From Gordonia bronchialis DSM 43247 (lineage in GTDB: Bacteria; Actinomycetota; Actinomycetes; Mycobacteriales; Mycobacteriaceae): a DNA stretch of 64,000 nt. The translations under genes were made by a program, and so were the position numbers. The stretch is taken from positions 1,178,001 to 1,242,000 of the forward strand of contig NC_013441.1 in the NCBI RefSeq assembly GCF_000024785.1, given 5' to 3'. The notes under the pieces are model-generated. The model searched no databases. It was not told where the DNA came from and was given only the letters and a program-made list of their open reading frames with translations. The first letter of the stretch is position 1, and every line of letters starts with the position of its first letter. Shown piece by piece: positions 1 through 64,000 of this stretch.

Positions 1-249
1 CGCGGCAACCGCAAGGCCCACTATGCGCCGGCGAAAGCCGAGATCGCGATTCCCGATGCGGCAGAGGGCCGTTGGGCATTGCGCGAACTCGTCGTCCTGC
101 ATGAGCTCGCGCACCATCTCGACGAGTCCGAGGGGCCTGCGCACGGGCCGGGCTTCATCGAGACGATCACGACACTCGTTGGACTGGTGCTGGGACCCGA
201 GGCCGGGTTCGTGTATCGGGTGGTACTTGCCGACAGCGGGGTCGGCTGA
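1..249 (+). CDS. Putative zinc metallohydrolase, C-terminal part (partial)
   Basis: The reading frame is open from the first base and ends at TGA 247-249, so the N-terminus lies outside the window. The visible 82 residues contain HELAHHL followed by HGPGF, i.e. an HExxH zinc-binding helix with a third histidine about ten residues downstream, as in gluzincin/metzincin-like peptidases. The spacing resembles the small actinobacterial metallohydrolase family TIGR04338; that assignment is from memory of the motif and not from a search. No signal peptide can be judged. The substrate is unknown. Confidence 0.7.
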   Translation, partial: RGNRKAHYAPAKAEIAIPDAAEGRWALRELVVLHELAHHLDESEGPAHGPGFIETITTLVGLVLGPEAGFVYRVVLADSGVG

Positions 250-335
250 CGGGCCGGGTCGCCGGTGCGAAATCGGCCGGGAGAGGTCCGACTCGCTGTT
301 AGCGTTACGCCACGAGGACACCTCAGGAGGTCACG

Positions 336-1268
336 ATGGCACTACGCGAAGTCGAGTTCACGTCGAGTAATGGACGGGACACGATCTACGGCTGGATCTA
401 CGAGCCGGTCCGGCCGGCGCGCGGCATCATTCAACTCATCCACGGTCTCGGTGAGCATTCGCGGCGGTATCTGCCGCTCATCACCAAGCTGCTCGACGCG
501 GGGTACGTCGTCGCGGCCGACGATCACGCCGGGCACGGGAGGACGGCGATGAGTTCGGGCATCTGGGCTGATGCCGGCGACGATGCCGACCGGGTCGTCG
601 TCGACGACGAGAAGACACTGCGTTCGATTGTGCGCGAACAACATCTGGACCTGCCCTACGTCATCTTCGGACATTCGTGGGGATCGATGATCGCCCGCGG
701 ACTGGTTGCCGGGGACAGCGAGGGCGTCGACGGGTTGATCTTGTGCGGGATAGCCGCGGGCATCCACGGTATCGACAACATCCTCGACCGGCAGGCGCTT
801 GCCGCCGAGTCCGACGCCGAGGCCCCCGCGTCGGAGGCGTATGTGGTCGCGATGTTCGACGGCTTCATCTCCCGCTACGCACCCGGCTCGGGCCCGACGG
901 CCTGGGTGGCCCGCGATCCCGACGTGGTGCGCGACCACGCCATCGACCCGCTGAACAACTTCGGGGCGCCGATGTCGGTGCGATTCGTGCGTGGCTTCAT
1001 CGACCTGTACGACGCCGTCAACGCCGACGGCTGGTACTCGTCGGTGCGCGCCGATCTGCCCGTGCTGATCCTGGCCGGCGACGGTGACCCGGTGACCAAC
1101 TTCGGCGAGGGTGCCTACCGGGTCGCCAATCAGCTTGTGCGATCCGGTCATCCGGATGTGCGGACCCGCGTGTACACCGGCTTTCGGCACGAGGTGCACA
1201 ACGAACCGGAGATCCGAGACGAGGTGGCGGGCGAGATCGTCGCCTTCGCGGACCGCTGTATCGGATGA
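336..1268 (+). CDS. Alpha/beta hydrolase (monoacylglycerol lipase / S33-like)
   Basis: A 310-residue protein of the alpha/beta-hydrolase fold. HGLGEHSRRY near residue 36 is the oxyanion-hole segment typical of monoacylglycerol lipases and lysophospholipases. GHSWGSM near residue 112 carries the nucleophilic serine. The acid is probably the Asp in LILAGDGDP and the histidine the one in GFRHEVHNE near the C-terminus. There is no signal peptide, so it is probably cytosolic. The start is well supported by AGGAGG about 6 nt upstream. It converges with the CocE-type hydrolase and is separated from it by a perfect inverted repeat. Ester or monoglyceride hydrolysis is inferred from the family; the true substrate is unknown. 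Confidence 0.85.
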   Translation: MALREVEFTSSNGRDTIYGWIYEPVRPARGIIQLIHGLGEHSRRYLPLITKLLDAGYVVAADDHAGHGRTAMSSGIWADAGDDADRVVVDDEKTLRSIVREQHLDLPYVIFGHSWGSMIARGLVAGDSEGVDGLILCGIAAGIHGIDNILDRQALAAESDAEAPASEAYVVAMFDGFISRYAPGSGPTAWVARDPDVVRDHAIDPLNNFGAPMSVRFVRGFIDLYDAVNADGWYSSVRADLPVLILAGDGDPVTNFGEGAYRVANQLVRSGHPDVRTRVYTGFRHEVHNEPEIRDEVAGEIVAFADRCIG

Positions 1269-1282
1269 CGCTTCCGGCTTAT

Positions 1283-1328
1283 TGATTTCCGTCCCGCTTA
1301 TTGGATCCAATAAGCGGGAAGGAAATCA
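1283..1328. terminator. 46-bp palindrome between convergent genes
   Basis: A near-perfect inverted repeat centred on GGATCC. The arms are TGATTTCC plus TCCCGCTTATT and their complements, with one mismatched pair (1291/1320). It lies 14 bp after the stop of the upstream hydrolase and 23 bp from the stop of the convergent CocE gene, so a bidirectional terminator is the simplest reading. There is no T-tract, which leaves open a protein-binding role or a small mobile palindrome. Confidence 0.6.
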
Positions 1329-1351
1329 GTACGCGGGAAGTTCGGGGCGGC

Positions 1352-3388
1352 TCAGTCGATCCCGTCGCCCGCCAGGAACGTCAGGTAGCTGGGATGGTCG
1401 GGGTCGAGCACCAGGCGCTGACGTCGACCGCGGGCCTTGATGAGGTCGGGGACCACGGTGAGGTAGCGGGGGAAGCTGGCCGCGTAGACGTCCACGCGCA
1501 GCCGGTGTCCGGGCTCGAGGACGGCGTCGGTGGGGACGAGGTCGACGTCGATGCGCACCGGCTGGTCGGCCGGGACCGGCAGCTTGCGCTTGCGGGACAG
1601 GAAGTGGTGCGCCCCGAGGAGGGCGCCGTCCTCGGAGTAGGTGGACTTCGACTTGTCCAGCGCCCGGTTGGACGCCGACAACGCGCCGTTGGTGAGGACT
1701 GTCGAAGTGCCGTCCGGCGCAACATCATTGACGGTGACCGCCCAGATCGCCTCGTGTCCGGTGGTGGCGACGTTGAGCCGCAGGTTCATCGCGCCGCTGA
1801 TCGGGGTGGCCTCGGCGACGGGTGCGCTCGTGAACGAGAGGGCGCCGCGTTCCTGGGATCGCGCGTCATGGGTGAACGAGCGGCCCAGTGCCATGGTGGC
1901 ACCAGCGGTCACCTGCGTCATGTCGCGCGACCGCATGCCGCGGATGTCGGGATGGATGTGCAGCGACGAGATCCCCACGCCAGGAACGCTACTCAGTGAT
2001 CCGTCGTGTACGGCATGTCCGGCCGACTCCGATGGTTCGTCGACGAGATACAGCCGATGCGACCGGACGCCGGTGCGCGGGAAACTCGGTCCCGACGTCC
2101 AGGCCCCGCCCTGCTGCAGCATGGTCACCGGACCGTAGTAGTCGATGCCATTGCGGTGGTTCTTGAGCCAGCGGTCGAACCAGGCGCGTTCGAGGACGTC
2201 GAGTCGCGGCGGGGCGAACTTGCCGCCATACCCGGATCCGACGTCGAAGTGATAGCCGTCGCCGACGACCATCTGCTTGCGGCCGGGTTCCATGTTCAGC
2301 CGCTCGTAGACGCCGGTTGCGCTGCGGCCGAACAGATCATGCCAGGCGCCGACGGTGAACGTGGGCGCCTCGATGCGATCCACCTTGGGATCGCGCTCGT
2401 CGAAGTAGGGATCGTCGAAGATGCGATCATCGCGGGCGGTGAGGAATCCCCACAGCAGCGACGGGATCTCGGTGGCCGGCGACTTCACCCGGTCGGCGGC
2501 CCAGCGCAGGGCGTCACCGCGGACGATGTCACGAATCACGTTGGCCGGGTTGGGAACCCACTTGAGTACGTTCACCACCGACAGCCAGGCCGGGATGAAC
2601 GCCGACGGCATGCCGCCGGTGATGTAGATGTCGCGGACGATGTCGTCGCAGCCCTCGACGGCGAACACCGCCTTGAGCTGGGGCGGGCACTTGTCGGCGG
2701 CCTGCAGCGAGTTGATCGCCGAGTACGACCAGCCGGCGAGGCCGACCGCACCGTCGCACCATTCCTGTGTGGCCGCCCAGTCGATGATCTCCACCGAATC
2801 CTGCTGCTCACGCGGGCCGAGGATCTCCCACTTGCCGTGGCTGGCGCCGGTGCCGCGCACATCGACGATCACCTGCACGTAGCCGCTGCGCACAAGTCTG
2901 CGGTTGATGCCGAAGACGTCGAAGACGCCACCGGCGACCGTCTGGGTGAGCGTGGTCAGTCCCTCGAGTGCGGTGCCGGTCGCGTCGATCGACCGCGACG
3001 CCGAATGCAGCGCCTTGCCGAGGACCGGGGCGTGCAGCGTCTGATCGAGGACGTCGATCGCGGCCCGGTTGTAGGGGTTGATGTTGACGATGGCGGGGTA
3101 GGGGGTCAGCACGGTCTGGCCGAAGCGGTTCGCCGGGCGGATCACGGTGGCGCGCAGGGTGACCCCGTCGCTCATCGTGATGGAGACGTCCCGGTCGATG
3201 TGCACCCGCGGATACAGTTGCGCGCCGTCGACCTGTTCACGCCAGCGGATGCCGTCGGCGCCGCCGGTCGGATCACCGAGGGGCAGGGCACCGAAATGCG
3301 GTACCCCAGCGGTGCGCGACCGTTGCGATGGCTCGAGGGAGCGGCGCGGCTTGGCGCGCGCGCCGTCGGTGTCCAATTGGTACGTCAT
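1352..3388 (-). CDS. CocE/NonD family hydrolase (peptidase S15-like)
   Basis: A 678-residue serine hydrolase of the X-Pro dipeptidyl-peptidase (S15)/CocE group. It has an N-terminal alpha/beta-hydrolase domain with nucleophile motif GWSYS, an Asp region around GAWHDLFGRS, and a candidate catalytic His in GDGYHFDVG. The C-terminal half is the jelly-roll domain usual in cocaine esterase and alpha-amino-acid ester hydrolases (for example around SLHIHPDIRGMRSRDMTQV). The length is somewhat above the roughly 570-620 residues of CocE. No signal peptide is evident. It hydrolyses an ester or amide that cannot be named from sequence. It is monocistronic, and a 9-bp inverted repeat lies about 90 bp upstream of its start. 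Confidence 0.85.
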   Translation of the reverse strand: MTYQLDTDGARAKPRRSLEPSQRSRTAGVPHFGALPLGDPTGGADGIRWREQVDGAQLYPRVHIDRDVSITMSDGVTLRATVIRPANRFGQTVLTPYPAIVNINPYNRAAIDVLDQTLHAPVLGKALHSASRSIDATGTALEGLTTLTQTVAGGVFDVFGINRRLVRSGYVQVIVDVRGTGASHGKWEILGPREQQDSVEIIDWAATQEWCDGAVGLAGWSYSAINSLQAADKCPPQLKAVFAVEGCDDIVRDIYITGGMPSAFIPAWLSVVNVLKWVPNPANVIRDIVRGDALRWAADRVKSPATEIPSLLWGFLTARDDRIFDDPYFDERDPKVDRIEAPTFTVGAWHDLFGRSATGVYERLNMEPGRKQMVVGDGYHFDVGSGYGGKFAPPRLDVLERAWFDRWLKNHRNGIDYYGPVTMLQQGGAWTSGPSFPRTGVRSHRLYLVDEPSESAGHAVHDGSLSSVPGVGISSLHIHPDIRGMRSRDMTQVTAGATMALGRSFTHDARSQERGALSFTSAPVAEATPISGAMNLRLNVATTGHEAIWAVTVNDVAPDGTSTVLTNGALSASNRALDKSKSTYSEDGALLGAHHFLSRKRKLPVPADQPVRIDVDLVPTDAVLEPGHRLRVDVYAASFPRYLTVVPDLIKARGRRQRLVLDPDHPSYLTFLAGDGID

Positions 3389-3769
3389 GGTGCATCGCCC
3401 TGCCTGGGGAGCCGCCGTGACACCAGGTTCGCTTCACCGTCGACCGGTTCGTCGTCGGCGATCATCCGAGTGCACACCGACACCCCCTCGTGTCGGTGGC
3501 AGGAGCGCCGTGAGACGCGAAGTGCACTGTGGTCTGGGTCACTCCCACCGTTGCTGAAGAATAACTCAGGGCAGATCTCGGATCGCTAACTAGGGGGCCA
3601 CTTTTTGGCCATGTTCGCGTAACCCGAGGTCACGGTGGGTGGCTAGGCGGCAAAACCATCCAATCGGATAGGCCTGGACCGGTACGCAGGCGGCGATTTG
3701 GAGTCGCTGATGGTCCTGGCGTAACCTTTCCTGCGATGTGATGCACACCCGTGCGTCGTATCGGTTCAA
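3389..3769. other. Intergenic region upstream of CocE gene and rplJ
   Basis: No convincing gene. It holds a perfect 9-bp inverted repeat (CACCGACAC, 6-nt loop, 3475-3498) upstream of the CocE-type gene, which could be an operator or a hairpin. The promoters for the CocE gene (leftward) and rplJ (rightward) must lie here, but I cannot place -35/-10 boxes with confidence. Open frames across it have no recognisable protein features. Confidence 0.5.
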
Positions 3770-4001
3770 CCAGAGACCGTCGGTCACCGGGACGCGAGTT
3801 CCGGACGAAGGTGCGATGTCGCCAGCCCACGCAGGATGAACGAGGAACATTGCCGCACGCCTTGCGTGCGAACTGTGCGCCCCGTGCCTTCTTGCGCCGG
3901 GGCGCTTCGTCATTTCGGCACACGTGTGCCGTCCGCCTTCGCATGACCCCCGCCTCGGGTTGGGCCCGACCAACTCTAGTGATGAGGAGAGGAGGCGAAG
4001 T
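3770..4001 (+). promoter_or_regulatory. rplJ (L10) mRNA leader with hairpins
   Basis: The segment before rplJ contains stacked hairpins: CGCACGC/GCGTGCG (3854-3870), GCGCCCCG/CGGGGCGC (3877-3905) followed by a T-rich stretch, and the 14-bp palindrome GGCACACGTGTGCC (3917-3930). Actinobacterial rplJ transcripts have a long leader bound by the L10-L12 complex for autogenous control (established for the family as L10 leaders). The agagaccgtcggtcacc segment near 3771 resembles what I remember of mycobacterial leaders. The exact RNA boundaries are inferred. Confidence 0.6.
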
Positions 4002-4526
4002 ATGGCCAAGTCCGACAAGGTCGCCGCAGTCGCGGAGATCGCTGAGCAGTTCAAGGGCTCCACGGCGACGGTCGTCACGGAATACCGTGGCCTGTCCGTC
4101 ACCCAGATCACCGAACTGCGACGGTCCCTCGGTGAGGGTGCAACCTACTCCGTCGCCAAGAACACCCTGGTGAAGCGTGCCGCCGCAGAGGCGGGCGTGG
4201 AAGGGCTCGACGAGCTGTTCACCGGTCCCACCGCAATCGCCTTCATCGAAGGTGAGCCGGTGGTGGCCGCCAAGGCGATCAAGACGTTCGCCAAGGACAA
4301 CAAAGCACTGGTCATCAAGGGCGGATACATGGACGGCCGCTCGCTGTCCGTGGCGGAGATCGAGCAGATCGCCGACCTGGAGACCCGTGAGGTGCTGTTG
4401 GCCAAGCTCGCCGGTGCCATGAAGGGCAACTTGGCAAAGGCTGCCGGACTGTTCAATCAGCCGGCTTCGCAGGTGGCGCGCCTGGCCGCGGCCCTGCAGG
4501 AGAAGAAGAACGAAGCCGGCGAATAG
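4002..4526 (+). CDS. rplJ: 50S ribosomal protein L10
   Basis: A 174-residue L10 protein that anchors L7/L12 dimers at the base of the ribosomal stalk. The N-terminal rRNA-binding domain has the typical MAKSDK start, the TEYRGLS segment and [12 protein letters not shown]. The C-terminal helix (residues about 135-170) is the L12-binding platform. The ATG at 4002 is chosen over the longer upstream frame because GGAGAGGAGG precedes it and the protein then begins as L10 should. It is followed 74 bp later by rplL with an intercistronic hairpin between them, the conserved rplJL arrangement. Confidence 0.98.
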
Positions 4527-4545
4527 TTCGCCGCACCACAAACAT

Positions 4546-4577
4546 CCCCACGGGGATAACCACAACCCCGTGTGGGG
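4546..4577 (+). promoter_or_regulatory. rplJ-rplL intercistronic hairpin
   Basis: CCCCACGGGG and CCCCGTGTGGGG form a stem with a 2-nt bulge and a 10-nt loop between the rplJ stop and the rplL start. It is probably a processing or attenuation element that helps set the L12:L10 ratio; this role is an inference from position. Confidence 0.5.
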
Positions 4578-4600
4578 CTTGAATAGGAAGGACGCCACCC

Positions 4601-4993
4601 ATGGCGAAGCTCACCGCTGACGAGCTCATCGATCAGTTCAAGGAACTGACCCTGCTGGAGCTCAGCGAGTTCGTGAAGAAGTTCGAAGAGGTCTTCGAGG
4701 TCACCGCTGCCGCTCCGGTTGCCGTTGCCGCTGCCGGTGCTCCGGCTGCCGGTGGCGCTGCCGAGGCCGCCGCTGAGCAGGACGAGTTCGACGTCGTGCT
4801 CGAGGCTGCCGGCGACAAGAAGATCCAGGTCATCAAGGTCGTCCGCGAGGTCGTCTCCGGTCTGGGCCTGAAGGAGGCCAAGGACCTCGTCGAGGGTGCT
4901 CCCAAGGCGCTCCTGGAGAAGGTCGACAAGGACGCCGCCGAGGCTGCCAAGGCCAAGCTCGAAGAGGCCGGCGCCAAGGTGTCGGTCAAGTAA
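4601..4993 (+). CDS. rplL: 50S ribosomal protein L7/L12
   Basis: A 130-residue acidic stalk protein. It has an N-terminal dimerisation domain (residues 1-35), an alanine/proline/glycine-rich hinge (about 36-60, [17 protein letters not shown]) and the C-terminal factor-binding domain (from about residue 62, with [11 protein letters not shown] and [16 protein letters not shown]) that contacts translational GTPases. The start has GGAAGGA upstream. It ends just before a strong intrinsic terminator. Confidence 0.98.
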
Positions 4994-5020
4994 GACCTTC
5001 TCTCTCACGAGAGATCTGCA

Positions 5021-5053
5021 CGAACCCGGGACAGCACGACTGTCCCGGGTTCG
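5021..5053 (+). terminator. rplL intrinsic terminator
   Basis: A perfect 14-bp stem (CGAACCCGGGACAG, loop CACGA, and complement) begins 27 bp after the rplL stop and is followed by TTGCTGTT. It should end the rplJL transcript. Confidence 0.85.
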
Positions 5054-5074
5054 TTGCTGTTCGAGGCAGCCCAC

Positions 5075-5080
5075 TAGTAT
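5075..5080 (+). promoter_or_regulatory. -10 box for the GT87 gene (leaderless)
   Basis: TAGTAT lies 8 nt before the GTG start at 5089 and there is no Shine-Dalgarno sequence, so the mRNA probably starts at or next to the start codon. Confidence 0.55.
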
Positions 5081-5088
5081 CTGCGCGC

Positions 5089-6366
5089 GTGACCAACGCC
5101 GTCGCCGGGGTGTTCTCCGGTCCGCACAAACGCCTCAACATCGTCGGCGTCGTCGTGCTCGTCCTGGGCCTCGCGCGGGTATTCGGTCAGCCCTGGCTCT
5201 TTCACATCGGACCCACCAAGTACTGGGGGCCGCCGGTCGATTTTCAGATCTACCGCTACGGCGGCCAGTTCCTGTCGCACGGCTGGGCGCTCTATGACGG
5301 CTCGATGCCGCCCACCAACGACACCCTCCTGCCGTTCACCTACCCGCCGTTCTCGGCGCTGGTCTTCGCGCCCCTGAGCTGGCTGCCGGTGCGCCTCGGT
5401 GCCGTACTGATGGCCGTCGTGGGCTGTGTGCTGGTGTGGTGGATGATCCGGTTGCTGCTGCGCCGGGTGGGCTGCGGCGATCTGCCGGTCGGCTGGTCGC
5501 TGATCCTGACGGCCGTGGCCCTGCAACTCGAGCCGGTGCGTATCACCCTCGACCTCGGGCAGGTCAACATCGTGCTGGTGGCGCTGATGGTCGCCGACAC
5601 CATCGCCAAACGGCCGACGAGACTCGAGCCGTACCGCGGCCTTCTCGTCGGCGTCGCCGCGGCGATCAAACTGACCCCCGCGGTGGTCATCATCTACTAC
5701 CTCGCACGACGACAGTGGCGTGCCGCCGCGAACGTGGTGCTCGGCTTCGTCGCCTGCACCGGACTCGCCTGGGCCGTCACGCCGTCGGACTCCTACCAGT
5801 ACTGGACGTCGACGCTCTTCGACGCCGACCGCATCGGCGGGCTGGCCTTCATCTACAACGAGGGCATCGCCGGTGTGCTGGCCAGAATGGGCCTCGACGA
5901 GACCGACCGCTCGCACTGGTGGATGCTGGCCACCGCCATCGCGACCATCTACTGTCTCGTCCTGGCCCGCGTGCTCGCCGACCGTGGCGAGATCGAACTC
6001 TGTCTGCTGGCCGCCTCGGCGGTGGCCCTGCTGGGCGCCCCGGCGGCCTGGATTCATCACTGGGTGCTGACGTCGGTGTTCATCGTCGTCTTCCTCGCCG
6101 TCGGCATCCGGGCACGCGATCGGGTCTACCTCGGACTGGGTGTGCTGGGGCTGCTGGCCCAGTTGCCCGGGCCCTATCTCTTCCTTCCCAAACGAGATCT
6201 GCGCGAGCTCGACTGGTCGTGGTGGCAGAACATCTACGGCAATCTGTCCCTGATCTGGCTGGTGCTCGTCCTCGTCGCTGCGTGGTGGCTTCGGCTCTCG
6301 CGGGTCCGGGACAAGTGGTCGCCGACGCCGTCTGACGACCCCGATGCTGCGGTGTTGGACAAGTGA
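5089..6366 (+). CDS. GT87-family membrane mannosyltransferase (GT-C fold)
   Basis: A 425-residue polytopic membrane protein with about ten hydrophobic segments, starting around residues 18-34 and ending with a long helix near residues 385-405. It matches the GT87 (DUF2029) family of actinobacterial polyprenyl-phosphate-mannose-dependent alpha-1,2-mannosyltransferases. The first extracytoplasmic loop has PVDFQIYRYGG, where the Asp is the expected catalytic residue, followed by LPFTYPPFSAL, a signature of the family. Such enzymes add mannose to phosphatidylinositol mannosides or lipomannan at the outer face of the membrane. The precise acceptor cannot be told. It stands alone after the rplL terminator and seems to have its own leaderless promoter. 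Confidence 0.85.
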   Translation: MTNAVAGVFSGPHKRLNIVGVVVLVLGLARVFGQPWLFHIGPTKYWGPPVDFQIYRYGGQFLSHGWALYDGSMPPTNDTLLPFTYPPFSALVFAPLSWLPVRLGAVLMAVVGCVLVWWMIRLLLRRVGCGDLPVGWSLILTAVALQLEPVRITLDLGQVNIVLVALMVADTIAKRPTRLEPYRGLLVGVAAAIKLTPAVVIIYYLARRQWRAAANVVLGFVACTGLAWAVTPSDSYQYWTSTLFDADRIGGLAFIYNEGIAGVLARMGLDETDRSHWWMLATAIATIYCLVLARVLADRGEIELCLLAASAVALLGAPAAWIHHWVLTSVFIVVFLAVGIRARDRVYLGLGVLGLLAQLPGPYLFLPKRDLRELDWSWWQNIYGNLSLIWLVLVLVAAWWLRLSRVRDKWSPTPSDDPDAAVLDK

Positions 6367-6623
6367 CCAGCAGTGATGCGTCGGCGGTCACAGCATCGGA
6401 GTTGCCGGGACTTCCCTCACGGGCTGCTCTTGGGCTACCCTCATGCGGCATACAGGGTTACCGGCTGGTAGCTTTCTCGGCGAACCAACGATGAGAAAAC
6501 TCTTCCGGTGGAGGTGACGGTGCTGTGTGTCGGCTAGAGTGACCCCAACCACAAATGTCACCGGTTCGTGTGTGGCCGCATCATGGGGCCGCCGCAGGGG
6601 GCAGCGATCGTCTGGAGGATGTA

Positions 6624-7889
6624 GTGGGTGTTGAGGTCAGTGTCGCGAATCTGACGAAGTCTTTTGGTTCGCAGAACATCTGGCGTGATGTCACGTTGAC
6701 CCTGCCGTCGGGGGAGGTGTCGGCTCTGCTGGGGCCGTCCGGTACGGGTAAGTCGGTGTTTCTGAAGACGCTGATCGGTTTGCTGCATCCGGAGCAGGGT
6801 TCGGTGATCATCGATGGCACCGATATCACCAAGTGTTCGGCCAAGGAGCTCTACGAGATCCGCAAGTTGTTCGGTGTGCTGTTCCAGGACGGTGCCCTGT
6901 TCGGGTCGATGAGTTTGTATGACAACATCGCGTTCCCGCTTCGTGAGCACACGAAGAAGAAGGAGAACGAGGTCCGCGACATCGTGATGGAGAAGGTCGA
7001 TCTGGTCGGTCTGGCCGGTGCCGAGGACAAGCTGCCTGGTGAGATCTCTGGTGGTATGCGTAAGCGTGCCGGGTTGGCGCGGGCGTTGGTGCTCGATCCG
7101 CAGATCATTCTGTGTGATGAGCCGGACTCGGGTCTGGATCCGGTGCGTACGGCCTACATCAGTCAGTTGTTGATCGACATCAATGCGCAGATCGATGCGA
7201 CGATTCTGATCGTGACGCACAACATCAACATTGCGCGCACGATTCCGGACAACATCGGCATGTTGTTCCGTAAGGAGTTGGTGATGTTCGGTCCGCGGGA
7301 GCAGTTGCTCACCTCGGATCAGCCGGTGGTCAAGCAGTTCCTCTCCGGTGATCGGTTCGGTCCGATCGGTATGTCCGAGGAGAAGGATGAGGCCGTCCAG
7401 AAGCAGGAAGAGGCCATGCAGGCCGCCGGTATCGGTGGTGGCGGTACCAAGGACGATTTCTCCGAGATCATCCCTCAGGTGCAGCCCAACCCGGGGATGC
7501 CCGAACGCAAGGCGATCGGCCGGCACCGCGAACGAGTTCTGGAACTGCTGCCGACGCTGCCGGAGAACGCCCAGCGCGCCATCCGCGAGTCCATGGACGA
7601 AGAGGATCGCATGCGCGAGGAGACCCGCGCGCACGAGCAGGACACCGGGCAGCAGCCCGGTGGCCAGCACGCCGCGGGTGAGTGGACCCAGGTACAGCAG
7701 GGCGGTGGCGTCGCCGTCGCCGACCAGAAGACCGACGTGATCAACTACCAGGGCAATCAGTATCAGGGCGGGGACTACCAGGGCAGCGACGCACCCACTC
7801 AGCAGTGGGTCAAGCCAGACAACTCTCCGACCACCTCCATCAACACCGATCGTGGTGACGTTCCGGGTCACGAAGGGCGGGCCACCTAG
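6624..7889 (+). CDS. mceG: Mce transporter ATPase MceG (Mkl)
   Basis: ATP-binding subunit of the Mce lipid importer. Walker A is GPSGTGKS (residues 37-44), the signature is ISGGMRKRAG, Walker B is IILCDEPDSGLD and the switch histidine sits in VTHNI. The ABC domain covers about residues 3-245. The C-terminal extension of some 170 residues is charged, then Gln/Gly-rich (YQGNQYQGGDYQGSD), making 421 residues against roughly 330-360 for mycobacterial Mkl. GTG 6624 is preferred because GGAGGA lies 5 nt upstream; a longer open frame from 6555 lacks this. It is the first gene of the operon and is followed 2 bp later by the first YrbE permease. The N-terminal half has somewhat more T-ending codons than its neighbours. 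Confidence 0.93.
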   Translation: MGVEVSVANLTKSFGSQNIWRDVTLTLPSGEVSALLGPSGTGKSVFLKTLIGLLHPEQGSVIIDGTDITKCSAKELYEIRKLFGVLFQDGALFGSMSLYDNIAFPLREHTKKKENEVRDIVMEKVDLVGLAGAEDKLPGEISGGMRKRAGLARALVLDPQIILCDEPDSGLDPVRTAYISQLLIDINAQIDATILIVTHNINIARTIPDNIGMLFRKELVMFGPREQLLTSDQPVVKQFLSGDRFGPIGMSEEKDEAVQKQEEAMQAAGIGGGGTKDDFSEIIPQVQPNPGMPERKAIGRHRERVLELLPTLPENAQRAIRESMDEEDRMREETRAHEQDTGQQPGGQHAAGEWTQVQQGGGVAVADQKTDVINYQGNQYQGGDYQGSDAPTQQWVKPDNSPTTSINTDRGDVPGHEGRAT

Positions 7890-7891
7890 GA

Positions 7892-8698
7892 ATGAGTAGT
7901 GCCACCACGCGTGGCGTCGACAGGATCGCAAAAGCCGGTACGGGGGCTCTTGAGCAGACCGGCAATATCGTCCAGCTCTTCGTCGATGTTGCACGCCAGA
8001 CCTTTGTGCGCCCGTTCCAGTGGCGGGAGTTCATCCAGCAGGCGTGGTTCATCGCCAGTGTGACGATCCTGCCGACGGCGCTGATCGCGATCCCCTTCGG
8101 CGCGATCGTCTCGCTACAGACGGGTTCGCTGATCAAGCAGCTCGGCGCCGAGTCCTACACCGGTGCGGCCAGCGTGCTGGTGGTGATCCAGCAGGGATCA
8201 CCGCTGGTGACCTCGCTGCTCATCGCCGGCGCGGCCGGGTCGGCGGTCGCCGCCGATCTCGGGTCGCGCACCATCCGCGAGGAGATCGACGCGATGGAGG
8301 TGCTCGGCATCAACCCGATCCAGCGTCTCGTCGTCCCGCGCGTGCTGGCGATGGTTCTGGTGGCGATGCTGCTCAACGGTCTGGTCGCGGTCATCGGTAT
8401 CGGTGGTGGCTACTTCTTCAACGTCGTCGTGCAGGGTGGCACGCCCGGTGCCTATCTGGCCTCCTTCGGTGCACTGGCACAACTGCCCGATCTGTACGTC
8501 TCGACCCTCAAGGCGGCGATCTTCGGTGTGCTCGCCGGCGTCGTCGCCGCCTACAAGGGACTGCATCCCAAGGGCGGACCGAAGGGCGTGGGTGACGCGG
8601 TCAACCAGAGCGTCGTCATCACGTTCCTGCTGCTGTTCCTGGCCAACCTGATCATCACTGCGGTCTACCTGCAGATCGTCCCGCCGAAGGGGAGCTGA
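7892..8698 (+). CDS. YrbE-type permease A (MlaE family) of Mce transporter
   Basis: A 268-residue integral membrane permease of the MlaE/YrbE family. It has about five membrane segments and the conserved cytoplasmic coupling motif EEIDAMEVLGINPIQRLVVPR (near residue 130) that contacts the MceG ATPase. With the second YrbE protein it would form the heterodimeric channel of the Mce lipid importer. It starts 2 bp after mceG ends and stops 1 bp before the second permease, so it is translationally coupled. Family placement is firm; the lipid carried is not known. Confidence 0.95.
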   Translation: MSSATTRGVDRIAKAGTGALEQTGNIVQLFVDVARQTFVRPFQWREFIQQAWFIASVTILPTALIAIPFGAIVSLQTGSLIKQLGAESYTGAASVLVVIQQGSPLVTSLLIAGAAGSAVAADLGSRTIREEIDAMEVLGINPIQRLVVPRVLAMVLVAMLLNGLVAVIGIGGGYFFNVVVQGGTPGAYLASFGALAQLPDLYVSTLKAAIFGVLAGVVAAYKGLHPKGGPKGVGDAVNQSVVITFLLLFLANLIITAVYLQIVPPKGS

Positions 8699-8699
8699 C

Positions 8700-9575
8700 A
8701 TGGCCAACGGTGGGGTGACGATCGCCAAGAGCCGCCCCGAGTACTACATGTACGAGGCGCGTAAGCAGCTGTCGAAGCCGCTGAAGGTGCTCGACGGTGC
8801 CGGCGAACAGATGTCCTTCTACGGGCGCACGCTCGCCTGGATGCCCAAGACCCTGGTGCATTACACCCGCGAGGTGTTGCGCCTGCTCGCCGAAGTCGCG
8901 TTCGGATCGGGTGGTCTCGCGGTGATCGGCGGCACCATCGGCGTGATGGTGCTGATGTCGGGATTCACCGGCGTCGTCGTCGGGCTGCAGGGATACGCGG
9001 CCCTCGACCAGATCGGCTCGCAGGCCCTGACCGGCTTCCTCTCGGCCTACGTCAACACCCGTGAGGTCGCCCCGCTGGTGGCAGGTCTGGCGCTCTCGGC
9101 GACGGTGGGCTGCGGCTTCACCGCCCAGCTCGGTGCCATGCGCATCTCCGAGGAGATCGACGCGCTGGAGACCATGGCCGTGCCGTCGATCCCGTTCCTG
9201 GTCAGCACCCGCGTGATCGCCGGTTTCGTCGCGGTCATCCCGCTCTACGTGCTCGGTTTGCTCTCGGCCTACCTGGCATCGCGGGTGATCACCACCGTGT
9301 TCAACGGGCAGTCCGGCGGGTCCTACGACCACTACTTCAACCTGTTCCTACCACCGGCCGACGTGTTGTGGTCCTTCGGTAAGGTTCTGGTCTTCGCGTT
9401 CGTGATCATCCTGGTCCACTGCTATTACGGCTACTACGCCAGCGGCGGCCCGGCCGGTGTCGGCGTGGCCGTGGGACACGCGGTACGAGCGGCGCTCGTC
9501 CTGATCGCGATCCTCGATTTCTTCCTGGGTCTGGCGATCTGGGGTACCACCACGACCGTGCGAGTAGGGGGTTAG
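8700..9575 (+). CDS. YrbE-type permease B (MlaE family) of Mce transporter
   Basis: A 291-residue partner permease. The N-terminal 60 residues are cytoplasmic or amphipathic (YEARKQLSKPLKVLDGAG). They are followed by membrane helices and the coupling motif EEIDALETMAVPSIPFLVSTR, the second-subunit counterpart of the motif in the preceding gene. GGGGAG lies just upstream of the ATG. It sits between YrbE-A and MceA, the invariant order of mce operons. Confidence 0.95.
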   Translation: MANGGVTIAKSRPEYYMYEARKQLSKPLKVLDGAGEQMSFYGRTLAWMPKTLVHYTREVLRLLAEVAFGSGGLAVIGGTIGVMVLMSGFTGVVVGLQGYAALDQIGSQALTGFLSAYVNTREVAPLVAGLALSATVGCGFTAQLGAMRISEEIDALETMAVPSIPFLVSTRVIAGFVAVIPLYVLGLLSAYLASRVITTVFNGQSGGSYDHYFNLFLPPADVLWSFGKVLVFAFVIILVHCYYGYYASGGPAGVGVAVGHAVRAALVLIAILDFFLGLAIWGTTTTVRVGG

Positions 9576-9579
9576 CCGG

Positions 9580-10911
9580 GTGACTGTATTACGCCGGCGG
9601 CTGCTCGGTCTCGTGTTCTTCATCATCGTCGCGCTGTTCTTCACGGTGACGATCATGAAGTTCAACAATTCCTTCACCGACTACACCGAGGTGACGCTCA
9701 AGACGGATTCGACGGGCAATGCGCTGCCCTCCAACGCCGACGTGAAAGCGCGCGGCGTGGTGGTCGGCGAGGTGCGTCGCGTCGAACCCGCGCCCGACGG
9801 AAGCGTCGACGTGATCCTCGGGCTCACCCCGTCGATGGCCGACGAGCTCCCCGCCTCGACCACCGCTCGCATCCTCCCGAAGACGCTCTTCGGTGAACGG
9901 TATGTGGCGCTGCAGGTCCCCGAGACCACCGGCGGCCCGACGCTGACCAACGGTGCGTCGATCGCCACCGACACCAGCGGCAATGCCCGCGAGGTCCAGG
10001 AGCTGTTCGACAAGCTGCTGCCGGTCCTCGAGGCGATCCCGCCGCAGGACCTCAACGTCACGCTGACGTCGCTGTCGTCGGCGTTGTCGGGACGTGGGGA
10101 GCAGATCGGCACCACCCTCGACGAGCTCAACACCATCTTCGCCCGCATCAATGAGCACATGCCCGAGCTGCAGGGCACCCTGCGCGGGCTCGCGAGTTTC
10201 TCCCAGACCTACTCGGAGGCACTGCCGGACGTGATCGACGCCCTCGACAACCTGCGCACGACGAGCAACACCATCGTCGAACGTCAAGGTGATCTGCGGA
10301 CGCTGATCTCGACCCTGGGGGTTGCGGCGACCGACACCACCGGCTGGCTGCGGCAGAACCGCACCGACCTCATCGACCTGTTCGTCGATTCCGAACCGTT
10401 CCTGGTGGGCCTGGCCAAGCAGTCGCCGACCTTCGTGTGCACCTTCCGCAACTTCGCGGGGCTGATCCCGGAGTCGAGGCGCATCGTCGGGCAGGGCACC
10501 AAGAATCCGGGCGTGCGGGTGAACCTGCAGTTCGTCAACCCGCGTGGACGGTACCTGCCCAACCAGGACGAGCCGCGGCTGCTGGACCGCGACCCACCGG
10601 CGGTGTGTTACGAGCCGGCGCGTGACGGCCGACCGTTCCCGCAGTACCCCGGCGGCGGCCTGGCTGACGGCAGCTACCAGCCGCCGTCGCGCAACGCCGG
10701 TCCGCGCACCGTCAAGACGCTGCCGCAGCCCCAGTTCAGCGGCATGCCGGCGGGCACGGTTCGCTCCAACCCGTACGACGACCCCGACTACGTCAATCAG
10801 CTCAAGGTGATCTACGGCGCCACCAGCGGCGTCGATCCCAAGGACGTCCCGAGCTGGGTCACCATGATCGGTGGCGCGACGCTGCAGGGAGCGCAGGTCG
10901 ACATCAAATGA
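9580..10911 (+). CDS. Mce protein, MceA position
   Basis: A 443-residue MCE-family protein. One N-terminal membrane anchor (residues about 8-27) precedes the MCE/MlaD domain (about 38-115, with the VKARGVVVGEVRRVEP turn). A long helical region follows that would form the needle of the Mce hexamer (DUF3407-like, about 120-290), then a proline-rich, partly disordered C-terminus. Six such proteins form a tunnel carrying lipids across the periplasm in mycobacterial Mce1. The start is GTG 9580, 4 bp after the permease stop. The gene ends in an ATGA overlap with the next gene. Which lipid is imported cannot be inferred: no fadD5-like or steroid-degradation neighbours are present. Confidence 0.92.
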   Translation: MTVLRRRLLGLVFFIIVALFFTVTIMKFNNSFTDYTEVTLKTDSTGNALPSNADVKARGVVVGEVRRVEPAPDGSVDVILGLTPSMADELPASTTARILPKTLFGERYVALQVPETTGGPTLTNGASIATDTSGNAREVQELFDKLLPVLEAIPPQDLNVTLTSLSSALSGRGEQIGTTLDELNTIFARINEHMPELQGTLRGLASFSQTYSEALPDVIDALDNLRTTSNTIVERQGDLRTLISTLGVAATDTTGWLRQNRTDLIDLFVDSEPFLVGLAKQSPTFVCTFRNFAGLIPESRRIVGQGTKNPGVRVNLQFVNPRGRYLPNQDEPRLLDRDPPAVCYEPARDGRPFPQYPGGGLADGSYQPPSRNAGPRTVKTLPQPQFSGMPAGTVRSNPYDDPDYVNQLKVIYGATSGVDPKDVPSWVTMIGGATLQGAQVDIK

Positions 10912-12011
10912 AATCGATTGTGGCACCGCTGATCAAGCTGATCGTCTTCGCCGTGGTGACGGTGGTGGCGACCAGTCTCCTCGCGCTGACCATCGCCAAT
11001 GCCGGCGGTGACGGCGACGCCGGCTACGAGGCCCTGTTCACCGACGCGACGCTGCTCAACCCGGGCGACGACGTGCGCATCGCGGGTGTGCGCGTCGGCC
11101 AGGTGGAGAGCGTGGACGTGGTCCGCGTGCACGAGGGCGACAACGAGGTCTCCAAGGCGCTGGTGAAGTTCAACGTCAACCGCGACCGCCTGCCGGCCGG
11201 CACCCAGCTCTACATCCGCTACCGCAACCTGACCGGCCTGCGGTATCTGGGACTGGAGCGGGGTGCGGGCGACCCGAACCAGACGGTGTCGAAGGGACAC
11301 ACCTTCGGCGAGGGCGTCGACGATCGTTCTACGCACCCGCCGGTGAACCTGACCGAGCTGTTCAACGGGTTCCGTCCGCTGTTCCAGCAGCTGTCGGCCG
11401 ACGACGTGAACAAGCTGTCGGAGAACATCATCAAGGTGTTCGACCGCCAGGAGGACTCGATCAGTTCGCTGGTCGCCAGCACCGCCGACCTCACCAATGC
11501 GCTGGCCGACAAAGACGCCGTCATCGGTGAGCTCATCACCAACCTGACGCGGGTGCTCGACACCGTCAACCGCCACGACGACCAATTCACCAGCCTGCTC
11601 GACAACACCGAGAAACTGGTGACCGGCCTTGCCGCGCAACGTGGTTCGGTGGGCTCGGCGATCACCTCGGTGTCCAACCTGACCTCGGTGACCGCCAACA
11701 TCCTCGGTGCGACCCGGCCGTCGATCCAGGGTGACATCGCCGGACTGAAGTCGCTGGCCGACCAGATCAACGCCCGCGACGACGATGTCGAGGAGATCCT
11801 GAAGAACCTGCCGGTCAAGCTGCAGAAGATCGGCCGCGCGGCGACCTTCGGATCGTGGTTCCAGTTCTATCTGTGCGGCATCGACGTCGTCGCGGGCAAC
11901 GGTAAGTCGACGCTGCTGACCAAACCGCTGATCCCGTTGCCGGACATCAATCATGTGCTATACACCAGCGCGGCGACCCGCTGCTGGGCGAACGAACAGC
12001 CAGGGGGGTGA
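10908..12011 (+). CDS. Mce protein, MceB position
   Basis: A 367-residue MCE-family protein with an N-terminal membrane anchor (residues about 8-28) and an MCE domain (about 38-120, DDVRIAGVRVGQVESVDVV), then an extended helical domain with regularly spaced NLT/LTRVLDT heptads. It overlaps MceA by 4 bp and the next gene follows directly. It is predicted to be one of six subunits of the periplasmic lipid-conducting hexamer. The CGIDVV and RCWANE cysteines near the C-terminus are typical of B-type Mce proteins as far as I recall. Confidence 0.92.
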   Translation: MKSIVAPLIKLIVFAVVTVVATSLLALTIANAGGDGDAGYEALFTDATLLNPGDDVRIAGVRVGQVESVDVVRVHEGDNEVSKALVKFNVNRDRLPAGTQLYIRYRNLTGLRYLGLERGAGDPNQTVSKGHTFGEGVDDRSTHPPVNLTELFNGFRPLFQQLSADDVNKLSENIIKVFDRQEDSISSLVASTADLTNALADKDAVIGELITNLTRVLDTVNRHDDQFTSLLDNTEKLVTGLAAQRGSVGSAITSVSNLTSVTANILGATRPSIQGDIAGLKSLADQINARDDDVEEILKNLPVKLQKIGRAATFGSWFQFYLCGIDVVAGNGKSTLLTKPLIPLPDINHVLYTSAATRCWANEQPGG

Positions 12012-12016
12012 CACCG

Positions 12017-13156
12017 ATGGCCGACAATGATCCGCAGGACAACACCGCGCAGGACAACACCGCGCAGGGCGATAGCTCCCAGAACGACGCCCCGCCGGAG
12101 AACACACATCCGCATCGCCGCTTCGGCGGTCGGCGCAGCCCGGTCAGCATCGGCGCGATCGGCCTTCTGGTCGTCGTCATGCTCGCCGTGTCGTCGTTCT
12201 ATCTGCAATCGCTGCCGCTGGTCGGCGCCGGGGCGCGCTACACCGCGAAGTTCACCGAGGCCGCAGGCCTCAAACCGGGCAACGAGGTGCGGGTGGCCGG
12301 CGTGAAGGTCGGCGAGGTCGACGGGGTGAAGCTCAACGGCGACCGCGTCGATGTTTCCTTCCGGGTCACCAACACCTGGCTCGGCAACCAGACGCAGGCG
12401 TCGATCCAGATCAAGACGATCCTGGGCCAGAAGTTCCTCTCGCTGACGCCGCGCGGCAGTGAGCCCGCCGACCCCGACGAGCCGTTCACCGACACGGTGG
12501 CGCCCTACGACGTCGTCGAGGCGTTCTCCGATGCTGCCAAGCAGCTGACCGGCGATCCCAACGGTGGCAATCCGGGTATCGACACCACGCAGGTGGCGAC
12601 GTCACTGCGGGTGCTCTCCGATGCGTTCTCCGGGACCGCGGGCGACATGGGCCCGGCGCTCAACGGCATCGCCCGGCTGTCGCAGACCATCGCCAGCCGC
12701 GACCAGGAGGTCCAGAAGCTCCTGCTGGCCACCAAGGACACCTCACAGATCCTCGCCGACCGCAACGAGACCTTCGTGCGGCTCATCGCCGGTGCGGGTC
12801 AGCTGCTCGACGAGCTGAACAACCGCCAGCGCAGCATCTCCGCGCTGCTGGCCAGCACGACCAGTCTCGGCGCTTCGCTGACCGGCATCGTCCGCGACAA
12901 CGAGCAGCAGATCGGGCCCGCACTCGACGCACTCAAGGGCGTCAACGATCTGCTCAAGCGACAGAACGACAACCTGCGGCAGACCATCACCTACATGGCG
13001 CCGTTCTATCGGCTCTACGCCAACGTGCTCGGTAACGGCCGCTGGTTCGAGACCGTGGTGACCAACCTCCTGCCGCCGGCGCTGCCGCAGCAGAACACCA
13101 CACGCCCGCCCAACAAGCAGGCGCTCCAGAACAACGGCGGAACGGGGGCGGGCTGA
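12017..13156 (+). CDS. Mce protein, MceC position
   Basis: An MCE-family protein of about 379 residues. The N-terminal 45 residues are Gln/Asn/Asp-rich and cytoplasmic, followed by a membrane helix ([16 protein letters not shown]), the MCE domain ([18 protein letters not shown]) and the long helical region. ATG 12017 is chosen because AGGGGGG lies 8 nt upstream. A GTG at 12008 would overlap the MceB stop and start the protein with three extra residues, but has no ribosome-binding site. It ends in TGATG with the next gene. Confidence 0.9.
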
Positions 13157-14493
13157 TGACGGCACCCGATCTCACCCAGACCTCGGGCCCGGGACGCTGG
13201 TTCACGCCGCGTCACATCGTGGTCCTTGTCATCGGGCTGATCCTGGCACTGATCCTCGCGGGTGCGCTGTGGTGGGTGTTCTCCTCGATGGGGACCACCA
13301 AGATCACCGCCACCTTCCACCGCACCGTCGGCATCTATGAGGGCTCCGACGTACGCGTCCTCGGCGTGGCCGTCGGCAAGGTCGACTCCGTGGAGCCGCA
13401 GGGAGAGACGGTGAAGGTGACCATGACCGTCGACCGCGGCGTCGAACTGCCCGCCGATGTGCGTGCCGTGCAGATCATCCCGTCGGTGGTCGCCGACCGG
13501 TACGTGCAGCTGGCGCCGGCCTATTCGGGCGGCCCCAAGGCGTCCCGCGACATCACGCTCGGGCTCGACAAGACGCTGGTCCCGGTGGAGGTCGATCAGA
13601 TCTATCGCAGCGTCGAAGACCTGTCGAAGGCTCTCGGACCCCAGGGTGCCAACAAGGAGGGGGCGGTCAGCGACGTCATCGCGACCGGTGCGGCCAACCT
13701 GCAGGGCAACGGCCAGAAGCTCGGCGACGCCATCAAGAACCTGTCGGGTGCGGCGACCACGCTGAGCGATTCGCGCGGCAACCTCGTCGACACCATCAAG
13801 AATCTCAACGTGTTCGTTTCAGCGTTGCGGGAGAACGACGCGCAGGTCCGGCAGTTCAACACGCAGATGGCCTCGTTCAACCAGTTCCTGGCCGGCGAGC
13901 GCAATCAGCTCGCCGCGTCGCTGAACAAGCTGTCGATCGCGCTCGGCGACGTGGCGACCTTCCTCGCCGACAACCGCGAGCAGATCGGTGAGACGCTCAA
14001 GGACCTGCAGCCGACGACGCAGGCGCTGCTGGACACCAAGACCTCCCTCAAAGAGGTCCTGACAGTTCTGCCGATCACGCTCAACAACCTGATCAACGCC
14101 TACGACGCGGAGTCCGGCACGCTCGCCATGCGGTTGACGGTCCCGGATCTGCAGGACCTCATCGGTGCCCAGTGCCGCCTGCTCGATCTCGGTCAGCTGC
14201 TGCCCGGCAACCCGGCGTTCGTCCAGTTCAGCAACACGTTGCGGCCGTTCATCAGCCAGTGCGAGAACATCGGCAAGCAGATCCAGAAGGGTGTGCTCGA
14301 GCCGCTGTTGCCGGTACTGCCGTTCGGCATCATGAGCAACAACAAGCTGCAGCGCTACCCGGTTCCGGGTACCCGTCCCGGGAATCCGGATCCGAATCTG
14401 CAGTCGCCGCCCGCCTCGACGCGTCCGTCCTCGCGTCCGGCGTCGACGACCCCGCGGACCCCCGCGTCGACCACTCCCCGGGGAGGCAACTGA
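13156..14493 (+). CDS. Mce protein, MceD position
   Basis: A 445-residue MCE-family protein. It has an N-terminal membrane segment (residues about 20-45), an MCE domain ([18 protein letters not shown]) and a helical needle region. The low-complexity C-terminus is rich in Pro, Ser and Thr ([22 protein letters not shown]), probably a disordered tail outside the tunnel. It is joined to its neighbours by 1-bp TGATG overlaps on both sides, which implies strict translational coupling. Confidence 0.92.
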
Positions 14494-15791
14494 TGCGGTT
14501 CATCCCGTGGCGCTTCGCTTCTGCACGCCGTGCCAGTTCGCTGCGCCGTGCCGGCGCGGTCGGCGTGCTGATGGCGATGGTGGTCGTCATCGCCGGCTGT
14601 GGCAGCAACGGCATCCAGTCGATCCCGCTGCCCGGTGGCGTCGACACCGGCGACAACGCGCGTACCTACCGGATCCAGTTCGACAACATCCTCGACCTGG
14701 TCCCGCAGTCGATGGTGAAACAGAACGGCATCCCGGTGGGCCGCGTCACCAAGGTGGAGGTCCCCGGCGACGAATGGTTCGCGCAGGTCACCGTCGAGGT
14801 CAAGAACGAGGTGAACCTGTCGAACAAGGCGACGGCCAGCGTGCAGCAGACCTCGCTGCTCGGTGAGAAGTTCATCGCCCTCGACGATCCGGCCGCCGAT
14901 CGTTCGGCCCCCCGCCAGAGCCAGGACGCCCCGATCCCGCTGACCCGGACCCGCACCGCAACTGACATCGAGCAGGTGCTCGGCGCGCTCGCGATGCTGC
15001 TCAACGGCGGTGGTCTCAACCAGTTGCAGCCGATCGTCTCCGAATTGAACAAGGCACTCGACGGCCGCACCAACCAGGTCCGTGGCCTGTTGGAGCAGGC
15101 GAACACGCTCATCGTCGGGCTCAACCGCCAGCGCGACGACATCGTCCGCGCGATCGACGGCCTGGCGACGCTGTCCACGCGGGCGGCCGGCCAGACCGAT
15201 CAGATCGAACGCATCCTGGCCCAGCTTCCGGAAGGCGTGGCGGTCCTCGAGGAGCAGCGCCCGCAGTTCGTGGACCTGCTGACCAAACTCGACCAGCTCG
15301 GTCAGGTCGGCACCGACGTGCTGGGCAAGTCGCGTAAGTCGCTCATCAACGACCTCAAGGCGCTGCGGCCGGTGCTCACCCAGCTGGCCAAGGCCGCCCC
15401 GGACCTGATCACCGCGGCACCACTGATGCTGACCCATCCGTACCCGGACTGGTTGCTGCCGGGCGTGCACGGTGACTCGACCAACCTGTTCATGACGCTG
15501 GACCTGCGGCTGCTCAATCAGCTCGAGGCACTCGGTGTGGGCCAGGGGACACCCAAATACTCGCCGCCGGAGCGGGTCAACGTGCCGGTGAATCCGAACA
15601 ACCCGTATTACAAGGGCAACGGTCCGCGCTACGGCTGGCCGACGATCACACTGCTGCCGCCGGCCCCGAACTCCCGGCCCGGACCCAACACGCCGCCGTC
15701 CGGTGGCCGTTACCCGGCGTCGTTCCCGAAGCCGGCGCAACCCGGCCAGAACTTCCTGGACGGTCCGCTGTCGATGCTGGGGGTGCGCTGA
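14493..15791 (+). CDS. Mce lipoprotein, MceE position (LprK-like)
   Basis: A 432-residue MCE protein with a lipoprotein signal peptide. A basic N-terminus (RRASSLRR) and hydrophobic stretch end in the lipobox VIAGC (cysteine near residue 33), as in the E-position LprK-type subunits of mycobacterial mce operons. The MCE domain follows (QNGIPVGRVTKVEVPGDEW). The ATG at 14493 is taken because it gives the signal peptide and a TGATG overlap with MceD; the frame stays open upstream to 14172, which is shadow. A Pro-rich C-terminal segment precedes the stop. Confidence 0.93.
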   Translation: MRFIPWRFASARRASSLRRAGAVGVLMAMVVVIAGCGSNGIQSIPLPGGVDTGDNARTYRIQFDNILDLVPQSMVKQNGIPVGRVTKVEVPGDEWFAQVTVEVKNEVNLSNKATASVQQTSLLGEKFIALDDPAADRSAPRQSQDAPIPLTRTRTATDIEQVLGALAMLLNGGGLNQLQPIVSELNKALDGRTNQVRGLLEQANTLIVGLNRQRDDIVRAIDGLATLSTRAAGQTDQIERILAQLPEGVAVLEEQRPQFVDLLTKLDQLGQVGTDVLGKSRKSLINDLKALRPVLTQLAKAAPDLITAAPLMLTHPYPDWLLPGVHGDSTNLFMTLDLRLLNQLEALGVGQGTPKYSPPERVNVPVNPNNPYYKGNGPRYGWPTITLLPPAPNSRPGPNTPPSGGRYPASFPKPAQPGQNFLDGPLSMLGVR

Positions 15792-17032
15792 TGCTCAGTA
15801 AGCTCGCGAAGATCCAGCTGATCGTGTTCGTGATCGTCGGTCTGGTTGCGATCGTCTACGTCGGGGCCAAGTACGCGCGGCTGGACAAGCTCGCCGGTGT
15901 CGGTATGTACAAGGTGGTCGCCGAACTGCCCGATTCCGGTGGCATCTTCACCAACGCCGAGGTGACCTATCTCGGTGTCCCGGTCGGCCGGGTGGGGCAG
16001 CTCAAGCTGACCCAGAAGGGTGTCGACGTCACGCTGGAACTCAACTCCGGTGGCCCCGACATCCCGGCGTCGGCGGTTGCGGTGGTGGCCTCCCGGTCGG
16101 CGATCGGTGAGCAGTTCGTCGATCTGCAGCCCACGTCGACGGGTGCGCCGTACCTCGCGGACGGCTCGCGGATCACCAAGTCACAGTTGCCGCCGCCGCT
16201 GCAGGATGTGGTTGCCTCGGCGATCGACTTCACCTCGTCGATCCCCGTCGACGACCTGCACACCGTGATCACCGAACTCGGCAAGGCCTTCAACGGGCAG
16301 GGCGAGAACCTGACCCGGCTGGTCGACTCGCTGGGCAAACTGTCCCGGGCCGGGGTGGACAACATCGGCGCCACCGTGGATCTGATCGACAACTCGAACG
16401 TGGTCCTGCAGACGCAGGCCGAGCAGTCCGACGAGATCCTGGCGTGGTCGCGCAGCATCAACCTGATCACCGCGACCCTGCAGTCCTCCGATCCGGACCT
16501 GCGCCGGTTGCTGACCACCGGCACGCTCTCGGCGACGCAGATCTCCAACCTGATCCAGCGCAACGGCGGGGACCTGTCCAAGGTGGTGAAGGATCTCGGT
16601 GAGGTCGCACGCACCGTCCAGCCGGCGGGCTATGCGACGTCGACGACGTTCGCGATGCTGTCGGCGCTGTCGGCGGGCAGCCACACCCCGGCTCCCGGCG
16701 ACGGGCAGATCCACTTCGGCGTGGTGCTCGAGACCAACAATCCCGCGGCCTGTACACGCGGCTACGAGTCGACCCAGGCGATGATCGACCGGATGAAGCG
16801 CCAAGACCCTACCTTCGACATCCGCTACGACGAGTTCCCGTTCAACACGGATGCAAAATGTACTGTGCCGCTTGGTAATCCGACGGGTGTGCGCGGTGCG
16901 GCCCGGGCGCCGTACGCCAATCCGGCATACCCGCAGCCGTGGGATTCCACCCCGAAGAAGGATCCGGACAAGCTCAATCTGAACCCGCTGGCGACCCAGC
17001 TGGCAGCGCTGATGGGAGTACACGCGAAGTAG
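15791..17032 (+). CDS. Mce protein, MceF position
   Basis: A 413-residue MCE protein, the last of six. It has an N-terminal membrane anchor (residues about 7-25), an MCE domain (AEVTYLGVPVGRVGQLKLTQKGV) and a helical domain ending in ARTVQPAGYATSTTFAML. It overlaps MceE by a TGATG. The operon then has a 70-bp gap with a possible internal promoter before the Mce-associated genes. Confidence 0.92.
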   Translation: MLSKLAKIQLIVFVIVGLVAIVYVGAKYARLDKLAGVGMYKVVAELPDSGGIFTNAEVTYLGVPVGRVGQLKLTQKGVDVTLELNSGGPDIPASAVAVVASRSAIGEQFVDLQPTSTGAPYLADGSRITKSQLPPPLQDVVASAIDFTSSIPVDDLHTVITELGKAFNGQGENLTRLVDSLGKLSRAGVDNIGATVDLIDNSNVVLQTQAEQSDEILAWSRSINLITATLQSSDPDLRRLLTTGTLSATQISNLIQRNGGDLSKVVKDLGEVARTVQPAGYATSTTFAMLSALSAGSHTPAPGDGQIHFGVVLETNNPAACTRGYESTQAMIDRMKRQDPTFDIRYDEFPFNTDAKCTVPLGNPTGVRGAARAPYANPAYPQPWDSTPKKDPDKLNLNPLATQLAALMGVHAK

Positions 17033-17088
17033 CGTCGCGCCTCGTCGTCCGTATCAATGCGGATTGGCGGGTTCTCAGGTGCGATCGT

Positions 17089-17094
17089 TACAGT
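17089..17094 (+). promoter_or_regulatory. Possible internal -10 box before Mce-associated genes
   Basis: TACAGT lies 8 nt before the ATG at 17103 and there is no clear Shine-Dalgarno sequence. It would let the two Mce-associated genes be expressed apart from the main operon. No good -35 is visible. Confidence 0.35.
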
Positions 17095-17102
17095 GACGGC
17101 CG

Positions 17103-17783
17103 ATGACGACTGACAAGACTCCACCCAAGGGTGCCAACCGGGCCCGCGGCGGCACGAAGACCAAGCCCGTCGCGCGGTCGGCGGCACCGACGCAAACCCC
17201 GGCAAGTGCGGGCAACGGGCGCGCCCTCAACATCGTCGGCGTCATCGCGGTGATCGCGGTGGTGATCGCCACGGCCGCCGCGATCTTCTTCGGGTACCGG
17301 GCCTATGAGGCACGGTTCGTCGACCGTCCGGTTGCCGAGGCCCGCGACGACGCGGTGGTGGCCGCGGAGCAGGCGATGATCAACGTCACCACCATCGACC
17401 CCCAGGATCTCGATGGCTGGCAGAGCAACCTGCGGGCATCGTTCGCGGGGGAGGCGCTCAAACAGGTCGAGGACCAGTTCAAGACCGCGCTCGTCGAACC
17501 ACTCCAGCGTGCGGGCGATCGCGCCCGCCGCACCACCGGAACGCTCTCGCGCAGTGCGCCCAGCGAGGTCAACGCCGACGACGGGACCGCCAAGGTCCTC
17601 GTCTACGTCCGCGTCATCGGCGAGGGCGGCGGTCAGCAGACCCAGCCGGCGACGATGGGTTTCCTGCTGGGTATGAAGAAGCAGGGCGACGGGGTGTGGA
17701 AGGCCGAGACCGTCGCGCCGCTGGACGGCATGGCACTCGAGGACACGGGCGGTCAGCAGCAGACTCCGAGTGGTGGTAACTGA
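17103..17783 (+). CDS. Mce-associated membrane protein 1
   Basis: A 226-residue protein with a basic, Thr/Pro/Ala-rich cytoplasmic N-terminus (about 45 residues), one membrane helix (IVGVIAVIAVVIATAAAIFFGY) and an extracytoplasmic alpha+beta domain. The domain has the NVTTIDPQDLDGWQSNLRASF segment common to Mce-associated (Mas) proteins. Members of this group stabilise Mce transporters (known for mycobacterial Mam/Mas proteins). The TGATG overlap with the next gene and the position after MceF support the role. Confidence 0.85.
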   Translation: MTTDKTPPKGANRARGGTKTKPVARSAAPTQTPASAGNGRALNIVGVIAVIAVVIATAAAIFFGYRAYEARFVDRPVAEARDDAVVAAEQAMINVTTIDPQDLDGWQSNLRASFAGEALKQVEDQFKTALVEPLQRAGDRARRTTGTLSRSAPSEVNADDGTAKVLVYVRVIGEGGGQQTQPATMGFLLGMKKQGDGVWKAETVAPLDGMALEDTGGQQQTPSGGN

Positions 17784-18895
17784 TGGCACGCACACCCAAA
17801 CGCAAACCGGGCTACCGGCCGCGCGTCGCCGGTACCACGCGACGCCCGAACACCGAGCAGTGGAAACCTGCGTCGTCGGTGCCGACGCCGGAGGTGGCGC
17901 CCGAGCCGGACGTGGAAGCGACATCCTCGTCGCCAGAGGTGGCCGACACCACCGAGGGTGACGCCGCCGCGATCGACCCCGGCACGGCCGACACAGCCAA
18001 GACGGACACAGCCGAGACAGACACAGTCGAGACGGACGCCGCCGAGACGGACACCGCCGCGTCCGAGACCGTCGTGATCGACACCGGCAAGACGGACATC
18101 GGCAAGGCAGACACCGGCAAGGCAGACACAGCCACGACGGACACAGCCAAGACCGCTGCCGGTTCGAGCGACACGACCGTCAGCCTGACCAAACCGACAA
18201 CCGATCGCGACGCAACCTCCGAGCGCCCCCGCGGCAAGTCACGTCCGGTGGCGCGGGTCTCGACGATCCGCCCGAGTGACACCCCGACCACACCGCGGTC
18301 GCCAAGCCGTGAGAAGGCCGGTCCCGGCCGCCGGCGCCCGACGGCGGCGACCGCCCGCAGATCGGTCACCGCGCGCGGCTGGTTCACCAGGTCGACCGTC
18401 ACCGTGCTGGGCGCGGTCACCGTCGTGCTCGCCGTCGTCGCACTCCTCCTGGCCTGGTACGCCCACCACGCCGAGAGCGACAACCGCGCCTTCGTGGACG
18501 AGTCGGCCACCGCGGAACTGCTCTCGCAGACCTCGACGAAGATCTGCGTGACGAACGCCGCGAACGGCCTGAAGTTCGACGAGTGGTCCAAGAACGCCCT
18601 GGCGAATCTCACCGGTGAGGCCCGCTCGGATTTCGAGAAGGTGCTGGCCGGGCAGCGTAAGACGCTGATCGAGACCCAGTCGGTCACCGACTGTCACGTC
18701 GACGCCGTCGGGGTCCGCGACCTCACCGGCAACGGTGACGGCGCCAGCGCCACGGTGGTGGTGAACATGACGATCAGCGGCACCCGGATGGGTGTGATGA
18801 CGCAGAGTCTGTCGCCGCGCTATCAGGTGACGATGACCAAGCACGGCGAGCAGTGGCTCATCGCCAAGGTCGACGACATCGACCCCGCCGCCTGA
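17783..18895 (+). CDS. Mce-associated membrane protein 2 with pentapeptide repeats
   Basis: A 370-residue protein. Residues about 1-200 are cytoplasmic and low-complexity, including a run of some eleven degenerate pentapeptides (DTAKT, DTAET, DTVET, DAAET, DTGKA and similar). A basic patch rich in Arg and Pro is followed by one membrane helix (VLGAVTVVLAVVALLLAWYA) and an extracytoplasmic domain like that of Mce-associated protein 1 (KFDEWSKNALANLTGEA). It would be the second accessory subunit of the Mce system. The repeat may vary in copy number between strains. Overlap with the preceding gene implies co-translation. Confidence 0.82.
   Translation: MARTPKRKPGYRPRVAGTTRRPNTEQWKPASSVPTPEVAPEPDVEATSSSPEVADTTEGDAAAIDPGTADTAKTDTAETDTVETDAAETDTAASETVVIDTGKTDIGKADTGKADTATTDTAKTAAGSSDTTVSLTKPTTDRDATSERPRGKSRPVARVSTIRPSDTPTTPRSPSREKAGPGRRRPTAATARRSVTARGWFTRSTVTVLGAVTVVLAVVALLLAWYAHHAESDNRAFVDESATAELLSQTSTKICVTNAANGLKFDEWSKNALANLTGEARSDFEKVLAGQRKTLIETQSVTDCHVDAVGVRDLTGNGDGASATVVVNMTISGTRMGVMTQSLSPRYQVTMTKHGEQWLIAKVDDIDPAA
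17990..18153 (+). repeat. 15-bp coding repeat (pentapeptide D-T-A-K/E-T)
   Basis: About eleven tandem degenerate 15-bp units of the type GACACAGCCAAGACG, in frame inside the second Mce-associated gene. A repeat unit of five codons keeps the frame when units are lost or gained. Confidence 0.8.
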
Positions 18896-19062
18896 GGGCC
18901 GAGGGCCGCCGACCACCGTCGTCGGCACTCGGTGCAGGTGAGAACCGACTTTTCTTCGTAAAAATTGCGCGTAGCGCTTGACGTGGGGGCGATGTCGGTC
19001 CACGCTGTGACCAGCGATTGACCGCAGGCAGCCACCAGCGCAAGATCGCTTCTCAGACGGGC

Positions 19063-19093
19063 TTGACAAAGTGCGTCTATTTTCTGCTACAGT
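19063..19093 (+). promoter_or_regulatory. Probable rpoB promoter
   Basis: TTGACA (19063-19068) and TACAGT (19088-19093) are good sigma-70-type boxes with a long 19-nt spacer. They lie about 180 bp before the rpoB start in a 380-bp gap (18896-19276) that otherwise shows no gene. The long leader might carry further control elements that I cannot define. Confidence 0.6.
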
Positions 19094-19276
19094 TGGACGT
19101 TGCGCTGGCTGCCTCCTGTCCATCTATCGATTCTTCTTCCGGCCACTACGGGTTCTTCCACGAGCCGAGTTGTGTGTGCTGGGCGTGATCGCCGATCCAG
19201 GTGCCACCAGCGAACGGCCCATCAAGCCACTCACCACATAGCTAGGTAGTGAAACGTCGTGTTGGAAGGACGCATC

Positions 19277-22765
<3,489 letters not shown>

Positions 22766-22811
22766 TTCTCACCGGACACCCCGACGAATAAGAGCTCTGG
22801 AAAGGTAACAA

Positions 22812-26768
<3,957 letters not shown>

Positions 26769-26790
26769 GCACCCGAGTCATCACTGACAT

Positions 26791-26821
26791 CGACCCCCGC
26801 ACCTCATGGGTGCGGGGGTCG
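26791..26821 (+). terminator. rpoBC terminator hairpin
   Basis: A perfect 13-bp GC-rich stem (CGACCCCCGCACC, loop TCATG, and complement) starts 22 bp after the rpoC stop. There is no strong T-tract. It also lies 21 bp beyond the stop of the convergent marR-type gene and may serve both. Confidence 0.8.
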
Positions 26822-26842
26822 AGTCGTATCGCTGGGTGCCCC

Positions 26843-27277
26843 TCAGCGATGGTGTTCGAGGAGCCGGGTGAGTAGGGCCGTCAGGTCGCGTCGTTCTTGT
26901 TTCGACAGGGGTTCGAGGAGCGTGTCCTGGGCGGCGTCGAGCTCACGGTCAAGGCGGCTCAGCTGACGGATACCCGCGCGGGTGATGCTGACGAGATTGC
27001 GCCGGCGGTCATCGGGATCGGGGGAGCGCTCGATGAAACCGTGGTCGGCGAGTTCGTTGAGTGCGGCCACCACGTCGCTGCGATCCATGTCGGTCCGGCG
27101 GCCGATGTCGGCTTGACTGGCCTGCCCGAACTCGTCGAGCGCGGCCAGGATTCGAAAGTGATAGCCACGAGCGCCCGCCTGCGCGAACGCGTCGGTGGAC
27201 AACCGGTGCGCGTGCGTGGACAGCCGGGTGATCAACCAGCTCGGCTTGCCGGTCAGACGGGACGGGATGTTCTCCAC
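26843..27277 (-). CDS. MarR-family transcriptional regulator
   Basis: A 144-residue winged-helix repressor. The HTH is QASQADIGRRTDMDRSDVVAALNELADHG (residues about 53-82) and the wing is SPDPDDRRRNLVSIT. The flanking dimerisation helices are present. It is transcribed away from the epoxide hydrolase gene across a 97-bp gap holding two GTTGG-type palindromes, so it probably represses both genes and is released by an aromatic or epoxide-like ligand (inference from layout). The GTG start has a TAGGCT -10 box 6 nt upstream (27284-27289) and no Shine-Dalgarno sequence, so the mRNA is probably leaderless. Confidence 0.88.
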   Translation of the reverse strand: MENIPSRLTGKPSWLITRLSTHAHRLSTDAFAQAGARGYHFRILAALDEFGQASQADIGRRTDMDRSDVVAALNELADHGFIERSPDPDDRRRNLVSITRAGIRQLSRLDRELDAAQDTLLEPLSKQERRDLTALLTRLLEHHR

Positions 27278-27283
27278 GCCGTC

Positions 27284-27337
27284 AGCCTACATCGTTGGCC
27301 GAGCCAACGAGTTGTGGTTATAGTTGGTTCAACCAAC
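27284..27337. promoter_or_regulatory. Divergent promoters with two MarR-type operators
   Basis: Two palindromes share the half-site GTTGG: CGTTGGC-CGA-GCCAACG (27293-27309) and GTTGGTT-C-AACCAAC (27323-27337). A rightward -10 box TATAGT (27319-27324) overlaps the second, and the first lies in the spacers of both the rightward promoter and the leftward one (-10 at 27284-27289). Binding there would block both genes. Confidence 0.75.
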
Positions 27338-27374
27338 GTTGGCACTACCAATCAAAATCAATCGGGAGTCCACC

Positions 27375-28475
27375 ATGATCACCCCTTTTCGCATCGACAT
27401 CCCGCAGGCCGACCTCGACGACCTCGGCGACCGCCTCTCCCGGACGCGATGGCCCGATGAACTCCCCGGCGTCGGCTGGGACTACGGATTCCCGCGCAAG
27501 CGGCTCCAAGAACTCGCCGAGCGCTGGCGCGACTCGTATGACTGGCGTGCATACGAGGACCGGCTCAACGAGTTCGACCATTTCACCACCGAGATCGATG
27601 GCCAGACAATCCATTTCATGCATGTCCGGTCGTCGAATCCGGATGCGTTGCCGCTCATTCTCACCCACGGCTGGCCTGGCTCGTTCCTGGAGTTCCTCGA
27701 TGTCATCGAACCGCTGTCGCGCGAACACCACCTGGTCATCCCGTCGATCCCGGGCTACGGATTCTCCGGTCCCACCACCGAACCCGGCTGGGGCACGACG
27801 CGGATCGCACGCGCCTGGGCCGAGTTGATGGACCGTCTCGGTTATCGGCGCTACGGGGCGCAGGGCGGGGACTTCGGGGCGGGAATCTCACTGGCGCTCG
27901 GCGCGGTCGCGGCCGAGTCGGTGGTCGGCGTCCACGTCAACTACCTGCCGACGCGGCCCGACCCAGACGCCGACGTCGCGCTCACCGAGTCCGACGAGGC
28001 ACGCCTGGTCACCGTGCGCCACATGATGGCCAACCGTCCGCCCTATCAAGCGCTGCAGGCCGCCACCCCGCAGACCATCGGCTATGCACTCACCGACTCG
28101 CCGGTCGCCCAACTCGCCTGGATCGCGGAGCGTTTCGCACACTGGACCGATCCGGCCACACCCGTCGACGACGACCGCATCCTCACCGACGTGTCGCTGT
28201 ATTGGCTGACCGCCACCGCGGCCTCGTCGGCGCGACTGCACCACGACACCGAACGCGGCTCGGTGCGGTGTCCGGTCCCCGTGGGGGTGGCCGTATTCGG
28301 CCACGACATCACGCTGTCGATCCGTCCACTGGCGCAACGACTCTACGACATCCGGCACTGGTCGGAATTCGACCGCGGCGGGCACTTCGCCGCGATGGAG
28401 GTCCCGGACCTGTTCGCCGCGGACGTGGGCGAGTTCTTCGGATCGCTGGGCGCCGATCGTTGCCTTGCCGGATGA
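27375..28475 (+). CDS. Epoxide hydrolase (EHN-type alpha/beta hydrolase)
   Basis: A 366-residue protein with the N-terminal epoxide hydrolase domain (ITPFRIDIPQADLDDLGDRL and WPDELPGVGWDYG), then the alpha/beta-hydrolase core. HGWPGS near residue 96 is the HGxP oxyanion motif, QGGDFGAG carries the nucleophilic Asp, and the C-terminal GGHFAAMEVPDLFA supplies the catalytic His. It hydrates epoxides to diols in the cytosol, with unknown substrate. ATG 27375 is chosen because GGGAG precedes it and the family begins with the TPFRI block; the open frame from 27324 runs through the operator. It is probably repressed by the divergent MarR protein. Confidence 0.88.
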   Translation: MITPFRIDIPQADLDDLGDRLSRTRWPDELPGVGWDYGFPRKRLQELAERWRDSYDWRAYEDRLNEFDHFTTEIDGQTIHFMHVRSSNPDALPLILTHGWPGSFLEFLDVIEPLSREHHLVIPSIPGYGFSGPTTEPGWGTTRIARAWAELMDRLGYRRYGAQGGDFGAGISLALGAVAAESVVGVHVNYLPTRPDPDADVALTESDEARLVTVRHMMANRPPYQALQAATPQTIGYALTDSPVAQLAWIAERFAHWTDPATPVDDDRILTDVSLYWLTATAASSARLHHDTERGSVRCPVPVGVAVFGHDITLSIRPLAQRLYDIRHWSEFDRGGHFAAMEVPDLFAADVGEFFGSLGADRCLAG

Positions 28476-28485
28476 CGACCCACCG

Positions 28486-28917
28486 CTAAGCGCTCCAGAC
28501 CTCAACCCACGCACGGTCCGCCGGCACCAGCGATTCACGCAACCCGGCATCGAATGTCGCCAGCTTCCGGCCATTGCGCGCAGCCAGATTCACCAGGTGA
28601 AGGTCGGTCACCTGACGTCGTCCCATGAGGACGCGCAGGTCGATCACCGAGTCTGCGAGCGATGCATCGTCGTGGAGGAAACCCCATCCAGTGACGGTAC
28701 GCAGCGCTGCGAGCTGACCGAGCGCCTCGGCCCCGGTGACCACTCGGCCGACGGCCGACTCGGTCATGAGAACCCGCACCAGGCCCGCCTCCGTGACCGG
28801 ACAGGTACTCCATTCGGTCAGCTGAGCGAATCGCTCGTGCGCGACGCCGTGATGGACGTGCTGATCCCAGGACAGCGCCACCAGAACATTGATGTCAAGA
28901 AGCATCGGTGACGTCAT
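28486..28917 (-). CDS. vapC: VapC-type PIN-domain toxin
   Basis: A PIN-domain ribonuclease of about 143 residues. It has the acidic residues expected for Mg binding: Asp in MLLDINVLVAL (N-terminus), Glu in VTEAGLVRV, and Asp in VTDLHLVNLAARNG followed by ATFDAGL. Such toxins cleave tRNA or rRNA when freed from the antitoxin. It overlaps the antitoxin gene by about 23 bp with the ATG at 28917; the ATG at 28905 is an alternative start. The longer open frame to 28944 adds residues unlikely to be translated. Confidence 0.85.
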   Translation of the reverse strand: MTSPMLLDINVLVALSWDQHVHHGVAHERFAQLTEWSTCPVTEAGLVRVLMTESAVGRVVTGAEALGQLAALRTVTGWGFLHDDASLADSVIDLRVLMGRRQVTDLHLVNLAARNGRKLATFDAGLRESLVPADRAWVEVWSA

Positions 28918-29140
28918 CATCGCGATACTCGGCGACCGCATCATCGGTCACCGGATGCCCCGGGACGCCGGTCAGCACAGGAAAGCCGGATGGGGCCGAA
29001 GTGGCTGCCGCGGATCGCGGTGCGCTGAGGCCGGCGCGGGCCAACTCCGAGACCGCCTTGCCCAACGAAATGCCGTCTGCCTTGGCCTTCGCCCTGGCAG
29101 CACTCAAGACCACGGGGTCGAGGTCAAGGGTGGTTCGCAC
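28895..29140 (-). CDS. vapB: VapB-type antitoxin (ribbon-helix-helix)
   Basis: An 81-residue protein. The N-terminal MRTTLDLDPVVLSAARAKA is a ribbon-helix-helix DNA-binding motif that should bind and autoregulate its own promoter. The Asp-rich C-terminus (DDAVAEYRDDDVTD) would wrap the toxin. The GTG start lies 6 nt after a TATGAT box, so the mRNA is probably leaderless. The coding region overlaps vapC, the standard order for VapBC modules. Confidence 0.85.
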   Translation of the reverse strand: MRTTLDLDPVVLSAARAKAKADGISLGKAVSELARAGLSAPRSAAATSAPSGFPVLTGVPGHPVTDDAVAEYRDDDVTDAS

Positions 29141-29146
29141 CTGCGC

Positions 29147-29152
29147 ATCATA
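29147..29152 (-). promoter_or_regulatory. vapBC -10 box
   Basis: TATGAT on the minus strand lies 6 nt before the vapB GTG. The surrounding GCATCA/TAGCATCACAGCATCACG direct repeats (29145-29168) could bind the antitoxin's ribbon-helix-helix domain. Confidence 0.6.
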
Positions 29153-29174
29153 GCATCACAGCATCACGACATGA

Positions 29175-29989
29175 CTATCGTTCAACGGAGAACCGCACCG
29201 CCGCTCGTGCCTGGGCGGCGACCGCGGCACCGGCGCCGAGCGGCCAGCGATGCATGATGTAGTCGGCGGCCTGGTCGACGGAGAGTTGGCGGCTGGAATT
29301 GCCGGTGCGCACCCAGAACTCGGGCGGGCTGTTCTTGCCGGGCCGCAGGTACACGGGCTGGGGTGAGGGGACGCACCGGACGCGGCACACCGGCTTCGCA
29401 CCGTCGTCGGTGGCACGTCCTCGATGCTGACCCCGACCGCGACCGCCGAGTTCTGGCCGAGTGCCGTGGTGAACAGATCCCGCAGCCACAGCTCGAATCT
29501 GTCGGCGTCGGGAACCTTGAGGGTGGCGTAGTCGGCGTCGAGGCCCAGTGGGGTGCCGTCGTCGTCGACGCCGATGAGCAGGGTGCCGCCGTCGGCGTTG
29601 ACGAAGGCCGACACCGTCTTGACGATGACGTGCTCCATCCGCGGATCCTTTTGTTCCGTACGCAGATTGATGCGGGCGGTCGATTTGAACTCGACGTGGT
29701 CTGACTCCCCGCCGGCGATCAGCTCGGTGATCGGAATGTGGTGTTGGCGCTGAAAGTGGGTGGCCACCGCGCCGTACAGCGCGACCGCGACGATCGAACA
29801 GGCGAGCCCCAGCAGAATGGTGATCGGACTCCACAGCCGAAGGTGGGGCAGCACAGCGCCGGCGATCAGCAGTCCGATCGCGGTCCCGAGCATCGACAGG
29901 ACGATCGACGTCGTCAGATCAAGGTGGGCGCGGCGCCGCAGCACGAAGCGCGGGACGCTACCGAAGACGAGTGCCACCGCCAGGACCAC
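29175..29989 (-). pseudogene. Membrane-anchored AlbA_2/schlafen-type ATP-binding protein, frameshifted
   Basis: The N-terminus has two or three membrane segments (for example SIVLSMLGTAIGLLIAGAVL and SPITILLGLACSIVAVALYGAV). It is followed by an AlbA_2 (schlafen-like) domain: ESDHVEFKSTARIN, VSAFVNADGGTLLIGVDDDG and FELWLRDLFT. After VSIEDVPPTT near 29405 the frame turns into nonsense. The expected continuation, with VYLRPGKNSPPEFWVRTGNSS then AADYIMHRW, is found in the next frame and ends at 29175. One missing base explains this. It is either a pseudogene or a sequencing error. The membrane-AlbA architecture is found in other actinobacteria; the function is unknown. Confidence 0.75.
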
Positions 29990-30130
29990 GAGGATGCCGA
30001 TCGCCGTGGTCCATACCGGCTCGGCGATCTCGACGACGGCCAGATCACTCGTGATTCGTCAGACGCGCGTACACCTCGTCAGTATGTCGAACGCGCCCGA
30101 CCGACCGCCTCGCGGGCTGTCACGCGCAGA

Positions 30131-30170
30131 CTTCTCGGCCCCCGCTCATTTCTGAGCGGGGGCCGAGAAG
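30131..30170. terminator. Perfect 18-bp stem terminator
   Basis: CTTCTCGGCCCCCGCTCA, loop TTTC, and full complement. The stem begins 9 bp beyond the stop of the leftward Asp-rich gene. It is very stable and symmetrical and probably works in both directions. Confidence 0.8.
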
Positions 30171-30179
30171 TGTTGTCGG

Positions 30180-30467
30180 TCAGAGGGCTTCGAAGTCGCC
30201 GTCGCCGTCGGTGTCGGTGACCTGGGTGTCGTACTCGCCGTCACCGTTGGTGTCGAAGGTGCCGATGTCGGCCACGCCGTCGCCGTCGGTGTCGAAGGCG
30301 ATGCCGTCGTCGAACTCGCCGTCACCGTCGAGGTCGTAGGAGACCTCCGCGAGTCCGTCGCCGTCCACGTCGGTGACCAGACCGTCGATGGTGCCGTCGC
30401 CGTCGTAGTCCTCGCCGATGGCGTCGATGGTGCCGTTGCCGTCGATGTCGATCTGTGTTCCGGCCAT
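30180..30467 (-). CDS. Aspartate-rich DxDGDG-repeat protein 1
   Basis: A 95-residue, extremely acidic protein made almost wholly of about seven tandem 12-14-residue units of the form D-x-D-G-D-G-x-x-D (DIDGNGTID, DYDGDGTID, DVDGDGLAE, DLDGDGEFD, DTDGDGVAD, DTNGDGEYD, DTDGDGD). This is the calcium-loop pattern of EF-hand, dockerin and thrombospondin type-3 repeats, so calcium binding is a fair inference. There is no signal peptide or membrane segment, although such repeats are usually extracellular. AGGAGAGA precedes the ATG. It is a paralogue of two genes nearby. Function unknown. Confidence 0.8.
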   Translation of the reverse strand: MAGTQIDIDGNGTIDAIGEDYDGDGTIDGLVTDVDGDGLAEVSYDLDGDGEFDDGIAFDTDGDGVADIGTFDTNGDGEYDTQVTDTDGDGDFEAL

Positions 30468-30628
30468 GATGTTCTCTCCTTGTTTCGGGGGTTTTGTGGT
30501 GATCGGCTGTGTTGCCGTTCTGTGGATAGGAGAGCGCTGGAGGCCGGATAGTTCCCGGCGCGGCCGAAGTCGTTCGATTGATCGACGGTGGCGGCCTCAA
30601 CCCGGCTGGGAATCACGCCAGCGGGGAA

Positions 30629-31003
30629 TCAGCTCTGATAGCGATACGGCAGGTACTGCACGTTCCAGTGATTGCCGTCGGGGTCGTCGAAGTAGACGAA
30701 GTGACCCCAGGCCTGTTCGTCCACCTCACTGACGTCCACGCCGGCGTCGACGAGCTGCTTGCGGGCCTGGTGAATGTCGGAGACGCAGACCATGAGGGTG
30801 CCGACGCTGGGCGGTGCGCCGTCGACGATGCCCTTGCCGAAGGCGATCGAGCATGCGGAGCCGGGCGGCGTCATCTGCACGAAGCGGATGTCGTCGGTGG
30901 GGGACTGATCGTGGTCGGGATGGAACCCGATGCGGGTGTAGAAGTCCTTGGCGCGGTCGACGTCGGTCACCGGGAGAAATGCGACTTCGAGTGTCCAGTC
31001 CAT
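30629..31003 (-). CDS. VOC-family (glyoxalase/bleomycin-resistance fold) protein
   Basis: A 124-residue vicinal-oxygen-chelate domain: EVAFLPVTDVDRAKDFYTR at the start, LMVCVSDIHQARKQLVDAGVDVS for the second betaalphabetabetabeta unit, and FVYFDDPDGNHWNVQYLP at the end. It is a single two-module domain that would work as a dimer. A probable metal Glu/His set is only partly visible. It could be a lactoylglutathione-lyase-like enzyme or a small-molecule binding protein. The start at 31003 (MDWTLEV) fits the family; an open frame to 31054 is probably untranslated. It sits between two Asp-rich repeat genes. Confidence 0.82.
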   Translation of the reverse strand: MDWTLEVAFLPVTDVDRAKDFYTRIGFHPDHDQSPTDDIRFVQMTPPGSACSIAFGKGIVDGAPPSVGTLMVCVSDIHQARKQLVDAGVDVSEVDEQAWGHFVYFDDPDGNHWNVQYLPYRYQS

Positions 31004-31082
31004 GATGTTCGCCCTTCGCTGTGGTTGTGTTGACCTCTTCACGATGACGGACATCGCGGACAGTTTCGGTCCTCGATGGCAA

Positions 31083-31140
31083 ACGCGCCCGCCGGCGTGT
31101 CACACCGGAGATTCCGGTGGCGACACGCCCGCGGGCGCGT
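31083..31140. terminator. Long GC-rich hairpin after Asp-rich gene 2
   Basis: An outer stem of 19 bp with one mismatch (ACGCGCCCGC...GCGGGCGCGT) encloses an inner 7-bp stem CACCGGA/TCCGGTG. It starts about 23 bp after the stop of the leftward gene at 31164 and is the likely terminator. Confidence 0.7.
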
Positions 31141-31163
31141 ACGGGTCGAGCGGACTGGTCTCC

Positions 31164-31517
31164 TCAGACGTCCACGCTCGGGTCGGACACCTCGAGGTCG
31201 GCGACACCGTCCCCGTCCCCGTCGACGTCGACGACGAACTCGTCGAAGGTCCCGTCGTGATCGATGTCGGTGGCGAGTGCGTCGACGTCCGTGTCACCGT
31301 CGAGGTCGAGTCCGATCTGATCGATCTCGTCGTCGCAGTCGGTGGCACTGTCGGCGTAATACTCCACCAGTCCGTCGCCGTTGACGTCGGCGATCAGGAC
31401 GTTGTTGCCCTCGGCGTCGGTCGTGCTGATCGCGTCGTCGACACCGTCACCGTCGAGGTCGACGGCGGTGCCGTCGGCGACGCCGTCGCCGGTGAGGTCC
31501 ACCGACTGTCCGCTCAT
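31164..31517 (-). CDS. Aspartate-rich DxDGDG-repeat protein 2
   Basis: A 117-residue acidic paralogue of the 30180 gene. Units such as DLTGDGVAD, DLDGDGVDD, DVNGDGLVE, DLDGDTDVD, DIDHDGTFD and DVDGDGDGVAD again follow the calcium-loop pattern. A central segment (EYYADSATDCDDEIDQIG) departs from the repeat and contains the only cysteine. No signal peptide. A good Shine-Dalgarno sequence (AGGTAGTAGGA) precedes the ATG. Function unknown; the setting next to dynamin-like GTPases may be relevant. Confidence 0.78.
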   Translation of the reverse strand: MSGQSVDLTGDGVADGTAVDLDGDGVDDAISTTDAEGNNVLIADVNGDGLVEYYADSATDCDDEIDQIGLDLDGDTDVDALATDIDHDGTFDEFVVDVDGDGDGVADLEVSDPSVDV

Positions 31518-31553
31518 GTCCTACTACCTTTCGTTGTCGAAGAATCGGAAACG

Positions 31554-31847
31554 CTAGACATCCACATCGGTGTCGACGTCGGTGTCGGTGTTCTCGATCT
31601 CGTTGCCTTCGCTGTCGATCGCGGTGTCGAAGACGCCGTCGCCGTCGGTGTCGACCGCGTAGACGTCGGCCACGGCGTCGCCGTCGGTGTCGAACCCGAC
31701 GGCGTCGATCACGCCGTCCTCGTCGGTGTCGAGGGAGACCTCCACCAGGCCGTCGCCGTCCACGTCGGTGACGACGGCATCGTTCACGCCGTTGCCGTCG
31801 GTATCGACGACGTAGGCATCTGTTGTTCCGTCGCCGTCATAGTCCAC
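31554..31847 (-). CDS. Aspartate-rich DxDGDG-repeat protein 3, 5' end probably lost
   Basis: A 97-residue acidic repeat protein (DYDGDGTTD, DTDGNGVND, DVDGDGLVE, DTDEDGVID, DTDGDAVAD, DTDGDGVFD) ending in a TDTDVDTDVDV tail. The only start is a GTG directly at the first repeat, with no Shine-Dalgarno sequence or upstream region. The DNA upstream belongs at once to the body of a rightward dynamin gene that has lost its own 5' half. This gene is therefore probably 5'-truncated by the same deletion. Confidence 0.65.
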   Translation of the reverse strand: MDYDGDGTTDAYVVDTDGNGVNDAVVTDVDGDGLVEVSLDTDEDGVIDAVGFDTDGDAVADVYAVDTDGDGVFDTAIDSEGNEIENTDTDVDTDVDV

Positions 31848-31849
31848 AG

Positions 31850-32698
31850 GGGACCTCGGGCGCGTCGGCGCAGAACACGATTCTGGTGCTCTCGCAGGCC
31901 GATCTGATCGCGTCCGAGGCGCCCATGCTCAAGGCACAGGAGATCGCGCGACGCATCTGGCGCCGCTTCGCTGCGACGGCGGGCGCGGTGGTCGCCGTCT
32001 CCGGACTCATGGCCGAGGCCGGGGTCTGCGGGATCACCGAACGCGAGACCGCGCAGATCGCCCGCCGTGGACAGCTCGAGACGTGGGAGTTGCTGTCGAT
32101 TCTCGATGGGAGCGCACCGCCACCACCGGGGATCTCGGTCGACGAACTGGGGCATGTGGAGGAACTCGTCGGCGGGTATGCGATGGACGCCGGCGCCGAG
32201 GTCGCCACCTCGGGTGCGCAGGCCTACTGTGACTGGCTGCATCACGCCTCGGGTATCGCCGACCTGCGTCAGGCGATCGGCCGGCGGTTCGTCGCCGTGG
32301 GTGATGTCCTCAAGGCGCGCACCACGATCGCCGAGCTCAAGACCGCTGCCTACCGCAGTCCCAACCGGGCCGCGATCCTCGGGGCCATCGAGGACACCGA
32401 GAGCACCCCGGAGGCCCACCGGCTTCGGGAAGTGGCCGCGGTGGAGTCGCTCGCGCGCTGGCAGCCGGACAGCGATCTCATCGGCGAACTGACCTACGTG
32501 ACCGCGATGCGCAGTGTGCATCAATTACTCTCGCTGCCGCCGGGCGCGCCGCCCGCTGCGATCGAGGATGCGGCCCGGCGCCGCGCCGCCGACGCCCGGA
32601 GCCGTCGCTCGCTGGCGGCGTCGTCGGCCGAGCGGGAGGCACTGCTCGTGCTCGAACAGACCTACCAGCTCGTCCGGCGCGGGCTGTGGGCCGGATAG
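31850..32698 (+). pseudogene. 5'-truncated dynamin-like GTPase (IniC-like)
   Basis: The frame is open through this region and reads from TILVLSQADLIAS, which looks like the G4 part of a dynamin-family GTPase (the TKxD/SQAD position), into helical stalk sequence to LLVLEQTYQLVRRGLWAG. The G1-G3 motifs (P-loop, switch regions) that should precede it are missing, and the frame begins inside the 5' end of the divergent Asp-rich gene. About 275 residues of a protein normally near 480-500 remain. It is followed 13 bp later by the intact dynamin gene, so the two formed an operon. It is unlikely to be functional. Confidence 0.7.
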
Positions 32699-32711
32699 GA
32701 CGGGGAACACG

Positions 32712-34532
32712 TTGGCAGAGAAGGTGAATGCGGTCAAACCCGCGGTGACCGCCGACGGGGTGCTGCAGGCCGCCGTCGATCGCCTGCGCAAGCACGGCGA
32801 GGGCGAGATCGCCGACCGCGCACTCCGGGTCCGCGAACGCCCCGCACCCGAGGGCAGCGTGGTGGTGGTGGGAGAGGTGAGCCGCGGCAAGAGCTCACTC
32901 GTGAACGCCCTTGGCGGAGCGCCAGGTCTGGCGCCGGTCGACACCGAGATCACCACGTCGGTCTATGTGCGCTTCACCCCGGCCACCGCCGAGCTCCCGC
33001 TCGGAACCGCGCTCATCGAATTCCCGGGTACCACACGGCGTATCGACGCCACCGAGGTGCGCGACTGGGTCACCGTCGACGGACGTCATGCCGACGGCAC
33101 CGCTCCGGCCACCACCGACGACCCCGACGACGGGCCGGTCGGGCTCCCGGTGACCGGCGCCCGGGTGGCAATCGCGTCGACCCTGTTGCCCGACGTCGTC
33201 ATCGTCGACACCCCCGGCGTGGGATCGCTTGTCGCCGAACACGTGCAGGCCGCGGTGAGTGCCGCACGCGGTGCGGGTGTGCTGCTGATGGTGTGTGACG
33301 CGACCGCGCCGATCAGTGCGCCAGAACTGGCCTTCCTGGGCAGCATCAGCGAGGAGATCTCCTCGGTGGTCCTCGCGGTCACCAAGATCGACCTGGTGAT
33401 GCGGCAGTGGCGCACCATCGTCGCCGAGAACCGCAAGCTGATCACCACGCACGCACCGAGATTCGCCCACCTCCCGATCATCGGGGTGTCCAATCGGATT
33501 GCCGAGCAGGCCGCCGCGATCACCGACCCCGAGCGGGCGCGCAGCGCACTCGACGCCTCCGGCCTCACCGAACTGGCCCCGACCCTGGCGCCGATGGTCG
33601 GGGGGGTCGCCGGCTCGTCGACACGAAATGCGTTGCAGGTGGCCTTCATCGGCCTCGACGTCGTGCGGGCGAGACTGATGCTCGAGATCACCGCCACCGC
33701 TGCTGCCCCGCAGGTCAAGGCCGAGGTCGAGGCAGAACGGGAACGGCTGCAGCAACTCCGCGCCCGCAAACAGGAATGGGCACACCGGCTCGCGCAGGAG
33801 ACCACCGAGCTCGGTGTCGCCGCCGACGATCTGCTCCGCGACGAGTTCGAGACATTGGTGGCCCAATGGTCCACCCGCATCGACAAGCTGAAGTTCTACG
33901 AGCCGCACCGCGCGTCCAAAGAGCTGGTCGGTCAGATGACCGTCGACCTCGAGGCCGCCGCCCGCCGCGTCAGCGAGATGTTTGTGGCCGGTGTGGAGAA
34001 GATCGCCGACGGACTCTTCGCCGACACCGAGATCCGCTCCGACGTGCTGGCACGTCTCGCCCCGGCCGACGAACTCTCGCTCCGTGAACAGCAGAAGGTG
34101 TCGCCGTGGAAGAACATGGTCGACCCGATCCTGCTCAGCGCCATGGTCGCCGGCGGGCCGTTGGCGCTCATCCCCGGCGTCAACCTGGTGGCGGTCCCCG
34201 TCTGGTCGGGCATCGTGGTCGGCTTCCGCGCGTCGCGGGTCGGCAAGGAGAACCACCGCAAATGGCTGACCAAGGCGGCCAACGACATGAAGACAGACCT
34301 GCGATCCCAGCTCAAGGCGATGAACGGTCGGGCCGTCGGCGAACTCCGTATCGCCTACGGCGCCCTGCTGGAGAAGCGGATCGCGGAGTCGACCGCGATC
34401 ATCAACGAGGCCGCCGCCGAGTCCAAACGGAACACCGCCCAACGCCAGCAGGTGGTCAACGACCTGCGCACCCAGGTCACCGCCATCGACAATGTGCGCA
34501 AGTCCATCGTGGCGGTCACCCGGCCCCGCTGA
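32712..34532 (+). CDS. Dynamin-like GTPase (IniA-like)
   Basis: A 606-residue bacterial dynamin. G1 is GEVSRGKSSL (about residue 54), the G2 threonine lies in DTEITTSVYV, G3 is DTPGVGSL and G4 is TKID. A long coiled-coil stalk follows (VKAEVEAERERLQQLRARKQ, then HRLAQETTEL), with a hydrophobic membrane-contact segment ILLSAMVAGGPLALIPGVNLVAV near residue 475. Mycobacterial IniA binds and remodels the plasma membrane and is induced by cell-wall antibiotics; a similar role is inferred. The TTG start at 32712 is used; a GTG at 32724 is possible. It lies in an operon between the truncated dynamin and the Hsp70-like gene. Confidence 0.82.
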   Translation: MAEKVNAVKPAVTADGVLQAAVDRLRKHGEGEIADRALRVRERPAPEGSVVVVGEVSRGKSSLVNALGGAPGLAPVDTEITTSVYVRFTPATAELPLGTALIEFPGTTRRIDATEVRDWVTVDGRHADGTAPATTDDPDDGPVGLPVTGARVAIASTLLPDVVIVDTPGVGSLVAEHVQAAVSAARGAGVLLMVCDATAPISAPELAFLGSISEEISSVVLAVTKIDLVMRQWRTIVAENRKLITTHAPRFAHLPIIGVSNRIAEQAAAITDPERARSALDASGLTELAPTLAPMVGGVAGSSTRNALQVAFIGLDVVRARLMLEITATAAAPQVKAEVEAERERLQQLRARKQEWAHRLAQETTELGVAADDLLRDEFETLVAQWSTRIDKLKFYEPHRASKELVGQMTVDLEAAARRVSEMFVAGVEKIADGLFADTEIRSDVLARLAPADELSLREQQKVSPWKNMVDPILLSAMVAGGPLALIPGVNLVAVPVWSGIVVGFRASRVGKENHRKWLTKAANDMKTDLRSQLKAMNGRAVGELRIAYGALLEKRIAESTAIINEAAAESKRNTAQRQQVVNDLRTQVTAIDNVRKSIVAVTRPR

Positions 34533-34603
34533 CCTTTGCTCCCTGAGTCGAACCGTGGTGTGGAACCATGAGCAGACATGCGTGTGTGAGGAGGTGCCCG
34601 GCC

Positions 34604-35848
34604 GTGGAGGACGTCAAGCGTCGGCTGTGCATCGACTTCGGCACCAGCAACACCGCGGCGGCCTATCGGGTGGGTGCGGGCGAACCGGTGGTGGTGCCGC
34701 TGTCCCCCGCGGCGGTCGCGATGCCCTCGGCGGTGTTCGCCGACGGCGCCACGGTGCAGGTCGGTGCGGCCGCCGTGGCCCGGCGGCTGCAGCGACCCGA
34801 CGCCTTCGAGGCCACGCCGAAGGCGCGCATCGCCGAGGGGGAGGTGGAACTCGGCGACCGGTTCTGGCCGGTGGAGGATCTCATCGCGGCCGTGCTGCGC
34901 TATGTCACCCGCGCCGCGCTTGCGCACAGTGGTCTACCCGCCTTCGACTCGGTGATCCTGACCCATCCGGACAAGTGGAGTGAACGTCGCAAACGCGTTC
35001 TGCGCCACGCCGCGCAGCGCGCGGGCGTCCGACCCGACCAGATCCGTACCGCATCCGAATCACTCGCCGCCGCTTGGTATTACGTTTATCGCGGTCACGA
35101 CGTGGCGGCGGGGGAGCGGATGTGCGTCTTCGACTTCGGTGCGGGCACGTGTGACGTGGCGGTGCTGCGGCGCGAACGAGACGGCAACTTCACCGTGATC
35201 GGTTCCGGCGGTGACAATCACCTCGGCGGCCGCGACTTCGACGCCCGGCTGATGCGCTGGGTTCTCGACGAGGCCGCCGAGCTCGACCCGGCACTGGCCG
35301 AGCGCTTGCGCAATCCGTCCGCACAGCTGGTGCTGGCGGAGAATGTCCGGGTCGCCAAGGAAGCGTTGTCGGAGTCCGCGCAGGCCGCGATCGAGCTGCC
35401 AGACGCCGGACGGTCGTTGTTGCTCACTCGCCGCGAGTTCGAGTCGATGATCACGCCGTTCGTCGACCGCGCGACCGAACTCACCCGGGAGGCCATCACG
35501 GGGGCCGACGCGGTGCAGGCGAGTGCCGGTGAGTCGTCGGACGCCCGGCTCGCCGTCTACGTCACCGGTGGGACCAGCAGCATTCCGCTGGTCCAGTCGG
35601 CGCTGTCCGTCCTCGGTCGGGTCGCCCGGATCGGAGACCCGAAAGTCGTTGTGGCGCAGGGTGGCCTGCTGCGCTCGAACAAATATCGAGGTGCCACAGT
35701 CGGCGGCGATACCGGTCCTCGGTGCGCCCGCGGGCAACCCCGGTCCCCGTCCGGAACCCGGTCATCGGATCACCTTTCCCGTCGTCGGACCCGGGGCTGT
35801 GGTGGCCGCGGTGTCGGCACACGACGGCCGATATGTGCGGGTCGGTGA
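34604..35848 (+). CDS. Hsp70-family (DnaK-like) ATPase, C-terminus in doubt
   Basis: Actin/Hsp70-type ATPase fold. The phosphate-1 loop is CIDFGTSNTAAAY, phosphate-2 is FDFGAGTCDVAVL with the GGDNHLGGRDFD segment, and the adenosine motif is VTGGTSSIPLVQ. The nucleotide-binding domain covers residues 1 to about 355. No normal Hsp70 substrate-binding domain follows. GTG 34604 has GAGGAGG 9 nt upstream. After about 35690 the frame gives an Arg/Gly/Ser-rich tail that looks like shadow. A lipoyl-like domain runs in another frame to 36080, so the native protein may be a fusion broken by one indel. It probably acts with the upstream dynamins. Confidence 0.75.
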   Translation: MEDVKRRLCIDFGTSNTAAAYRVGAGEPVVVPLSPAAVAMPSAVFADGATVQVGAAAVARRLQRPDAFEATPKARIAEGEVELGDRFWPVEDLIAAVLRYVTRAALAHSGLPAFDSVILTHPDKWSERRKRVLRHAAQRAGVRPDQIRTASESLAAAWYYVYRGHDVAAGERMCVFDFGAGTCDVAVLRRERDGNFTVIGSGGDNHLGGRDFDARLMRWVLDEAAELDPALAERLRNPSAQLVLAENVRVAKEALSESAQAAIELPDAGRSLLLTRREFESMITPFVDRATELTREAITGADAVQASAGESSDARLAVYVTGGTSSIPLVQSALSVLGRVARIGDPKVVVAQGGLLRSNKYRGATVGGDTGPRCARGQPRSPSGTRSSDHLSRRRTRGCGGRGVGTRRPICAGR

Positions 35849-36080
35849 GGTGCTCGCGGTCGTCGAATCGCCGGGCGGACGCTTCCGGCTGGAATCGCCT
35901 TTCGACGGCGTCGTCCACGGTGTGGATCTGCGACCCGGCGCCGCGATCGCCCCGGGAGCGGTGTTCGCGGTCATCGGTGCGCCCGACCTGCAGCGGAGTA
36001 TCTGGGGATCGCTGCACCGGCTGGCGGCGAGGCTGAGTCCGATGGCGCCACGAGCCGACCGCAACGCACAGTTGCGCTGA
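35691..36080 (+). CDS. Lipoyl/biotinyl-like domain, separate ORF or C-terminus of the Hsp70-like protein
   Basis: From GTG 35691 the frame encodes about 129 residues. A Pro/Gly linker (PVLGAPAGNPGPRPEPG) precedes a hammerhead-like beta domain: VVAAVSAHDGRYVRVGEVLAVVES, then SPFDGVVHGVDLRPGAAIAPGAVFAVIG. This resembles biotinyl/lipoyl attachment folds, but the usual MKM or DKA lysine turn is absent (VESPGG instead), so it is probably not modified. There is no Shine-Dalgarno sequence. It overlaps the last 158 bp of the Hsp70-like frame. Either a frameshift split one protein, or this is a coupled small gene. Confidence 0.55.
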   Translation: MPQSAAIPVLGAPAGNPGPRPEPGHRITFPVVGPGAVVAAVSAHDGRYVRVGEVLAVVESPGGRFRLESPFDGVVHGVDLRPGAAIAPGAVFAVIGAPDLQRSIWGSLHRLAARLSPMAPRADRNAQLR

Positions 36081-36380
36081 TCACATTCCGGGCTGGACAC
36101 GAGGCGTTCCGTACTCTAGCGTAGGGCTACGCGGCAGTAACCTACTCGCGGGTAGCGGAAGCCGTAGGGGCCGACCAGGTCCCAGGGGGTCATCACCGGG
36201 GGGTGTGGCCGGGGCGGGCGAGGCGTCATGTGTCCGGTGCCGGCATGCGCTTTCCGGCAATAGTTCTGACTTGTCGTCGATCCTGGGGTCGGGGTTGAAG
36301 GGGAGGGCTGGGCATGACCGACTTACTCGAGACTTTACTGCCGCCGAAGACCACGAGGGGGGTTCCTGAGTCCGGCTGCG

Positions 36381-37037
36381 TTGCTGGAGGGCATCGAGAT
36401 CGAACAGCTGATCATGGTGCCCGGGCTCAATGCGCTGCTGGCGCAGCCCGGGCGTTTCTCGCTGACGCCCGAGAGCAGTTCGGCGCTGTCCGCTGCGGTC
36501 CGCCGACACGTCGGTGTCCTTGCGCAGTTGAAGCGGATGGCACTCGAGGTTCTCGGTGAGAACCGTTGCAGCGCAGCAAGTGTGGGCAGGATGCCGACAT
36601 CGCTACCGGTGCGTGCGCTGGGCACGATCCTGGCCCATCCGCGCCGCGCGGAGGACCCGGATGTGCGTGCCGTCGTTGCTGTCGCGTTCGCGCTCGTGGC
36701 TGCTCACGCGCTCACCGATCCCACCAATTGCACCACGGCCTCGCCCGCGCTGAACCTGGTGCCACCGCCGTTGCACCGGGATCGTGCCCTGCTGGGCCGC
36801 GTTCTGGCGCAAGCGCTTCCGGGTCTCGACCAGGAGACCGCGATGTCGCTGACCTTGTATGTGACCAAGGTGAGTGCATTCTTCGCCACGGCCGCCCGCC
36901 GTCACGATGCGCTCGTCGCGGACTCGGCGCCGGGGGACCGAGCCACCTCCCTCGTCCGATACAACCCGCTCGCCTTGCGCACGGCGTGCCGACACATCGG
37001 GCTGGGCGGCCATCAACTGCGCATCGCGCACCCGTGA
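36381..37037 (+). CDS. Hypothetical protein, possibly frameshifted at a G6 tract
   Basis: Up to 218 residues of helical, Ala/Leu-rich protein with no family I recognise, and no signal peptide or membrane helix. The assigned TTG start has no Shine-Dalgarno sequence. A better start, ATG 36314 with GGGGAGG upstream, begins MTDLLETLLPPKTTR in a different frame that meets this one at six Gs (36357-36362). Removing one G gives a continuous protein through GFLSPAALLEG. A homopolymer error, or real slippage, is therefore likely. The 233-bp gap before it (36081-36313) shows no gene. Confidence 0.55.
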   Translation: MLEGIEIEQLIMVPGLNALLAQPGRFSLTPESSSALSAAVRRHVGVLAQLKRMALEVLGENRCSAASVGRMPTSLPVRALGTILAHPRRAEDPDVRAVVAVAFALVAAHALTDPTNCTTASPALNLVPPPLHRDRALLGRVLAQALPGLDQETAMSLTLYVTKVSAFFATAARRHDALVADSAPGDRATSLVRYNPLALRTACRHIGLGGHQLRIAHP

Positions 37038-37158
37038 TCGGTAGTCGGACTTGTGGTTTTGCCGGCTGTGCCGTGCGTCGAAAGCCCCTCTGACATTCAC
37101 GCGAGGCGCCACCGGACTCCCTCATGTCACGCCGGGGAGGGCGGCATGAGGGGCGCGG

Positions 37159-37188
37159 CCGGGCCGATCGACATCTCGATCGGCCCGG
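37159..37188 (+). terminator. 13-bp perfect hairpin
   Basis: CCGGGCCGATCGA, loop CATC, and full complement. It lies 120 bp after the hypothetical gene and directly before the Y-polymerase promoter, so it probably insulates the two units. Confidence 0.6.
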
Positions 37189-37206
37189 TTCGGGCGTCCC
37201 CGGCAG

Positions 37207-37212
37207 TACGCT
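37207..37212 (+). promoter_or_regulatory. -10 box of Y-family polymerase gene (leaderless)
   Basis: TACGCT lies 7 nt before GTG 37220 and there is no Shine-Dalgarno sequence. I see no LexA-type box close by. Confidence 0.45.
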
Positions 37213-37219
37213 GCGACAT

Positions 37220-38335
37220 GTGAGCACCGCCGAACCACAGCGCTATCGGTGGCTCCTGCACGTCGATCTCGACCAGTTCCAGGTGTCCGTCGAGCGGTTG
37301 CGCAGTCCCGAGCTGGTGGACGTGCCCGTGATCGTGGGCGGCAACGGCGATCCGACCGAGGCGCGCAAGGTGGTGACCTGCGCCTCCTATGAGGCCCGCG
37401 ACGTCGGCGTGCACGCCGGGATGCCGCTGCGGGCCGCCTACCGCAAACTCCCCGACGCGGTCTACCTGCCACTCGACATGGGGGCTTACGACGCGGCGTC
37501 GGCCGAGGTGATGGATGTGCTGCGCGCACACGGACATCCGGTGGAGGTGTGGGGTTGGGACGAGGCGTATCTCGGGGTGGGGCCGGCCGGATCGGAGATC
37601 GCCGCCCCCGACGATGCAGCCATCACCGATCTCGCCATCCGGCTACGCGAGGACATCCGGGCACGCTGTGGCCTGACGAGTTGTGTGGGCATCAGCGACA
37701 ACAAGCAGCGCGCGAAGATGGCGACCGGCTTCGCCAAACGCCCACCCGAGCCGGACCCGACCGGCGGGTCCAAGGTCTTCCTGCTCGACGGCCGCAACTG
37801 GCTCGACCTCATGGGCGATCGGCCGACCCGCGATCTGTGGAGTGTGGGACCCAAGACCGCGGCCAAACTGAGCGGCGCCGGGATCGAGACCGTCCGTGAC
37901 CTCATCGCCGCGCCCCGCGACGACCTGATCGCGATCTTCGGTCCCCACCAGGGCAATTGGCTCTACGTGCTGTGCCGCGGCGGTGGCGACGCCACCATCA
38001 CGGCCGAACCGTGGCTGGCCCGATCACATTCCAAGTCGCGGACTTTCCCGCAGGATCTCGTCGACTTCGACGAGAAACGCAGTGCCGTCGGGTCCCTGTT
38101 GCGCGAGCTCCTCGATCAGGTGATCGTCGAGGAACGTCTGCCGTTCCGGGTGGCCGTCACCGTGCGAACCGCCACGTTCTACACGCGCACCAAATCGCGA
38201 AAGCTGCGCGAGCCCACCACTTCCTTCGATGTTCTCGAACCAGAGGTGACCGGGCTCCTGGCGAAGTTCGACGCCGACCGGCCGGTCCGACTGCTGGGTG
38301 TCCGGCTCGACCTGGTCACCGAGGAGGAACAGTGA
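37220..38335 (+). CDS. Y-family DNA polymerase (DinB/DNA polymerase IV-like)
   Basis: A 371-residue translesion polymerase. The catalytic aspartates are in HVDLDQFQVSVE (residues about 14-25) and in WGWDEAYLGV, where Trp-Asp-Glu replaces the usual Ser-x-Asp-Glu. SYEARDVGVHAGMP is the nucleotide-binding finger. CVGISDNKQRAKMATGFAKRP and an HhH-containing thumb (SVGPKTAAKLSGAGIETV) follow, then the little-finger domain (KSRTFPQDL onward). The length is near normal for DinB. The divergent active-site sequence places it in a DinB2/DinB3-like actinobacterial branch. It overlaps the lipase gene by 4 bp. Confidence 0.85.
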   Translation: MSTAEPQRYRWLLHVDLDQFQVSVERLRSPELVDVPVIVGGNGDPTEARKVVTCASYEARDVGVHAGMPLRAAYRKLPDAVYLPLDMGAYDAASAEVMDVLRAHGHPVEVWGWDEAYLGVGPAGSEIAAPDDAAITDLAIRLREDIRARCGLTSCVGISDNKQRAKMATGFAKRPPEPDPTGGSKVFLLDGRNWLDLMGDRPTRDLWSVGPKTAAKLSGAGIETVRDLIAAPRDDLIAIFGPHQGNWLYVLCRGGGDATITAEPWLARSHSKSRTFPQDLVDFDEKRSAVGSLLRELLDQVIVEERLPFRVAVTVRTATFYTRTKSRKLREPTTSFDVLEPEVTGLLAKFDADRPVRLLGVRLDLVTEEEQ

Positions 38336-39305
38336 GGCGCGACCACAGCGGACGGTGGCTCGCCGCCCTGGTGATCGGGGCTGTGCTGAGTGTTCTGTCG
38401 GTGTCGGGTGCCGGGTCGGCGCTCGGCGCACCCAGACCGGACCGGCCACTACCGGTGGCCTACGACGTGCGGGTCGGCATCCTCGCCGAACTGGCGCATC
38501 CGGGCGGGAACCTGCCCGGTACCAACGACTTCGGCTGCCGGCCGAACGCCGTCCATCCTCGTCCGGTGATCCTGGTGCACGGTAGTGGCGGTGGCCGCCA
38601 GACCAATTGGGGCGCACTGGCGCCGGTGCTCCACGATGCGGGCTACTGTGTCTTCGCGCCCACCTACGGTGCGATCAGCGACATCTGGCCGGCGTCGGCG
38701 ATCGGCGGCATAGGGCCCAAGGTCGACAGTGCCTGGCAGATCAAACTGTTCGCCGAGAAGGTGCTGGCCGCCACCGGCGCCCGCCAGGTCGACATCGTCG
38801 GCCATTCGCTCGGTACCGAGATCCCCACCTACTGGCTGCGGTACCTCGGTGGCGCGGACGAAGTGGACCACTACGTGTCGCTGGCACCGTACTGGCGTCA
38901 GGGCCCCGACTCCGACGACACCCGCGCGAGACCATCGCGCAGTTCCGGCGTCTGCTGGGGATCCCCGGCCCGCAGTGGCCCCCGTGTCCGGAATGCGCTG
39001 CACCACCGCGGGATCTGGACTTCAACGCGGCGGTGCGGTCCGGCACGCCATATCTGCCGGGCATCCGGTACACCAACATCGTCACCCGCGACGACGAGAT
39101 CGTGACCCCCTACACCGCCGGACTGCTGCCGGGTCCGCGTGGCACCCATGTCACAGACATCGTCCTCCAGCAGGGCTGCCCGGTGGACCGTTCCGGACAC
39201 CTCGCCCTCACCGCGAGCCCTCGCGCGGCGGCCCTGGTCCTCGGCGCCCTCGACCCCGCACACGCCCCACCGGTCCCGTGTGCCCCTGTCGCGCAACCGT
39301 TCTGA
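38332..39305 (+). pseudogene. Secreted triacylglycerol lipase (LipA/EstB-like), frameshifted
   Basis: A signal peptide (VRRDHSGRW then LAALVIGAVLSVLSVSGAGSALG, Ala-Pro-Arg at the cleavage region) precedes an alpha/beta-hydrolase lipase with VILVHGSGGGRQTNWG and the nucleophile elbow VGHSLGTE. After YWRQGPDSDDTRA near 38933 the first frame fails. The family sequence resumes one frame over (ETIAQFRRLLGIPG...), including TRDDEIVTPYTAGLLPG with the acid and CPVDRSGHLALTASP with the catalytic His, ending at TGA 39303-39305. One missing G restores it. Pseudogene or sequencing error. Confidence 0.75.
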
Positions 39306-39319
39306 GCCCGACCGCCCGC

Positions 39320-39557
39320 TGGTTGAGCCGGCACGGCGAGCGTCAGCGAGCCGAGCCGTGTCGAAACCATCCGCACCCACCGCGCTGGTTGAGCCGCGTC
39401 GGGCGAGCGTAGCGAGACCGCCGTGTGTCGAAACCACCCGTGAGGCAGCAGTTTTCGAGACCAAGGAGTGCGTGTGGTGGTCGCGGACATGGTTGTCTCA
39501 CGGGTGGTTTCGACGCGGCTCGGTCTCGCTGACGCTCGCCCGTGCCGGCTCAACCAG
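39320..39557. repeat. Interspersed GGTTGAGCC...GTGTCGAAACC repeats
   Basis: Two forward copies (about 39320-39373 and 39383-39444) and one inverted copy (about 39497-39557) of a 55-65-bp element that starts CTGGTTGAGCC and ends GTCGAAACC. Its middle has self-complementary GGCGAGCG/AGCGAG-type segments. A perfect 18-bp inverted pair, GTCGAAACCACCCGTGAG, lies at 39427-39444 and 39497-39514. This is a REP/BIME-like family of intergenic repeats of the kind seen in Gordonia and Rhodococcus relatives. Confidence 0.8.
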
Positions 39558-39675
39558 CAGTGGGGGCGGCTCAACCAGCAGTAGGGGCGGCTCAACCAGC
39601 AGTGGGGGCCGGCTCAACCAGCAGTAGGGGGCGACGCAGTCAGCAGTAGGGGGGCGGCTCAACCAGCAGTGGGGC
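39547..39675. repeat. Tandem 21-bp repeat, six units
   Basis: Six head-to-tail copies of GGCTCAACCAGCAGTRGGGGC (21-23 bp, the fifth degenerate). The left part of each unit is the end of the interspersed repeat. The last unit supplies the final codons and the stop of the leftward phosphatase-family gene. Confidence 0.85.
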
Positions 39676-40852
39676 GCCCAGATGTCGCCATCAGTAGCGG
39701 AACCAACTGCTCCGCGGCGGTCCACGCACCGTGGTGGCCGAGCAGCCGGGACTCGAGGGGTTCGTGACGGGTGCGGATCAGGGTGGTGTCGTCACGGGCC
39801 ACCGCGACGACGTCCCCGAGGCGGGCGGCGATCCGCGCGCTCACCCGTGGACCGAACCATCCCTCGTCGACGGCCTGCTCACGGGTTGCGATCACCGCGC
39901 GGTCGCCCAGAAACGACGACCAGGCGTCGGTCACGTCCGCTGCCGCCCCGTCGACGGCGTAGACATGACGTACCCGGGCTTCGCCGGCCACCGCGTCGGT
40001 GCCGTCGAGAAGCGTTGGGGTGGTGTCGATGTCGACAGGTATGCGGGCGGTGATCATCCCGTGGTCGCCGGTGACGAGCAGCGTCGTGTCTGGTGGGAGG
40101 CCCTCGACGAGGTCGGCGACCAAGCGGTCGACGATGCGCAACTTCGCCAGCCACTGATCGGAGCCGGGACCATGTAGATGTCCGGCGGTGTCGAGTTCGC
40201 TGTAGTAGGCGTAGATCAGCCGACGCTGCCGCGACTGCCGCGCGAGTACCGAGGTGACCGCGGAGCGGATGCCGTCGGGAGTCACCGCGGGCAGATAGCG
40301 GCCGGGGGTGCCGAAGGCGACCTGGGTCAGTCCGGTGCCGCGGAACTCGCCGGGCATGACGTAGGTGATCCGTACGCCTGCTTCGTCGAAGCCGTCGAGG
40401 ATGCTCTCGTGCGGACTGATCAGCGCGGGCGGGTAGGTGACCAGCGCCGACGGTCCGTCGGCCTGATCGAGCGACCACCGTAGGGCATTGAGGACCCGGC
40501 GCGACCCGCGCGTGCGGGCGTCGTCCTCCGGACGGAAGCTGTAACCGACGATCCCGTGGATGCCACAGGATGTCCCGCTGGTGAGGCTGGTGATCGAGGT
40601 GGCGGTGGTGGCCGGGAACCCGGCGCGCAGGGTGGTGTTCGGCAGTGCCGCCAGGTGCGGTGCGTTTGCCGCATGCTCGTCGAGGAGTAGTGAGCCGAGC
40701 CCGTCGACGAGCAACAGCACCACATCCCGTGCGGGTGGGACGACAAGCTTCGTCGGCGCCCAGATATCCAGCGCCGCACCGACTGCGGGTAGCACCGACG
40801 CGAGGGTGTGCGGGTGATCGGACCAGCGACCCGGGGGCAGTTCGTCGAGCAT
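39659..40852 (-). CDS. Alkaline-phosphatase-superfamily (nucleotide pyrophosphatase/phosphodiesterase-type) protein
   Basis: A 397-residue metal-dependent hydrolase. VVLLLVDGLGS holds the first metal Asp, then FPATTATSITSLTSG carries the catalytic Thr/Ser. YYSELDTAGHLHGPGS and LLVTGDHGMI supply the other Asp/His metal ligands, and LLGHHGAW is the last histidine set. The family includes type-I phosphodiesterases and nucleotide pyrophosphatases. No signal peptide is seen. The start overlaps the stop of the racemase-like gene by 1 bp (TGATG on the minus strand). The stop codon and last residues are encoded by a repeat unit, so the C-terminus may have been altered by repeat insertion. Confidence 0.82.
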   Translation of the reverse strand: MLDELPPGRWSDHPHTLASVLPAVGAALDIWAPTKLVVPPARDVVLLLVDGLGSLLLDEHAANAPHLAALPNTTLRAGFPATTATSITSLTSGTSCGIHGIVGYSFRPEDDARTRGSRRVLNALRWSLDQADGPSALVTYPPALISPHESILDGFDEAGVRITYVMPGEFRGTGLTQVAFGTPGRYLPAVTPDGIRSAVTSVLARQSRQRRLIYAYYSELDTAGHLHGPGSDQWLAKLRIVDRLVADLVEGLPPDTTLLVTGDHGMITARIPVDIDTTPTLLDGTDAVAGEARVRHVYAVDGAAADVTDAWSSFLGDRAVIATREQAVDEGWFGPRVSARIAARLGDVVAVARDDTTLIRTRHEPLESRLLGHHGAWTAAEQLVPLLMATSGRPTAG

Positions 40853-41964
40853 CAGGCGGCGGCCGGGATCCACTCGTGCCACGTGGTGGCCGTCGTCAGG
40901 GCGTCGGGGTCGGGGGTCACACCGATGCCGGGGCCGGTGGGTACCCGCATCGTCGAATCTTCCACGACGAAGGGCTCGGTGATGTCGGTGGCAAAATAGC
41001 GCGCCGACGCCGAGATATCGCCGGGCAGAGTGAATCCGGGCATCGCGGCCAGGGCGAGATTGGCGGCGCGTCCCACACCGGTCTCCACCATGCCGCCACA
41101 CCACACCGGAATGCCATGTGCCACACAGACATCGTGGACGCGTGCCGCTTCCAGATAGCCGCCGACACGGCCGGGTTTGATGTTCACGATGTCGCAGGCA
41201 TCCCACGAGATGGCGTCGGCCGCCGCGCGTGCGGAGACCACCGACTCGTCCAGACACACCGGTGTCGACGAGATCGCCCGCAGTCGAACGTGACTGCGCA
41301 GATCCTCCTCGTCGAATGGCTGCTCGATCAGCAGCAGATCGAAGGCGTCGAGCTTCGCGAGGTGACGCAGATCGGCCGGGCCGTAGGCGGTGTTGGCGTC
41401 CACCTGCAACACGACGTCGCGACCGAAGTGGTCCCGCACCGCTGCGACCGGCACCAGGTCCCACCCGGGTGCGATCTTCAGTTTGATTCTGCGATAGCCA
41501 TCTTCGAGATAGCCGGAAACCTCGTCGAGCAACTCGGGCAGCGTGTCGCGGATTCCGACCGACACCCCCACGGGAACCGTCGCCGCGGTCCCGCCCAGAC
41601 GGTTGGCCAGCGACATCCCGCCGGCCCTCAGCTCGGCGTCGAGGATCGCGGTCTCCAACGCCGCCTTGGCCATTCGATGCCCCTTGATTGCCGACAGGGC
41701 AGGGCCAACACCGATCGCGGTCACCGAGTCGGCACTCAGGAGCGGCGGGATGAGGAATCTGCGCAGCACGTCGACGGCGCCATCGGTGTACTCCGACGAG
41801 TAGGTCGGCTCATCGATGCTGACGCACTCACCCCAGCCCTCGCCGGTATCGGTAACCGCCCGGACCAGCAGTGCATCTCGCGTGTACTCGATGCCGAAGG
41901 AGGTCCGGAACGGGGTCACCAGCGGCAGTTCCACCCGTCGGAGCTCGACGCCGGTCAGCTTCAC
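40852..41964 (-). CDS. Enolase-superfamily o-succinylbenzoate synthase / N-succinylamino-acid racemase
   Basis: A 370-residue member of the muconate-lactonising subgroup of the enolase superfamily. The catalytic lysine motif is IKLKIAPG (residues about 157-164). Metal ligands sit in LQVDANTAY, LLIEQPF and VCLDES, the second lysine in VNIKPGRVGG, and CGGMVETGVGRAANLALA is the capping/specificity segment of OSBS/NSAR proteins. OSBS works in menaquinone synthesis and NSAR racemises N-succinyl amino acids. Sequence does not separate them well, but the adjoining GNAT gene favours NSAR. It is in an operon with 4-bp and 1-bp overlaps. Confidence 0.85.
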   Translation of the reverse strand: MKLTGVELRRVELPLVTPFRTSFGIEYTRDALLVRAVTDTGEGWGECVSIDEPTYSSEYTDGAVDVLRRFLIPPLLSADSVTAIGVGPALSAIKGHRMAKAALETAILDAELRAGGMSLANRLGGTAATVPVGVSVGIRDTLPELLDEVSGYLEDGYRRIKLKIAPGWDLVPVAAVRDHFGRDVVLQVDANTAYGPADLRHLAKLDAFDLLLIEQPFDEEDLRSHVRLRAISSTPVCLDESVVSARAAADAISWDACDIVNIKPGRVGGYLEAARVHDVCVAHGIPVWCGGMVETGVGRAANLALAAMPGFTLPGDISASARYFATDITEPFVVEDSTMRVPTGPGIGVTPDPDALTTATTWHEWIPAAA

Positions 41965-42812
41965 GCGACCCCGGACCCGGTCGGGCCCAGTACATAGTGA
42001 CCGGACCGCAGGAATCGAACCGATCTCGCCGAATGTCCCTCCACCAGAAGCGGACTCAGAGCTTCACGCAGGACGATGCGCCACCGCGCGGCATCCACCG
42101 GATGGGTGTGCCGCATCGCCTCGATGTCGCGGGGCACCGCAACGACGACGGTGGCATCCGGCGTGATCGCCCCGACGTGTGCCTCCGGCCGGCCGGCCGT
42201 GACGGTCTCGATGGCCGACACCGCGCCCGCCGCCACCAACTCCTCGGCGGTCTCGGTGTTGTCGGTGCGGGCCGGATCCGGATCGTCGGGGACCGGACCG
42301 AGCGGCCAGGCGACCAGTACCCGATCGGAGTCGGCGTCGCCTTCCATCTCGTCGCCGAGATCGCCGTAGAAGTCCTCGTAGTAGTGGCTGGGGTGTGCAC
42401 CGAGTTTGGTGATGTTGAAGTAGGCGTTACGTGCGACCAGCGGATCGAACGTCCACGTGATGGTGCGCAACCCACGGTGCAGCGCCCATGTCCGCTGATG
42501 CATCTTCAGCGCGTAGCCGACGTTGTGACCGCGTCCGCGTTTGGACACCCCGGTGATGTGGCTGTGCAGGGTGTGTCCGACCGGCGCCCCGAAGAATCCG
42601 ACGCTGCCGCCGGCGAGGTGATCGCCGATGAATGCGCCCGCCACGTAATTGCCGGCATGCGACAGTGCGCGCAGCATGTCGGTGCTCACCGGGCGGTTGC
42701 TGGGGTCGGGACGCCAGACATCGTCGAACACCCGGGCCAGGTCGCCGAGTTCGTCAGGCGAGGACAGTTCGCGGATCTCGACGCCGGGGGATTCGTGCGG
42801 CATGGGGTTCAT
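41961..42812 (-). CDS. GNAT-family N-acyltransferase (COG3375-like)
   Basis: A 283-residue GNAT protein. VAGAFIGDHLAGGSVGFFGAPVG is the beta-strand 4 region, and GVSKRGRGHNVGYALKMHQRTWAL holds the acetyl/succinyl-CoA pyrophosphate-binding loop (RGRGHNVGYAL). ITWTFDPLVARNAYFNITKLGA is typical of COG3375 proteins found beside NSAR-type racemases. In Geobacillus a GNAT succinyltransferase, NSAR and a desuccinylase convert D- to L-amino acids; this gene is the likely succinyltransferase of such a pathway (inference). It is the first gene of the leftward operon and overlaps the racemase by ATGA. Confidence 0.8.
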   Translation of the reverse strand: MNPMPHESPGVEIRELSSPDELGDLARVFDDVWRPDPSNRPVSTDMLRALSHAGNYVAGAFIGDHLAGGSVGFFGAPVGHTLHSHITGVSKRGRGHNVGYALKMHQRTWALHRGLRTITWTFDPLVARNAYFNITKLGAHPSHYYEDFYGDLGDEMEGDADSDRVLVAWPLGPVPDDPDPARTDNTETAEELVAAGAVSAIETVTAGRPEAHVGAITPDATVVVAVPRDIEAMRHTHPVDAARWRIVLREALSPLLVEGHSARSVRFLRSGHYVLGPTGSGVA

Positions 42813-42862
42813 TGTTCCATTGCCGGACCGGGCCGGTGACGCAGTTGGCCGACCGGTCCGAA

Positions 42863-42868
42863 TAGGAT
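42863..42868 (+). promoter_or_regulatory. -10 box of membrane protein gene (leaderless)
   Basis: TAGGAT lies 6 nt before ATG 42875 in the 62-bp divergent gap, with no Shine-Dalgarno sequence. Confidence 0.5.
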
Positions 42869-42874
42869 CGCCTC

Positions 42875-43396
42875 ATGCATCCGGCGCCTCCGTACGCGTC
42901 CGACGCGTTGACGCGTGTCGGCGTGAGCTTGGTGGTGCCCGCGGTCGCCGTTGCGGCGCACGGTATCGCCGCCGGCGGTGCCCCGCACGCCGAAGGTGTG
43001 CTGATCAGCGCGGGGATCGGTGGCCTGTTCGCGCTGATGTCGGGTGTGCGTCGCCGCTCGCGCGTGGTGGCGATCGCCTCGACGACACTGCTGCTGACCA
43101 TCGCGCAGGTGGCCTGCCACTGGGCGATGGCGATCGGTGATGCCGGGCACGGCGTCCACGCCACGGGGGCCGCGCCGATGCTGCTGACACATGCGGTCGC
43201 CATCCCGCTCAGCGCGGTGCTCCTCATCCTCGCGGCAACTTTGGCCGACCTGCTGACCTCGAGCATTCGTGCGTTGTCCCCGCGGCCCGCGCCACGGATC
43301 CCGGGTCGTCCGCAGCCGGCCGTCGACGCGCCTGTTCTCGTTTCCGGACCGGTGTTCGGTGGCCCGGGGGTACGCGGTCCGCCCGTCGCGGCCTGA
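42875..43396 (+). CDS. Small integral membrane protein next to copper genes
   Basis: A 173-residue protein with about four membrane helices (VGVSLVVPAVAVAAHGIAAG, LISAGIGGLFALMSG, VVAIASTTLLLTIAQVACHW, AVAIPLSAVLLILAATLADLL) and a Pro-rich cytoplasmic tail. Several histidines lie in or near the helices (HGIAAGGAPHAEG, HWAMAIGDAGHGVHATGAAP), which might bind metal. It belongs to no family I can name. It lies 75 bp upstream of the YcnI-CopC-CopD genes on the same strand and may be their first partner. Confidence 0.65.
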   Translation: MHPAPPYASDALTRVGVSLVVPAVAVAAHGIAAGGAPHAEGVLISAGIGGLFALMSGVRRRSRVVAIASTTLLLTIAQVACHWAMAIGDAGHGVHATGAAPMLLTHAVAIPLSAVLLILAATLADLLTSSIRALSPRPAPRIPGRPQPAVDAPVLVSGPVFGGPGVRGPPVAA

Positions 43397-43471
43397 CTCC
43401 TGCTTCCTTCACGCCACTGTGCCGATCGGCCGGTGGCAACCACTGTGTGTCCAAAAGAAAGCTCAATCATC

Positions 43472-44173
43472 ATGCTCAACAACAATTCTCGGGGCAGCGT
43501 CGCGATGCGGCGGCTGATCGGCCCGGCCGCTGCGGCCGCCGTGGTGGGTGTCGCATCCCTGACCGGTGCCGGTGTGGCGTCGGCGCACGTCACCGCCAAC
43601 ACGACGACCGTCACCCAGGGCGGCTACGGCATCGTCAACTTCGTGGTGCCCAACGAGGAGGACGTCCCCACCGTGTCGGTGCGTGTCAGCCTGCCGAACC
43701 TCGCCGGCGCCCGTACCGAACCGATGGCCGGCTGGAAGTCGCAGGTCATCGAGGACCCGGCCACCAAGCAGGTCACCGCAGTCGTATGGACCGCCGACCC
43801 CGGTCAGGGCATCCCGGTGGGGCAGTTCGCCGAGTTCCGGGTGCAGGGCGGACCGTTCCCTGACGAGGAGACTGTCTCCCTGCCCGCGGTGCAGACCTAC
43901 GCCAACGGCACGACGGTCGACTGGTCACAGCCGGAGAACGCCGACGGCAGCGAACCCGACCATCCCGCCCCGACGGTCAGCCTGCCCGAGGGGTCGGGCG
44001 ACGGTCATCACGGGGCGCCCAACGCGTCGAACTCCGACTCGTCGTCGACGTCGGACACCGCGGCTCGTTGGCTCGGCGGGGCGGGCCTGCTGGTCGGAGC
44101 GCTCGGCGCACTGTTCGGTGTCGCCGCGCTGACCCGACGCGGCAGGTCCGGCGGGGGCTCCGGCGATGCGTGA
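43472..44173 (+). CDS. YcnI-family copper-binding secreted protein
   Basis: A 233-residue protein with a signal peptide (AMRRLIGPAAAAAVVGVASLTGAGVASA) cleaved before HVTAN, so the mature protein starts with His, the copper ligand of the YcnI (DUF1775) mono-histidine brace. The DUF1775 domain (residues about 36-170) has the VPNEEDVPTVSVRVSLP and GWKSQV segments. A Ser/Asp-rich linker and a C-terminal membrane helix (WLGGAGLLVGALGALFGVAAL) anchor it. Start at ATG 43472; ATG 43505 would also give a signal peptide. It overlaps copC by 8 bp. Confidence 0.88.
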   Translation: MLNNNSRGSVAMRRLIGPAAAAAVVGVASLTGAGVASAHVTANTTTVTQGGYGIVNFVVPNEEDVPTVSVRVSLPNLAGARTEPMAGWKSQVIEDPATKQVTAVVWTADPGQGIPVGQFAEFRVQGGPFPDEETVSLPAVQTYANGTTVDWSQPENADGSEPDHPAPTVSLPEGSGDGHHGAPNASNSDSSSTSDTAARWLGGAGLLVGALGALFGVAALTRRGRSGGGSGDA

Positions 44174-44708
44174 CCGACGCGTTGTCGGGGTGCTGGCCGG
44201 GCTCCTGCTCTGCCTCGGCGTGCTGGGCACCTGGGCGGCGCCGGCGGCGTCGGCGCACTCGAGGTTCGAGTCGATGGACCCGGCGGTGGGCGCGAAGGTC
44301 GAGCACGGCCCGGCGCGGGTGACGCTGACATTCAACGAGGGTCTGCAGCAGTCCTTCGCGGTGCTCAACGTGGTGGGGCCCGATGGTCACTATTGGCAGC
44401 AGGGTGAGCCGGTGGTGCGCGGCGCCCAGATCGGCGTCGCCGTCGGCGAACTCGGTCCGGTCGGCACCTACACGGTGAACTATCGGGTGACCTCGGCCGA
44501 CGGTCATCCGGTGGAAGGCGCCAAGAGCTTCGAGCTCACCGTCGCCGGTAGCGGCACCCCCGGCCCGCTCGTCGAGGGCGGATCGGCCGATGACGGTGGT
44601 GGTTTCCCGGTGGTGGCTCTGGTCGTCGGGCTCGGCGTCGTCCTCATCGTCGGGCTCGGCGCCGTGTTCTGGCTGAGCCGGCGGTCCTCGGGTTCCGGGT
44701 CGGCCTGA
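44166..44708 (+). CDS. copC: CopC-family periplasmic copper-binding protein
   Basis: A 180-residue CopC domain protein with a signal peptide ending SASA-like (AAPAASA) before HSRFES, so His1 of the mature chain can form the Cu(II) brace together with the Asp and His of VTSADGHPVEG. The beta-sandwich spans residues about 31-127. A Gly/Asp linker and a C-terminal membrane helix (PVVALVVGLGVVLIVGLGAVFWL) follow, unlike free soluble CopC. It passes copper to CopD or handles copper at the cell surface. It is co-transcribed with the YcnI gene (8-bp overlap) and copD. Confidence 0.88.
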   Translation: MRDRRVVGVLAGLLLCLGVLGTWAAPAASAHSRFESMDPAVGAKVEHGPARVTLTFNEGLQQSFAVLNVVGPDGHYWQQGEPVVRGAQIGVAVGELGPVGTYTVNYRVTSADGHPVEGAKSFELTVAGSGTPGPLVEGGSADDGGGFPVVALVVGLGVVLIVGLGAVFWLSRRSSGSGSA

Positions 44709-44717
44709 CACCGCGCG

Positions 44718-45650
44718 ATGGCATCCGGTTGGGGTCTCGGGGGAGCCCGGTCACGTGACCTGATGGTCGTGGCCGGGCTCCCCGCGGTGCTCGCCGGCCT
44801 CGGACTCTGCTGGCTGCTCACCCGGCCGGCGGGACCGGGTGCGGCGGCCGTGGCCGGTGCCGTCGCGCTCGGCGCTGCGGTGGTGCTCGTCGGTCTCGGT
44901 GCGCTGCCGACCATCGGTTCCCGACCGTCGTCGCGCGTCATCGGTGTCGTTGCCGCGCTGTGGCTGATGGCGGTGGTGTCGGGAGCGTGGCTGCGCACCT
45001 CTGACGTGTCGGGCGTCGCGCCCCTCGACGTCGACCTCGGTGACCTCGCCGAGGTGCTCGGCGACGGCGCGCCCGAGGTGATCGCCGGTGCCGCGGCCGT
45101 CGCGGTTCTGGCGTGGGCCGTGCTCGATCTGCTCACCGGGATCGAGATTCCCGTGCCGGTGGTGGCCGTTCTCGCGGCGATCGGGGTACTCACGGTGGCG
45201 ATCTCCGGTCACGCGTCGGTGCATGCGTGGGGTCCGGTGGTGGTGGGCGCACACGCTCTCGCCGCCGCCTGGTGGTGCGGCACGCTGGCCGCCATGGTGC
45301 TCTCGCTGCGCGGTCGATCAGGCTGGGCGACCACGCTTCCCGCATTCTCGCAGCGAGCCGCGTGGGCGGTGGGGGTGGTCGCCGTCACCGGGGTGATCGC
45401 CGGTCTCGCCGAGGTCGGCGGTCTCGGTGAATTCGGGTCGACGGGCTACGGACGGGTCCTGCTGGCCAAACTCGCGGGACTCCTCGTGCTGGTCGGTTTC
45501 GGTTGGTGGCACCGGCGCCGCTGGGTTCCCGCCGCCGGGCGGCACCGGATCTCCGAGGTCGCCTCGATTCGCGCGGGAGTCGTCGAAATCCTGCTCATGG
45601 CAGTGGTTCTCGGCCTCGCCGCCGGGTTGTCGGCGACGTCACCGGGGTGA
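44718..45650 (+). CDS. copD: CopD-family copper-resistance/uptake membrane protein
   Basis: A 310-residue polytopic membrane protein with about eight helices. The CopD domain lies in the second half (residues about 150-300), with HASVHAWGPVVVGAHALAAAWWCGTLAAM, in which conserved His and Trp could line a copper site, and [29 protein letters not shown]. It follows copC by 9 bp. CopC-CopD pairs import copper for cuproenzymes or confer resistance; the direction here is unknown. The YcnI-CopC-CopD set is a recurring actinobacterial operon. Confidence 0.87.
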   Translation: MASGWGLGGARSRDLMVVAGLPAVLAGLGLCWLLTRPAGPGAAAVAGAVALGAAVVLVGLGALPTIGSRPSSRVIGVVAALWLMAVVSGAWLRTSDVSGVAPLDVDLGDLAEVLGDGAPEVIAGAAAVAVLAWAVLDLLTGIEIPVPVVAVLAAIGVLTVAISGHASVHAWGPVVVGAHALAAAWWCGTLAAMVLSLRGRSGWATTLPAFSQRAAWAVGVVAVTGVIAGLAEVGGLGEFGSTGYGRVLLAKLAGLLVLVGFGWWHRRRWVPAAGRHRISEVASIRAGVVEILLMAVVLGLAAGLSATSPG

Positions 45651-45691
45651 CGTCGCCGCCCGCCTCGCGCGAATGACCCGGCGCGGACCAC

Positions 45692-46609
45692 TCAGCGGAT
45701 CGAGCGCGGCTGATCCCAGATCGCGAGCAATTCCTCGAGGATGTCGGTGGCCATGTTCAAGGTGCTGAGATGACTGTCGCCGGGGAGTGAGAACAGCTTG
45801 GCGTCGGGCAGCAGCGCCACCATGTGATCGCCGTGGCTGTAGGGGATGATGTGGTCGCGATCGCCGTGCCACCACCGGACCGGCACACTCACCTCGGGGA
45901 CGCGGAATCCCCAATCCTTCGCGAACACCACGACGTCGGCGAACGGTGCGTCCATCCTGCGGCGGCCACCGAACAGGAGGTCGTCGAGGAACATGGCGCG
46001 GAACTCGGGCCGGCCGAGGAGTTCGCGGTCGGCCTGCGGCGAGAGTCGGCCGTAGACGCGGATGGCGGGTTCGGCGATGGGTCGAGCGACACCCACGAAC
46101 GCGCTCAGCACGCGGCCGATCGGCGCGCCGGCAACCTGCACGGCGGGCGCCAGCAGCGAGCCGAGACGCATCGCGCCGCCGCCGATCGCGTCGGGTCCGA
46201 CGGTCGGTGCGACGCCGCCGAGGATCCCCGCGGCGACCACCCGCTCGGGCATCGCGTGCGCGGCCGCCAGCGCGTACGGTCCGCCGCCGGAGAGTCCGAT
46301 GACCGCGAACTCGTCGACGCCGAGGGCGTCGAGGACGGAGGTGAGGTCGGACGCGAACCCGGCGACATTGGCGTAGCGATGCGGCGTCGAGGACCCGACG
46401 CCGGGACGGTCCAGGCCGATCAGCCGTATCCCGTTGAGCGCCGCGTACTCGCGGGCCTCGGTGGGGATCTGCCGGCGGGCGCCGGGCGTGCCGTGCAGCC
46501 AGACGACCGCGCGTCCGGAGGCCGAGCCGAACTCGGCGAAGCCGATGCGGCGTTTGTTCTCACCGACTGCGATCGAACCCTCGATCTTCGGACGAGCGAT
46601 GTCCATCAT
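45692..46609 (-). CDS. Alpha/beta hydrolase
   Basis: A 305-residue alpha/beta-hydrolase. The oxyanion segment is VVWLHGTPGARRQ and the nucleophile elbow GLSGGGPYALAAA (Ser near residue 108). WHGDRDHIIPYSHG carries the acid and GDSHLSTL the catalytic His. It has no signal peptide. Two consecutive ATG codons give alternative starts one residue apart. It could be an esterase or haloperoxidase-like enzyme; the substrate is unknown. It converges with copD and diverges from the next hydrolase. Confidence 0.83.
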   Translation of the reverse strand: MMDIARPKIEGSIAVGENKRRIGFAEFGSASGRAVVWLHGTPGARRQIPTEAREYAALNGIRLIGLDRPGVGSSTPHRYANVAGFASDLTSVLDALGVDEFAVIGLSGGGPYALAAAHAMPERVVAAGILGGVAPTVGPDAIGGGAMRLGSLLAPAVQVAGAPIGRVLSAFVGVARPIAEPAIRVYGRLSPQADRELLGRPEFRAMFLDDLLFGGRRRMDAPFADVVVFAKDWGFRVPEVSVPVRWWHGDRDHIIPYSHGDHMVALLPDAKLFSLPGDSHLSTLNMATDILEELLAIWDQPRSIR

Positions 46610-46696
46610 GCATCCAATATCGCATGAGTCAGATCACAGGCGGGACGGGTGGTCGAGTTTGTCTCGGGGATGCCCGCGTACGGCTGCGTGCACGAG

Positions 46697-46702
46697 TACC
46701 GT
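46697..46702 (+). promoter_or_regulatory. -10 box of hydrolase gene (leaderless)
   Basis: TACCGT lies 7 nt before GTG 46710 and there is no Shine-Dalgarno sequence. Confidence 0.45.
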
Positions 46703-46709
46703 CGATGCG

Positions 46710-47600
46710 GTGAGCTCCGAGATCCTCGCGGGCGCCGCACGCGCCGTCAACCACGTCCTCAAGCCCTATCCGGCTCGCGATCTGCCGTCCGGACGCAAGG
46801 TCGAACTGCCCGGTCGAGGACTGACCTATGTCACCGATTCGGGTCCGCGGGAGGCGCCCACGGTCATCCTGCTGCATTCGGTGCTCACCACCGGTCTGCT
46901 CTGCTGGTATCCGACGGTGCCGGCGCTCAACGAACGCTACCGCGTGGTGACCCTGGACCATCGCTGGCATGGTCGGGGGATCAACTCCCCGGGTTTCGAC
47001 CTGGAGGACTGCGCCGACGACGTGGTAGCGCTCGCCGACGTCCTGGGCATCCAACGATTCACCGCCGCGGGGTTCTCGATGGGCGGCGGCATCGCCCAAC
47101 TCGCCTGGCGTCGGCACCCGCAGCGGGTCTCGGGACTCGTCTTGTGTTCCACCGGACCGTATTTCAGTACGCACGATCCCGAGCACCGGGAGCGGGCACG
47201 ACGCACCGGCCAGATTCTGGGGCCCATCTACCGACGAATCCCGCGGCCGTCGGAGAAGAGTCTGGACAAGACCACCTCGCACACCTCGGTGTGGGCGATG
47301 CGGCAGTTCTTCTCCACTCCGCTCTCCCACATGGGCGACTTCGGCGACGGGCTCGGCCGCTTTGACTCCCGCGACTGGCTCGGTGAAATCGACGTACCGA
47401 CTGCCGTTGTGGTCTCCACCCGCGACAAGGTGGTGGAGCCGGCGCGGCAGCAACTGCTCGTCGACGGAATCCCCGGTGCCCAGCGCTTCGAGGTCGACGG
47501 CGGACACGCGTGCTGTGTGCTCGGGGCGCAGTGGTTTGTCCCGCCGTTCGTGGATGCCGTGGACGCGGTCACGGCGGAGTCGCGGTTGCCGGCCAGTTGA
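46710..47600 (+). CDS. Alpha/beta hydrolase (3-oxoadipate-enol-lactonase-like)
   Basis: A 296-residue alpha/beta-hydrolase. ILLHSVLTTGLLCWYP occupies the oxyanion position, GFSMGGGIAQLAWRRHPQRV holds the nucleophilic Ser, VVVSTRDKVVEPARQ the acid region and VDGGHACCVLGAQWFVPPF the His. GTG 46710 fits the protein start; the open frame upstream to 46434 is antisense to the neighbouring hydrolase. The distribution of motifs resembles mycobacterial lipase/esterase-like hydrolases; the substrate is not inferable. Confidence 0.82.
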   Translation: MSSEILAGAARAVNHVLKPYPARDLPSGRKVELPGRGLTYVTDSGPREAPTVILLHSVLTTGLLCWYPTVPALNERYRVVTLDHRWHGRGINSPGFDLEDCADDVVALADVLGIQRFTAAGFSMGGGIAQLAWRRHPQRVSGLVLCSTGPYFSTHDPEHRERARRTGQILGPIYRRIPRPSEKSLDKTTSHTSVWAMRQFFSTPLSHMGDFGDGLGRFDSRDWLGEIDVPTAVVVSTRDKVVEPARQQLLVDGIPGAQRFEVDGGHACCVLGAQWFVPPFVDAVDAVTAESRLPAS

Positions 47601-47695
47601 CTCGCCGCCGTTGCGCCACCCGGTGCAGGCTGTGGCGAGCGCGCTGCGACCGCGTCCGACTAACGTCGGCCTCGTCGTGAGCGATAAAAGGTGAT

Positions 47696-48197
47696 ATGGG
47701 CCACTTTCACCGCATCCTCCTCGCTGTGGTCGTCGGCATGGTGGTCGCTGTGCTGGGCGCCGGACCGATCGGTGCCGGGCCGGCATCGAGCTCGGCATAC
47801 TGGGACAAGAGGCCCGATTTCAGCTCTCAGTACTCGACGACGCCGTGCCGGACGGTGAATCCGAACATCATCGACATGCCATTCTCTGCCTGGCTCAACG
47901 TCGATCAGCGGCTCCCTGCGCAGCGTGGCCGCATCGACGTCCGTGTGATCGTGTCCACGACTGCGTGGGGCTACGACTCACACCTCACCCTTGGGTGGCG
48001 GAACCTGTCGTCACACAAGAGTGGCGCCCGTCGATCGGTGATACACGTGCGCAACGGCGGCTCCCTGCAGCCAGATACCCATTTTCGTGACCTCACAACC
48101 CGGACCCGGCCGAGTGCGGCTCACCGTCACTGCACGCAATGCGAATGCGCTGTGGATGATCCCGATCACCTGCTCGGACGTATTCGAGGTCCGATGA
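47696..48197 (+). pseudogene. Small secreted beta-rich protein, frameshifted
   Basis: Signal peptide LLAVVVGMVVAVLGAGPIGAG, then a beta-rich domain with RIDVRVIVSTTAWGYDSHLTLGW. At TTTT (about 48083-48086) the first frame drifts into His/Arg-rich sequence. Removing one T gives a sensible continuation, THFVTSQPGPGRVRLTVTARNA then LWMIPITCSDVFEVR, ending at TGA 48195-48197. The two cysteines (TPCRTV and ITCSDV) could then pair. Family unknown. A homopolymer indel, real or technical, is the likely cause. Confidence 0.6.
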
Positions 48198-48294
48198 TCG
48201 GCGAGAGTCGGCACTGCGGCGGCGGGACGAACTCGCATCGGTCGGCCGAGGACCGCGTGCCGGGCAATGACGTCGAGTGCTGACAGTCAGTTGG

Positions 48295-48339
48295 TGGTGC
48301 CCCCTCTCGGGCTCGAACCGAGGACCTGCGGATTAAAAG
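48295..48339 (-). other. tRNA-Lys(UUU) 3' fragment: prophage attachment site
   Basis: On the minus strand this reads CTTTTAA (anticodon loop, UUU), the 3' anticodon strand TCCGC, a variable loop, CTCGG-TTCGAGC-CCGAG (T-arm), AGGGGGC (acceptor 3' strand) and ACCA. The 5' half (D-arm, acceptor 5' strand) is absent: the sequence beyond 48339 is unrelated. This is the usual result of tyrosine-integrase insertion in a tRNA 3' half, with the intact gene rebuilt at the far prophage end, outside this window. It marks the chromosome/prophage boundary. Confidence 0.8.
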
Positions 48340-48557
48340 ACGGAATCCGCCCGTGTCGGACAAAGATGGGCAATGAGGGGCAGTGCCTATCTGTGCAGGT
48401 AGAGGCGAGCAAAGGCCACCGTTGACTATCGGCGGGTGTCAGTGGGTTCTGGGTGGTGCGTGACCACTGCGTGACCACGGGCGTTGTTCGCCTGCCTGCA
48501 TGGAGCCAGCCGGATCAGCCTGTAGATGCCAGTCCTCGAAACGTTCTAGACCATGGC
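48340..48557. other. Prophage left-end noncoding region
   Basis: There is no gene. It contains GGATT/AATCC around the tRNA fragment edge and the direct repeat GCGTGACCAC twice (48458-48478). These are possible integrase arm sites or regulator sites. No integrase gene is present on this side. Confidence 0.5.
48461..48477 (+). repeat. TGACCA-N3-CG-TGACCA motif, copy 1
   Basis: Two TGACCA hexamers 11 bp apart (start to start), with CG before the second. The same 17-bp design occurs at 50248-50264 and, inverted, at 57821-57837, all inside the prophage. Confidence 0.6.
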
Positions 48558-48989
48558 TCATGGGGTGAGTTGTTCGGGGCAGTAGATCGACGCCGAAAGG
48601 TGCATGAACTTCGCGGCCGCCGCAAGCCCGTAGCGGTCAGTCAGCACCCTCAGAAGCTCCATCTTGTTGCCCGCTCGTAGAGCCTGACAAGTGCTGTGTG
48701 CGAGTGACAGAGCTTCTGCATGAGTCAGATCGTCCATACCGTCGATAATTCGGAACTGCGACAAGAATGACTGGTCTTGTCCATCACTATCCCAGCTCGG
48801 AGTTGCGGGCGTAGAGGCCGTGGTAGTTGAGGCTTCACCCGTCCCGTTGCGACCATCAGTGAGCAGTAGAGCAGTGACAACAACAGCGAGCGCGATGGTG
48901 ACCACTACCGCGAGGGTGCCGAATGCAAACCACACCCAATTCTTACGAGCACCATGCGAGTCGCGCGGGGCGTCATCGATGGGGTTCAT
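48558..48989 (-). CDS. DUF732-domain membrane-anchored protein (prophage moron)
   Basis: A 143-residue protein: a cytoplasmic N-terminus, one membrane helix (FGTLAVVVTIALAVVVTALLL), a Thr/Ser-rich linker and a C-terminal DUF732-like domain (QFRIIDGMDDLTHAEALSLAHSTCQAL then AAAAKFMHLSASIYCPEQL). It has two cysteines that may form a disulfide outside the membrane. DUF732 proteins are common, uncharacterised mycobacterial exported proteins. Its place beside the attachment site, on its own promoter (TAAAAT 6 nt before the ATG), suggests a gene expressed in the lysogen. Confidence 0.72.
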   Translation of the reverse strand: MNPIDDAPRDSHGARKNWVWFAFGTLAVVVTIALAVVVTALLLTDGRNGTGEASTTTASTPATPSWDSDGQDQSFLSQFRIIDGMDDLTHAEALSLAHSTCQALRAGNKMELLRVLTDRYGLAAAAKFMHLSASIYCPEQLTP

Positions 48990-48995
48990 GGGGGT

Positions 48996-49001
48996 ATTTT
49001 A
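48996..49001 (-). promoter_or_regulatory. -10 box of DUF732 gene (leaderless)
   Basis: TAAAAT on the minus strand lies 6 nt before the ATG at 48989. A-rich sequence is unusual in this GC-rich background. Confidence 0.55.
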
Positions 49002-49100
49002 TGCTTGGTAGAAGTGGGTGCCGTGTCGGCCAAGCGGATGATTTCAACCGCTGGGGCCAGTGATTTTGGCAATCGCCGTAGCCATTTGTAGTTGTCGCCT

Positions 49101-49106
49101 TAGTAT
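49101..49106 (+). promoter_or_regulatory. -10 box of small prophage gene (leaderless)
   Basis: TAGTAT lies 7 nt before ATG 49114, with no Shine-Dalgarno sequence. Confidence 0.45.
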
Positions 49107-49113
49107 CGCCTTC

Positions 49114-49329
49114 ATGGGCTGGCAGCGCGATCTCGAAAAGCAAGTCAAGGCGTCAATGCAAAGCGCTGTGGACAAGGCTCAGCGGACTGGCAAGGGCAAG
49201 TCTGTTACGAGCTTGGTGCGGTTGCTGGAGAAGGAGTTTGCGGCTGTTGGTGTCACCGGCATCGACCGCAAGCAGTTGACCGAGTGGGCCGAGCAGATTC
49301 GCGAGGGAGTCCGGATCAGGGTGAAGTAG
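49114..49329 (+). CDS. Small prophage protein, unknown function
   Basis: A 71-residue, charged and mostly helical protein (MGWQRDLEKQVKASMQSAVD, then RTGKGKSVTSLVRLLEKEFA). No domain is recognised and there is no membrane segment. The upstream open frame to 49060 adds a hydrophobic, Cys-containing stretch that is probably untranslated, because a -10 box lies 7 nt before ATG 49114. Confidence 0.5.
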   Translation: MGWQRDLEKQVKASMQSAVDKAQRTGKGKSVTSLVRLLEKEFAAVGVTGIDRKQLTEWAEQIREGVRIRVK

Positions 49330-49340
49330 CGTAGATTTGC

Positions 49341-49574
49341 TCACGCCCGGAAGGGTCCTTCGCTGCTGCTGGTGTGAATCTTGCGTCCCACCGATGCGGG
49401 GTTCGGTGTGGCGGTGTCGAGCAGGACGCCGCGTACCGCCTGATTCACGGTGTCTCGAACAGTGTCGTCGTCGATGTCGAGGGCCTTCATCACGGCATCC
49501 ACGATCGCGCCCGTATCCGGTTCTGGGTGTAGGTAGCGTCGTACATCTGCGGGGGTCAGATTCGCATGTGCCAT
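49341..49574 (-). CDS. Small prophage protein, unknown function
   Basis: A 77-residue protein (MAHANLTPADVRRYLHPEPD..., then DDDTVRDTVNQAVRGVLLDTA) with a clear Shine-Dalgarno sequence (AGGAGAA) before the ATG. It is the last of three leftward genes packed with short gaps or overlaps, a phage-like arrangement. No family recognised. Confidence 0.6.
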   Translation of the reverse strand: MAHANLTPADVRRYLHPEPDTGAIVDAVMKALDIDDDTVRDTVNQAVRGVLLDTATPNPASVGRKIHTSSSEGPFRA

Positions 49575-49593
49575 CAGGGGTTCTCCTTGGGTG

Positions 49594-49824
49594 TTAGGCG
49601 GCGTCGTCGGGGTGGTCGACGCCGCTGTTTGGGTTCAGGTCGTGGCGGCTGGTGTGGAGCCGCAGGACGTGGGGGCGGGTGCGGGCTTGCTCTATGTCCT
49701 CGTCGGTCAGTCGCAGAAACCGGGGCTCGTCGTCGGGGTCGCGGGTGTGAAGATGCGGACGTTCATCACCGATGCCGTGCCATGTTCGCGTGCCAAGCCG
49801 CAGCCTCAGCTTTGGCCTTCTCAT
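49594..49824 (-). CDS. Small prophage protein, unknown function
   Basis: A 76-residue, Asp/His/Arg-rich protein (DPDDEPRFLRLTDEDIEQART, then HVLRLHTSRHDLNPNSGVDHP). Its only visible start overlaps the end of the upstream coiled-coil gene by 59 bp. It ends 19 bp before the next leftward gene. No family recognised. Confidence 0.5.
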   Translation of the reverse strand: MRRPKLRLRLGTRTWHGIGDERPHLHTRDPDDEPRFLRLTDEDIEQARTRPHVLRLHTSRHDLNPNSGVDHPDDAA

Positions 49825-49987
49825 CGGCCTCGGCCTGTGCCTTCAACCGTGCGGTCTCCGCTGCACGCGCCTCGGCCTCTTCCCGCTCACGCTCAACCCG
49901 CTTGGCTTCCTCACGTGCAAGCGTGGCCTCTCGCACCGCAATGTTGCGGGCCTCAATCTCCGCGGCCTGAACAGAAGGAACACCCAA
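49766..49987 (-). CDS. Coiled-coil prophage protein, probably 5'-truncated
   Basis: About 73 residues of almost pure coiled coil (REEAKRVEREREEAEARAAE, then TARLKAQAEADEKAKAEAA) ending MARHR. Only weak starts exist (TTG at 49987 or GTG at 49936). The TTG shares a base with the ATG of the rightward gene, so the natural 5' end is probably missing and a rearrangement junction lies near 49985. Confidence 0.45.
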   Translation of the reverse strand: MGVPSVQAAEIEARNIAVREATLAREEAKRVEREREEAEARAAETARLKAQAEADEKAKAEAAAWHANMARHR

Positions 49988-50250
49988 TGGCTTCCAGGGA
50001 TGACCTGACCGACACACACTTCGCCGCCGCTCTCGGACTGGTTGCGGACTACCTCGACCCAGAAACGTCACGCGCAGAGCTGTTGCTGGCCTCCGCATCT
50101 GATCGCGACGCTGTGCTGGTCGCCCTCGCCGGTCTGGCTGCGGGGTGGTACGAGCAGGCTCACGCGCTCATGGACCTCTCTGACGGTCCGGCTGTGGCGA
50201 GCCGCGCCGACCTCGCCGCGTCGCTCAGACACGCAATCAACACCTTGTGA
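49987..50250 (+). CDS. Small prophage protein, unknown function
   Basis: An 87-residue, helical and Ala-rich protein (MASRDDLTDTHFAAALGLVA, then DRDAVLVALAGLAAGWYEQAH) with AGAAGGA upstream. Its stop codon overlaps the second TGACCA-type motif. No family recognised. It begins a rightward set with the two following genes. Confidence 0.62.
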   Translation: MASRDDLTDTHFAAALGLVADYLDPETSRAELLLASASDRDAVLVALAGLAAGWYEQAHALMDLSDGPAVASRADLAASLRHAINTL

Positions 50251-50264
50251 CCAGCACGTGACCA
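50248..50264 (+). repeat. TGACCA-N3-CG-TGACCA motif, copy 2
   Basis: The sequence is TGACCAGCACGTGACCA. It starts in the stop codon of the preceding gene and lies in the 92-bp gap before the next one. Confidence 0.6.
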
Positions 50265-50342
50265 ACACGTCTCTCACCACCGTCAATATCTCTTTGAGCG
50301 GACAACGAATCCGCAAGTAGCACAGGAGCACCAACGGAACCC

Positions 50343-50522
50343 ATGAACCAGTTCGTCACACGAGACGCCACCCTCGGCACTCTGGCCGTCCTGAAAGCGG
50401 GAGGCCCCGATGCCGCAGCAATTGTTGAAGCGACGCTCACCGAACTGGGCATCGCCGACGACGCCAAAGCATCCTGGCTGGCCAGTTTGAAGAACGACAC
50501 CACTGCAGAAGATCAGGAATAG
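50343..50522 (+). CDS. Very small prophage protein (59 aa), unknown function
   Basis: A 59-residue frame from ATG 50343 to TAG 50520-50522: MNQFVTRDATLGTLAVLKAG, then a helical middle, and DAKASWLASLKNDTTAEDQE. GGAA lies before the start. It is 12 bp ahead of the next rightward gene, whose Shine-Dalgarno (AGGGAGA) begins in its stop region, so the two are co-transcribed. No family recognised. Confidence 0.55.
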   Translation: MNQFVTRDATLGTLAVLKAGGPDAAAIVEATLTELGIADDAKASWLASLKNDTTAEDQE

Positions 50523-50534
50523 GGAGATCACCAC

Positions 50535-51158
50535 ATGGCCAAGACTGTCCCCACCATCGACGAAGCCGCCCAGGAAGTACAGGCCGCCGAACACGCTGTC
50601 ACCGAACTCGAAGCGAAGATCGCGGACGGCGACACCACCATCACCTCATCCGTGTTCCAGAAGGCCCGCGACGCACTCGACTTCGCCCGCCTCCGCGAGA
50701 AGGCCGCAGCGAAGAAGGCCGAGAAGGACGAGGTAGCGCAGCGTCAAGCAAAGATTGATGCTCTCGTGGCTGAGGCTGAAACCCTCACCGACATCACCGA
50801 TCTACAGGGGAAGTTCGCTGCTGTGGTTGATGCTGTCGGTGCTTTCCACAGCGCCCTCACCGCACGAGCCAAGACCGCGACCGAATTGGAGTCTCGCGCA
50901 TCCCGACTGGGTGTGTGGAAAAGGCCGAGGATCGACGAACGGGTGACAGTGCAGTCGTTCAAGCCTGCCGACTGGCTCAATGCCGCCATCCACGAGGGCA
51001 CGACCGGAGAACCCAAGTCGATGCCTGGGTACCTGCACGGCAGCGTGATGCACGACTCGAAGGCCGGTATTCACGGTCTGCATACCGCGGAGCGGGCCGC
51101 GCGGCCGATGGGGCGTTGTCCGATTCGATCTTCACCCGCACGTCATGGCCTTCCTTGA
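50535..51158 (+). CDS. Coiled-coil phage protein (possible head/scaffold type), 3' end rearranged
   Basis: Residues 1 to about 180 are a convincing phage protein: a long charged coiled coil (AAQEVQAAEHAVTELEAKIA, then RLREKAAAKKAEKDEVAQRQ) and a C-terminal part, FKPADWLNAAIHEGTTGEPK. From about residue 182 (51080-51125) the sequence becomes antisense to the tape-measure gene and looks foreign (RPMGRCPIRSSPARHGLP). The 3' end was probably replaced at a rearrangement junction. The function is unknown; scaffold-like composition is only a guess. Confidence 0.55.
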   Translation: MAKTVPTIDEAAQEVQAAEHAVTELEAKIADGDTTITSSVFQKARDALDFARLREKAAAKKAEKDEVAQRQAKIDALVAEAETLTDITDLQGKFAAVVDAVGAFHSALTARAKTATELESRASRLGVWKRPRIDERVTVQSFKPADWLNAAIHEGTTGEPKSMPGYLHGSVMHDSKAGIHGLHTAERAARPMGRCPIRSSPARHGLP

Positions 51159-52434
51159 TCGCCCACAGAATGTCTTTCATGATCGGCAAGAACTGGCCGC
51201 TAATGTCCGATGCGAGACTGGACAGCATGGCTGTGTCACTGCTCGACGTGTTCAGCTCTGGTGTCAAATTCCCAAGATCAACATTGCCGGTCGCCACCAT
51301 CTGCGCATACTTTTCGAGCGAGTTGTAGCCCGAGAACCCAGCTCCGGCAGCCAAATACAGCCAATCGTTCAAGCTGGTGGGCTTCATGTAGTCAGAAGTG
51401 TCCGCCGAATATCCGCCGAACCCGACCGACCCGCCAGCCGCGAACTTGCCGAGCTGCCCAGCGTTCAACTGCTTCAGGAACTTCCGAACCCCAGGCTGCT
51501 CAGCAACCTGCTTACGGATGATCTCCTCACCGGGCATCGCCCAAATCAGTTCCGAGTCCTGATTCCCGCTCCCGGCGACAGTGCCGCCGGCCGCGTGCTT
51601 CGGAATCGTCGTCGTCTTATACCCGGACGGATTGGCCTGCGCCTCCTTCAGATCGGCCTCAGCCTTGTCCCGCTTCTGCTTGGCCTTCTCCACCGCCTGC
51701 TCCGCCGACATCTTCTGCGACTCTTTAGCATCCGGTTTCAGCTCACGTTGCCGCTGCTCCGCGATCGCCAACGCAGTCTTCGCGTTCTCCAGGTCTTCGG
51801 TCGCCTCAGCAACCGTCTTCACCTTCGACCGACGAGTAGAAGTCCCATCCTTCTGCGGCGCGAAATCGCCACGCCCATTGATGTAGTCGTTCCACTCCTG
51901 CTGCTTCTTGTAGTCGTTGATGAGGCGGTCCCGATACTCCTTCTCACCCTTCCACCAGAACGGCTCCAACGGATTCTTCAATGTCAACTCAAACACGTTG
52001 GGGTCTTCCGGCTTGTCCCGGTACACGATCTGTTGCTGTGTGCCGGCACCATCAGTGCCGTCCGTGCCCGTGGGGACACCGTTGGTGCCAATGATGGTGG
52101 TTACGATCCCCGCCCGCAACGCATCCTCATCCTCACGGCCCGACATACCCGCACCCCACGGCGCGCCACCCGACTTGTCGAAGATGCGAGCCGCAACAAT
52201 CGCCTGCTGCTGCGGAGTGGCCTGACCCGCCGTTGGGGCGAACTCATCACCACCATTCGACGCCCACGTGCCCTTAGCGATCTGGAACAGACCGCTGGCC
52301 TCGTTGCCACCCGAGTTGGCGTCCTGCACACCCTGCACAATGCTTGGGTTGCCGCCAGACTCACGCTTGATGAGCGCAGCCCACGCCGGATCAGTGGAAG
52401 TCCACGTCCCGTCCGGGTTTTGCACAAGAGGGAT
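50977..52434 (-). pseudogene. Tape-measure protein, C-terminal part with lytic transglycosylase-like domain (severed)
   Basis: The frame resumes after the IS3 copy as PLVQNPDGTWTSTDPAWAAL. A transglycosylase/Rpf-like domain follows with a catalytic-type Glu in IKRESGGNP, and EASGLFQIAKGTWASNGG. A long charged coiled coil (ENAKTALAIAEQRQRELKP) and Gly-rich segments come next. Tape-measure proteins with muralytic domains help phage DNA entry. The last 45 codons (below about 51110) run into antisense of the rightward gene, so the native C-terminus is lost as well. Confidence 0.72.
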
Positions 52435-52464
52435 TGAATCGCCCCGGGTTTGCTGGAGGCTCGG

Positions 52465-53433
52465 TTAGTTGGTTCCGGCCTCTGCTGGGACCGGGTTCTC
52501 ACGGTAGCTGGTGACCGTGTGGGCCGCCCAGTAGGCGGCCTCGTACTCGACCGGCGGGACGTGTCCGATCTCGCCGTGCAGACGGCGGTGGTTGAACCAC
52601 TCGATGTACTCGGCGACCGCGATCTCGACGTCGCCGACACCGCCCCACCCGCTCTTCGGGCGCATGATCGGGTTGCGGATACATTCCGCCTTGAATAACG
52701 AGTTGAACGCCTCGGCCATCGCGTTGTCATACGAATCACCCTTGGAGCCAACCGAAGTCACCGCTTCAGCTTCGGCGAGACGCTCGGTGTAACGAATCGC
52801 TCGATACTGCACTCCGCGGTCCGAGTGGTGAATCAGTCCGGCCACATCCTGGCCGGCACGATCACGCGCCCACAATCCCATGTCTAAGGCGTCCAATGCG
52901 AGGTCGGTGTGCATCGTGGTCGAGACCTGCCAGCCGACGACCACGCGCGAGTACACGTCGAGGATGAACGCCGCGTACACCCACCCGGAGTGGGTGCGGA
53001 TGTAGGTCAGGTCCGCCACCCACAAGGTGTTCGGCGCCTCGGCGGTGAACTGCCGGCCGACTCGGTCGGCCGGTTGCGGGGTTTCGGCGCCATCGCTGCG
53101 GGTGGTCCTGCGTGTCTTCAACCTCGGTATCCCTTGCAGTCCATCGGCTTTCATCAATCGTTCGACAGTGCAGCGCGCCACGTCGATATCCTTTCTGCGT
53201 AGTTCGGCGTGGACCTTGCGGGCACCGTAGACGCCGAGATTGTCGGCGTGCACGGTGCGGATCTCGCCGAGCATCTCCCGGTCACGCACCGTGCGTGGCG
53301 CCTCGGTCTTGTTCGCACTCAGGTGGGCTCGTACCGTGGACGGAGCGATCTGGGCGGCCGTGTCGCGTAGGGCCGCGCAGATCGGATCGACTCCGTGTTC
53401 GTCGCGAGAAGCGGCGACGAACTCCACGATCAA
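52465..53433 (-). CDS. IS3-family transposase OrfB
   Basis: A 322-residue DDE integrase-like catalytic subunit. The HTH_21-like N-terminal part (YGARKVHAELRRKDIDVARCTVERLMK) precedes the rve domain with D in VADLTYIRTHSGW, D in LIHHSDRGVQY and E in YDNAMAEAFNSLFKAE. The TTG start overlaps the orfA stop. The active protein is probably the OrfAB fusion made by -1 slippage on the T7 run (A7 on the plus strand, about 53461-53467). Confidence 0.93.
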   Translation of the reverse strand: MIVEFVAASRDEHGVDPICAALRDTAAQIAPSTVRAHLSANKTEAPRTVRDREMLGEIRTVHADNLGVYGARKVHAELRRKDIDVARCTVERLMKADGLQGIPRLKTRRTTRSDGAETPQPADRVGRQFTAEAPNTLWVADLTYIRTHSGWVYAAFILDVYSRVVVGWQVSTTMHTDLALDALDMGLWARDRAGQDVAGLIHHSDRGVQYRAIRYTERLAEAEAVTSVGSKGDSYDNAMAEAFNSLFKAECIRNPIMRPKSGWGGVGDVEIAVAEYIEWFNHRRLHGEIGHVPPVEYEAAYWAAHTVTSYRENPVPAEAGTN

Positions 53434-53756
53434 CGCTGTGGGCGGTCGATCTCCGCGGCAAAAAAAGCCGACGCCTGCTTCAAGATCGTGTTCGCCCGCC
53501 GCAGCTCGCGGTTCTCCCGCTCGAGCTGCGCGATCCGCTCGGAATCGCTGCTCGTGGTACCCGGCCGCTGCCCGCCATCGATTTCGGCTTGCTTGACCCA
53601 GGTGCGTAGCGCCTCCGGGTGCACACCGAGTTGATCGCCGATCCGTTTGAACGCTCCCGGCCGTGTGGCCGGGTCCTTGCGGGCTTCCACCGCCATCCGC
53701 GTCGCTCGCTCCTTCAGCTCAATGCTGTACTTCCGAGGTGCTGCCATGCTCTCCAT
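53430..53756 (-). CDS. IS3-family transposase OrfA
   Basis: A 108-residue protein. A helix-turn-helix of HTH_Tnp_1 type (KRIGDQLGVHPEALRTWVKQAE) binds the terminal repeats, followed by a leucine-zipper-like coiled coil (SERIAQLERENRELRRANTI). The coding sequence passes the T7 slippery site just before its stop. An alternative start lies three codons downstream. Confidence 0.92.
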   Translation of the reverse strand: MESMAAPRKYSIELKERATRMAVEARKDPATRPGAFKRIGDQLGVHPEALRTWVKQAEIDGGQRPGTTSSDSERIAQLERENRELRRANTILKQASAFFAAEIDRPQR

Positions 53757-53799
53757 CCTTCACAGGTTCGAGAGCCTCCGACGAACCCGGGGCGGTTCA

Positions 53800-56700
53800 G
53801 AGTACCCTGCTGCTGCTGATCCGAGTTCACACCCTCAACCAACGCCGCTGACTGTCGCGTATGCACATGATCCGTATGGCCTGAGTAGTCGGCAGCAAAG
53901 TAGGAGCCGTCCGTGTCGGGTTTCCCACCTGCCCAACCAATCCGCTGACCAGTCTGCGGGTTCTGCCAAATGATCTGCTCCAACTGCGGCATCTGCGGTG
54001 CCACCGAAATCAGATACTCGGCGAACCGTTGCATCGCATCCACCGCACCCGACCAGTCGATACCCCGATTCAGTTGTTGTGGGTTCGGTGCGTAACCGGC
54101 CTCGCCCCGGTCCGATTCCTGATGCCCCGCATACGTGGACGCCTGAACCCCAAACTTGGAGCCCAGTTCACCCACCCAGGGTGGGAATCCGCTACCGCCG
54201 TAGGAGATTGCGGTGCCGGGTTGCAGTCCGTAGCTACCGGCGACCAAACCGCCGTCGGCGTATCCGCCGAGAGTGGGTATCTGCCCGGTCCGGTTCATGT
54301 AGTCCAGGGCACCCGGATTCTCCCGCTCAATCCTGTTCTGGGATTCCTTCTTGATGACGTACTCGTCGGCGTGCACGATGCCAGCTTCTTGATACTTGTG
54401 CCCCGGACCTGTCCAACCACCAGCAGAATGGAACTGGCGTGCCGCGCCAGGCACATTCGCCACACCGTTATTCGGGGTGTAGCCCTGCGTGTTCTGCATG
54501 ACGACCGACACATACTTCGTTTCCGGTCGGGTAACTCGCTGCATTTCACGCCAAAACGCATCCGTGGAGGCCTTGATGATCACCGATCCATCCGGCAATG
54601 TCTCGGTTTGCACGCCGAGCTGCTGTAGACGCGCCATCACCTCAGGTGAGGTATCGGTGATCCTCACCTTCCCATCAGGCAATGCCTGAGTTTGAATTCC
54701 CAGCTTTTCCAACTCACGACCAACAGCGACCGCCGTAGACGAAATACGGATCGTCTTCACGCCGTTGCGGTCGATTTCCTCCAACTTGTAGCCGAGTTGT
54801 TCCAGGGCGACGCGGGTTTGGTCGGTGATGTCATCCGCGCGAACCTCGATCGTCTTCGGCTGCCCCGGCTGGATACGCTCCAACTGGGAGTACACCAACC
54901 CAAGCTGCTGTTGTGTGGTGTCTGCGCCCCGCAAGTTCATGGTCAGGTCGATCGTCGATCCGCCCAAGTTCTGGTACGCGGCACGGATACGATCAATCGA
55001 CACACCATACTGCTGCGCCAACTGGGCGAACGTCTTCTCATTCTCCTGATTGACGCGACCCATGTCGCCGTTGTTCGCGGCCACATCAGCAGCAGCATCA
55101 GCCATATCCTTCAACGTGCCATGCAGATTCGCACCGTTGGCCTGGAACGTATCAATGCTGCCGTTCGCGGCGACCAGCGAATCACCAAACCCCTGCGTCC
55201 GGTCAATCGCCTGATCCAACTGCTCATTCACTTGGGCGATGGTTTCCGCGTACTGTGCGGTCGCCTCCTGCACCGTACGCGCCGGATTCATGGCGTCCAT
55301 CGCAGCCTTCAAAGCATCAGCCTTATCCGCAGCCGAAGCAGTCTCATCCCCCAACTTGGCGACCGCAGTCGCAGCCTCCTCGAACCCAGGAGTTACCCGC
55401 CGCGCAGCTTCTCGCTGCTCCACAAACTTGGCCCGCATCTCCGACAACTGAGCCGCAGCCAACGAACCCGAATCGCCCGTCTGCGCGAGACGCGAAGCGA
55501 GAGAAGCGAACTGGTCATCCGAGCCATACACGCTCCGCGACAACTGTTCGGTCGACATCCCGAGGTCGTCAATGGCCTTACGTGCCTCATCAGCCTGCTT
55601 GGCCGCATCGTTCGTCGCATCCTCGGTGTGGAACGCCAGCTTGAACACGCCACCAACCGATTTGAGCGTGTCCCACGTCGACTTCTGCTTAGCCGCCGCC
55701 GTATCCAACGTTTCGAGATAGCTGTCTAACTCGCCCGTAGCCTTCGACCACACCTCGTTCGACATTTCACCACGTGTAGCCTGCAACGCCTCCCGCAACC
55801 CGATCTCGCTGTCCTCTAGACGCTCTACCGCCTCACGATGGGCCTCAGCCTTCGCGGTGTTCTCCGCGTGCTGCTGTGCCAGCATCAACGCCGCCACACT
55901 CGCCGCCGCAAACGCCGCACCCAACGGCCCACCAAACAGGCTCACAACCGAGGACCCGGCCGCACGCAACCCCGTCATCGAGGCGGCAGCCACACCCGCC
56001 GACCGGCCGAACCGGTCCGCCCCGGCCGCGCCTTGCAGAAACGACGACTGCATACGGGCAACCACCGGCGCGTGCTGCCCTAGCTGTGCGATTGAGGAAC
56101 CGAAGCGTCCCATCTGCACCGCACCGACCCGACCGGCCTGCACAACAGCATTGTTCGCGGTCGCTAACCGGCCCATCGCGGCAGCACCAGACAGTGCGTT
56201 CGCAGCCAGGGGTGCCATCGTCGCCGTCACCCGCGCCATCACAGGAGGAATCAGCTTGAACGCCACGAACGCGGCAGCCAACGCCGTCACCGCCACCTGA
56301 TTGTTCGACATCAGACCAGCAACCGACGACAGCAGCGGCTCCAACACTTGCAGCACGCCGGTCGCTGCCTGCATGACTGTCAACAACACATGCCACGCCC
56401 CGACACCAATCGCAGCGGCAGCCTTCCCCAACGATGCTGTGATAGTGCCCAGAGCAGGACCCAGGGCGGCAGCGGCAGACACGAGTCCTGTCAGGGCGTC
56501 CCGCGTCGACTCCACCAACTGCGACAACCGAGCCTTGTTGTTCGGGTCGTTCAATCCTGCCGAGATAGCCGCAGCCATCTCCTTCGACTTCGACACCAGG
56601 CCGTCAATCGCGGACGACGCACCATTCGCCGCAGCCGTCAACGGCCCCTTAATCGCGTCATAAATCGTCAACGACGCTTCTTCGAAGTTGTTTTTCAGGT

Positions 56701-57745
56701 TCTCCCACGCACCCGGCAAACCCTGCATCTTCGCCGCAGCCACCGCAGCCGCCGATCCGGACTGATCCATCGCGACACGCATCTTCGCGAAACCATCCGC
56801 GCCCTGCTGCGCCGCAATCCCACTAAGCCGCATAGCATCCGAACCAAACAAGGTGGCAGTAGCGGCCTGATACTGCTCGGCGGTCATCCGTTTCGACGCG
56901 GCCTGCAACTGCCCGAACAGCGTTTCCATGCCCGCGAACCTGCCGTTCGCGTCATACACGGTTAGCCCGAGTTCCTTGATCGCCGTCTGCGCCGGGTCAC
57001 TCGTATCCGTCAACGCCAACAACGCCGACTTCAGCAGGGTGCCGGCATCCGACCCTTGGATACCCGCATTCGCCATCAACGCGATCGACGCGGCAGTGTC
57101 CGTCATCGACAACCCGAACTGGTTCGCCACCGCGCCGGACTGTTGCAGCGCCGACGCCACATCGGTGATCTCCGCAGACGAAGCGTTCGCGGCGTTCGCC
57201 AGAATATCGGATGCTTTGCCCGCATAGTCAGCCTGCAACCCGAACGCCTGCAATGCTTGCGACTGGATGGTTGCGGCCTCAGCGGCTTCGATCTGCGCGG
57301 CGGCAGCCAACTGGAGTGTGCCTTTCGCGGCCTGCATCGACTGCTCGACAGTGAAACCACCCTTAGCGAGTTCGAGCATGGCGTTCGCAGCATCCACCGA
57401 CGAGGTGCCCGCCAACGAGCTGTCGGTGCCCAACTGTCGGGCAGCCGCGGACACCGCCTGCAACTGCGACGCCGACGCCCCCGACACCGCCTGCATCGTG
57501 TTCAAAGCGGTGGTGAAATCCATACCAGCCGTTACAGCAGACTTGAGGACCCCCGCCACCGACATGACACCACCGGCCACACCAACAAACTTGAGCGCCG
57601 AGGATACGCGGGTCGCCGCACCGGACAGGCCAGTCAACGATCGTTGCGCCCGCCCCGCCTGCCCCTCCGCAGCCGCCAACCCAGCCCGAAACTGGTCACC
57701 TTCAAGCCGCAGATAGGCGACAAGCTCACCAACGTTTAACGCCAT
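53800..57745 (-). pseudogene. Phage tail tape-measure protein, N-terminal part (IS3-disrupted)
   Basis: About 1315 residues. The N-terminal phage-tail TP901-type tape-measure core has MALNVGELVAYLRLEGDQFR, and LKSAVTAGMDFTTALNTMQ followed by ANAMLELAKGGFTVEQSMQAA. Hydrophobic segments lie near residues 480-560. Helical repeats follow, then a tail domain with DGSYFAADYSGHTDHVHTRQ, a His-rich hydrolase-like motif. Reading is cut at NSDQQQQGTL by IS3 copy 1; the remainder lies across the IS. ATG 57745 is the start. Without the junction intact the phage cannot build a normal tail. Confidence 0.88.
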
Positions 57746-57820
57746 CAAAGACTCCGATCAAAAATGACCTGCGGATTAGGTATCCGACAGGTTGAAGAAA
57801 CGTGCTGGTAGAAGGACGGT

Positions 57821-57837
57821 TGGTCACGTCCTGGTCA
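57821..57837 (-). repeat. TGACCA-N3-CG-TGACCA motif, copy 3
   Basis: On the minus strand it reads TGACCAGGACGTGACCA, overlapping the last codons of the HTH gene and lying upstream of the tape-measure gene. Confidence 0.6.
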
Positions 57838-58318
57838 CGCGCTCCGCGTGCTGCTCGCGTTCCTCAGCAGCAATCACCGCCGCCATATCGTCCTGCAACT
57901 TGAGGATCGCAGACTTGGCCTCATCGGCATCAGCCCCAGACGGGGCCAACTCACCAAGAATCGAGTGCGAACGGATCAACCGCTCAATCGCATTCGCAAT
58001 GTCAGCGAGGGCACGAGAATCTGCGGGGTCGTCCGTCGACCACAACCGCTCACGCAGATTCATCACATCCGCCAGCAGTCGCGACGCAAGCTCACGACGT
58101 TCGGCCTTGATCCGCTCATGCTGAGCACGAGCACCAACGGGCACCCCCGACCAGGCCAAACCCATACGCTTCGACCACCGTGACAACGCGGGCTGCTTGA
58201 CCCCAAGCTCCTTAGCAATCGCATTCTGCGATTGACCCGCCGCGTGGGCGGCACGAATCGCCGCCTCCTGGTCCTCGGTAGGCTCCCAGCGCGCCGTCAC
58301 CTTTTGATACCCCAGCAC
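57824..58318 (-). CDS. Phage helix-turn-helix protein (possible small terminase-like), 5' end uncertain
   Basis: A 164-residue protein. The HTH (AGQSQNAIAKELGVKQPALSRWSKRMG, residues about 30-57) is followed by a helical region rich in Arg/Glu/Ala (RIKAERRELASRLLADVMNL). Such proteins in actinophages are often called small terminase or DNA-binding proteins; this one could be either. The frame stays open upstream through RRAACRYPCAH to the border of IS3 copy 2, so the native start may have been cut off. In intact siphophages many head genes separate such a gene from the tape measure; here they are adjacent. Confidence 0.6.
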   Translation of the reverse strand: MLGYQKVTARWEPTEDQEAAIRAAHAAGQSQNAIAKELGVKQPALSRWSKRMGLAWSGVPVGARAQHERIKAERRELASRLLADVMNLRERLWSTDDPADSRALADIANAIERLIRSHSILGELAPSGADADEAKSAILKLQDDMAAVIAAEEREQHAERVTRT

Positions 58319-58389
58319 GTGCGCGCACGGATAACGACAAGCAGCGCGGCGTGCGGCTTTGAATCGCCCCGGGTTTGCTGGAGGCTCGG

Positions 58390-59358
58390 TTAGTTGGTTC
58401 CGGCCTCTGCTGGGACCGGGTTCTCACGGTAGCTGGTGACCGTGTGGGCCGCCCAGTAGGCGGCCTCGTACTCGACCGGCGGGACGTGTCCGATCTCGCC
58501 GTGCAGACGGCGGTGGTTGAACCACTCGATGTACTCGGCGACCGCGATCTCGACGTCGCCGACACCGCCCCACCCGCTCTTCGGGCGCATGATCGGGTTG
58601 CGGATACATTCCGCCTTGAATAACGAGTTGAACGCCTCGGCCATCGCGTTGTCATACGAATCACCCTTGGAGCCAACCGAAGTCACCGCTTCAGCTTCGG
58701 CGAGACGCTCGGTGTAACGAATCGCTCGATACTGCACTCCGCGGTCCGAGTGGTGAATCAGTCCGGCCACATCCTGGCCGGCACGATCACGCGCCCACAA
58801 TCCCATGTCTAAGGCGTCCAATGCGAGGTCGGTGTGCATCGTGGTCGAGACCTGCCAGCCGACGACCACGCGCGAGTACACGTCGAGGATGAACGCCGCG
58901 TACACCCACCCGGAGTGGGTGCGGATGTAGGTCAGGTCCGCCACCCACAAGGTGTTCGGCGCCTCGGCGGTGAACTGCCGGCCGACTCGGTCGGCCGGTT
59001 GCGGGGTTTCGGCGCCATCGCTGCGGGTGGTCCTGCGTGTCTTCAACCTCGGTATCCCTTGCAGTCCATCGGCTTTCATCAATCGTTCGACAGTGCAGCG
59101 CGCCACGTCGATATCCTTTCTGCGTAGTTCGGCGTGGACCTTGCGGGCACCGTAGACGCCGAGATTGTCGGCGTGCACGGTGCGGATCTCGCCGAGCATC
59201 TCCCGGTCACGCACCGTGCGTGGCGCCTCGGTCTTGTTCGCACTCAGGTGGGCTCGTACCGTGGACGGAGCGATCTGGGCGGCCGTGTCGCGTAGGGCCG
59301 CGCAGATCGGATCGACTCCGTGTTCGTCGCGAGAAGCGGCGACGAACTCCACGATCAA
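58390..59358 (-). CDS. IS3-family transposase OrfB (copy 2)
   Basis: A 322-residue protein identical at the amino-acid level to OrfB of copy 1, with all three catalytic acidic residues intact (VADLTYI, HHSDRGVQY and AEAFNSLFKAE). It is therefore likely active. Confidence 0.93.
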   Translation of the reverse strand: MIVEFVAASRDEHGVDPICAALRDTAAQIAPSTVRAHLSANKTEAPRTVRDREMLGEIRTVHADNLGVYGARKVHAELRRKDIDVARCTVERLMKADGLQGIPRLKTRRTTRSDGAETPQPADRVGRQFTAEAPNTLWVADLTYIRTHSGWVYAAFILDVYSRVVVGWQVSTTMHTDLALDALDMGLWARDRAGQDVAGLIHHSDRGVQYRAIRYTERLAEAEAVTSVGSKGDSYDNAMAEAFNSLFKAECIRNPIMRPKSGWGGVGDVEIAVAEYIEWFNHRRLHGEIGHVPPVEYEAAYWAAHTVTSYRENPVPAEAGTN

Positions 59359-59681
59359 CGCTGTGGGCGGTCGATCTCCGCGGCAAAAAAAGCCGACGCC
59401 TGCTTCAAGATCGTGTTCGCCCGCCGCAGCTCGCGGTTCTCCCGCTCGAGCTGCGCGATCCGCTCGGAATCGCTGCTCGTGGTACCCGGCCGCTGCCCGC
59501 CATCGATTTCGGCTTGCTTGACCCAGGTGCGTAGCGCCTCCGGGTGCACACCGAGTTGATCGCCGATCCGTTTGAACGCTCCCGGCCGTGTGGCCGGGTC
59601 CTTGCGGGCTTCCACCGCCATCCGCGTCGCTCGCTCCTTCAGCTCAATGCTGTACTTCCGAGGTGCTGCCATGCTCTCCAT
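59355..59681 (-). CDS. IS3-family transposase OrfA (copy 2)
   Basis: A 108-residue HTH protein identical to OrfA of copy 1, with the same slippery T7 run and 4-bp overlap with orfB. Confidence 0.92.
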   Translation of the reverse strand: MESMAAPRKYSIELKERATRMAVEARKDPATRPGAFKRIGDQLGVHPEALRTWVKQAEIDGGQRPGTTSSDSERIAQLERENRELRRANTILKQASAFFAAEIDRPQR

Positions 59682-59724
59682 CCTTCACAGGTTCGAGAGC
59701 CTCCGACGAACCCGGGGCGGTTCA

Positions 59725-60865
59725 CGGCGTTCGCGCAGAACTTTCCCGAGGGCAGATGCGCCAATGCGGAGGCTTTGAGGTCGGCGTGGACTTGCTCGAT
59801 GATCGCATGACCGCGGTGAGTCTTGTCGGCGGTCACGGTGTCCAGGTCGCTGGTGGTGAAGAACGCATGAAACCGCCACACGTCGAACAAGCCGTCTCCC
59901 TCGGCTGCGAAGTCAGGGATACGGCGCACCACCAGCCGTCCGGATACCTGCAGGCGCTTGGCTTTGGAGGTGAACGCGGTGAACGGTACTTCGGCGACCT
60001 CGGCCCGCGAGACCCACTGGCCGCTGTCTTCGTCGAAGACGGCGTCGGTGTACTCGATCGGCGTCCATGCATCTGCCGGTATCTCGCTGATCGCTGCTCG
60101 GACGTGGGAATCCTGACGCACGGTGACCGACACCTGCGCACCGGCCCGGAGCGCGGTGGTGATCGCGCGATGGCCGTAGAACGCTGAATCCGCTCGCAGC
60201 AGTATCGGTCCCGACGCATCGGACGACCGTAGCCGCCGCACGGTGGCCAGGGTGTCGGCGATCAACCGATGCGCCCCGCGCGCGGAGTTACACGCCCCTT
60301 TGCGCAGGCGTTGAGCGGCGATCACCGGCGCACCGTCACCACAGGTGAGGGTGGTGATCGCCGAGTTCAGCCCACGCACTCGGGTGTAGCCGAATCCGAC
60401 GCCCTGCTTGGCCGGGCCGTGGACCTCGATGATCGAGTCGTCGATATCGATCATCACCGGCCCGTCGATCCCCGCCAGCACCGGAGTATGGCGAGCCAGT
60501 CCCGCCAACAGCCGGGTGGCGATCGCATCGGCTTGGCGGACATGCCCGAACCGGAACTCGCGAAGAAACGATCCCAACGTCGACGGGGCGTAAGGATGGT
60601 CGAACACCTTGCCCATCGCGCCGTGTCGCAACACGGCCATGTCGTCGATGCTGTCGGCGCCCGCCACCATCCCCGCCACCAGGGAAAACATTTTCCGATC
60701 CGGATGGGCGCCCTTGTCGGTGGGCACGCTCAGATGCTCGCGGGCCAACTCCGACAGGCTGGCGCGTTCGGCCAGCGCCATCACCGGCACCACCCCCGCA
60801 GCGGCGAGGAGATTCGGATCGTCACAGGATGCAGACCGGACCGGGTGAGTGTGAGACAATCGCAT
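59725..60865 (-). pseudogene. IS1380-family transposase, C-terminus lost
   Basis: About 380 residues from ATG 60865: DPNLLAAAGVVPVMALAERA, GMVAGADSIDDMAVLRHG, then the DDE region with MIDIDDSIIEVHGPAKQG (first Asp) and LLRADSAFYGHRAI (second Asp). It extends to IIEQVHADLKASALAHLPSG near the expected third acidic residue. The last 60-80 residues of a usual protein of around 460 are replaced by IS3 sequence, so it is inactive or nearly so. Confidence 0.88.
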
Positions 60866-60984
60866 CTACGACATGCCCTCCTGTGTGTGTGGATGGAACC
60901 CTAGAGAAGTCCCATTCTGTCACTCAGACAGGGCATTTCGTTTATCCCTCACCGACCGATCACAAGCAAATCGGTGGATCGAGG
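59725..60984. mobile_element. IS1380-family element, truncated
   Basis: The right terminus is the complement of CCTCGATCCACCGATTTG (ending 60984), resembling IS1380-type ends. It is inserted in IS3 fragment 3 between the bases equivalent to CATGT and CTAAGG of the full IS3. The other terminus and the 3' part of the transposase gene are missing, cut by IS3 copy 2. Confidence 0.8.
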
Positions 60985-61559
60985 CTAAGGCGTCCAATGC
61001 GAGGTCGGTGTGCATCGTGGTCGAGACCTGCCAGCCGACGACCACGCGCGAGTACACGTCGAGGATGAACGCCGCGTACACCCACCCGGAGTGGGTGCGG
61101 ATGTAGGTCAGGTCCGCCACCCACAAGGTGTTCGGCGCCTCGGCGGTGAACTGCCGGCCGACTCGGTCGGCCGGTTGCGGGGTTTCGGCGCCATCGCTGC
61201 GGGTGGTCCTGCGTGTCTTCAACCTCGGTATCCCTTGCAGTCCATCGGCTTTCATCAATCGTTCGACAGTGCAGCGCGCCACGTCGATATCCTTTCTGCG
61301 TAGTTCGGCGTGGACCTTGCGGGCACCGTAGACGCCGAGATTGTCGGCGTGCACGGTGCGGATCTCGCCGAGCATCTCCCGGTCACGCACCGTGCGTGGC
61401 GCCTCGGTCTTGTTCGCACTCAGGTGGGCTCGTACCGTGGACGGAGCGATCTGGGCGGCCGTGTCGCGTAGGGCCGCGCAGATCGGATCGACTCCGTGTT
61501 CGTCGCGAGAAGCGGCGACGAACTCCACGATCAACGCTGTGGGCGGTCGATCTCCGCGG
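60985..61559 (-). mobile_element. IS3-family fragment 3 (orfB 5' half)
   Basis: The sequence is identical to about 575 bp of the full IS3, from within orfB (at CTAAGGCGTCC) to CTCCGCGG just before the A7/T7 slippery run. It is bounded by the IS1380-like terminus on the left and by 14 bp of primase gene on the right. The open frame on the minus strand from 61534 encodes the N-terminal half of OrfB. Confidence 0.88.
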
Positions 61560-61573
61560 AACGCTGGCTGAAA
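60993..61573. repeat. 581-bp direct repeat, left copy (IS1634 target duplication)
   Basis: Begins TCCAATGCGAGG inside IS3 fragment 3 and ends GCTGGCTGAAA. The last 14 bp (AACGCTGGCTGAAA) are primase, not IS3, sequence. It abuts the left terminus of the IS1634-family element exactly. An identical segment abuts the right terminus. Confidence 0.85.
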
Positions 61574-63196
61574 CCTGACTTAGCTCATTTTCGTCTGTTT
61601 CGCGGTTTGCGGGGCTGTGACCTGGGGTGTTGGGTTCGGAGGTGGACACTAACCGGCGGTGCTTAGGCTGGTCATGTGGCGTTCGTGCGGACGGTGAAGA
61701 CGAAGTCGGGGGCAACGGCTGTCCAGATTGTGTACTCGAATCGTGGTGGGGCGCGCAGGATCGAGCACATCGGATCTGGTCATGACGAACAGGAGGTCGC
61801 CGCGTTGAAAGCGGCGGCTGCTGCGCGGCTGTCGCAGGGGCAGCAGCAACTGGACCTGGGGATCGCCGCCGTCGATGGGGCTGGGCCACTACCGATCACC
61901 AGTTCGCGGATGGCGGTGCTGGTCGATGCGTTGCTGAGAATCTATGACGAACTCGGATTCACCGAGAAGACGTACGGCGACAACGTGTTTCGTGATCTCG
62001 TACTGGCCAGGATCATCGAGCCGACGAGCAAACTCGATTCGCTGCGGGTCCTGGATGAAGCGGGAGTGAATGCACCGTCGTATGCGACGGTCACCCGCCA
62101 CCTGCGCATGTTTGCCGAGCCGCGGTGGCAGCGTGAGCTGTCGCGGGCGTGCGCCGAGCACGCCCGCCTCGGGCCGGCGACGCTGTGTTTGTATGACGTG
62201 ACGACCCTGTACTTCGAGACCGACAAGGCCGACGGGTTTCGCGAACCGGGGTTCTCCAAGGAACGGCGCCTGGAACCGCAGATCACGGTCGGGTTGTTGA
62301 CCGACGTGTCGGGGTTTCCGTTGATGATGGAAGCGTTCGAAGGAAACCGGGCCGAGACATTGACGATGATGCCGACGCTGACCGCCTTCATGACCGCCCA
62401 CAAGCTCACCGATGTGACCGTGGTGGCCGATGCCGGCATGATCTCGACGGACAATATGAAAGCCATCGAGGATGCCGATCTGACGTTCATTCTGGGGGAG
62501 AAGATCCCGACGGTCCCCTATCTGATCAGCAAGTGGCACAAAGACAATCCCGGATCGACACCGCCGGACGGGTTGACCTTGACCCAACGCAAACCGGCGA
62601 ACTCGAAGACCAGCTACCGCAGGGACCGGGTGGTGTACTACCGCTACAGTGCTGATCGTGCCCGACGCAGCCTGCGGGGCATCACCGAGCAGTTGGAGAG
62701 GGCGGAAAAGGCTGTGGCAGGCAAGATCCCGGTCAAACGTAACCGGTTCGTCACCCTGACCGGCGCGGACAAGAGTGTCAACACTGCGTTGGCTAAGAAG
62801 GCCAAGACCCTCGCGGGATGGAAGGCGTATGCGACGAACATCGACTCTCCAACACCGGATTTCGTGATCGGCTCGTACCACCAGCTGTGGCGCATCGAGA
62901 AGAGCTTCCGCATGTCGAAATCTGATCTGGCCGCCCGCCCGATCTTCCACCACCTCGAGGGATCGATCCGGGCGCACCTGACGATCGTGTTCGCCGCACT
63001 CGCGATCACCCGGATCGTCGAAGCCCGCACCGGATGGTCGATCAAGAAGTTCGTCACCACCGCACGCCGCTACCGCACCATCGAGATCCAAGCCGCCGGT
63101 CAGACCGTCACCGCCGCAGATCCGCTCCCCGACGACCTGGCTCAGGCTCTGCGCGACCTCGCCCCAGACGTGGACACTAATTTGAGCTAAGTCAGG
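61574..63196. mobile_element. IS1634/IS1549-type element (intact, 1623 bp)
   Basis: Terminal 14-bp perfect inverted repeats CCTGACTTAGCTCA at 61574-61587 and 63183-63196. It encodes one transposase whose stop codon lies inside the right repeat. It is flanked by 581-bp identical direct repeats. Members of this family (IS1634 of Mycoplasma, IS1549 of Mycobacterium) are known for unusually long, variable target duplications, which supports the reading. Confidence 0.88.
61676..63190 (+). CDS. IS1634-family (IS4 superfamily) transposase
   Basis: A 504-residue DDE transposase with an insertion domain. The first Asp is in LCLYDVTTLYFET and the second in VVADAGMIST. The third acidic residue lies in the YREK-type signature YHQLWRIEKSFRMSKSD. 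The C-terminal IRAHLTIVFAALAITRI segment is typical of the IS1634/IS1549 group. The GTG start at 61676 lies 6 nt after a TAGGCT box (61664-61669), suggesting a leaderless transcript. No frameshift or stop is seen, so it is presumably active. Confidence 0.92.
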   Translation: MAFVRTVKTKSGATAVQIVYSNRGGARRIEHIGSGHDEQEVAALKAAAAARLSQGQQQLDLGIAAVDGAGPLPITSSRMAVLVDALLRIYDELGFTEKTYGDNVFRDLVLARIIEPTSKLDSLRVLDEAGVNAPSYATVTRHLRMFAEPRWQRELSRACAEHARLGPATLCLYDVTTLYFETDKADGFREPGFSKERRLEPQITVGLLTDVSGFPLMMEAFEGNRAETLTMMPTLTAFMTAHKLTDVTVVADAGMISTDNMKAIEDADLTFILGEKIPTVPYLISKWHKDNPGSTPPDGLTLTQRKPANSKTSYRRDRVVYYRYSADRARRSLRGITEQLERAEKAVAGKIPVKRNRFVTLTGADKSVNTALAKKAKTLAGWKAYATNIDSPTPDFVIGSYHQLWRIEKSFRMSKSDLAARPIFHHLEGSIRAHLTIVFAALAITRIVEARTGWSIKKFVTTARRYRTIEIQAAGQTVTAADPLPDDLAQALRDLAPDVDTNLS

Positions 63197-63777
63197 TCCA
63201 ATGCGAGGTCGGTGTGCATCGTGGTCGAGACCTGCCAGCCGACGACCACGCGCGAGTACACGTCGAGGATGAACGCCGCGTACACCCACCCGGAGTGGGT
63301 GCGGATGTAGGTCAGGTCCGCCACCCACAAGGTGTTCGGCGCCTCGGCGGTGAACTGCCGGCCGACTCGGTCGGCCGGTTGCGGGGTTTCGGCGCCATCG
63401 CTGCGGGTGGTCCTGCGTGTCTTCAACCTCGGTATCCCTTGCAGTCCATCGGCTTTCATCAATCGTTCGACAGTGCAGCGCGCCACGTCGATATCCTTTC
63501 TGCGTAGTTCGGCGTGGACCTTGCGGGCACCGTAGACGCCGAGATTGTCGGCGTGCACGGTGCGGATCTCGCCGAGCATCTCCCGGTCACGCACCGTGCG
63601 TGGCGCCTCGGTCTTGTTCGCACTCAGGTGGGCTCGTACCGTGGACGGAGCGATCTGGGCGGCCGTGTCGCGTAGGGCCGCGCAGATCGGATCGACTCCG
63701 TGTTCGTCGCGAGAAGCGGCGACGAACTCCACGATCAACGCTGTGGGCGGTCGATCTCCGCGGAACGCTGGCTGAAA
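63197..63777. repeat. 581-bp direct repeat, right copy (with IS3 fragment 4)
   Basis: Identical to 60993-61573. 63197-63763 is IS3 orfB sequence and 63764-63777 is the primase-derived AACGCTGGCTGAAA, which here continues into the rest of the primase gene. This shows which copy carries the original right flank. Confidence 0.85.
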
Positions 63778-64000
63778 TGCGTCTACGAGATACCCGCGAG
63801 CCCGGTCGCCGCCTGGCCTTCGCGATGAGTGAATGTTGTAGTTGCGCGAAAGTAGGCGTCCCAACCCTTGCGGGGTGAGCGCCTTCTCGAACTTGGATGC
63901 TGTTCCCCACATGTGGGAGTACTTTGCGGAGAGACGCGCTAGAAGGTCGTCGGTGGGTATGAACGTTTCGTCGTCGCACCACACTTCGGCGATGTTGCGT
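63764..64000 (-). pseudogene. Phage/plasmid primase C-terminal domain (DUF3631-like), partial, fused to IS3
   Basis: The minus-strand frame enters from outside the window as RNIAEVWCDDETFIPTDDLL and continues through ARLSAKYSHMWGTASKFEKA and LTPQGLGRLLSRNYNIHSSR to GYLVDAFQPAF. This matches the DUF3631 tail found at the C-terminus of phage bifunctional primase/helicase proteins. At FQPAF it reads in frame into IS3 OrfB (RGDRPPTALIVEF...) and stops at 63187. The native last residues are lost. Confidence 0.7.

Follow-up and report, generated by a model that had tools for sequence, protein, structure and literature searches.

The window, that is, the whole stretch of 64,000 nucleotides analysed here (C1:1178001-1242000 of a 5.29-Mb Gordonia genome in two contigs), contains an IS1634-family insertion sequence of 1623 bp (61574..63196, + strand) flanked on each side by the same 581 bp, and this structure is almost certainly one long target-site duplication. 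The whole statement, namely that an IS1634-family element generated a 581-bp target duplication by joining its ends at two sites, with copying of the DNA between them, seems to us quite probable. The insertion lies close to where a truncated IS3 meets a DUF3631 gene, in a prophage-like region of the genome.

The element begins with CCTGACTTAGCTCA (left inverted repeat, 61574..61587, + strand) and ends with its perfect complement (right inverted repeat, 63183..63196, - strand). An earlier reading of the window made without database searches (the sequence-only reading) had described a 1623-bp IS1634-family element with perfect 14-bp inverted repeats; the length and the repeats at both ends were found as described, and the NCBIfam family model was matched. 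The transposase (504 aa, GTG start, 61676..63190, + strand) contains DDE_Tnp_1 (Pfam) and reaches 392.6 bits, with a cutoff of 100, against the NCBIfam model of the IS1634 family (NF033559). According to the excerpts of PMC2266710, elements of this family range from 1500 to 2000 bp, which includes the length found here, and their ends follow the consensus C-----YT, which fits CCTGACTT at both ends of our element. The AT-rich duplications of 5-6 bp given there for the family differ from ours, which measure 581 bp in the window and 83 and 287 bp at two further copies of this genome. We maintain the family assignment despite the 581 bp because the same paper names IS1549 and IS1634 as exceptions. 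The closest copies in named contigs were from Gordonia in the scan of genome contigs, while no relatives were found among viral contigs, nor, at E 1e-30, among phage records.

The two repeats (60993..61573 and 63197..63777) are identical in 581/581 positions, as the sequence-only reading had expected of its pairwise alignment, and each directly abuts one end of the element. An exact repeat of this length is far beyond chance. Its bases 1-567 correspond to the interior of an IS3 element (60993-61559 in the left copy, 63197-63763 in the right one), and bases 568-581, with no match to IS3, are the 14 bp of a DUF3631 gene (61560-61573 and 63764-63777). This gene (63764..64000, - strand) extends past the window end. 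The insertion target was a truncated IS3 remnant (60985..61559, - strand), whose left end was cut at CTAAG by an IS1380-family element, itself truncated (59725..60984, - strand, with inferred ends), whose transposase ORF (59639-60865) continues into IS3. The remnant extends 8 bp to the left of the repeat (60985-60992, CTAAGGCG), up to the end of the IS1380-family element, and the same 8 bp are found in an intact IS3 at 58809-58816. Since IS3 runs further left, the repeat begins on this side at an arbitrary position within older sequence, as predicted by a target duplication. The apparent end of IS3 homology exactly at this border was an artefact of the repeat finder, and a kinship of the 8 bp with the inverted repeat of the element was dropped, as the IS3 remnant accounts for them.

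Both repeats carry the IS3/DUF3631 junction, therefore two independent IS3 copies are ruled out, in agreement with the earlier claim that the repeat is neither a natural unit nor a pair of IS3 copies. That reading had the repeat starting in IS3 and ending 14 bp into a primase gene; the positions hold, and the product matches DUF3631. Its proposal that a giant target-site duplication explains every junction is supported by the exact repeats and by other copies with long duplications. On the other hand, the strain with an empty site that it suggested looking for was not found: of 59 Gordonia genomes searched, none other than that of the window showed the IS3/DUF3631 junction. A second 581-bp repeat created by assembly error is very improbable. 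Parts of the repeat do occur many times in this genome, with bases 1-567 found in at least 12 other places at 100% identity and in one at 99% (40 of 114 candidates scored), two of the perfect matches being inside the window (52892-53458 and 58817-59383). However, the genome is assembled in only 2 contigs, and the junctions 60992/60993 and 63777/63778 differ from each other, as expected of a true duplication.

Some other traits of the region can be described. An in-frame fusion joins the DUF3631 gene and the IS3 remnant into a 582-aa ORF (L031:13187-14935, window 63187 onward) that stops just within the right end of the element. The IS3 copies at 52892 and 58817, intact or partial, are identical over the 567 bp. 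Phage-type genes (tail tape measure, small-terminase-like) found in 52892-59724 end in or beside IS3 sequence. The IS3 at 58360-59724 is flanked by a phage gene and, on its other side, by the cut IS1380 element. Together, these arrangements suggest an IS3-IS3 recombination with deletion in a prophage.

As proposed in the sequence-only reading, flanking repeats were measured at other copies of the element in this genome. An identical copy is flanked by an 83-bp exact duplication. A third copy (L029, C1:5025364-5038637) is split by an IS1380-family element, and its duplication, 287 bp long with 2 mismatches, was hidden because an IS3-family element later inserted beside the right end and IS1380-family elements occupy both copies of the duplication. 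The latter are found at the same CTAG in opposite orientation and differ by 4 mismatches in 1686 bp, as if the target site had drawn two separate insertions. A fourth relative, 74% identical (C1:44579-46097), showed no duplication, and a right-end fragment of a second related element, 89% identical, is located about 2.1 kb to the left of the third copy (C1:5026884-5027285, - strand). Duplications of 83, 287 and 581 bp in a single genome fit the long and variable type known for IS1549 and IS1634.

A scan of genome contigs gave 77 loci with relatives, and further searches covered 59 genomes of the genus, 401 of the family and 397 of the order, besides 346 genomes of the genus of G108 and 160 of that of G704; these sets overlap and most are samples. 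Relatives were also present in 16 plasmid records, of which 14 were examined. Both ends could be located in 83 distinct copies. Gapless duplications of 13-581 bp flank 50 of these and duplications of exactly 5 bp flank 8, and lengths of 4 bp or of 6-12 bp are absent from the 83 tabulated. At first pass the remaining 25 had no duplication. Two of them, however, delimit a single composite unit whose duplication measures 352 bp, another four have duplications of about 112, 196-203, 215-239 and 468 bp that align with small gaps, and one reaches a contig end. Finally, 18 of the 83 copies are left with no duplication; of these, 3 have a left flank shorter than 160 bp and 1 has an end that is doubtful. 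The 18 may reflect deletions or rearrangements, or may mean that the explanation proposed here fails. In one of them (L170), homology of the left flank with relatives stops about 80 bp short of the element, and next to that flank no homologous right one appears, both among the matches listed; for another (L219), the flank search in relatives gave nothing useful among the matches listed.

The 57 measured insertions vary from 13 to 581 bp, with a median of 83 bp; 10 of them reach at least 200 bp and 4 at least 350 bp. The 581 bp of the window is the maximum, yet no outlier, and fits the tail of the distribution: the probability of a maximum of at least 581 bp among 57 insertions is 0.51 under a log-normal and 0.36 under an exponential fit. 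No helical phasing of the lengths was seen by eye in the 57. Long duplications (13 bp up) and those of 5 bp are two separate modes, and in the clade of the window element the former are the rule and the latter the exception. A side branch (L265-L267, 47% identity, ends CCTGAGTTGTAGCG) has 5-bp duplications in 3/3 copies with both ends located, the ends of a fourth copy not being found. Left out before these counts were 47 rows with no recognised end pair (duplicate loci and degenerate, cut or differently ended copies) and 2 mis-chained rows; L161, one of the 47, has a 5-bp repeat by a looser test and is uncounted. From the omitted rows, L029 and L046 were added to the 57 with ends set by hand, and cross-comparison or gapped alignment brought in the G050 composite, L053, L071, L221 and L242. 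For L242 a length of 245 was entered, while the alignment shows about 215-239, with no effect on the quoted counts. L048, which would be 96 bp, was left out (left flank of 66 bp).

Reading from the joined element end into the duplication, the borders share a motif. The first base is T in 33/57 right-end and 41/57 left-end borders (background 0.18), and the fifth is A in 25/57 borders at the right end and as many at the left (background 0.19). TNNNA is found at 38/114 borders against 3.8 expected: at both borders of 3/57 insertions, at one border of 32/57 and at neither in 22/57. In a set of 52 borders, it occurs 19 times at offset 0 and no more than 5 times at any other offset between -40 and +40. 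The motif was first noticed on 24 insertions and tested on 26, and 31 were added later, including L029, which was already among the 24; these 31 have T at 40/62, A at 26/62 and TNNNA at 19/62 borders. It is as strong for the longest duplications (16/36 borders at 130-581 bp) as for short ones (13/46 at less than 60 bp), and the 5-bp duplications at copies more than 60% identical (TCAAA, TGATA and TCAAA) conform to it as well. So do both borders in the window, with TCCAA at the one joined to the right end (60993..60997, + strand) and, on the - strand, TTTCA at the one joined to the left end (61569..61573). A pattern of one full and one half site, with A at position 5 at one border only, had p 0.015 in the first 26 insertions and 0.46 in the next 31, in the same direction; its overall p of 0.015 is uncorrected, and we do not rely on it.

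The enrichment of TNNNA makes both borders look chosen by the transposase rather than left as scars by recombination, so the long duplications seem to be bounded by transposase-selected sites on both sides. Assembly error leaves such borders unexplained, since long duplications are found in many independent assemblies with a target motif at borders where errors would not place it. The same applies if a 581-bp tandem duplication was already there and the element landed precisely at its joint: the final structure would be the same, but a base-exact coincidence would be needed in the window and again at the other measured insertions (57 in total), and we consider this scarcely credible. An improbable origin, though less so than these two, is that of two 5-bp insertions at nearby sites on sister chromosomes, followed by recombination between the copies that leaves one of them flanked by the intervening segment. 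This predicts the structure of the window, including full 5-bp sites such as TCCAA and TTTCA at the two borders. In that case most insertions would be expected to be simple 5-bp ones. These are rare, however (8/83, against 50/83 gapless ones of at least 13 bp), and TNNNA is found at both borders in only 3/57 long duplications; these two results lead us to disfavour it. In addition, PMC10066036 reports a single fresh IS1549 event with 13 bp.

A long duplication is also found around a composite unit. In Gordonia sp. ABSL11-1, a 21.9-kb unit (L167/L168, G050:C30:7923-29848; L036/L037 are the same element copies) lies between exact repeats of 352 bp, and two identical direct copies of a related element enclose a segment of 18.7 kb. 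Ten ORFs of this unit encode, by Pfam matches, PEP mutase, an AMP-binding/condensation/PP-binding protein, an MFS transporter, an aminotransferase, PGK and several dehydrogenases, so by gene content the unit appears to be a composite transposon carrying a phosphonate-type natural-product cluster. In a Corynebacterium faecale plasmid (NZ_CP047205.1, L160), two direct copies with the same transposase protein, about 2.2 kb apart, surround two SMR transporter genes and a TetR-type regulator. This is possibly a second composite unit, its outer flanks being only partly covered. Elements that can duplicate hundreds of bases on insertion matter for genome annotation and for insertion calling from short reads, and so does the 352-bp duplication bounding the 21.9-kb unit.

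For the window, we suggest that the transposase would have used two target sites 581 bp apart, joining the right end of the element to one strand at TCCAA and the left end to the opposite strand at TTTCA, rather than placing both joints across a single 5-bp site. The segment between the joints would then be unwound and copied on both sides, either by strand-displacing repair synthesis or by a passing replication fork, so that the 581 bp came to be present twice. Taken by itself, the use of separate target sites by the two ends is an explanation we favour somewhat, although TNNNA marks both borders in only 3/57 insertions and neither in 22/57, which counts against it. The wider proposal, in which the ends in this clade are not locked to one target site, each being joined at a transposase-selected site, and the long mode (13 to about 600 bp) is separate from the normal 5-bp mode that the same element also has, has in our view an even chance of being right. 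If true, the duplication length would be set by the distance between the two captured sites, and the opposite geometry of uncoupled ends would give target deletions, which may be some of the copies with no repeats. By analogy, the binding of an Acidiphilium IS1634-family transposase to the sliding clamp (PMC4549789, in excerpt) would suit a fork. No clear clamp motif (QLxLF in that source) was found in the window transposase, whose C-terminus has QALRDL, read by eye. The excerpt also describes three Acidiphilium insertions with 6-base "inverted repeats", which we take to be target duplications.

Long duplications are already known for IS1549 and IS1634, while the separate 5-bp mode may be new. 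The border motif is likely new, with no earlier description found in the titles and abstract openings of the literature on IS1549, IS1634 and long target-site duplication. The excerpts of PMC12338722, PMC12274833, PMC3053259 and PMC6114881 give no duplication lengths for these elements. PMC2266710, a 2008 paper on the IS4 family, states in the excerpts that a mechanistic model was still lacking for the variable duplications of IS1549 and IS1634. With the border motif and the separate 5-bp mode, this gap becomes a testable statement, that of separate target sites for the two ends.

Compared by description, IS1549 from Mycobacterium smegmatis and IS1634 from Mycoplasma mycoides belong to the same family as the window element and likewise generate long, variable duplications, of 8 to 514 bp depending on the copy (PMC2266710, in excerpt), which bears out the statement of the sequence-only reading that both make long ones. 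That reading placed 581 bp near or beyond the long end, and this length does exceed the quoted maximum of 514 bp. Short-duplication elements are members of the same family too, and the 5-bp mode found here uses a similar site (TCAAA, TGATA, TCAAA). Unlike them, the clade of the window element mostly makes long duplications.
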